This document shows, in pieces, positions 1 to 27,273 of a stretch of DNA of 27,273 nucleotides. A program made the translations under genes and the position numbers. Location: positions 1 to 27,273 of the forward strand of contig JAUWLW010000038.1 in the NCBI GenBank assembly GCA_030613505.1, in the 5' to 3' direction. This DNA comes from Candidatus Zixiibacteriota bacterium. GTDB lineage: Bacteria; RBG-13-66-14; B26-G2; WVWN01. Under the pieces are notes generated by a model. The model was not told where the DNA came from and did not search any database. It worked only from the letters and a program-made list of their open reading frames with translations. Every line of letters begins with the position of its first letter. Within the stretch, counting starts at the first letter, position 1.

Positions 1-20
1 TATCGCATCAGTTTCTTCAT
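1..20 (-). CDS. 5' end of a gene leaving the window (first 6 codons)
   Basis: Only the start is visible. On the minus strand an ATG at 20-18 opens M-K-K-L-M-R, which looks like the beginning of a signal peptide. It is preceded by a perfect Shine-Dalgarno AGGAGGT (27-33) at 6-nt spacing and by a strong promoter at 39-67. The combination of SD, promoter and basic N-terminus makes a real gene likely, but its product cannot be inferred. It is divergent from the adenylate cyclase. Confidence 0.7.
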
Positions 21-38
21 GCCCAGACCTCCTAAGCA

Positions 39-67
39 ATATTAAAACCGGAGGCATCCCCCGTCAA
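39..67 (-). promoter_or_regulatory. Sigma-70 promoter for the leftward partial gene
   Basis: Minus strand reads -35 TTGACG (62-67), a 17-bp spacer, and -10 TAATAT (39-44). The -10 lies just upstream of the AGGAGGT site at 27-33. It is back-to-back with the rightward promoter at 100-128. Confidence 0.7.
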
Positions 68-99
68 GCCCTTTCGATTCGCTCTTTCATAATTTCCCC

Positions 100-128
100 T
101 TGACTTGGGACGGGGCGCCGATTACACT
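100..128 (+). promoter_or_regulatory. Sigma-70 promoter of the adenylate cyclase gene
   Basis: -35 TTGACT (100-105), 17-bp spacer, -10 TACACT (123-128). Transcription should begin near 135, which rules out the in-frame TTG at 105 as a start (it lies inside the -35) and leaves a leader of only about 11 nt before the ATG at 147. Confidence 0.65.
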
Positions 129-146
129 CGGGCGAGGCGAAGGCCT

Positions 147-1583
147 ATGGCGAAAAACGGTATTAAATTCCGCAACACGCTCGCGCTCAAGCTCACGCTG
201 GTCATCGAGGCCGTGATAATCCTCGCCATCGTGACCGTTACCGGCGTTCACCTCCGGCGAGAGCTGGGCCGCATCGACGACGACGCCCAGGCGCGCATGA
301 ACCTCACCGTGGCCCTCATCCAACGCGCCTTCACCACGCTCGAGCGCGGCCAGTTCGAGGGGTGGCTCCGGGAGATATACCGCCTCCGCTTCAACACCGC
401 GGCCTACGACCTCACGCCGGTGTACGTGCTCGTGCTGCGGGGGCAAGAAGAAGTCGTCCTCGCCTCCTCCAACCCGCGCGTACCGGTGGTGGACGCCTCC
501 GGCCGCGAGCTCGAGCCACTGGAATACTACAAGATAAACGCCCCCAACCTCGGCCGCGTCAACGCCAACGTCACCGACCCGCGGACCGGCAAAGCCCGCT
601 ACATGATTAGCGTGGGCTACTCCGTCGCGGGCCTGAACTGGCTGGTGGAGCGCGAGATATTGACCGCGGCCGTCGTCGCCGGCGTCTTCATACTCGCCGG
701 CCTGGCGGTCGCCGTCGCCGTCTCGGTCACCTGGACCAAGCCGGTCAAAGAGCTGGCCGCGGGGCTGGCGCGCGTCCGGGAGGGGGACTTCGACTACCGC
801 CTCAAGCAGCGGCGGCGCGACGAGCTGGGCCGCCTGGCCCACGACTTCAACCTCATGGCCGAGGGCCTGCGCGACCGCGAGTTCGTCAAGAACACCTTCA
901 AGCGGTACGTGACCAAACAGGTCGCCGAGAAAATTCTCTCCCAGAAGGACGCCATAAGCCTCGTCGGCGAGACGCGCGAGGTGACGGTCCTATTCTCGGA
1001 CCTGGAGGGGTTTACGCCCTTCTCGGAGCGCCACGAGCCGCAAGAGGTGGTCGCACTCCTCAACGAGTACCTGGCCATAATGATCGACATAATCTTTATG
1101 TACGAGGGCGCGCTGGACAAGTTCCTGGGCGACGGCGTCATGGCCTACTGGAACGCCCCCCTCGACCAGGACCACGCGCCGCTCAAGGCCGCCCTGGCCG
1201 CGGCCGAGATGCAAAAAGCCATAGCCGAATTCAACAAAAAACGAGTCGCGGAGGGAAAAGAGCCCGTCTACGCCGGCATCGGCATCACCACCGGCGAGGT
1301 CGTCGCGGGTAACATCGGCTCCGAGAAGAAGATGGAGTACACCGTTATCGGCGACAAGGTCAACCTGGCGCAACGCATCGAGGGCCAAACCGACCGCGGC
1401 CAGATACTGATGGACAATACCACCTACCTCCACGTCAAGGACTACTGCTTCGCGACGCCGCTGCCCCCCAGCCGCGTCAAGGGCAAGAAGGACCCGGTCC
1501 AGATATACGTCATGCACGCCTTGAACCGCCGCGCCGAGCCGTTCGTAGCCGGCGGCGGCGCCGACCTCTTACTCGAGCCCTAA
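147..1583 (+). CDS. Membrane-anchored class III adenylate cyclase (dCACHE/HAMP-like sensor + cyclase)
   Basis: 478 aa from the ATG at 147; the frame is open to a TTG at 105 but that codon sits in the promoter. Layout: TM helix about residues 13-35, an extracytoplasmic sensor region of about 135 residues, TM helix about 172-194, a HAMP-like linker about 196-245, then the cyclase catalytic domain. Class III determinants are present: the metal Asp in VLFSDLEGFT (about D285), KFLGDG (adenine-contacting Lys about 325, second metal Asp about 329), and the YTVIGDKVNLAQRIE segment with the purine-selecting Asp and the transition-state Asn and Arg (about 403, 406, 410). Known family role: ATP to cAMP plus pyrophosphate. 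Asp and Lys at the base-selecting sites favour ATP over GTP. The ligand sensed outside the membrane is not recognisable; the periplasmic part could be CACHE-type. Monocistronic, with no clear terminator before the next promoter. Confidence 0.9.
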   Translation: MAKNGIKFRNTLALKLTLVIEAVIILAIVTVTGVHLRRELGRIDDDAQARMNLTVALIQRAFTTLERGQFEGWLREIYRLRFNTAAYDLTPVYVLVLRGQEEVVLASSNPRVPVVDASGRELEPLEYYKINAPNLGRVNANVTDPRTGKARYMISVGYSVAGLNWLVEREILTAAVVAGVFILAGLAVAVAVSVTWTKPVKELAAGLARVREGDFDYRLKQRRRDELGRLAHDFNLMAEGLRDREFVKNTFKRYVTKQVAEKILSQKDAISLVGETREVTVLFSDLEGFTPFSERHEPQEVVALLNEYLAIMIDIIFMYEGALDKFLGDGVMAYWNAPLDQDHAPLKAALAAAEMQKAIAEFNKKRVAEGKEPVYAGIGITTGEVVAGNIGSEKKMEYTVIGDKVNLAQRIEGQTDRGQILMDNTTYLHVKDYCFATPLPPSRVKGKKDPVQIYVMHALNRRAEPFVAGGGADLLLEP

Positions 1584-1608
1584 GGCTTCGGCGTCGGCAA
1601 AATTGGTA

Positions 1609-1637
1609 TTGACTTCAGGCCGCCGGTCGACTATAAT
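1609..1637 (+). promoter_or_regulatory. Sigma-70 promoter of lipoprotein gene A
   Basis: -35 TTGACT (1609-1614), exactly 17 bp, consensus -10 TATAAT (1632-1637). An AGGAG ribosome site follows at 1681-1685. The predicted leader is about 50 nt. Confidence 0.8.
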
Positions 1638-1694
1638 GTTGATTCGAAATCATTCTTATAAACCTTACGCTATATCGGAAAGGAGCGCCCGTAA

Positions 1695-2318
1695 ATGAAA
1701 ACCGCGAAATTGTTTTCGGTCGTGATTATCGTATTGGCGGTAAGTCTCGCGTTCTTCGGCTGCGATAAATTGAGAAAAGAAAAGCCGGCCGAAGCGCCCA
1801 TCTCCGTCGAGGCACCTCCCGCCGAAGAACCGGCCCCACCCGCGGAAGAGCCGGTAACCGAAGCGCCGCCGGCGGCCCCGATGTACGTGCCGGCGAAGCT
1901 CGACATCCTTAAAATGCTGGACGACACGTTGGGCTCGAGCGAGGACAACCTGGGTTGGGATAACATCTACACCTCCATTTCGCTCGAGAAGAACGTGGAA
2001 CTCTTCACCGTGCTCCAGGACCACTACGCCGCGGGCTCCAGCGACCGCACCTTCATCGACGACTCCACCGCCAAGCTGAACAACGTCAGGACCTTCCTCG
2101 ACGAGAAGATAACTATGGCCGAAGGCGTGGACCCCACCGGCGCCGACGCCAAGGCCAAGAAGAAGATCATCCGCGACATCCGCGCCCGCGTGAGGGCCAT
2201 GATCGGCGGCCCGGCCCCGGCCAAGAAGCCCATCCCCAAAGTGAAGGGCGATAAGATGAAGAAGAAGTGGAAAGAGGGCGGCGACATGAAGAAGAAGAAG
2301 TGGGCCGAGCGCGGCTAG
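1695..2318 (+). CDS. Tandem-paralogue lipoprotein A, unknown function
   Basis: 207 aa. N-terminal signal peptide with lipobox ...LAFFGC (Cys about residue 23), so probably a lipidated envelope protein. It is followed by an acidic, Pro/Glu/Ala-rich linker (about 28-64), a conserved central domain beginning near KLDILKMLDDTLGSSED, and a very basic C-terminus in which a short Lys/Trp motif of the form MKKKW-x-E-x-G occurs twice. The neighbour at 2527-3138 is a clear paralogue with the same layout and many identical blocks (LGWDNI, EGVDP, ADAKAKKK, IRDIRARV, GPAP). I do not recognise the family. The acidic linker and cationic tail suggest binding to an anionic envelope polymer; that is inference only. 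AGGAG site 9 nt before the ATG. Confidence 0.85.
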   Translation: MKTAKLFSVVIIVLAVSLAFFGCDKLRKEKPAEAPISVEAPPAEEPAPPAEEPVTEAPPAAPMYVPAKLDILKMLDDTLGSSEDNLGWDNIYTSISLEKNVELFTVLQDHYAAGSSDRTFIDDSTAKLNNVRTFLDEKITMAEGVDPTGADAKAKKKIIRDIRARVRAMIGGPAPAKKPIPKVKGDKMKKKWKEGGDMKKKKWAERG

Positions 2319-2349
2319 TAGCAACCTCTTACGATATTTACAACCGGAA

Positions 2350-2371
2350 AAGGCGGCCTGCGGGCCGCCTT
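2350..2371 (+). terminator. Hairpin after lipoprotein A
   Basis: GC-rich stem AAGGCGGCC/GGCCGCCTT with a short loop, about 30 nt after the stop codon. The downstream T-tract is poor, so termination may be partial. A separate 14-bp perfect palindrome (ACCGTTTAAACGGT, 2373-2386) follows immediately. Confidence 0.5.
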
Positions 2372-2439
2372 GACCGTTTAAACGGTGTCGGCCCGGGCGG
2401 CGTCAAACCATCGACCACGGCCGGCAGCTAAATTTTCCG

Positions 2440-2468
2440 TTGACTTAGGCCGAGAATTATCATATAAA
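2440..2468 (+). promoter_or_regulatory. Sigma-70 promoter of lipoprotein gene B
   Basis: -35 TTGACT (2440-2445), 17-bp spacer, -10 TATAAA (2463-2468). The same -35 hexamer and spacing are found at the paralogue's promoter, so promoter and gene probably duplicated together. Confidence 0.75.
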
Positions 2469-2526
2469 CAGGCCTTACTAACTAATAGCCATTTTCCTAC
2501 TTCCATAGGGGAAAGGAGCAGTTCTC

Positions 2527-3138
2527 ATGAGTAGTAAATATCTGTGGTGCGCGCTTGTTCTGGCTCTGGCGGCGACCCTGGTCGCGTTCGGCTGCAAGGG
2601 CAAAGCCGCCAAAGAGACGGGGAAATTCGAAGAGATCACGGTGGAAGAGACCACGGTGCCCACCGAAGAGGGCGTGGAAGAGGTGGCCATACCGGAACAG
2701 CCGGTCTACCACCCTACTAAGCTCGACGACCTGGTCATGCTCGACGACACCCTCGGCTCAGCGGAAGATACGCTGGGCTGGGACAATATCTTCTGTACCA
2801 TCACCCTCGACAAGTCCATCGGCCTCTTCCAGGAACTCGCCCCGGCCTACAGCCCGGGTAAAGCCGACCGAAACTTCGTCGACGCCGCCGTTATCGACCT
2901 CGGCAACATCATGACGTGGCTCAACGAGAAGATCGACGCGAGCGAAGGCGTAGACCCCAAGAGCGCCGACGCCAAGGCCAAGAAGAAGAAGATTCGCGAC
3001 ATCCGCGCCCGCGTCCAGGCTATGATCGCCGGCCCCGCGCCCAAGAAGGAGCCCATCCCGGAATGGAAGGGCGACCTCATGAAGAAGAAATGGCACGAGC
3101 GCGGCGAGATGCTCAAGCGCAAGTGGGCGGAACGGTAA
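2527..3138 (+). CDS. Tandem-paralogue lipoprotein B, unknown function
   Basis: 203 aa. Signal peptide with lipobox ...LVAFGC (Cys about residue 23), a Glu/Thr/Val-rich acidic linker (about 30-58), and then the same conserved domain as the upstream gene: KLDDLVMLDDTLGSAED, LGWDNI, an aromatic/Leu block, DRNFVDAA, EKI, EGVDP, ADAKAKKKK, IRDIRARV. The basic tail carries the repeated MKKKW-x-ERG / KRKWAER motif. GGAAAGGAG ribosome site 8 nt upstream of the ATG. The two copies differ mostly in the linker, as expected for a flexible spacer, while the domain and cationic tail are conserved. No family recognised; probably an outer- or inner-membrane-anchored periplasmic protein. Confidence 0.85.
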   Translation: MSSKYLWCALVLALAATLVAFGCKGKAAKETGKFEEITVEETTVPTEEGVEEVAIPEQPVYHPTKLDDLVMLDDTLGSAEDTLGWDNIFCTITLDKSIGLFQELAPAYSPGKADRNFVDAAVIDLGNIMTWLNEKIDASEGVDPKSADAKAKKKKIRDIRARVQAMIAGPAPKKEPIPEWKGDLMKKKWHERGEMLKRKWAER

Positions 3139-3178
3139 GTAACAGCTCTACGCAACCCGGATTGCTTTAACCGAAACG

Positions 3179-3208
3179 ACGGGGCGGCTTACGCCGCCCC
3201 GTTCTTTT
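3179..3208 (+). terminator. Rho-independent terminator after lipoprotein B
   Basis: Stem ACGGGGCGGC/GCCGCCCCGT with a TTAC loop, followed by TCTTTT. A textbook intrinsic terminator. Confidence 0.85.
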
Positions 3209-3223
3209 ATATCCGGAAACGAT

Positions 3224-4405
3224 ATGACGCACGAAGCTTTAAAAAGGAATATCCCACTCCTCTACGCTGCACGCATCTGCGGGAACCTGATCTTCTTCGT
3301 CCCCGTCATCGTCATCTTCTTCCAGGCCCAAGGGCTCTCGATGACACAGGTGATGCTGCTGCAGACGGCGTTCGCAGCGGCGGTCGTAGCGTTGGAAGTA
3401 CCGTCGGGATTCTTCGCCGACCGCGTGGGGCGCCGCCCGAGTATCTTCCTGGGCGCCGGCGCGGTGACGGCGGCGTGCGTCGTCTACGGGACCGGCTACG
3501 GCTTCAGCCAATTCCTGGTGGCGGAGATATTGTGGGCCGTCGGCGCGTCGCTCATCTCGGGCGCCGACGCCGCGGTCCTCTACGACACGCTGCTAGCGTT
3601 GGGCAGGGAAGAGAAGTACCAGAAGATAGAAGGCCACGCCTCGTTTCTGGCGCTTTCCGGGGCGGCGGCGGCGGCCGTCGTGGGCGGCTTCGCCGCGACC
3701 ACATGGTTGCGGCTGACGTTCTATTTGACCGCGGCCGCGCTCGCCGTGGCCGTCGTGGCGGCGCTGTTCCTGCGCGAGCCGCCCCGCGGCAAGGGCGGCC
3801 ACCCGCGCGGCGAGCTGTATTACTTATACAAAATAGGCCGGTTCGCGCTGTACAAAAACGTCGAGGTGCGGTGGCTCATCCTGCTCGCGGCCCTCGTCAA
3901 CGGCCTGGGAACGGTCGGCTTCTGGCTGTACCAGCCCTACTTCGAATTGTGCCGGATCCCGCTGCCCTACTTCGGCCTGATATTCGCCCTCTTCAACATC
4001 TTCGCGGCCTTCTCGAGCAAAATTGCGTTCGTCGTAGAACGGGCCATAGGCAAGCGGCTCGCGCTCATATCGCTGCCGGTACTGCTGGGAGCATCCCTCG
4101 TAGCGATGGCGGCTTTCGTGACGCCGTTAGGCTTTTTATTCGTGTTGTTCGCGCAGTTCGTACGCGGCTTCTCGCACCCGGTCATACAGGATTACATAAA
4201 CCGCCATACGTGGTCCGATAAGCGCGCGACCGTGATGTCGATAAAGAACTTAACGTCGCGGTTGATGTTTATCGTCACGGCGCCGGCGATAGGCGCCGCG
4301 GTGGACGCGGCCGACGTACGGCTGGGGTTGTTGCTGACCGCGGCCGTCGCCGTCGCGGGCGGCGGGGCGCTGGTCATCGCGCTCAGGCGGGACCGCGTAA
4401 TATAG
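3224..4405 (+). CDS. MFS transporter
   Basis: 393 aa, almost entirely hydrophobic, with about 10-12 predicted transmembrane segments. The loop 2-3 signature is present (SGFFADRVGRRPSIF, about residues 61-75), matching the MFS G-x-x-x-D-R-x-G-R-R motif A. The length fits a 12-TM single-domain transporter. A basic, Tyr-rich cytoplasmic loop (about 188-215) separates the two halves. The substrate cannot be predicted; the architecture resembles drug/metabolite exporters of the MFS_1 type. It begins only 16 nt after a strong terminator, and the ribosome site is weak (GGAAACG), so expression may be low or depend on read-through. It ends 14 nt before the convergent lipoprotein gene, with no hairpin between. 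Confidence 0.85.
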   Translation: MTHEALKRNIPLLYAARICGNLIFFVPVIVIFFQAQGLSMTQVMLLQTAFAAAVVALEVPSGFFADRVGRRPSIFLGAGAVTAACVVYGTGYGFSQFLVAEILWAVGASLISGADAAVLYDTLLALGREEKYQKIEGHASFLALSGAAAAAVVGGFAATTWLRLTFYLTAAALAVAVVAALFLREPPRGKGGHPRGELYYLYKIGRFALYKNVEVRWLILLAALVNGLGTVGFWLYQPYFELCRIPLPYFGLIFALFNIFAAFSSKIAFVVERAIGKRLALISLPVLLGASLVAMAAFVTPLGFLFVLFAQFVRGFSHPVIQDYINRHTWSDKRATVMSIKNLTSRLMFIVTAPAIGAAVDAADVRLGLLLTAAVAVAGGGALVIALRRDRVI

Positions 4406-4419
4406 GGGGTAAAAACCGG

Positions 4420-5034
4420 CTATTCGGCCGGGGCGGAGGTCTCGGGCGGGAGCGCCGGCGGCGCCTCCGCCGGGGGAGTCGGTTGGGGCGCAGCTTCGGG
4501 CGAGGGGGCGGCGGGCGGCGGGGCCGGGCGGGCGGGCTCGGTCGGCGGCAGCGGCCCCCAAACGACGCGCCGGCGCCCCAGCCCTTCGTAGCGTCGAGCC
4601 ACTTTTAAATAATAAGGTTCACCCAAAGGCCGGAGCTCGTCCGCGGCCGATAAAAGATCCCCGCGAATTCGCTCATACGTCACGTCCGGCAACGGCGGCG
4701 CGTAGTCGCCCACGCCGGCCAGGGCTTCAGCGGCGCCGTTCAGCCGCTCGAGCGCGCGGGCGAAAACGGCCCCCCGGTACGCGTCGGGCGCCCGCCGCAC
4801 GGCCTCGCGGCCCTCGGCGCGGGCCTGCTCCACTACGGCCGCGGCCCGGGCGTTGTCCGTCCCCAGGTAAACCACGGCCAGCTCGCACATTTTCTGCAGC
4901 ACCGCGGCTCGAGCCGCGAACTCGTCCTCGCCGTACGGAGCCACGGCCGCGGGTTCCGGTTTAGGCCGCGGCGCCGAACACGCCCCCGCCAGCGCGCACG
5001 CCGCCAAGAACAATTTCAATCCGTTCCCGTTCAC
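4420..5034 (-). CDS. Small lipoprotein with Pro/Ala-rich C-terminus, unknown
   Basis: 204 aa from a GTG at 5034. The frame is open further upstream, but this start overlaps the stop of the methyltransferase gene (GTGA) and gives a clean lipoprotein signal (LKLFLAACALAGACS, Cys about residue 20). The middle (about 35-145) is Ala/Arg/Glu-rich and probably helical. The last ~40 residues are a Pro/Ala/Glu-rich low-complexity tail, typical of a spacer reaching through periplasm or peptidoglycan. No family recognised. The overlap implies translational coupling to the methyltransferase, but no functional connection is evident. Confidence 0.75.
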   Translation of the reverse strand: MNGNGLKLFLAACALAGACSAPRPKPEPAAVAPYGEDEFAARAAVLQKMCELAVVYLGTDNARAAAVVEQARAEGREAVRRAPDAYRGAVFARALERLNGAAEALAGVGDYAPPLPDVTYERIRGDLLSAADELRPLGEPYYLKVARRYEGLGRRRVVWGPLPPTEPARPAPPPAAPSPEAAPQPTPPAEAPPALPPETSAPAE

Positions 5035-5738
5035 GGCGAGCGACCCTTCACGACGTACGCGATGCCGAAGAACTTGGGCTCGGCTCGAACGTCGGCGAAG
5101 CCCGCCGCCGCCAGCCGGCCGGCGAGTTCCGCGGCCGAAAAACAATTCTGGATGGACGCCGACAAGTAGCGGTAGGCGACGCCTTCGCGAGCGATAAGCC
5201 GTCCCCACAACGGCACCATAACGTTGAGGTAAATTCTATACACCGCACCGGTCAAACCCTTGGGCGGCGCGAAGACGTCCGCCACCACGACCCGGCCGCC
5301 GGCCTTGAGGACGCGCCGCATCTCGCCCACCGCGGCGTCGGTCGCCGGTATATTCCGAAAGAGGAAGGCGCTGCCGACGTTGTCCACGGCGCCGTCCCGG
5401 AAGGGCATCCGCGCGACGTCGCCCAGTACGAAGCGAACCCGGCCGGCCCGTTCGTACGACGCGAGCTTGGCCCGGGCGACGCGGAACATCTCCGGGCTTC
5501 GGTCCAGGCATACGACGCGCGACGCCCCCGCGCCGAGGCAAACCGCGGCCAGGTCGCCGCTGCCGGCGCCGGCGTCGAGGACTACGCCGCGGCCGACGAA
5601 CGCCGCCGCGTCGCGCCGCATAAGTCCCACCATGCCGAGGCTCTGGACGTAGTTGACCAGGTCGTAACGGCGTGCTATCCGGCCGTATAAGTCGTCCAGA
5701 AAACCTTGCTTAACCGAAGCTCGGGCAAAAGTTGACAT
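5031..5738 (-). CDS. UbiE/MenG-type SAM-dependent C-methyltransferase
   Basis: 235 aa, the usual UbiE length. N-terminal UbiE signature about residues 18-34 (YGRIARRYDLVNYVQSLG), SAM motif I LDAGAGSGDL (54-63), acidic motif II at about D80, the FLFRN segment (126-129) corresponding to the family's G-[IF]-R-N, and YRYLSASIQNCF (189-200), corresponding to the second UbiE signature YRYL-x-x-SI. Known family role: C-methylation of demethylmenaquinone or 2-polyprenyl-benzoquinol in respiratory quinone synthesis, at the cytoplasmic membrane. No other quinone gene is in the window, so the substrate is by family only. The start ATG lies within the divergent PQQ gene's promoter (-35 at 5732-5737), so the two genes share regulatory DNA. 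Confidence 0.8.
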   Translation of the reverse strand: MSTFARASVKQGFLDDLYGRIARRYDLVNYVQSLGMVGLMRRDAAAFVGRGVVLDAGAGSGDLAAVCLGAGASRVVCLDRSPEMFRVARAKLASYERAGRVRFVLGDVARMPFRDGAVDNVGSAFLFRNIPATDAAVGEMRRVLKAGGRVVVADVFAPPKGLTGAVYRIYLNVMVPLWGRLIAREGVAYRYLSASIQNCFSAAELAGRLAAAGFADVRAEPKFFGIAYVVKGRSP

Positions 5739-5760
5739 AACTCGCCGCGGGTGGTAAAGT
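5732..5760 (+). promoter_or_regulatory. Sigma-70 promoter giving a probable leaderless transcript
   Basis: Consensus -35 TTGACA (5732-5737), 17 bp, -10 TAAAGT (5755-5760). Only 7 nt separate the -10 from the GTG at 5768, so the predicted transcription start coincides with the start codon. There is no Shine-Dalgarno sequence. The -35 overlaps the first codons of the divergent methyltransferase gene. Confidence 0.7.
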
Positions 5761-5767
5761 TCAGGCC

Positions 5768-6859
5768 GTGCCCCGCGCCATAGATTACCTTACACTCGCT
5801 TCCGCCGCAACGGCGTTTTTCATGTCGGCCTGCGGGCCGACGTGGGAAACGTATCGCGGCGGCCCGGGGCGCGCCGCTTCCCTCCACCCCGACTTCGCCG
5901 GCCCGCCGCGCGCCGCCGGGTGGAAGCTCGAGCTGAAGGCGCCGTCGTTCTCCTCGCCCGTTTTGGCGGACCGCTTCCTGCTCGTCGGTACGAACGACGA
6001 CTTCCTCAACGTGATAGCATCCGCGGACGGCAAGGTCCTCTACCGCTTTCGCACCGGCGGCGACGTCGCCGGCGGCGCGGCCCTCGCCGGCAACACGGCC
6101 TACTTCGGCGCCGCCGACGGGTCCCTTTACGCGTTGGACGTACCGCGCGGCCGCTTGAAATGGAAATTCGGCGCCGGCGGCAAGATAGTCGCGGACCCGA
6201 TAGTAGCCGACGGCAAGGTCTTCTTCGGCACGCTGGACGGCAAAGTATTCGCCCTCGGCGCGCGCGACGGTAAACTAAAATGGGTCGCCGAAGAGGTCGG
6301 GCCCGTGTGGGCGACGCCCTGCTTCGCGAACCGGAAGCTCTTCGTCGCCTCCCGGAACGGCCGGCTCCTGTGTTTCGACGCCGCCGACGGCCGCCCGAAT
6401 TGGAGCTACGACGCCGGCGCGCCCCTCACGGCACCGCCCCTCGTCATGAACGGCAACGTCGTCGCGGCATCGGAGGAAGGCGAAATCTTCGCGGTGGACG
6501 CCGCGGAAGCGAGGCCCCGTTGGCGCTACCCCGCCGGCGCCGGCGTAAGCGGCCTGGCCGCCGAGGGTGGCACGGTCTTCGCGGGGACGTGGGACGGCAA
6601 CCTCGTCGCGCTGCGTTCGGCCGACGGCGCGCGGCTTTGGCAGCGCGACCTGGACGGCGCGGTCGAGGGGAGCCCGGCCGTGGCCCGAGGTTTCGTATAC
6701 GTCGGCACCGGCGCCGGTAAAATTTACGCCGTCCGCGCGGGGGACGGCGAAATAAGTTGGGAAGCGGGCGCGCCGGCGGGCGTTTCATCGAGCCCGGCGG
6801 TGGGGCCGGACGCCGTCTACGTCGTCGCCGACGACGGCACTACGCTCTCGTACCGATGA
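5768..6859 (+). CDS. PQQ-repeat beta-propeller lipoprotein (BamB-like)
   Basis: 363 aa from a GTG. N-terminal signal with lipobox FFMSAC (Cys about residue 21), followed by about seven to eight blades of the PQQ-like repeat; each ends in the pattern x-DG-x-[LIV]-x-A-[LVF]-D/R-x-x-x-G-x-x-x-W (for example SLYALDVPRGRLKWKF, KVFALGARDGKLKWVA, RLLCFDAADGRPNWSY). This matches the PQQ_2/BamB class of about 370-400 aa. BamB is the lipoprotein scaffold of the outer-membrane-protein assembly machine; other family members bind varied partners, and no catalytic PQQ-enzyme residues are evident. Assignment to the BAM complex is inference, though three periplasmic chaperones lie in the same window. Terminates at the strong hairpin at 6879-6903. 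Confidence 0.8.
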   Translation: MPRAIDYLTLASAATAFFMSACGPTWETYRGGPGRAASLHPDFAGPPRAAGWKLELKAPSFSSPVLADRFLLVGTNDDFLNVIASADGKVLYRFRTGGDVAGGAALAGNTAYFGAADGSLYALDVPRGRLKWKFGAGGKIVADPIVADGKVFFGTLDGKVFALGARDGKLKWVAEEVGPVWATPCFANRKLFVASRNGRLLCFDAADGRPNWSYDAGAPLTAPPLVMNGNVVAASEEGEIFAVDAAEARPRWRYPAGAGVSGLAAEGGTVFAGTWDGNLVALRSADGARLWQRDLDGAVEGSPAVARGFVYVGTGAGKIYAVRAGDGEISWEAGAPAGVSSSPAVGPDAVYVVADDGTTLSYR

Positions 6860-6878
6860 CGGCCGCTTCGGTTGCGAC

Positions 6879-6903
6879 GCCCCGCGGCGCGGGGCTTTTT
6901 TTT
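6879..6903 (+). terminator. Rho-independent terminator after the PQQ gene
   Basis: Stem GCCCCGC/GCGGGGC with a GGC loop, followed by eight T residues. The convergent protease gene ends at 6905, immediately after the T-run. Confidence 0.9.
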
Positions 6904-6904
6904 A

Positions 6905-7597
6905 TTAACTCCGCCGCGCCCCGATCAACAGGAATATGAGCCAGGTCACGGCGGTCAGCGTCGCCGCGACGTACGTGAGCGCCGCGGCGTCGAGTACCTT
7001 CTTGGCGCCGGCCACTTCCTCGGGCGCGACGGCGCCGGTGCCGCGGAGCATGGCCAGCGCCCGCCGCGACGCGTCGAACTCGACGGGCAACGTCACGAAC
7101 TGGAACACCACCGCGAACGCGTATAAGATTATCGCGATGTTAATTAGAAAACCCCACCGGAAGATAAACCCGCCGATAAGCAACGGGATAAACAGCTGCG
7201 AGCCGAAATTGGCGACCGGCAGTATCGCATTTCGAACCGTAAGGAAGGCGTACCCGTCGCGGCGCTGCGTAGCGTGACCCACCTCGTGGGCGGCGACGCC
7301 GTAGGCCGCGATGCTCCGGCCGCGCGCCACGCCCGCGGAGAGACGCAGCGTGTTCGAGCGCGGGTCGTAGTGGTCCGTCAGCGAGCCGCCTACTTCCTCG
7401 AGGCCGACGCCGCCGAGCTTCTCGCGCTGCAGCAGAAGCGCCGCCACTTTCGCGCCTGGCAGGCCCGCCGCCGCGGCCTCCCGGGCGTACTTCTTATAAG
7501 TCGACCGAACCTTCCACTGGGCGTAAAAGCCCAACAGAATCACCGGTATCAACATTAAGTGCGTCGGGTCGAGGTAAGCGTACAGTGGGTACCACAT
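6905..7597 (-). CDS. YugP-family membrane zinc metallopeptidase
   Basis: 230 aa, the usual length for the family (Pfam neutral zinc metallopeptidase, B. subtilis YugP). N-terminal TM helix (about 10-26), the zinc site AAHEVGHATQ (H104, E105, H108), and further TM segments about 130-150, 155-172 and 205-225. The family motif LPVEFDASRRA (about 180-190) supplies the likely third ligand Glu. Known family: integral-membrane gluzincin-like proteases of poorly defined substrate. Last gene of the run GH57, small TM protein, mtaB, protease, 25 nt after mtaB. Confidence 0.88.
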   Translation of the reverse strand: MWYPLYAYLDPTHLMLIPVILLGFYAQWKVRSTYKKYAREAAAAGLPGAKVAALLLQREKLGGVGLEEVGGSLTDHYDPRSNTLRLSAGVARGRSIAAYGVAAHEVGHATQRRDGYAFLTVRNAILPVANFGSQLFIPLLIGGFIFRWGFLINIAIILYAFAVVFQFVTLPVEFDASRRALAMLRGTGAVAPEEVAGAKKVLDAAALTYVAATLTAVTWLIFLLIGARRS

Positions 7598-7622
7598 ACG
7601 TTTTCACGTTGACGTCGTGGTG

Positions 7623-8888
7623 CTACGTCGCTACAAACGCCGCCAGGTTGCCGGTCCCGTCAACTAATCGCACGTTCGCGAAGACGTTGCCCGGGCCCTC
7701 GTAATCTTTCATCGGCACGCGTAAATAATTATCGGTTAAGGCGATCGCGGCGACGCGGCCGCCGCGCCTCTCTTCAACCAACGCGACCCGGACCGCGCCC
7801 GCGAACCGTTGCTCGTACGAGCGTCGCTTTGCCGCGGCGAGCTCGCGCAGCAGCGCGGCGCGCCGTTCGCGCTCGTCGGGAGGGGCCCGGTCGGCCATGG
7901 CCGCGCCGTCGGTCCCGGGCCGCGGCGAATACGGGAAGACGTGTAAGTACGCGAACGGGATCTCCTCCACCAGGGCGCAGGTCTTCTCGAACGCCGCCGC
8001 GTCCTCGCCGGGAAGGCCCGCGATTACGTCCGCGCCGATGGCTACGTCGCCGACCCGCTCGAGCAGCTCGAGGCACAGGCGACGGTAATCGGCCGCCCGG
8101 TACCGCCGCCGCATCCGACGCAATACACCGTCGTCCGCGGATTGCAGCGGCAAGTGGACGTGGGGACATACGCGGCCGCCGGCGGCCAGCTCGCGTACCA
8201 GCGCCGGCTCGAAATCGGATACGTCTACCGACGAAAGGCGCAGGCGAAAATCGCCGGGCAGCGCCGACAGCTCGCCGAGTAAGGCCGCCAGCGAACGGCG
8301 GCCGTCGCGGTCGCGGCCGTACGAGCCCAGGTCCACGCCCACCAGCACGACTTCCTTGACGCCGACCGACGCGGCGTCGCGGACGTCGGCGACTACGTCG
8401 CGGGCCGGCCGGCTTCGGCTCGGCCCCCGCGCCGCCACGACGACGCAGTAGGCGCACGCGTGGTCACAGCCGTCCTGAACTTTGAGGAAGAGCCTGGTCT
8501 TGTCCGCAAACCGCGTCACGCGCCGCCCGGGCGCCGCGTCGCGCACGCCCGCCTCGCCCGCAATGAGGGCCGGTATCCGCTCCTTGTCGCTGTTGGGGAC
8601 GACGGTCACGTTCGGCCCGAGAGGCGTAAAAACCTCGGGCGCGAGGTCGGCGTAGCAACCGGTAACGACGACGCGCGCCCCCGGCCGCTCGCGGCAGACG
8701 CGCCGCACGAGCTGCCGCGACTTGTAGTCGCTGCGGTGCGTTACGGTGCAGGTATTGACGACGTAGTAATCCGCCGGGCCGTCGAACGGGACGGCGCGAA
8801 AACCGGCGTCTTCGACGCCGGCGCGCACGGCTTCAGTCTCGTACTGGTTGAGCTTGCAGCCGAGCGTTTTGAAAGCGACGGTCGGCAT
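7623..8888 (-). CDS. mtaB: tRNA (N6-threonylcarbamoyladenosine 37) methylthiotransferase MtaB
   Basis: 421 aa, typical for MtaB. N-terminal methylthiotransferase domain begins FKTLGCKLNQYE with cluster cysteines C11, C47 (NTCTVT) and C78 (VTGCYA). The radical-SAM domain carries C141-x3-C145-x2-C148 (CDHACAYC) followed by ARGPSRSRP, the MtaB-type ARG-x-SRSRP block. The C-terminal ~60 residues are a TRAM-like beta domain. The TLGCKLNQ start and ARG-x-SRSRP distinguish it from MiaB and RimO. Reaction: two [4Fe-4S] clusters and SAM convert t6A to ms2t6A at position 37 of ANN-decoding tRNAs. The oxygen-sensitive clusters are compatible with an anaerobic lifestyle. It sits 19 nt after the 62-aa membrane protein gene, so is probably cotranscribed. 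Confidence 0.9.
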   Translation of the reverse strand: MPTVAFKTLGCKLNQYETEAVRAGVEDAGFRAVPFDGPADYYVVNTCTVTHRSDYKSRQLVRRVCRERPGARVVVTGCYADLAPEVFTPLGPNVTVVPNSDKERIPALIAGEAGVRDAAPGRRVTRFADKTRLFLKVQDGCDHACAYCVVVAARGPSRSRPARDVVADVRDAASVGVKEVVLVGVDLGSYGRDRDGRRSLAALLGELSALPGDFRLRLSSVDVSDFEPALVRELAAGGRVCPHVHLPLQSADDGVLRRMRRRYRAADYRRLCLELLERVGDVAIGADVIAGLPGEDAAAFEKTCALVEEIPFAYLHVFPYSPRPGTDGAAMADRAPPDERERRAALLRELAAAKRRSYEQRFAGAVRVALVEERRGGRVAAIALTDNYLRVPMKDYEGPGNVFANVRLVDGTGNLAAFVAT

Positions 8889-8907
8889 AGTGAAAGTCCC
8901 CGAAGAT

Positions 8908-9096
8908 TTACCAGGTGAAGAACCCGGGTACGCAGGTCAAGAGTATGCCGATGAATACAACGATGAGACCTACGACTCCCGCCGGCGGCCCTATGATCCG
9001 CAACACTTTGACCTTCGAGACCTGGCCGAGCCAAAAGCCGCCCACCAACGTGACCAAACCGAGCAGGACTACGAGGAGATATTGATACTCGATCAT
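8908..9096 (-). CDS. 62-aa membrane protein, unknown
   Basis: Two predicted TM helices (about residues 5-24 and 37-57) joined by a short basic loop (VSKVKVLRI). Good ribosome site AAGGGA 7 nt before the ATG, and close packing between GH57 (44 nt) and mtaB (19 nt), support a real gene. No homologue recognised; it could be a small membrane subunit or a housekeeping hypothetical. Confidence 0.65.
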   Translation of the reverse strand: MIEYQYLLVVLLGLVTLVGGFWLGQVSKVKVLRIIGPPAGVVGLIVVFIGILLTCVPGFFTW

Positions 9097-9126
9097 AAGC
9101 CATCCCTTTCGGTTGCTGTTTTGGAA

Positions 9127-9135
9127 ATTATAACA
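9127..9135 (-). promoter_or_regulatory. Possible extended -10 promoter upstream of the small membrane protein
   Basis: Minus strand reads TGT-TATAAT, a consensus -10 with the TGn extension, in the 44-nt gap after the GH57 stop. No good -35 at the right distance. It could uncouple the three downstream genes from GH57. Confidence 0.4.
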
Positions 9136-9140
9136 GAAAT

Positions 9141-11081
9141 CTAGTCAACCAGTACGAAAAAATCCCGACCCAACCACGCGCCGTCGGCGCCGCGGAAGGT
9201 GAACTCGACGCGGCGCACGCCGTCCGGTATTTTTAGAAGCGGCGCGCGGAAGGCCGCCGCCGGCCCGGCCACGACCGCGGTCGTGGGCGCAAGCTCCCTC
9301 TTGCCGGGCCGCTGCCACCCGTCGACGCCGAAGTACACCTCTCCGGTACGCGGCCACTCCACGACCAGGAGGTCCCCCACTTTCAACGAGATCCTCCCGT
9401 CGGGCCGCCAGACGACGCGGGGGGGCGCGATGGCCTCGGCCAATGCGGCGGGCGGCTCGTCGCCGAGCGCGCGGTACGCCGCGGCCACGTTCTCCCGGAA
9501 CAGGCGGTCGAACTCCTCGTCCGCGCCGCCGCCCTGGTCGTCGCCGTACCACCAGAACCAGTCGCTCGCTTCCGCCGCCAGAAGGAACTCGCGCGCCTCC
9601 TCCTTCGCCGCCTCCGGCGCGGAGGAACGCTCGAGCGCGCCGCGGGCATCTCCCAAAAGTTCCCACGCCCGGTTCTCCTCCGGCTCGCCCACCCACGTAC
9701 CGAGGTCGTTGCCAGAAAGCGAGCCGGCCTCGTCGATCCACGAGGCGCAGGCCAGCGGCCGCAAGTGGTCGAGCGTGAGGGGCGGGTGGGGCGCGACGCC
9801 CCTCTTGGCAACGCCGGCGAGATATTCGGCGAACGTCACGGCTCGAGCCACGCCGCCCCGGGCCAGGCGGCTATATAATTCCCTCAGGAACGACACCCCC
9901 TGGCGGCGGTACGCGCCCCAGGCGTTCTCGCCGTCCAGGATAACGCAAGCCAGCGCGTCGTGGACGGAGCGCGCCCGCGCCGCCGCCAGGAACGAACTTA
10001 AGTTTTTACAGAAGTCGGCCGCGGCCGCCGACGCGTCGGGCCAACGTTGATATTCGAAACCTATAGCGTCGGACAGGCCACGGTGGCGGAAGAATATCGC
10101 CAGCTCGCCGTCGCCCACGCGGTACGGTTGCGACAGCAGCTCCGGGCGGCCCGGCTCGTAATCGCGCTCCCCCGAAAGGGCCAACACGCCCTCGTCCGAC
10201 GCTATCCACGCGACGCCGGCCCGGTCGAAGTACGACAGCACTTCCTCCGCCACCGCCCCCTCGGCGGGCCACATGCCGGCGGGTTTAAAGCCGAACTTCG
10301 CCTCGAAGAACGCAACGGCGCGCGTAACTTGCTCGCGCGCGTCCGCGGGCCACGAGAACCGCGGCGGCAGCGTCGTGCCCGGGCGGTCGACGGTCGCCAG
10401 GTCGGAGTCGTGAACGAGCGGTAAGATGGGATGATAGAACGGCGTCGTCGAAATTTCGACGCGGCCTTCGCGCCGGAGCCTGCGATACAGCGGCACGACG
10501 GCCGCCATCACCTCGAGCTGGGCCTCGATTATGGCCTCGACGTCCCCCCGCGTATACCCGAAACCCTTCTCGTATTGAGGCCTAAGGTCGACGACGGCGC
10601 CGCCCTCGAGCGCCACCGCGCCCTCCCGGAATATCTCGCCGGTCCAGGCGAGGTTGAACAGCGCCACGGCGTCGAGCAGTTCGCCGGCGCCGAACGACTC
10701 GCGGCGGAGGTATTTCCGGTAGAGTTTAAAGTAGCGTGGATGGTCTTTTACGGCGCGGTCGAAGTCGACGTCGAAGGCGCCCGATATCAGCGCGTCGGCC
10801 TGGGCCGGCGTAAGGCGGGCCGGGTCGCGTAAGGAGAGCTCCATCAAACGGTCGCGGCGCCCCCGGCGCAGGTACGCGTCGAACTGCGCCAGAAGAACGG
10901 GCGTGAAGTTGAACGTCACGCGCACGCCGTCGCAGCCGGCGACGAGGTAACCCATCTGGTAGTAGTCCCGCGCGGCGTGCAGCCGCACCCAGGGCAGGGC
11001 AGGCCGGCGCCCGGGCCGCCGGGGGTCGGCGTACGGCGGCTGGTGGAAATGCCACAACAGCGCTACATACGGTTTGCCCAT
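9141..11081 (-). CDS. Glycoside hydrolase family 57 (alpha-glucan hydrolase/transferase type)
   Basis: 646 aa. The GH57 conserved regions can be located: region 1 HFHQPPY (11-17), region 2 GRVEISTTPFYHP (206-218), region 3 GMWPAEGAV (269-277) with the likely nucleophile E274, and region 4 ILDGENAWG (381-389) with the likely acid D383. The downstream part has the AAEASDWFWWYGDDQ block (about 498-512) typical of the alpha-amylase/pullulanase-like GH57 subgroup, then a C-terminal beta domain. No signal peptide, so cytoplasmic; a role in turnover of storage alpha-glucan (glycogen-like) is likely but no glycogen genes are nearby. No purine-rich ribosome site is evident before the ATG, even though the opposite strand there is rich in GGAGG. 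Divergent from the UspA-like gene. Confidence 0.88.
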   Translation of the reverse strand: MGKPYVALLWHFHQPPYADPRRPGRRPALPWVRLHAARDYYQMGYLVAGCDGVRVTFNFTPVLLAQFDAYLRRGRRDRLMELSLRDPARLTPAQADALISGAFDVDFDRAVKDHPRYFKLYRKYLRRESFGAGELLDAVALFNLAWTGEIFREGAVALEGGAVVDLRPQYEKGFGYTRGDVEAIIEAQLEVMAAVVPLYRRLRREGRVEISTTPFYHPILPLVHDSDLATVDRPGTTLPPRFSWPADAREQVTRAVAFFEAKFGFKPAGMWPAEGAVAEEVLSYFDRAGVAWIASDEGVLALSGERDYEPGRPELLSQPYRVGDGELAIFFRHRGLSDAIGFEYQRWPDASAAAADFCKNLSSFLAAARARSVHDALACVILDGENAWGAYRRQGVSFLRELYSRLARGGVARAVTFAEYLAGVAKRGVAPHPPLTLDHLRPLACASWIDEAGSLSGNDLGTWVGEPEENRAWELLGDARGALERSSAPEAAKEEAREFLLAAEASDWFWWYGDDQGGGADEEFDRLFRENVAAAYRALGDEPPAALAEAIAPPRVVWRPDGRISLKVGDLLVVEWPRTGEVYFGVDGWQRPGKRELAPTTAVVAGPAAAFRAPLLKIPDGVRRVEFTFRGADGAWLGRDFFVLVD

Positions 11082-11126
11082 CGAGAAGGAGGCCGTCGCG
11101 AGGAGGCGGCGGGTTTACGTTATCAC

Positions 11127-11155
11127 TTGACGTCGCCCCGCCGTTCGCGTAAAAT
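11127..11155 (+). promoter_or_regulatory. Sigma-70 promoter of the UspA-like gene
   Basis: -35 TTGACG (11127-11132), 17-bp spacer, -10 TAAAAT (11150-11155), then AGGAGG at 11180-11185. Predicted leader about 30 nt. Confidence 0.7.
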
Positions 11156-11192
11156 ATACGAAAAGACCCCGGACCTCGCAGGAGGAAGACTT

Positions 11193-11555
11193 TTGAAGAT
11201 AATGGTAACGACCGCGGGAAGCGTCCCCGCCAAGAAGAAGGCCGACTATCTGGTAACGGTCGCGTCCCGCGTCAACGCCCAACTTATCGTACTGCACGTC
11301 GTCGACAGCCAAGACGAATACGAGGACGGCCAACAGGCTCTCGCCATCTTCCAACGCCAGGCGGCGACGCCCAAGATCCGCCCCATCCTCCGCATCGGCC
11401 GCCTGACGGACACGATAGCAAAGACCGCGCAGGAAGAGGAAGTGGACTTGATCATTTTGGGCCTCGACGAGCGGGGCGACATCTCGAGCGCCATCTCGCG
11501 CGAGATCCTGGCCAAGACCGACATCCCCGTTCTGTTAGTTCCCAACCTGGATTAA
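11193..11555 (+). CDS. Universal stress protein (UspA-like)
   Basis: 120 aa from a TTG start at 11193, chosen because the AGGAGG (11180-11185) is 7 nt upstream. The in-frame ATG at 11202 would be 16 nt from the site, and the open frame upstream of 11160 lies before the promoter. A single alpha/beta Usp-like domain: opening strand MKIMVTTAGS, LIVLHVVD (about 30-38), VDLIILGLDERGD (about 83-95), and a terminal strand IPVLLVPN. The classic ATP-binding G-x2-G-x9-G-[ST] is not clearly conserved (LGLDERGDISSAIS), so it may belong to the non-ATP-binding subgroup. It is shorter than the ~140-aa norm. Monocistronic. Confidence 0.75.
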   Translation: MKIMVTTAGSVPAKKKADYLVTVASRVNAQLIVLHVVDSQDEYEDGQQALAIFQRQAATPKIRPILRIGRLTDTIAKTAQEEEVDLIILGLDERGDISSAISREILAKTDIPVLLVPNLD

Positions 11556-11579
11556 CGCGCCGCAGAGCCGGCATTTATA

Positions 11580-11612
11580 AAAGCAGGCGCGAAGCCTGCT
11601 TTATTATTTTCC
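11580..11612. terminator. Bidirectional terminator between uspA-like and parvulin genes
   Basis: Stem AAAGCAGGC/GCCTGCTTT with loop GCGAA. On the plus strand it is followed by ATTATTTT; on the minus strand by TATAAATG. It serves the uspA-like gene well and the parvulin operon less well. Confidence 0.75.
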
Positions 11613-11625
11613 GGTAAGGCGCAAC

Positions 11626-12939
11626 TTAATCGTACGTTTTGATGTACGCCTTTTCCTTTAGTTCCTGGACGTACTTCTTTTTCTCCACCCCCAATTTCTG
11701 GGCCCTGAGGGTCCTCTTGACGACGCCGCGCGCATCCTCGTACGAAACCTCGCGGCCCTCGCGTCGCTCCTCGAGCTTGAGGATGAAAAAACCTTCGGGT
11801 CGCTCGACGACGGCCGTAACGTCTCCGGGCGAAAGCTCCTCCAACGCCGCGGCGACCTCCGGCATATCCGCCTCGATTTCCGACATGGCGATCTCGCCCA
11901 CGAGGCCCCCTGCGGCCGCGGTTTCCTCGTTTTCGCTGTATGCGGCGGCCACGTCGGCGAAAGGCTCACCCCGGGCCAGCGCCGCCGCGGCCTCCTCCGC
12001 CTTCTCCCTGGCGGCCCTCACGTCGGCGTCCGTGACGCGCACTTCGAGGTGGACGTATTGGACTTTCCGCCGCTCGTTCTCTATGCTTACGAGGCGAACG
12101 AGCCAGTAACCCTCCGGCCCGGCAACCACCTGTGATACGTCGCCCGGCCGCAGGCCGACCGCGGCCCGCTCCAGCGCCGGCAACGCCTCCCCCGGCCGGA
12201 ACTCGAACGAGGCGCCGAAATCGCCTCCCTCCGCCTCGGCCAATTCTTTCGCCAGCGCCGCGAAATCGCCCCCGGCCAGCGCGGCGTCCCTTACGCGCTG
12301 TAGTTTGCCCTTGACGCCGGCCCTCGATTCCGGCGACGGCTGCTTGGCGACGGCTATTTCGCGCAACGCGACGATGGTGGGCAGCGCGAGCTCGTCCCGG
12401 CGGGCGTCGTAGTAGGCGCGGATTTCCTCCTCCCGCACCTCCACCCGCGGCGAGAGGACTTCGTCCAGAAGGCGTCTTATCTTCAATTCGTCGCGGAGGG
12501 TCTTCCGGTAACGCACGACGAGGTCTTTCTCCGTCATGCCATATTGCGCGAGCGCCGCCTCATACTCCTCCTGCGACGAGAAGCCGCCCCGGATGCGCTC
12601 GAGCTCCTCGTCGAGATAGGGTTTAACGTCTTCCCGGGACACGACGATGTCGCGCTCGTCGGCATCCTGTATCAGGAGGCGGTCGTCCATCATGACCGCC
12701 AACACCTCAGCCGTAAAAGCGCGGAGGTCGCTAACCTTCGCGCCGGCGGCCTCCATCTGATACAAACGGACCGACACCTCCTCGCCCAGTTCGCTCGCCA
12801 GAATAACGTCGTCGTTGACGACCGCCACCACGCCGTCCAGGGGTCGGCGCGCGGCGCCCGCCATCGCCGCGAAAAATAAAACACAAGCCAAGGCTTGTAT
12901 CACGATAGCTGAGCCGGAAAAGAACCTGGGCGGTCTCAT
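11626..12939 (-). CDS. SurA-like periplasmic peptidyl-prolyl isomerase, two parvulin domains
   Basis: 437 aa from the ATG at 12939, whose ATGA overlaps the stop of the upstream parvulin gene; the longer frame to 13002 lies inside that gene. N-terminal signal sequence (about 10-29), a SurA-type helical N-domain beginning PLDGVVAVVNDDVILASELGEE (about 31-52), then two rotamase domains with GGDFG (about residue 232) and AAGGLVG (about 345) as parvulin landmarks, ending in a Lys-rich helix. The opening VVAVVND-x-[VI]-I motif is highly characteristic of SurA. Known role: chaperoning of outer-membrane proteins across the periplasm. Third gene of a translationally coupled trio. Confidence 0.85.
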   Translation of the reverse strand: MRPPRFFSGSAIVIQALACVLFFAAMAGAARRPLDGVVAVVNDDVILASELGEEVSVRLYQMEAAGAKVSDLRAFTAEVLAVMMDDRLLIQDADERDIVVSREDVKPYLDEELERIRGGFSSQEEYEAALAQYGMTEKDLVVRYRKTLRDELKIRRLLDEVLSPRVEVREEEIRAYYDARRDELALPTIVALREIAVAKQPSPESRAGVKGKLQRVRDAALAGGDFAALAKELAEAEGGDFGASFEFRPGEALPALERAAVGLRPGDVSQVVAGPEGYWLVRLVSIENERRKVQYVHLEVRVTDADVRAAREKAEEAAAALARGEPFADVAAAYSENEETAAAGGLVGEIAMSEIEADMPEVAAALEELSPGDVTAVVERPEGFFILKLEERREGREVSYEDARGVVKRTLRAQKLGVEKKKYVQELKEKAYIKTYD

Positions 12940-13877
12940 AACTCGGCTAACGCCTTGTCGTCGACGGACACCTTCGTGCTCTTCTTCAACTCCTCCAACC
13001 AACGCGCGTAGAGTTCTTCCTCGCGTTCGGTGCGGAGGAGGTCCTCTACCTCGGGGCGAACTTCGGTCAAGGGACGGCGCCTGGCTTCCCGCACCCCTAC
13101 GACCTTAACGACCTCGAAACCGTACGGCGTCGTAATTACGCCGCTGGTCCGGCCGGGGGGTAAATTTTCCACCACCGCGGCCACTTCCGGCGGAAGGGCC
13201 TCTAACGCCGTATAGCCGACGTCGCCCCCGGCGTGGCGGTCCGGCGAAATCGAGAGTTCCCGGGCCACTTCCTCGAAGGTCGCACCGTACTCCAACTTGG
13301 CGAGCGCCTCTTCGGCTCGCGCTTTGTCGTCGGTCAATATCTGTTTGACGTGAAACTCGGCCGGGACTTCGAAATCTGCGGCGTGGACGTTGTAGTAGGC
13401 CACGACGTCGTCGTAGCTGACCGAGACCTTCTCTACTACCGCGACCTCGATCGCCGCCTCGACGGCGAGGTCGTCGCGAACGGTTTCTTCGAAAGCTTCG
13501 GCCGTAAGGTTTTGCGACTTGAGGTAGGAGGCGAAACCGCGCGCGCCGTAGTCGGCCTTAATTAAACCCAAGCGGCCTTCGACGTCGGCGTCGGTAACAT
13601 CTACGCCGTTATCCTCGGCCCACGCGAGTATCGTCGAGCGCTCGAGCAGTTGTTCGACGACGCGCCGGGCGGCGTCGGCGTCGACTTCGGCGTCCTCGGG
13701 CCGACCCTGGGGGTAAAGGCCGCGGTATACGTCGGCGGCCTTTATCTCTCGGTCGCCCGCGCGCGCCACGACGAGTTCCCGGGCCGCCTCGCCTTCCCCG
13801 CCTTTACGGCAGCCGGCGGCCGCCGCCAACAACAACACGACGGCGACCGCCGCCCATTTCGGCCTCCAGGCTACCAC
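12936..13877 (-). CDS. PrsA/SurA-like lipoprotein parvulin
   Basis: 313 aa from a GTG whose first base is the last base of the preceding TAG stop. Signal with lipobox LAAAAGC (Cys about residue 23). The N-terminal helical domain contains VVARAGDREIKAADVY (about 36-51) and ends near residue 170. A single parvulin domain about 176-270 shows EFHVKQILTDDKARAEEAL, GATFEEVARELSISPDRHAGGDVG and TPYGFEVVKV, the canonical PPIase layout. Known family: membrane-anchored folding catalysts for secreted proteins. Its stop overlaps the next start (ATGA), so the three chaperones should be made together. Confidence 0.85.
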   Translation of the reverse strand: MVAWRPKWAAVAVVLLLAAAAGCRKGGEGEAARELVVARAGDREIKAADVYRGLYPQGRPEDAEVDADAARRVVEQLLERSTILAWAEDNGVDVTDADVEGRLGLIKADYGARGFASYLKSQNLTAEAFEETVRDDLAVEAAIEVAVVEKVSVSYDDVVAYYNVHAADFEVPAEFHVKQILTDDKARAEEALAKLEYGATFEEVARELSISPDRHAGGDVGYTALEALPPEVAAVVENLPPGRTSGVITTPYGFEVVKVVGVREARRRPLTEVRPEVEDLLRTEREEELYARWLEELKKSTKVSVDDKALAEL

Positions 13878-15706
13878 TACAACTTCTGGACCTTTTTGTA
13901 CGCCATCTTAAGGGCGCCGTCGTCGATCTCGATGGCATATTTGTCGCGGAGCTCCTCGAACCAGGCCTGGCATTTACGGTCGATCTCCGGGCTGGCCAAT
14001 TTCTCCCGATAGGCGCCTTCCTCCGCCCGTTCGTAGTATTCCTCCTCGTCGAGCGTGTGCTGCACGAACGGGGAATGTTCGACGTATCTGAAGAACGCGT
14101 AGCGGCCGTCCTTCAGCTTGAAAACCTCGCTCACGTCGCCCTTTTTGGCCTTGAAGACGCGGGGACGGATTTCGTCCACGAGCGGCCCGGAGCCGCCTTC
14201 CGGCCCCATCGGCGCCGCCGGTTCGGTAGCTACCGGTTCCCGCGGCACCGAGAAAAAGTCCACCATCGGCATCTCAGCACGCGGGGGCTCCTTCCCCGGT
14301 TCGCCCTTCTCCTCCAACTCCGCGAAATACTTTTCGGCGTACTCGCCGGCGGCGGCCATGAAGTCCTCGCCCGTCATTATTTTGGCGCGGACGGCTTCCG
14401 CCTCGGCCTTCTTGGGCATCGCCACGAATTCGACGTCGGCGCGCTCGAGGTCCTGGAACTCGTCCTTGTGGTTCTCGAAGTATTCCTTGATCTCCGCCTC
14501 GGCCAGCTCCGGGATGGAGGGGACGAACACTTCGTCGTAAATCCGGTCCACCATCTTGCCGGCGCGGAACCTGTTAAGGTCGCGTATGAAATCGGCCTCC
14601 TTATCCGCCCCGGACTGGATGGCGTCGAACTCGAGCAGCGCGTCGTCCTCCAACGCCTTGAGCCGGTCGTCCATCACCTTTTTGAATTCCTCCGGCTCCT
14701 TGCTCTTGTATTCGTCCAGCGTCTCCTCGCTCATCCCGAACTGGAGGGGCATACCCTCGAACCAGCTCTCGAAGTAAACCGGCACGCCGCCTACCGACGA
14801 TATTACTTGCTTCTTGCGGTTATACTCCTCCTTGGCGTCGGCCAGTTTACCGTTGATCACGGCGTCGTAGGCGTCGCGGTTAACCTCGATCTCGGCGTCC
14901 TCGCGCAACTTCGCCACGTGTTCCACCATCTTGAGGTTGAGCTTTTGGCTCTTGATGGAGTTGCGGATGCCGTCCTTGACCTGGGCGTACTCGTCCTTTT
15001 GGCCGGGGACCTTCTTGTCGACGCGGAAGATCAACCACATATCGCCGGTTTCGACTTCGACGACGGGGGTGTATTTCCCGACCTCGGCCTCGTACACGGC
15101 GCGACTCACTTCATCGCCGGAATAGTAGAAATCCTCGGGCATCACGCCGCCCTGGTCTTTGTTTTGTTCGAAGACGGAGTACTTCTTGACGACGTCGTTC
15201 CAGGGTTTGCCGGCTTCGAGCTCGGCGTACGCCTTATCGGCCTGGCCCTTTTTGTCGCACATTAAGAACGAGACCCGCCGCCACTCCTTATTTTTATTGA
15301 AATAATCCAGAATCTCCGCCTCGGTCACCTTAATAGTATCCTCTATTTTGCCTCGGGCCGATTCGCGAAGAAGGTTGGACCGGTACGTCTCGACGTCTTT
15401 TATCAATTGCTCGTCGTCGCCGTAGCCCAGCTTCTCGGCCTCCAGCTCGAGCACGCGGCTGATTACGATGTCGTCGAGGAAGTCCTTGGCGTCGTCGAAG
15501 GTGTTGATTACCGGCTTGTCCTGGGGCGGCGCCATCTCGACCGCCCGTTTGTAGTGGTAGACGAAGTCGCCCACCGTAACGGCGCTCTTGTCGCCGATGG
15601 CGGCGATTACCTCGTTCTCGTCGTAGCCGCAGCCGCCGCACCCGCTCGATGTCAGCGCGACGCAGGCCAGCGCGGCCGCCGCCGCAACGATTATAAATTT
15701 TTTCAT
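13877..15706 (-). CDS. Large lipoprotein with two parvulin-like domains
   Basis: 609 aa. Signal with lipobox TSSGC followed by a Gly/Cys cluster (GCGGCGYDEN). A SurA-like N-domain runs about 30-125. Parvulin-like domain 1 is about 128-225 (RRVSFLMCDKKGQADKAYAEL, KDQGGVM, YEAEVGKYTPVVEVETGDMWLIFRV). A long helical, charged middle follows, then parvulin-like domain 2 at about 420-560, interrupted by a Pro/Glu-rich insert (about 470-515). Canonical catalytic positions are poorly conserved, so this may be a chaperone rather than an isomerase. GGAGG site before the ATG. First of the three-gene parvulin operon, downstream of tRNA-Asp with no clear promoter of its own. Confidence 0.8.
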   Translation of the reverse strand: MKKFIIVAAAAALACVALTSSGCGGCGYDENEVIAAIGDKSAVTVGDFVYHYKRAVEMAPPQDKPVINTFDDAKDFLDDIVISRVLELEAEKLGYGDDEQLIKDVETYRSNLLRESARGKIEDTIKVTEAEILDYFNKNKEWRRVSFLMCDKKGQADKAYAELEAGKPWNDVVKKYSVFEQNKDQGGVMPEDFYYSGDEVSRAVYEAEVGKYTPVVEVETGDMWLIFRVDKKVPGQKDEYAQVKDGIRNSIKSQKLNLKMVEHVAKLREDAEIEVNRDAYDAVINGKLADAKEEYNRKKQVISSVGGVPVYFESWFEGMPLQFGMSEETLDEYKSKEPEEFKKVMDDRLKALEDDALLEFDAIQSGADKEADFIRDLNRFRAGKMVDRIYDEVFVPSIPELAEAEIKEYFENHKDEFQDLERADVEFVAMPKKAEAEAVRAKIMTGEDFMAAAGEYAEKYFAELEEKGEPGKEPPRAEMPMVDFFSVPREPVATEPAAPMGPEGGSGPLVDEIRPRVFKAKKGDVSEVFKLKDGRYAFFRYVEHSPFVQHTLDEEEYYERAEEGAYREKLASPEIDRKCQAWFEELRDKYAIEIDDGALKMAYKKVQKL

Positions 15707-15752
15707 TTAAGCTCAGCCTCCGTTAAAAGATTTGCCGAATATCCTTATATTG

Positions 15753-15777
15753 ACGCCCTCCGCCGCGCGGGGGGCGT
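15753..15777. other. Imperfect hairpin between tRNA-Asp and the parvulin operon
   Basis: Arms ACGCCC(T)CCGC and GCGG(G)GGGCGT can pair around a 3-nt loop. Neither side has a T-tract, so it looks like a processing or weak termination structure rather than an intrinsic terminator. Confidence 0.35.
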
Positions 15778-15784
15778 GTCCATT

Positions 15785-15859
15785 CGGGGCCGACGGGGCT
15801 CGAACCCGCAACATCCGGCGTGACAGGCCGGTGCTCTATCCAAGTTGAACTACAGCCCC
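15785..15859 (-). tRNA. tRNA-Asp (anticodon GTC)
   Basis: 75 nt folding as a full cloverleaf: acceptor GGGGCTG/CGGCCCC (one G-T pair), D stem GTTC/GAGC, anticodon stem CCGGC/GCCGG with loop CTGTCAC (anticodon GTC), 5-nt variable loop, T stem GCGGG/CCCGT with TTCGAGC loop, discriminator G. The 3' CCA is not encoded, since the next bases are AAT. G73 and anticodon GTC agree with aspartate identity. Confidence 0.95.
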
Positions 15860-15871
15860 ATTAAGGCGGTA

Positions 15872-15900
15872 TTTATAACATAACCCGCCGCTTTCATCAA
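15872..15900 (-). promoter_or_regulatory. Promoter of tRNA-Asp
   Basis: Minus strand -35 TTGATG (15895-15900), 17-bp spacer, -10 TATAAA (15872-15877), placing initiation about 6 nt before the mature tRNA 5' end. May also drive the parvulin operon. Confidence 0.7.
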
Positions 15901-15927
15901 GGGGGAAACGCCGGACGACGCGCACGA

Positions 15928-15955
15928 GTAGGGGCGACCGGCCGGTCGCCGCTAC
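15928..15955. repeat. Intergenic palindrome, probable dispersed repeat unit
   Basis: Perfect 18-bp palindrome GGCGACCGGCCGGTCGCC (15933-15950) extended by GTAG/CTAC outer arms with one mismatched G. It has the look of short palindromic intergenic repeats found in many copies in some genomes. Only one copy is in this window, so dispersal is an inference. Confidence 0.6.
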
Positions 15956-16010
15956 GGTACGTCGGTCTTGAGGTCGGCGGCGCGGCGGTTAACGCCTCGG
16001 CCTTCCGGCA

Positions 16011-16241
16011 CTATCCTTTGGGCGGATACGGGTCTTTGGCATAAGTACGTTCGTCTTGTATTCTGCCGTTCCGCTTGCGTATCTTGACCTGGCTCGGTCT
16101 ATTCTTTTTCGCCAGGGCAACCGCCTTTTTTACGGCGGGGGGTTTCGTTTCGAAATTAAACCCACGCGCCTTACTGGTTTCGGTAACTCTCCAACCGCCC
16201 TTTTTGACGGCCGTAACATGGTACTGTTTACGCTTCGCCAT
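16011..16241 (-). CDS. DUF2188 small protein
   Basis: 76 aa, Lys/Arg-rich and probably cytoplasmic. The pattern QYHVTAVKKGGWRVTETSKARG ... AVALAKKN ... VKIRKRNGRIQDERTYAKDPYPPKG matches DUF2188, whose members share the H-V-x-[PA]-x2-GGW start and the NGRIQ-E/D-x-x-[TS]-Y-x-x-DP-[FY]-PPKG end. Function of the family is unknown. GGAGG ribosome site 8 nt before the ATG. It lies at the 3' end of the restriction-modification locus in the same orientation, which may be coincidental. Confidence 0.85.
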   Translation of the reverse strand: MAKRKQYHVTAVKKGGWRVTETSKARGFNFETKPPAVKKAVALAKKNRPSQVKIRKRNGRIQDERTYAKDPYPPKG

Positions 16242-16287
16242 ACCAACACCTCCTTTCTACGAATCTGCGGGAAACAAACCGTACCTC

Positions 16288-16432
16288 TTAACGTCCGCCT
16301 TCGACGATACTTATCTCCTCGTCCGTCAGGCCGTACAGCTCGTAGACCAGCGCGTCTATCTTGCGGTCGGTGGCGGCGATGGCGCGCTGTATCCTTTTCT
16401 TGTCGGCGTCGGATTTGGCGGCCGGTTTCCGT
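16288..16432 (-). pseudogene. Detached second copy of the type IIG enzyme's C-terminal segment
   Basis: Translation AAKSDADKKRIQRAIAATD... to ...YGLTDEEISIVEGGR reproduces the last ~45 residues of the enzyme encoded at 17407-20469. At the DNA level 16331-16408 matches 17450-17527 with a single difference (T versus G at 16390/17509); outside this core the copies diverge. There is no proper start: an open frame could begin at a TTG overlapping the stop of the upstream gene, but the extra N-terminal residues are not homologous. GC-rich, unlike the AT-rich gene beside it. Best read as the displaced tail of a related or ancestral enzyme gene, not a functional gene. Confidence 0.8.
16331..16408. 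repeat. Direct repeat, copy 1 (78 bp, one mismatch)
   Basis: Same orientation as 17450-17527, offset 1119 bp. The pair brackets the AT-rich gene at 16476-17378. Confidence 0.9.
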
Positions 16433-16475
16433 AGGCACCGACCTTTAGGACTATGGATTTTCGGCCATCTACCCG

Positions 16476-17378
16476 TCAATCTAAAAACCGGTACCCGTTA
16501 ATAACCAAAAACTTCAAATCTGTAGTACCTTCTACCTTAAAACTATAGTCGAGCTTAAATGGTGAGTTCATATTATGTACATAATTCTGGAGGTACCCAT
16601 TGTTGTAAGTAGATAATATAAACTTTGCGTAAAGAGGGAAATCGAATAACCGATCTAGTGGGTCTTCGCTTTTATCTATTACCTTCTTTATTTCGGTCGC
16701 CAATTCACCGGTTGCCTCTCCTAATATCTTTATGATGCCTTCAAAATTCTGTGTGAAATCATTATTGAACTTATTTTCGGTTACCCACGCGGAGAAGACC
16801 GGGGACCGTCTTTTTATAAATTCTATAAAGGACCACGCTAATTTCGTCCTTAACCCGGTTTTATCTAATCCTGACCTTTGAAAAATATCTTTACCCTTTA
16901 GAGCCGATACTTCGCAATTTAAAATGTACGGCAATATATCGAACTGACTAAGTACTTGTTCGATCTTTTGGCGCCCTTCCGGAATAGGGAATTGTACGAA
17001 CGTTTTATACGATATAGCTTTCCCATTCTCGATTTCTATCATATTACCTTGACTAAACTCGTCGATAATTAAAACCCTATAATCGGAAGAACCTTCCGTA
17101 AACCGCCTTATATCTTGTGCGATAGGAATGGCGAAATTCAAAGAAATATCTTTTAACGGGGCTACTACGTTATCTATTATTGTATCGTATACCCTACATC
17201 CATTAGGATTAAACGACGAAAACAACCAAACACGATCTCGGACCGTGCTATCGCATTTATCTACGATTTCGTTTCTACGCGAACCGTCCTTTTCTCGTAT
17301 CCGTTTCAAAGAATCGTATAAAACGTAAGTTAATTTTAAATAACTAACGGTTTCCTGTTTAGCTAAAATGATAGTCAT
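16476..17378 (-). CDS. AT-rich gene of unknown function in the restriction-modification locus
   Basis: 300 aa, not recognised. Its base composition and codon use (AAA, TTA, ATA, AAT frequent) contrast sharply with surrounding GC-rich genes but match the specificity region of the adjacent enzyme. No signal peptide or TM segment is apparent, so soluble. N-terminal third mixed alpha/beta with VRDRVWLFSSFNPNG (about 46-60), RVLIIDEFSQGN (about 100-111) that could be a strand followed by an acidic turn, then KGKDIFQRSGLDKTGLRTKLAWSFIEFIKRR (about 161-191) and a helical C-terminal half ending in a beta-like segment. No Walker A, HTH or PD-ExK motif that I can defend. Starts 28 nt after the enzyme's stop with an AGGAAG 11 nt before the ATG, so probably cotranscribed. 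Candidate accessory, immunity or control protein of the locus. Confidence 0.75.
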   Translation of the reverse strand: MTIILAKQETVSYLKLTYVLYDSLKRIREKDGSRRNEIVDKCDSTVRDRVWLFSSFNPNGCRVYDTIIDNVVAPLKDISLNFAIPIAQDIRRFTEGSSDYRVLIIDEFSQGNMIEIENGKAISYKTFVQFPIPEGRQKIEQVLSQFDILPYILNCEVSALKGKDIFQRSGLDKTGLRTKLAWSFIEFIKRRSPVFSAWVTENKFNNDFTQNFEGIIKILGEATGELATEIKKVIDKSEDPLDRLFDFPLYAKFILSTYNNGYLQNYVHNMNSPFKLDYSFKVEGTTDLKFLVINGYRFLD

Positions 17379-17406
17379 AATACGTTAGACTTCCTTTTAT
17401 TATTAG

Positions 17407-20400
17407 TCATTTGGCCCCCTCCACTATCCTCCTCTCTTCATCCGTCAAGCCGTACAGCTCGTAGACCAGCGCGTCTATCTTGCGGTCGGTGGCGGCGATG
17501 GCGCGCTGGATCCTTTTCTTGTCGGCGGGGGCCTTGGCGGCGGCGAGGCGCTTGTGGAGCTCGAGCATCTCCTCCACCAACGCCACCATCTTGTCGTGCC
17601 GCGCTACGTCGGTAGGATTTGAACAATCTATTTTTACGACAGGGAAATCGCCAAGGAATTCGGTGGCGAATACAAGGTAATCCCCGCGGAAAGTCGTACT
17701 GTTAGCCTTTATGAAGAACCATAGTAATTTAGAATTGAGAATACCTAAGAAAAACAACGGGTTTTCTTTAACGTCGACCTTGAAAATAACGCTATAGACT
17801 TTTGTTGTATGGTATAAAAACCCGCCGCCATCGTAACTCATATCTGGTTTATTTGCCATATAAGGCGTAACGATTTTTTCTTGTTCGAACTCGGATAAGT
17901 TTTTAGGGTAGATATAAGCGTAAAAATTTTCTCCCTTCATTTTACCCTTTTCCCGGTCTTCTAAATACTTTTTATTTTTTTCTATATACGCCCACGCCAA
18001 AGGGAACATATCGCTAATAAAATCCTTAGGCATCAACTCGGCTTTTGCACCTTCAATACTATAAGGGAAAATAACATATTTACGAGCCTCTAAATCACGG
18101 TAACGCCTAACGTCTCTACCCATAAGGAAAGGTTTTAAAATCCCCTTTTCTAATTCGACTTCCTCTCCCAATGCTTCGGAATACGCTATTAAGGTTCCAT
18201 CGCGTTCGGCTATAAACTCTAAAACGTAAACTTTATCGGCGCTCGTTTGTAAACCAACGAAAATTTTACGTGTAATTTCGTTCAGAGGTACGCCAGAGCT
18301 TCCGATCTTTTCGATTATACGGCGTTTATCCTCCGAAACGAAATTCCACTCATTTCCTGTAATACTTTCCGCAGGTATTTCGAAATCTTCAAATATCTTA
18401 CCCTTTAACCAATCTTGAATATTTAATACCCGTATATAACGTGGTGTATTCGTAGGCGTCTTTTTTAAAACGATAATGCAAGTATAAGTCGTAGCCCCTT
18501 CGAATACTTGTTGTACCCCGAAATGGACGGTTTTAAATAGGTTTCTACCTTCTGCGATAAGGGTTCTTATGGGTTCGCCGTATTGGGCATTAAAGAATTT
18601 ATGGGGTACTATAAAACCGAGTAACCCTTTTTTTACTAATAATCCTAAACCCCGTTCGATAAATAGAACATATATATCGTAATTACCCGACCGTGCAGCG
18701 GAAAACCCCTTTTTATAATAATCCAATTTATCAATACCTGCGTCCCGTAACGTCTGTAACCTAACATACGGCGGGTTCCCGATCACCGCGTCGAAACCGC
18801 CGGCCTTCATTATCTTCGGGAACTCCACCTCCCAGTCGAAGGGGTTGACGCGGCGCCGTTCCTCCTCATCCTGTGGGACAGACATTGATGTCTGTCCCCC
18901 CTCAAAATAGTCCGAGCCGATGAGCGAGTTGCCGCACTTGACGTTATCGCCCAGGTCCGGCAGAATCCGCTCGCGCAGGAACTTGGTCTGGGCGCCGACG
19001 GACTCGCGGCTCTCGCCCTCCAGCGCCTTCAGCAGCAGCGAGAGCTTCGTAACCTCGCACGCCTGCGGGTCGATGTCCACGCCGAACAGGTTATTTACGA
19101 GGATGTCCTTCTTGGCGGCGGCGGTGAGGCGCCAGCTCACGGGCCCGGGCCCGGGCGTCGCGACGACCTTACCCTCGTGCTTCGCCGGGCCGTCCTTAAC
19201 ATACCACTCGAGATGCCAGTTGACCAGGTGCTGGTACGCGCCCAACAGGAACGAGCCCGAGCCGCACGCGGGGTCGAGTATTTTAAGTTTGGCCGCGTCC
19301 TTCGGCCTCTTGCACCCCTTCAACAGCTCCCCCACCGTGTTCTTGACGATGTACTCCACGATGTACTGGGGCGTGTAGTAGACGCCCTTGGCCTTGCGGA
19401 CCTCCGGCTTGTAGTCTATGTGGACGCCGCGGCCGTCGAGCCATATCGTCTTCCCGAGGAACTGCTCGTACACCTGGCCGAGTATCTCCACCGGGACGAC
19501 GCCGAACTCGTACGGGCTATCGGATAGCTCTCGGATTATTTTGCGGAGTGTTGCGTCGTCCACGTGAAGGGTGGGCGTGAGCTCGTCGCGGGAGGTGGCG
19601 CGGCCTTTCTCGTCGCGGAAGTGGAACAGGCCGGAGTTGTAAACGTCGTCGGCCTCGAGGCACAGGTCCATCAGGCGGCCGTAAACGGCCTCGCCCGTAC
19701 GAAGCGCCTCGAGCCGGCCGCGGTCCTCGATGCCGCGGTCCTCGGCGACGCGGAGGAAAATTATGCGGTCGAGGATGGCCTGGACGGCGGCGCTTAGCTC
19801 GTACTTGTCGAGGTCCTTCTCGCGGTTGCGGTTGGCGACGTTGCGCGCGAGCTCGTCGCGCCAACCCTCCAATAGTTTCAAAAACGCCTTGTCGACCGGT
19901 TCGGCCTTGCCGCCGCGGGTTTTCTCGGCGTACGTATCGAACGCCCCACTCCACACGGCTTCCCGGGAAAATACCGCCGCTATCTCCTCCCACGCCTCTA
20001 CGTACCGGTCGTACGTGAAATACATAACGCGGGCGCGGGAGGCGGCGTCGGCCTTCTTCGGCGGAACGCGGCCGTCGTAGGCCGCGAACTCCTCGAAGTC
20101 GGTCAAAATGGAAAGGGGTAAGCCGGCGGAATAGGCGTAGCGGCGGAGCTGCAGCGCGGGGCCGGCGTCGTCCTTAAGGCGGGTGCCGGGCTTTTTAGCC
20201 TCGACGAAAAATTTTACCTTTTCGCCGACGCGGAAGGCGTAATCGGCGGTCTTTTGGGAACCCTCTACCTCGGTGCCGTACTCGTGAACGACGTCCTGAT
20301 ACAGCGGCGAGACGCCGCGTTTGTTGTCCACATCCCAACCGAGCGCCTCGAAGAACGGGTCGAGGAACTCGCGCCGGAGCTGCGTCTCGTTGTAACCGCT

Positions 20401-20469
20401 CCCGCAATAAAGCTCTCGGTTTCGGTCGAAGCGCGCGACAAGGGTTTCGACTATTTCGGGTGCGGCCAT
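17407..20469 (-). CDS. One-polypeptide (type IIG-like) restriction enzyme / N6-adenine DNA methyltransferase
   Basis: 1020 aa. N-terminal nuclease-like domain about 1-140: the PD-(D/E)xK core is visible as D76 (TADYAF) with E90-A-K92 (FFVEAKKPG), and the region resembles HsdR N-termini. A helical linker runs about 190-355. The methyltransferase domain opens with VYYTPQYIVEYIV (363-375), has SAM motif I ILDPACGSGSF (397-407), VDIDP (464-468), and catalytic motif IV NPPY (565-568), the N6-adenine/Eco57I class. The remaining part contains a TaqI/BREX-like specificity segment (FLMGRDVRRYRDL) and a C-terminal coiled coil (about 960-1005). Known architecture: cutting, methylation and recognition in one chain. 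DNA for residues about 563-953 is AT-rich, the rest GC-rich, implying a swapped specificity region. Strong GGAGGAGAAGG site before the ATG. Confidence 0.88.
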   Translation of the reverse strand: MAAPEIVETLVARFDRNRELYCGSGYNETQLRREFLDPFFEALGWDVDNKRGVSPLYQDVVHEYGTEVEGSQKTADYAFRVGEKVKFFVEAKKPGTRLKDDAGPALQLRRYAYSAGLPLSILTDFEEFAAYDGRVPPKKADAASRARVMYFTYDRYVEAWEEIAAVFSREAVWSGAFDTYAEKTRGGKAEPVDKAFLKLLEGWRDELARNVANRNREKDLDKYELSAAVQAILDRIIFLRVAEDRGIEDRGRLEALRTGEAVYGRLMDLCLEADDVYNSGLFHFRDEKGRATSRDELTPTLHVDDATLRKIIRELSDSPYEFGVVPVEILGQVYEQFLGKTIWLDGRGVHIDYKPEVRKAKGVYYTPQYIVEYIVKNTVGELLKGCKRPKDAAKLKILDPACGSGSFLLGAYQHLVNWHLEWYVKDGPAKHEGKVVATPGPGPVSWRLTAAAKKDILVNNLFGVDIDPQACEVTKLSLLLKALEGESRESVGAQTKFLRERILPDLGDNVKCGNSLIGSDYFEGGQTSMSVPQDEEERRRVNPFDWEVEFPKIMKAGGFDAVIGNPPYVRLQTLRDAGIDKLDYYKKGFSAARSGNYDIYVLFIERGLGLLVKKGLLGFIVPHKFFNAQYGEPIRTLIAEGRNLFKTVHFGVQQVFEGATTYTCIIVLKKTPTNTPRYIRVLNIQDWLKGKIFEDFEIPAESITGNEWNFVSEDKRRIIEKIGSSGVPLNEITRKIFVGLQTSADKVYVLEFIAERDGTLIAYSEALGEEVELEKGILKPFLMGRDVRRYRDLEARKYVIFPYSIEGAKAELMPKDFISDMFPLAWAYIEKNKKYLEDREKGKMKGENFYAYIYPKNLSEFEQEKIVTPYMANKPDMSYDGGGFLYHTTKVYSVIFKVDVKENPLFFLGILNSKLLWFFIKANSTTFRGDYLVFATEFLGDFPVVKIDCSNPTDVARHDKMVALVEEMLELHKRLAAAKAPADKKRIQRAIAATDRKIDALVYELYGLTDEERRIVEGAK
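17450..17527. repeat. Direct repeat, copy 2, inside the 3' end of the type IIG gene
   Basis: Matches 16331-16408 in the same orientation with one mismatch. This copy is within the intact enzyme gene. Confidence 0.9.
18875..18898. repeat. 24-bp palindrome inserted in the coding sequence
   Basis: Arms GGGACAGACAT and ATGTCTGTCCC are perfectly complementary around a 2-nt TG centre. It encodes enzyme residues about 524-532 (GGQTSMSVP) in frame, between the SAM-binding motif and NPPY. The shape is that of a small mobile palindromic repeat. Confidence 0.7.
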
Positions 20470-20489
20470 TCCTTCTCCTCCACGCGATT

Positions 20490-20519
20490 ATAATATAACC
20501 TTACGTTTGGCGCTGTCAA
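20490..20519 (-). promoter_or_regulatory. Promoter of the restriction-modification operon
   Basis: Minus strand -35 TTGACA (20514-20519), then -10 TATTAT (20490-20495, 18-bp spacer); an overlapping TATATT at 20492-20497 gives 16 bp. It directly abuts the T-tract of the ctpA terminator, isolating the locus as its own transcription unit. Confidence 0.75.
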
Positions 20520-20520
20520 C

Positions 20521-20556
20521 TTATAAAAACAAAAAGCCGCCCTCGCGGGCGGCTTT
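20521..20556 (-). terminator. Rho-independent terminator of the envC-like/purN/ctpA operon
   Basis: Stem AAAGCCGCCC/GGGCGGCTTT with a 4-nt loop; on the minus strand it runs into a T-rich tail TTTTTGTTTTT. Confidence 0.9.
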
Positions 20557-20572
20557 CGTCGTCGCGTCGTCG

Positions 20573-22075
20573 TTAAGATAGCTCCTCCACCGCGTCGGCG
20601 AGCCAGGGGTCGTGCCGGCGCCAGTACTTGTACGCCTCGGCGTCGCCCGCGACCTCGCGCAGGACCTCCCGGGTCAGCATCGTCATCACCGCGGCGCGGT
20701 CCTTCTCGATGGCGGCGACGGCGAACTCGCGGCCGTTATCCGGCAGCGTCTCGGCGTACCCCTCGGGGTAGAAGTCGAAGCCGCGGTCGGCGACCCAGGC
20801 CACGAACTCGTCGAAGGCCGCGGCGTCGGCCTCGAAGTCCGCCAGCGCCGCGGAGCCGTGGGCGTCGTGGTACTCCTCGGCGAACATCCTGAAATAACCC
20901 AGGACGAACAGCTTGCCCACTACTAACGGGATTTCCTCCGGCTCCAATTTTATTTCAGGCTCGATGCCCTCGCCGTCGATGAGGTCGCCGTCGGGCGTGT
21001 AGTAGTAAGCGATGGTTATCTTCAGGCCCGGGCCCGGGGCGACGTGGGCCGCGGCCGCGAGCGGTATCAGCGTCTGCACCGACGCCTTGCCGTAGGACTT
21101 CTCGCCCATCACGACGGCCCGCTTGTGGTCTTTTAAAGCCCCCGTGAGGACCTCCGACGCCGACGCCGAGGAGTCGTCTATGAGGACGACGAAGGGCTCT
21201 TTTTTATACTTGGGCTCGCCCTTGACGAAGTACTTCCGCTCCTCCCAGCGTCTGGAGCGGCCGGCGGTGTAGACGACCAGCGAGCCCTTTTTTAAAAATA
21301 GACTGGCCAGGGCCACGGCCTCGTCGAGCGGGCCGCCGGGGTTGCCGCGCAGGTCGATGATGAACTTCTCCGCGCCGGCCTCCTTCAGCGCCGCCAGCGC
21401 CCGGTCGGCGTCCGTAGACGTGCTCCGCTCCTCGTCGCGGGCGAAGTTGGCGATGCGGACGTAGCCGACGTCGTCGGCGGCCATGAAATAGTACGGCACG
21501 GAATCGACGTGGATGACCTCGCGCGTTATCTTGAAGTCCAACATGTCGGCGTAGCCCATGCGCGCGACGCCTATCTCGATGTCGGCGCCGGGGTCGCCGC
21601 GCATCTTGAGCAGCGCCCCGCGGGTCGTAATCCCCTTCGTCGATTCGCCGTCAATCTCGACTATTTTGTCGCGCGCCATGAGGCCGGCCCGTTCCGCCGG
21701 CGTGCCCTCCAGCACGTTCATCACGGTGAGCGTGGTGTCCTCGGGCGTGACCGCGATCTCGATGCCCAGGCCGCCGAACGACCCCTCGGTGTCGTTGATG
21801 AGGAGGCGGAAATCGTCGGCGTCGAGGAAGGCGGTGTGCTCGTCCAGGCCGGACAACATGCCGCGGATGGCGTCTTGCACCAGCTGCTCGGCGTCGACCT
21901 CCTTGACGTAGCTCAGCCGGACGTAGTTGGCGACGGTGTCGAAGAGCTTGATCTCGCGTACGAAATCCTGGGCGTTGTCGCCGGCCCACGCCTGCGAAAA
22001 TATGGCCGGCGAGGCCGCGAACGCCGCCAGAACCGCCGCGGCGTAGATTAGCCGTAAAACTCGGGTAAGCTTCAT
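20573..22075 (-). CDS. ctpA: C-terminal processing peptidase, S41 family
   Basis: 500 aa. N-terminal signal peptide (about 5-31), helical S41 N-domain, PDZ domain about 93-180 (FGGLGIEIAV, GLMARDKIVEIDGEST), and the S41 protease core with YVRIANF, the DLRGNPGG substrate-strand motif (241-248), SSASASE containing the likely nucleophile S305, and SYGKASVQ with general base K330 and Q334; the 25-residue Ser-Lys spacing and K+4 Gln match Prc/CtpA. A ~110-residue helical C-terminal extension follows the core. Known role: tail-specific proteolysis of periplasmic proteins, often peptidoglycan hydrolases or their regulators, which fits the EnvC-like gene two genes upstream. Starts 4 nt after the purN stop. 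Confidence 0.9.
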   Translation of the reverse strand: MKLTRVLRLIYAAAVLAAFAASPAIFSQAWAGDNAQDFVREIKLFDTVANYVRLSYVKEVDAEQLVQDAIRGMLSGLDEHTAFLDADDFRLLINDTEGSFGGLGIEIAVTPEDTTLTVMNVLEGTPAERAGLMARDKIVEIDGESTKGITTRGALLKMRGDPGADIEIGVARMGYADMLDFKITREVIHVDSVPYYFMAADDVGYVRIANFARDEERSTSTDADRALAALKEAGAEKFIIDLRGNPGGPLDEAVALASLFLKKGSLVVYTAGRSRRWEERKYFVKGEPKYKKEPFVVLIDDSSASASEVLTGALKDHKRAVVMGEKSYGKASVQTLIPLAAAAHVAPGPGLKITIAYYYTPDGDLIDGEGIEPEIKLEPEEIPLVVGKLFVLGYFRMFAEEYHDAHGSAALADFEADAAAFDEFVAWVADRGFDFYPEGYAETLPDNGREFAVAAIEKDRAAVMTMLTREVLREVAGDAEAYKYWRRHDPWLADAVEELS

Positions 22076-22079
22076 AACG

Positions 22080-22736
22080 TCACGCTCCGTCTATATTCGC
22101 CGGCCCTTCGCCCGCCGCGACCGCGTCGAGGTCTACCTCGCCGCGCTCGACGGCGGCCAAGACCGCCGGGTAAAATTCGTGCTCCACCGCCAGCACCCGC
22201 TTCTGCAGCGACGCCGGCGTGTCGTCCGGCATGACCGGGACCTCGCGCCGCGCCACCACCGGGCCGTGGTCGTACTCCTCGTCGACGAGGTGGATGGACA
22301 CGCCGGTGACCTCGTCGCCCGCGGCCAGCACCGACTCGTGGACGTGGAGGCCGTATTTGCCCTCGCCGCCGTGGGGCCCGGGCAAGAGCGCCGGGTGAAT
22401 GTTCACGATGCGGTTGGGGAAGGCGGCGATGAACGCCGCGCCCCGCTTCTTCATATACCCCGCCAACGTGACCAGGTTGACGTCGCACCCGCGAAGCAGC
22501 TCCGCGAACGCGCGGTCGAGGTCGGCGTCGTCCGGATAACGGGAACTCGAGAGGTGGCGCGCCGGGATGCCGTGGCGGCGGGCGCGCTCCAGCACCCCCG
22601 CTTTCGAGTTATTGCTGACCACGACGACGACGTCCCCCTCGATTAGGCCGGCCTCGCAGGCGTCGATGATGGCCTGGGTGTCGGTCCCGCCGCCGGACGC
22701 CAGAACGCCTACTCGCAGTTTACCCACGGGCGTCAT
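22080..22736 (-). CDS. purN: Phosphoribosylglycinamide formyltransferase
   Basis: 218 aa from the ATG at 22736, whose ATGA overlaps the upstream stop; a GTG at 22748 is possible but lies inside the upstream gene. PurN landmarks: phosphate loop LASGGGTDTQAI (12-23; the usual form is SGNGSNLQA), VVSNN (about 39-43), the catalytic block FPNRIVNIHPALLP with N112 and H114, and VDEEYDHGPVV with D156, aligning with the E. coli Asn106/His108/Asp144 triad. Reaction: transfer of formyl from 10-formyl-THF to GAR in purine synthesis, in the cytoplasm. The GGGTD substitution in the phosphate loop is a mild departure. Its position between two envelope genes is unusual. Confidence 0.9.
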   Translation of the reverse strand: MTPVGKLRVGVLASGGGTDTQAIIDACEAGLIEGDVVVVVSNNSKAGVLERARRHGIPARHLSSSRYPDDADLDRAFAELLRGCDVNLVTLAGYMKKRGAAFIAAFPNRIVNIHPALLPGPHGGEGKYGLHVHESVLAAGDEVTGVSIHLVDEEYDHGPVVARREVPVMPDDTPASLQKRVLAVEHEFYPAVLAAVERGEVDLDAVAAGEGPANIDGA

Positions 22737-23896
22737 TTCGCCATCCACGGTTCCGGGTTAATCGCCACGCCGTCCTGGCGGATCTCGAAGTGGAGCGTGG
22801 GCTCCGCCACGTAGCCGGTATCGCCGACGAGGCCGATCTTTTGGCCCTCGCCCACGCGCTCCCCGACCCGGGCCGTGAAGTCGCCCAGGTGAGCGTAGAT
22901 GGACGTGCAGCCGCTGCCGTGGTCCACGATCATCAACTTGCCGTACCCGCGGAACCAGTCCGCGAAGACGACCTTGCCCTTCATCACGGTTCGCACGCCC
23001 GCCCCCAACGACCCCTCGATATCTATGCCGTCGTTCTGGGTGAAGGTCCCGTAGCGGTCGTCCTTAATCCGGCCGAACCTGCGCACCAGCCGGCCCGACG
23101 CGGGACTGATTATCGTGCCGTGACGCGCGAGCAGCTCCGAACCGCGTCGCTTTCCCGGCGCCGGCCTCCCCCGGCCCGCTTTCGACCGCACCAGAGACTC
23201 GAGCTCGGCTCTTTCCTTCTTTAACTCCCGCAGCCTTTTTTTGAGGACGTCGCTCTGCGTCCTGGCCCGCGCCAACATCTGCTGCTTGCGCTCGCGCCGC
23301 AGGCGGGCCAAACGCAATTCCTTCAACTTCAGCTGTTGGAGCGACTTCAGATAATCCAGCTCGCGCTGCAACGCGTCGCGGTCACGCTGGATCTCGGCGC
23401 GCTTCCGGTTCGCGGCCCGGGCGAGGCGGCGGTCCTCCCGCGACAAGGCCATCGTAAACCGCACCCGCCGCACGAAGTCGCCCACCTCGTCGGCGCCCAC
23501 CAACAACCTGACCGCCGGATAGCGGCCCAACTTGTACACCAGTCGCAGGTGGCGCGCCAGCTCGTCCTCGCGCGCCGCCAGCTCGAGCCCCGCCTCCTCC
23601 AGGTCGGCCTGTACCGCCGCCATCCGGCCCGACGTCTCGATTATCTCGGTAGAGAGCTCGGCCATCGTCTTGTCGATGTCCTCGAGTCGCCGGTCGAACT
23701 CGTGGATAGACTCCACCGACAAACTGACCTCGGCCTGTACCTTTTTGAAGTCGACCTCGTGCCGTCTGATGTCCTCTTTTATTTTCTCCAGTTTTGCGCG
23801 GCCGGCGGCCAACGCGACGACGGCCAGGGCCACCGCGCCCCAACGCAACCAACGCCCTTTAGGTACGCGCAAATCTCTCTCGAAAAAAGGGCACAT
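22733..23896 (-). CDS. EnvC-like LytM-domain protein with degenerate zinc site (amidase activator)
   Basis: 387 aa. A TM/signal segment (about 17-32), a long coiled coil about 33-240 (two arms, highly charged), and a C-terminal LytM (M23) domain about 256-385 ending AINPEPWMAK, very close to EnvC's terminal AVNPQPWL. The metal site is incomplete: the usual H-x3-D has N288 and D292, and the usual H-x-H has T367 and H369, with H336 (YAHLG) retained. Such degenerate LytM factors (EnvC, NlpD) do not cut peptidoglycan but activate amidases. By family it should control septal or peripheral cell-wall splitting in the periplasm. First gene of the purN/ctpA operon. ATG only 11 nt from a TATAAT, so little or no leader. 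Confidence 0.82.
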   Translation of the reverse strand: MCPFFERDLRVPKGRWLRWGAVALAVVALAAGRAKLEKIKEDIRRHEVDFKKVQAEVSLSVESIHEFDRRLEDIDKTMAELSTEIIETSGRMAAVQADLEEAGLELAAREDELARHLRLVYKLGRYPAVRLLVGADEVGDFVRRVRFTMALSREDRRLARAANRKRAEIQRDRDALQRELDYLKSLQQLKLKELRLARLRRERKQQMLARARTQSDVLKKRLRELKKERAELESLVRSKAGRGRPAPGKRRGSELLARHGTIISPASGRLVRRFGRIKDDRYGTFTQNDGIDIEGSLGAGVRTVMKGKVVFADWFRGYGKLMIVDHGSGCTSIYAHLGDFTARVGERVGEGQKIGLVGDTGYVAEPTLHFEIRQDGVAINPEPWMAK

Positions 23897-23907
23897 AGTT
23901 TAGATTA

Positions 23908-23935
23908 ATTATAACCGATTTTCTTTTAATGCCAA
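23908..23935 (-). promoter_or_regulatory. Promoter of the envC-like operon (near-leaderless)
   Basis: Minus strand -35 TTGGCA (23930-23935), 16-bp spacer, consensus -10 TATAAT (23908-23913). Initiation is predicted about 4 nt before the ATG (23896). No Shine-Dalgarno. Confidence 0.65.
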
Positions 23936-23977
23936 AACTAAAATAACGGCTCCGCGTTGCCGGCCGGGTTAACCTTT

Positions 23978-25264
23978 TTACCGCGCCGCCTTCAAAGCCG
24001 CTTTCAAGAGGCGCTCGGATACGCGCGCGGAAGGCGCCAAAACCTCGTACGTCGGGCAGGCCGGCACGTCCCACGAGTCGGCCCACGCCAACCATTCGCC
24101 CAGATTAGGCGCCGCCATATCCAATAACAGGCCCGCGTCGGCGCCTTCCCTTCGCAGGGACTTCGCCAGCGGCGCGGCGGGCGGAAACTCGTCGGCGCCT
24201 ATTACCTGCAATACCGCACCGCGGATCTCTTTTCCCCAATGACGGGACAGTTCCTCACGCTCGCCTTCGGGCCGGGCGGTGACTACTACCGCGTCCGCGA
24301 AGACGGGTTCTCCCGCCGCCGCCGCCACCAACCTGCCGTAACAGAACGCCGCTTGCGGGTTGGCCGCCTTTACTTCGGCCCGCAACGCCTCGAAAGCCTC
24401 GGGCGGCGGCTCGGCCGTAAAGCCCGTCGCCACTACGACGCAGGCCTTCCGCAATTGGAAGGCGGAAGGGAAGGTCCTGAGGACTTCCAAGCGAGTGGAG
24501 ACGTTGACGAGGAAACAAACCGCCCCCGCAGCCGGCGGCATCGCCCCGCCGGAGCCTTCGACCACCACCAGCTCGCCCCCCTTCTCGGCGGCGAACACGA
24601 ACGCGTCGCCCAGGAGCGAATTCAACGGGACGCCCGTCAAACCCGTCCCGGCGAAAGCGCACCCGACCGCGGCGACGCCGGTCGCGGTAGCCAGCAGGTA
24701 ATGGTCGCCGCCCACGCCGCAGCCGTCGCGGTAGTAGGATAACAGCCGGCTCGAGGCCGACGCCGGCTCCCCCGGTTCCACCACTTCCGGGTACGACGGG
24801 CCGCCGAGGTCCAAAACTACGGCCGCGGTTTTATACTTGGCCTTTACTTGCTCCAAAAAATATATGATGGCCGCCGTCTTTCCCACCGCGGCCCCGGCGC
24901 CCGCGAAAGTTACGGTGGGTAAGGTGCCGCCCTTTAGAACCGGCGGCCACAAGCGAAAGTCGGCGCCGTGAACCTCCAGGCCGAGCTGTAACGCCTCGTT
25001 CGCCCACGAGAAGCGGTCCGCCAGGCCGGCCTCCGTAACGTCCACTACCGCGGTCGGCCCGAACTCCGCGGCGGCGCGGCGGACCGCGGCCCCTGCCTCC
25101 GGCTCCACCACGTACGGCACCTCCAACGTAAAACCCTCGGGCACCTTTTTTGCTATCAACGCCGCGCCCAAGACGCGGTACCGCTTCTCGACTATCAAGT
25201 AGTCGATGGCCGCCTGGATCGGCCCGGCGCCGAATTTTACGTCGCAAAGTACGACCGCGTCCAT
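23978..25264 (-). CDS. P-loop protein of the cyclic 2,3-diphosphoglycerate synthase family
   Basis: 428 aa, soluble. Walker A GAGAAVGKTAAI (122-133). The following region, ATGVAAVGCAFAGTGLTGVPLNSLLGDAFVFA (about 194-225) and ELVVVEGSGGAMPP (231-244), matches the pattern of cyclic 2,3-diphosphoglycerate synthetase (COG2403-type), including its VG-x-[RC]-x2-G-x-GL-x-G-x-P and EGSG-x-A-x-PP blocks. The N-terminal ~110 residues form an alpha/beta domain less like the archaeal enzyme. Archaeal cDPGS uses ATP to close 2,3-bisphosphoglycerate into cDPG, a thermoprotectant; bacterial relatives are largely uncharacterised, so the reaction here is inference. Follows the amidohydrolase gene by 9 nt. Confidence 0.65.
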   Translation of the reverse strand: MDAVVLCDVKFGAGPIQAAIDYLIVEKRYRVLGAALIAKKVPEGFTLEVPYVVEPEAGAAVRRAAAEFGPTAVVDVTEAGLADRFSWANEALQLGLEVHGADFRLWPPVLKGGTLPTVTFAGAGAAVGKTAAIIYFLEQVKAKYKTAAVVLDLGGPSYPEVVEPGEPASASSRLLSYYRDGCGVGGDHYLLATATGVAAVGCAFAGTGLTGVPLNSLLGDAFVFAAEKGGELVVVEGSGGAMPPAAGAVCFLVNVSTRLEVLRTFPSAFQLRKACVVVATGFTAEPPPEAFEALRAEVKAANPQAAFCYGRLVAAAAGEPVFADAVVVTARPEGEREELSRHWGKEIRGAVLQVIGADEFPPAAPLAKSLRREGADAGLLLDMAAPNLGEWLAWADSWDVPACPTYEVLAPSARVSERLLKAALKAAR

Positions 25265-25273
25265 AAGCCGCCG

Positions 25274-26428
25274 CTACGAGCGGTAAACCACCTCGCCTTC
25301 GATTACCGTCGCCACCACTTTCGTTTGGGCGTCGAGGGGGTGGCCGCTCCATACGACGACGTCGCCGTCGTAGCCGCGCGCCAGCTTGCCCAGGCGGCGG
25401 CCGAGGCCGAGTATTTTCGCGGCGCCGTTGGTTACCGCCCGCAGCGCCCCCTTCTCGGTCATCCCCTCGCGCACGGCCGTCGCGGCCGAGGTGGTCAAAG
25501 CGTCGATCGGCACGAACGGGTGGTCGGTGGTCAACGCCAAGTCGCACCCGGCCTTCTCCAGAATTCCCGCGGCGGCGTACGAACGCTCCCTCAGCTCCTG
25601 CTTAAACCGGCCGATGAGAGTCGGGCCCACGACGCACGGCACGCGATTCTCGGCCAGGTAGTCGGCGATGAGGTACCCCTCGGTGCAGTGGTCCAAGATC
25701 AACCGACACTTGAACTCGCGCGCTATCCGGACGGCGGTGGCCACGTCGTCGGCGCGGTGGGCGTGCGCCCGCAGCGGTATCCGGCGCTCCAAGACCCTCA
25801 CCAGCGGCTCCATGCGGATGTCGAGGTCAGGCCGCTTCGCGGGCGGCAGGCGGCGCTTCCGCCGGTACTCGCCCGCTTGCGTCAATATCTCGCGCAGGAC
25901 CGCGGCCGTGCCCATCCGCGTGACGGGCATCCGCCGATTCTCGGGGTGGGAGAACTTCGGATTTTCGCCGAAGGCGACCTTCATGCCGGCGTCGGCCGAA
26001 ACGACCATTTCGTCTATTATGGCGCCCGCGGCCTTCAACACCACGCCGGTACCGCCGACGACGTTGGCGCTCCCCGGCAGGACGCATACCGTCGTAATGC
26101 CCGCGCGACGCGCGTCGTCGAAGCCGAGGTCGCGGGGGTCGATGCCGTCGAGCGCGCGCACGTGGGGCGTGGCGGCCTCCGCGGCCTCGTTGGCGTCGAA
26201 CCCCGGCGGCCCGGTCCCCTCGCCGTAGTTGCCGACGTGGGTATGGGCGTCTATCAAACCCGGCGTGACTATCATACCCTTGGCGTCGATAACTTCCGCG
26301 CCGCGCGGGACCTTGGCGGCCGGGCCCACCGAGCTTATCTTTCCGTTTCGAATTACGACGTTCGCTTTCGCGGGCGCCGCATCGCCCGCGCGATACGCCG
26401 TTCCGTTTACGATCGCCAGCGTCTTCAT
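25274..26428 (-). CDS. Amidohydrolase-superfamily metal hydrolase
   Basis: 384 aa from the ATG at 26428, preceded by AGGAAGG at 5-nt spacing; a GTG two codons upstream touches that site and is less likely. Typical two-part fold: N- and C-terminal strands form the composite beta sandwich (NVVIRNGKISSVGPAAKVP, DGDVVVWSGHPLD) and the barrel begins PGLIDAHTHVG (about 55-65) with the HxH metal pair. Further ligand candidates: RAHAHRADD (about 217-225), ILDHCTEG (about 240-247), LTTDHPFVP (about 306-314; Asp). The combination resembles imidazolonepropionase-like amidohydrolases annotated in many genomes without known substrate. No signal peptide. Upstream of and probably cotranscribed with the cDPGS-like gene. 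Confidence 0.85.
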   Translation of the reverse strand: MKTLAIVNGTAYRAGDAAPAKANVVIRNGKISSVGPAAKVPRGAEVIDAKGMIVTPGLIDAHTHVGNYGEGTGPPGFDANEAAEAATPHVRALDGIDPRDLGFDDARRAGITTVCVLPGSANVVGGTGVVLKAAGAIIDEMVVSADAGMKVAFGENPKFSHPENRRMPVTRMGTAAVLREILTQAGEYRRKRRLPPAKRPDLDIRMEPLVRVLERRIPLRAHAHRADDVATAVRIAREFKCRLILDHCTEGYLIADYLAENRVPCVVGPTLIGRFKQELRERSYAAAGILEKAGCDLALTTDHPFVPIDALTTSAATAVREGMTEKGALRAVTNGAAKILGLGRRLGKLARGYDGDVVVWSGHPLDAQTKVVATVIEGEVVYRS

Positions 26429-26514
26429 CGCCACCTTCCTAGTTTAACAACCCTTAACTTACCAAAAACCTTTCAATTTTTCAAATCTAACCCGCAGGCG
26501 CGCCGATAATTCGC

Positions 26515-26543
26515 TTGACACGCCGTACACAACAGAATATTAT
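26515..26543 (+). promoter_or_regulatory. Sigma-70 promoter of ssb
   Basis: Consensus -35 TTGACA (26515-26520), 17-bp spacer, -10 TATTAT (26538-26543), then GGAGG at 26565-26569. Divergent from the amidohydrolase gene. Confidence 0.8.
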
Positions 26544-26573
26544 GGAGCCGTTATTCAACGAAACGGAGGAGCC

Positions 26574-26978
26574 GTGGCTAATTACAATCGCGTATTCCTA
26601 TTGGGAAACCTCACCGCCGACCCGGAGTCGCGCGACTTGCCGACGGGAGGCATCGTAACGGACCTCCGGTTGGCCGTCAACCGGACGTACCGCAAACGCG
26701 ACGGTGAACAGACGGAGGAGGTATCATTTATCGATTGCACCTCGTACGGCCGCACCGCGGAGATAGCGCGGGACTACCTTAAAAAGGGGCGGCCGGTCTT
26801 CCTGGAGGGCCGCCTTCACCAGGACCGCTGGGAGACAAACGAGGGCGACAAGCGCTCGAAGCTCAAAGTGGTGGTGGAACGTTTGGTGTTGATGCCGCGG
26901 CGCGCCGACGCCGCCGAAGCCGCCGAAGCCGAGACGGAATCCGCGCCGCCGGAAGAGCCGTCGGCCTCGGAATTCTAA
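26574..26978 (+). CDS. ssb: Single-stranded DNA-binding protein
   Basis: 134 aa from a GTG 4 nt after GGAGG. Typical OB-fold start MANYNRVFLLGNLTADPESRDLPTGG, LRLAVNRTYRKRDGE, the SFIDCTSYGRTAEIARDYLKKGRPVFLEGRLHQDRW block (about 50-85) and KLKVVVERLVLM, all hallmarks of bacterial SSB. The linker is short, acidic and Ala/Glu/Pro-rich (about 110-130). The end is EEPSASEF: an acidic patch and terminal Phe are present, but the canonical D-D-x-P-F tip is not. Known role: coating ssDNA in replication and repair and recruiting partners through the C-terminal tip. Monocistronic, without the common rpsF/rpsR neighbours. Confidence 0.93.
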   Translation: MANYNRVFLLGNLTADPESRDLPTGGIVTDLRLAVNRTYRKRDGEQTEEVSFIDCTSYGRTAEIARDYLKKGRPVFLEGRLHQDRWETNEGDKRSKLKVVVERLVLMPRRADAAEAAEAETESAPPEEPSASEF

Positions 26979-26996
26979 CCACCCTAACTCCGGTAG

Positions 26997-27030
26997 AAAG
27001 CCCCGCGCCGTACGCGGGGTTTATTTTATC
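26997..27030. terminator. Bidirectional terminator between ssb and the secreted-protein gene
   Basis: Stem CCCCGCG/CGCGGGG with CCGTA loop, followed by TTTATTTTATC on the plus strand and by CTTTCT on the minus strand. Confidence 0.8.
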
Positions 27031-27048
27031 AGGTTATAACACCCTTCC

Positions 27049-27273
27049 TCAACGTATTAAAACCAACTTCCTGGCCGCCGCCCGGCCGCCCGCCTCGAGT
27101 TTGTATAAGTATACGCCCGGCGGCAGCGGCGAGCCGTCGTCGGCCGTCCCGTCCCACGTTACTTTGTGCCCGCCCGCCGCGGCCGTCCCGTCCCACAACC
27201 GCCGAACGACGGCGCCCCTCAAGTCGTAAACCGTCAACGTCGCGCGGCCGTCAGGTACGACGAAGACTATCGA
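27049..27273 (-). CDS. C-terminal FlgD-Ig-like domain of a secreted protein (5' end outside the window)
   Basis: The frame remains open to the right window edge, where it reads SIVFVVPDGRATLTVYDLRG, so this is the last 74 codons of a longer gene, not a 62-aa protein. The pattern [VL]-x-VYDLRG-x-VVRRL-x-DG ... G-x-H-x-V-TWDGTADDGSPLPPGVYLYKLEA ... RKLVLIR is the FlgD_ig / T9SS type-A-like C-terminal domain, widespread at the ends of secreted or surface proteins in FCB-group and candidate-phylum bacteria. In Bacteroidetes such domains direct type IX secretion; here only the family resemblance is shown. Function of the missing N-terminal part is unknown. Confidence 0.85.
   Translation of the reverse strand, partial: SIVFVVPDGRATLTVYDLRGAVVRRLWDGTAAAGGHKVTWDGTADDGSPLPPGVYLYKLEAGGRAAARKLVLIR

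Follow-up and report, generated by a model that had tools for sequence, protein, structure and literature searches.

Why should the last codons of a restriction-modification (R-M) enzyme gene be present a second time, beyond an unrelated AT-rich gene? The question is raised by a stretch of 27,273 nucleotides from a Candidatus Zixiibacteriota bacterium (the whole stretch is called the window hereafter), in which two direct repeats of 78 bp, at 16331-16408 and 17450-17527, lie in the same orientation and 1119 bp apart with a single mismatch (16390 T versus 17509 G), just as the sequence-only reading had claimed. The similarity extends over a wider repeat of 125 bp with 89% identity (16298-16422 and 17417-17541), and the chance of finding a comparable pair in 27 kb was roughly estimated at 1e-33. 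The features of the region are the following:

17407-20469, minus strand: type IIG R-M enzyme gene, 1020 residues
18778-20469, minus strand: conserved N-core of the enzyme, residues 1-564, with an HSDR_N-like nuclease region and an Eco57I-type N6-adenine methylase (Pfam, PADLOC, alignment); 63% GC
17641-18777, minus strand: target-recognition (specificity) domain, residues 565-943, TaqI_C; AT-rich, 39% GC
17407-17640, minus strand: conserved C-terminal tail with stop codon, residues 944-1020; about 60% GC
17450-17527, minus strand: near-identical 78-bp core, enzyme copy
16476-17378, minus strand: cargo gene 1, 300-aa orphan protein with its own likely ribosome-binding site AAAGGAAG; 37% GC
16288-16431, minus strand: stranded tail fragment, tail-model positions 27-71, about 45 bp past the cargo stop codon; 62% GC
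16331-16408, minus strand: near-identical 78-bp core, stranded copy
16011-16241, minus strand: probable cargo gene 2, after the stranded tail, 76-aa DUF2188 protein (Pfam 1.5e-14)
15784-15860, minus strand: tRNA-Asp (ARAGORN), downstream island border, common to the related genomes G001, G002 and G003
13877-15706, minus strand: PPIC-type PPIase (SurA-like), downstream border gene
20573-22075, minus strand: peptidase S41 (CtpA-like), upstream island border, the same neighbour being found in G002 and G003

The enzyme matched the Pfam families HSDR_N, Eco57I and TaqI_C, its residues 7-1015 were covered by PADLOC PDLC03604 (1.3e-252), and D76, E90 and K92 of the nuclease region were invariant in an alignment of eight proteins. 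Judged by its sequence, it is predicted to be a single-chain Eco57I-like type IIG enzyme, in which the nuclease region, the N6-adenine methylase and the specificity domain are fused. The stranded copy stays in frame with its own stop codon, reads KPAAKSDADKKRIQRAIAATDRKIDALVYELYGLTDEEISIVEGGR before it and ends at 16288; the fragment downstream of the 300-aa gene is a true type IIG tail, as had been proposed. Recombination through the 78-bp core could plausibly loop out the gene in between and keep the enzyme frame, and, as far as can be read from the DNA, would yield a full-length enzyme ending in EEISIVEGGR, in agreement with the earlier proposal.

The 300-aa protein had no Pfam match above cut-off and none in PADLOC or NCBIfam, and thus no similarity to a known defence family by which it could be counted among the embedded defence genes discussed below. 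No relative of it was found among plasmids, phages, IMG/VR or the 145 searched genomes except its own, none of the solved structures was related to it (best E value 0.79), and its AlphaFold model was poor (pLDDT 40). Further downstream, positions 15955-15985 of the window hold a 23-bp tail-like stretch (19/23), at the place where a sister genome has its last decayed tail; it may be a third, decayed copy, with a score not above that of shuffled controls.

The same site was compared in four genomes, and it carries one cargo slot in the window, a four-tail array in the sister genome (G001), only scars in G003 and nothing in G002. In the sister genome, four tail copies with cargo between them lie downstream of the orthologous enzyme; the first comes directly after a palindrome, and the others come after a 152-aa gene with a small ORF, after a gene of 119 aa and after one of 190 aa. 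The enzyme is absent from G003, where tail remnants are kept (one of 46 bits and two further short ones read by eye), and is missing as well from G002, the only empty site. A second type IIG locus has the layout too, with a 453-aa gene and two remnants in the genome of the window (contig C41), and a 309-aa DUF4268 gene and two tail copies in the sister genome (contig C64). The tail recurs many times in its own genome, on this contig C41, and in other genomes.

Three side observations concern these loci. The 453-aa cargo protein behind the second type IIG gene (L006:10315-11676) belongs to no Pfam or PADLOC family. Short palindromes of the GTAGGGGCGACTGGCCAGTCGCCCCTAC type border several stranded tails (L036:5840-8165 in G001 and L037:7385-7460 in G003), and a related palindrome interrupts a tail; they may be REP-like elements that seed breaks. 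A conserved TM cargo common to L036 and L040 was considered and rejected, the two being without sequence similarity.

The extent of the layout was analyzed with relatives gathered through motifs far from the tail (79 loci), of which 62 formed the survey set, their C-terminus being complete and followed by 1.5 kb or more of sequence. With a cut-off of E<1e-3, stranded tails were detected in 14 of these 62 independently gathered loci, roughly a quarter, located downstream in the orientation of the enzyme. The survey set covers bacteria and archaea, and the loci with stranded tails belong to Methanothrix, Methanomicrobiales, ANME-1, Anaerolineales, KSB1, Brachyspira, Phycisphaerae, Acidobacteria, Bacteroidetes and other groups. 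As a control, 78 loci, some of them chosen for their tails, were scanned with hidden Markov models of nine 72-aa enzyme windows: the tail window gave 31 fragments in 21 loci, all downstream and on the same strand, and the other eight gave zero downstream fragments. Over all loci, a stranded C-terminus was found for 18 of 88 type IIG enzymes versus 4 of 388 other genes (P=5e-11), and at least two of the four control cases look like tandem methylase paralogues. Extra loci from the surveyed genomes share the layout, including that of another Eco57I/TaqI_C enzyme, of 1296 aa, with three tails and dCTP deaminase as cargo (L155; Methanothrix, G146:C48), and therefore the phenomenon spans more than one enzyme subfamily. 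The layout occurs up to four times in a row at a single site and returns in different phyla, so that the initial interpretation of the window as the outcome of one event is too narrow.

We propose, with a probability of around 0.6, that the last ~78 codons of these genes are a homologous-recombination seam, at which specificity domains are exchanged, cargo is added and resident tails are left behind. According to this, the alleles would consist of a conserved N-core and a conserved tail around unrelated specificity domains, and homologous exchange in core and tail would swap the specificity domains. The same exchange would admit a small cargo gene, in many cases a toxin-antitoxin or defence gene, between two tail copies, in such a way that the 3' tail of the resident gene would end up stranded behind the cargo. 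Repeated events would build arrays in the order enzyme-tail, cargo, tail, cargo, tail, and recombination between direct tail copies could remove cargo, with scars left in its place. What the data show is a recurrent architecture restricted to the tail, mosaic tails, the sharing of tails between loci, allele-like divergence and AT-rich fillings; the direction of the events and the loss by loop-out are what we infer. Between close strains, no allele with a deletion or an insertion was seen. For the joint between cargo and tail, a one-sided capture anchored by homology and an insertion that duplicates the target may each explain parts of the data.

The sharing of tails is seen in nucleotide identities. 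The window enzyme and its sister orthologue are 89% identical in the N-core, 46% in the specificity domain and 74% in the tail, and the corresponding values against the second locus of its own genome are 59%, 45% and 81%. The tail identity is thus at odds with that of the N-core across both comparisons, and therefore the history of the tail differs from that of the remaining gene. The pair of tails in the window is mosaic, with one difference in 26 codons and 14 in the other 16 (permutation P=5e-5), and so is one pair of the sister genome (L035), where 39 codons contain one difference and the remaining 26 contain 17 (P=3e-4); the signal was strong in these 2 of the 7 tail pairs tested, the five others being weakly or not mosaic. 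The dN/dS between enzyme and stranded tails was 0.14 in the window and 0.27 pooled over 30 pairs, values that are biased downward, since it was through protein similarity that the fragments were detected; the ratio between functional tails of these genera was 0.07-0.43, and the stranded tails thus look like other alleles. It had been suggested from the divergence outside the repeat that a related donor is more likely than a simple tandem duplication. Both the differences outside the 26-codon block and the dN/dS values support the descent of the fragment from a different tail allele, and not from a neutral tandem copy.

These data bear also on long target duplication, in which the cargo would have been inserted at a long staggered break at the end of the enzyme gene, 60-230 bp of tail would have been duplicated, and later swaps of the specificity domain would have diverged the first tail. 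It would account for the same-strand direct repeats that flank the cargo, including the tail copies on both sides of the window insert, and it predicts that the tails flanking cargo belong to one allele family per locus, as they mostly do. Comparable insertions are known for R-M genes, and were reportedly described by Nobusato et al. in 2000 and by Furuta in 2010. By contrast, the fragments stop at the border between specificity domain and tail in all loci but one, the copies have diverged as functional alleles do and in no neutral pattern, and the tails of the window and of L035 are mosaic, so that we consider this explanation possible but on the unlikely side.

The fillings differ from the tails in composition as well, the GC content of the specificity domain being below that of the tail in 19 of 19 loci (P=4e-6) and that of the cargo below that of the stranded tail (P=4e-5). 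The sequence-only reading had proposed that a cassette of specificity region, tail and extra gene recombined into an older gene. In favour of it, the specificity domain (39% GC) and the extra gene (37% GC) of the window look foreign between tails of backbone GC, but their joint arrival as one cassette does not follow from this. In Methanothrix, arrays of two species carry the same two-gene PIN (vapBC-like) cargo, 71% and 79% identical, and the specificity domains of the two type IIG genes show no detectable similarity, and therefore cargo and specificity can be decoupled.

With respect to the anatomy of the arrays, the fragments start at varying points within the last 78 residues, residue -78 being the border of the specificity domain, and none starts further upstream except at L093; most of them extend as far as the stop codon of the enzyme. 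The distance from the cargo stop to the fragment behind it is 0-110 bp in most loci, where the next cargo gene also starts within ~50 bp of the enzyme stop, with exceptions of up to ~290 bp. No clear age gradient of decay was detected along the arrays, the picture being mixed. Two further ideas were rejected: silent specificity-domain cassettes between the tails, whose size the ~700 bp spacers would fit, since searches with the last 460 residues matched only tails except at L093; and the tail as a source of the ribosome-binding site of the next gene, since the cargo genes have one of their own in the loci inspected by eye. In a Bacteroidetes locus (L126:9931-12240), with TIR and DUF3800 genes as cargo, the repeated unit comprises the tail and the enzyme's transcription terminator.

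A site-specific cassette system, with the tail as attachment site for a recombinase encoded elsewhere, would agree with tails that start 0-70 bp past the cargo stop in most cases, with up to four tandem units and with diverse cargos, among which there are IS200/Y1-like transposases, and palindromes border some tails. However, the left ends of the fragments are spread over ~60 codons with no fixed crossover point, no recombinase was recognised by Pfam in the window insert or the border genes examined, and some cargos lie against the orientation of the tails (L083/L160, L156), for which we regard such a system as very unlikely. The variable left ends, with no integrase in the window insert, also set the layout apart from integron-like cassettes, and the insert, one family-less 300-aa gene without terminal inverted repeat in a repeat scan, does not have the structure of a composite or IS-type transposon.

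Decay of tandem type IIG genes, in which a second enzyme gene behind each cargo would have been deleted save for its tail, has its example in L093 (Brachyspira), where a degenerate second enzyme reaches ~450 residues upstream of its tail. Nevertheless, the other fragments keep no specificity domain or core, random deletion would leave longer remnants and those of intermediate length are absent from the survey, which makes it a most improbable origin for the arrays. Finally, chance, an assembly artefact or a simple tandem duplication limited to the window is hardly credible, because, although most of the contigs and of the surveyed loci come from metagenome-assembled genomes, the repeat is far above chance and numerous assemblies, independent of each other and from unrelated phyla, have the layout, in every case downstream and in the same orientation.

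Among the cargo, Pfam and PADLOC recognised PIN (three), HepT with nucleotidyltransferase, RhuM (two), SLFN_AlbA_2 (two), TIR (two), DUF4268/PDC-S11, DUF3800, ParE, a phosphatase-like domain, DUF4411, an M78/RmrA-like protein, dCTP deaminase, PD-Lambda-4_A and IS200-like (IS200/Y1-like) transposases. Several cargos matched the PADLOC families PDC-S05, PDC-S11, PD-Lambda-4 and RmrA-like, and family-less proteins make up a good share. The HepT pair, at L041, lies beside a solo tail with no enzyme. In one Methanomicrobiales genome, L156 and L160 carry related M78-peptidase/RmrA-like genes, whose proteins are 50% identical, opposite to the tails and flanked by tails of two different allele types. 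At L090:6725-10477 a 1250-aa PD-Lambda-4_A-like defence gene lies between a type IIG gene of Methanoregula, which it directly follows, and a tail fragment.

If the recombination seam is correct, it offers a sequence-level route for small defence and toxin-antitoxin genes to gather beside R-M genes, the conserved coding end doubling as a homology arm. The tail can then be used as a search key, in such a way that a short gene between type IIG tails becomes a candidate defence or toxin-antitoxin gene, including the orphan 300-aa protein. Stranded tails would be scars that record past occupancy, so that the turnover of defence loci could be read from single genomes. A stronger version, in which the tail would serve as a genuine attachment site for cassettes and type IIG genes of bacteria and archaea as platforms for arrays of immune and toxin-antitoxin cassettes, moved via their own C-terminal coding sequence by dedicated or R-M-stimulated recombination, seems to us rather doubtful.

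Exchange and movement of specificity domains are known for R-M specificity genes, in which, as we propose here, conserved blocks around variable target-recognition domains are recombination sites within and between loci (PMC3077401). In that system the blocks lie inside the specificity genes, whereas in the present loci it is the C-terminal block of a single-chain type IIG enzyme that has further copies outside its gene, around unrelated cargo. Target-duplicating insertions of R-M genes, as cited in PMC3031569, have in common with these loci the long direct repeats around inserted genes, but what is inserted here is the cargo, what is repeated is the R-M gene's own tail, and the copies are old, diverged and partly mosaic.

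In the pneumococcal phase-variable tvr locus, segments of specificity genes are shuffled by the recombinase TvrR (PMC6265443). Excision between direct repeats of an R-M locus is possible there, as it may be in the present loci, and tvr likewise includes toxin-antitoxin homologues; no counterpart of TvrR was found among the insert and border genes examined here, and in place of the silent specificity domains of tvr/ivr the spacers hold cargo genes, without similarity to the enzyme's specificity domain except at L093. Defence genes embedded in R-M loci ("guilt by embedding"), such as DarTG2 in a type I R-M locus (PMC12255303), are similar in that defence and toxin-antitoxin genes lie inside or behind R-M operons, but there they lie between hsd genes and here they are serially bracketed by copies of the enzyme's own tail. 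Cargo arrays bounded by tails were not found described in the open literature, and it is these arrays that would be new, the plasticity of R-M loci in general being already known.

Follow-up and report, generated by a model that had tools for sequence, protein, structure and literature searches.

The window analysed here is a stretch of 27,273 nucleotides from the genome of a Candidatus Zixiibacteriota bacterium (G000), and its minus strand carries, at 17407..20469, a gene for a 1020-aa protein that PADLOC and Pfam matches identify as a Type IIG restriction enzyme-methyltransferase. Residues 7-1015 match the PADLOC model PDLC03604 REase_MTase_IIG (E=1.3e-252), and the Pfam domains HSDR_N, N6_Mtase, Eco57I, and TaqI_C are recognized in the protein. 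Judged by these matches, the protein belongs to the Type IIG enzymes and combines a nuclease, an adenine methyltransferase, and a specificity region in one chain, and its predicted function is DNA cleavage and methylation. This layout is that of the Eco57I-like restriction-modification enzymes, in which a single polypeptide contains an N-terminal nuclease, N6-adenine methyltransferase motifs, and a C-terminal specificity region. Four parts can be distinguished in the gene: a resident N-terminal nuclease/methyltransferase part that is orthologous to the same-site gene of the congener G001 (residues 1-506, 18952..20469); a GC-rich, exchanged stretch before the NPPY motif, delimited by change-point analysis and a 50-nt exact match (residues 507-567, 18769..18951); an AT-rich specificity region, or target-recognition domain, marked by its third-position GC content (GC3) of 0.37 and by TaqI_C (residues 568-953, 17611..18768); and a GC-rich C-terminal tail with GC3 of 0.91 (residues 954-1020, 17407..17610).

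Past the enzyme, the minus strand of the window contains a 300-aa accessory ORF (16476..17378), which starts 28 bp past the enzyme stop codon and with its GC3 of 0.39 matches the AT-richness of the specificity region. It is followed by an orphan copy of the tail, or scar, that corresponds to enzyme residues 974-1020 with 85% protein identity (16291..16431), by a small 76-aa DUF2188 gene (16011..16241; Pfam DUF2188, E=1.5e-14), and by tRNA-Asp. The tail duplication forms a 125-nt direct repeat that is 89% identical between 17417-17541 and 16298-16422; the description of Type IIG systems includes no such duplicated tail behind an accessory gene. Neither the duplicated tail nor the AT-rich 300-aa gene figured in an earlier sequence-only reading of this stretch. 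For the 300-aa ORF, no family scored above cutoff, searches of 290 genomes and of plasmids, phages, and viral contigs yielded no relative, and the structure model from its single sequence (pLDDT 40) was not usable. The tail is not a dispersed repeat in G000, where all five tail matches fall within the two enzyme loci of the genome. At the second of these loci (L036, reverse complement, 4057-5700), a 453-aa ORF lies just behind the enzyme and is followed by two short tail scars. A search of the genome contigs with the enzyme as query returned nothing. We also considered a phase-variable inverting restriction-modification locus and rejected it: none of the few short inverted pairs found is associated with another specificity part, and the tail repeat is direct, not inverted.

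A maximum-likelihood two-change-point fit of GC3 along the enzyme gene places the breaks after residues 567 and 955 and gives values of 0.84, 0.37, and 0.91 for the three segments, with the left break inside the NPPY motif (residues 565-568); the fit is better than that of one segment far beyond chance (lnL -522 versus -649). The GC-rich/AT-rich/GC-rich pattern described by the sequence-only reading is thus real and lies where that reading had placed it. Its further claim, that such a composition implies a recently acquired specificity, was not supported by a comparison of 28 homologues from many families. In 26 of them GC3 is lower in the specificity region than in the N-terminal part (Wilcoxon p=5e-8), and in 25 it is lower than in the tail (p=5e-7). 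AT-richness of the specificity region is family-wide and extends across phyla, which is consistent with recurrent exchange, and the composition therefore can neither date a single exchange nor prove a recent import. The same count of 26 is what speaks for a reading without any exchange, in which selection or relaxed constraint made vertically inherited specificity domains AT-rich. We regard this reading as extremely improbable, since amino acid identity between the same-site genes drops from 92/89% outside the specificity region to 31/27% inside it, and since the trees of the gene segments conflict; the composition shift is widely shared, but the incongruent trees do not fit vertical inheritance.

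The site is marked by flanking genes for an S41 peptidase and for tRNA-Asp plus a peptidyl-prolyl isomerase-like protein (the two protein names were assigned by sequence reading), and it was found in three congeners. Within this one genus it occurs in four states, namely empty, with scars only, with the enzyme and one scar, and with the enzyme and four extra tails. The window genome has the enzyme, the 300-aa gene, and one scar. In G001, the enzyme has another specificity region and stands before four extra tails that are separated by mostly AT-rich ORFs; of the three larger ORFs, two are clearly AT-rich. In G003 (NCBI name Candidatus Zixiibacteriota bacterium A-C077), the enzyme is absent and two to three tail scars begin right at the S41 stop codon, to which they are joined via a short CCTGA match (L043:7190-7470). 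The single-contig genome G002 is empty at the site, with about 160 bp from the S41 stop codon to the tRNA, including a terminator-like hairpin. Content between these fixed flanks is therefore variable, the site being empty, variously filled, or emptied to scars. Palindromic repeats of the type GTAGGGGCGACTGGCCAGTCGCCCCTAC adjoin several of the G001 tails (L037:7832-10200), and a related palindrome lies near tRNA-Asp at 15928-15955 of the window; both look like dispersed genome repeats. Short palindromic repeats also adjoin the G003 scars in L043:7190-7470. A repeat common to the scar surroundings of G000 and G003 was considered as proof of a shared old scar and set aside, because it belongs to a genome-wide repeat family, so that a common old scar is suggestive only.

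Comparison of the same-site genes and their trees supports an exchange of the specificity region by recombination between conserved flanks, as the sequence-only reading had proposed. The G000 and G001 enzymes share 92/89% amino acid identity in residues 1-350/351-567 and 31/27% in residues 568-800/801-953, so that the alternative specificity region expected between the same flanks in a relative was indeed found. In the tree of residues 1-500, G000 and G001 are sisters (SH-aLRT 100). The specificity region rejects this pairing (AU p=9.5e-5) and places G000 among genes from other families, and the N-terminal part rejects a grouping with G133 (AU p=5e-7); congruence of the segments, which would have spoken against a mosaic gene, was not observed. 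A search with only the specificity region ranks G133 first at 41%, compared with 30% for the G001 ortholog.

Traces of the crossovers are found in the DNA flanking the specificity region. Between G000a and the non-orthologous gene G001b of the other locus, DNA identity averages about 57% over aligned windows, and the two longest exact matches, of 50 nt (residues 552-569) and 47 nt (residues 956-971), immediately flank the specificity region. In these flanks, the third codon positions of shared residues are more often identical (79/93 versus 158/242, Fisher p=2.9e-4), and the comparison with G000b gives a similar picture (75/87 versus 148/238, p=2.3e-5). The change from ortholog-like to other-locus-like sequence in G000 was placed at residue 507 (range 502-511, CGNSLIG; dlnL 21), and a reciprocal switch was detected in G001b at residues 506-510 (dlnL 17.8). 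Residues 507-567 resemble G001b more than the ortholog. The left junction thus lies about 57 codons before the composition switch, and the AT/GC boundary at NPPY already lay within the incoming piece. Of the earlier proposal that the breakpoints fall in conserved motifs, the conserved flanks stand, but the left junction is at residues 502-511 and not at NPPY. The right breakpoint had been drawn so as to leave a resident tail; the tail instead belongs to the exchange, given the 47-nt match to G001b and the agreement of 4 of 28 informative tail sites with the ortholog. The last exchange thus included the NPPY motif and extended into the tail. Its immediate donor looks like a GC-rich relative, given the similarity of residues 507-570 and of the tail to the other locus of the genus; it cannot be shown to be the distantly related genome of the sequence-only reading.

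Exchange of specificity domains is well known. In the domain movement (DOMO) of Helicobacter pylori, recombination in conserved or repeated sequences that flank the specificity domains changes these domains, and it does so between loci as well (PMC3077401). The window resembles DOMO in the conflicting history of its specificity region and in crossovers within conserved flanking DNA. DOMO concerns TRD1 and TRD2 of separate S subunits and short internal repeats (PMC3077401), whereas the gene here is a fused Type IIG gene, and, unlike in DOMO, copies of its tail are left downstream with foreign genes between them.

To describe these tail copies more broadly, we searched a tail profile over 290 genomes, most of which are draft assemblies. 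Among the matches listed, there are 132 in 75 genomes; 60 of these lie in frames shorter than 150 aa, and 51 of the 60 are located away from a contig start, in 31 of the 75 tail-bearing genomes. Orphan tails recur downstream of such enzyme genes in several bacterial families, with AT-rich genes between them. The direction is uniform: among the matches listed, 13 short-frame tails lie within 5 kb downstream of an intact gene tail, and none upstream. Restricting the set to orphans that accompany an intact gene tail leaves these 13, at 9 loci in 6 genomes. Several other orphan tails stand right behind a truncated methyltransferase and may be plain frameshifts, as seems to be the case in L071, L073, and L074. 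Generic pseudogene decay was rejected as the source of the orphans, as all matches listed for the motif-I and NPPY-region profiles lie in frames of at least 389 aa; this control is biased, since one frameshift near the gene end yields a short tail frame and the contrast is partly built in, and the unbiased figure is the ratio of 13 downstream to 0 upstream.

Genes of defence type are found between or beside the tails. In L058, the enzyme is followed by a 226-aa ORF, a tail, and a HEPN protein; in L061, by a 480-aa ORF, a tail, and a TIR/SEFIR protein; and in L038, by a PDC-S11/DUF4268 protein and two tails. Arrays lacking an intact tail have the order tail, RhuM, tail (L059), a PIN-type PDC-M11A between tails (L062), or a tail before an AriA-like ATPase (L104). 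The inter-tail or tail-flanked ORFs thus include HEPN, TIR/SEFIR, RhuM, PIN (PDC-M11A), PDC-S11, and the AriA-like ATPase, and many others are without a known family. The distance from an accessory stop codon to the tail that follows is commonly 0-60 bp. Tail matches were not found in phages, and five single ones were found in plasmids.

In two loci, part of the scar is nearly identical to the gene tail, with divergence beyond it. This part spans 90 nt in the window (96% identity or more, model columns 26-56), and in G001:C64 it spans 134 nt (model columns 1-45); beyond this genus, the divergence between gene tail and scar is at most loci too great to reveal recombination. The different positions of the two stretches argue for homologous crossover or conversion rather than a fixed attachment core. 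An ordinary homologous swap of specificity regions, with the orphan tails as unrelated debris from the replacement of old gene copies, through homology on their left side and illegitimate joining on their right, draws on the same-site identities, trees, exact DNA blocks, and change points. Debris of this kind would also agree with the varied start points of the orphans (model columns 1, 6, 19, 21, 29, and 38) and with the CCTGA joint at the S41 stop codon of G003. We nevertheless consider it unlikely: the extra copies found next to an intact gene are tails, and the matches listed contain no additional motif-I or NPPY copy; the accessory stop codons usually lie close before the next tail; and two loci retain the near-identical stretches of 90-134 nt.

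A quite improbable explanation is an integron-like or prophage-like site-specific system that uses the tail-coding DNA as the attachment site for gene cassettes. It draws on the gene-tail-gene-tail form of the arrays, on the restored coding end, and on a Haloarcula plasmid (L106:2941-7908) where a large hypothetical gene and an unannotated tail fragment are followed immediately by a tyrosine recombinase gene. Yet the shared core is differently positioned in the two loci, tail DNA varies widely between genomes, and among the inter-tail ORFs scanned with Pfam no recombinase and no integron integrase was recognized. The arrays resemble integron cassette arrays in that genes alternate with a repeated element, but here the repeat is protein-coding and has no fixed crossover core.

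We favor, as the probable reading, that the specificity region is swapped as a module and that the tails act as a repeated joint for the gain and loss of accessory genes. Homologous recombination exchanges the specificity region by one crossover in the conserved block before it (here residues 502-511) and another in the conserved C-terminal tail, as the comparisons show. Circles or fragments composed of an accessory gene and a tail, or an out-of-register exchange between tails, probably using RecA, would insert accessory genes behind the enzyme, which would retain a working C-terminus while the displaced tail stays downstream as an orphan scar. Repeated rounds would build arrays of the form enzyme-tail-gene-tail-gene-tail, and removal of units by tail-to-tail recombination or by joining at short matches would leave bare scars. 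The outcome would be a fast turnover of DNA specificity and of neighboring, often defence-type, genes at one site.

A close parallel is the C-terminal displacement of rhs genes, where an intact gene is followed by arrays of dissociated ends that are explained by homologous recombination with circles (PMC2935791); such an arrangement recurs here with the tails found downstream. Family and cargo differ; the displaced rhs piece consists of a core fragment and a variable tip (PMC2935791), whereas here the conserved end is left and the variable part is internal. The enzyme gene of the window encodes a Type IIG protein; it would work like rhs displacement but does not belong to the rhs toxin family. 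For a restriction-modification locus, circle excision mediated by repeats has been described at tvr of Streptococcus pneumoniae, which involves Type I hsdS fragments and a dedicated recombinase, and the portion of that report considered here describes no defence-gene cargo between tail scars (PMC6265443). Our searches of open-licence papers turned up no account of such scars downstream of restriction genes, and a conserved gene end left as countable scars that alternate with defence-type genes appears to be undescribed.

More tentatively, Type IIG genes and related methylase genes may possibly offer their conserved 3' ends as general capture points for defence-gene cassettes across bacteria, through RecA-dependent recombination from tail to tail. 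If so, a restriction gene could swap its specificity and gain or shed neighbors without losing function, and it could be the starting point of a defence island with no dedicated integrase involved. A general process of this kind would offer a mechanism for the accumulation of defence genes beside restriction genes, would mark new defence genes as whatever sits between two tails, and would let tail scars document earlier turnover at a site. Our observations suggest that such gene ends help bacteria to stack and exchange antiviral genes.

Two minor observations concern other loci. In L094:4249-8722, where a second tail was not seen, an ORF that weakly matches ThsA/Dsr1 (SIR2-type) directly follows a Type IIG gene, together with a large ORF whose beginning reads like a TIR domain. 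Several draft contigs, G164:C19, G112:C98, G254:C2, G141:C20, G051:C32, and others, start inside a tail, as expected if the tails are repeated or their neighborhood differs among strains.
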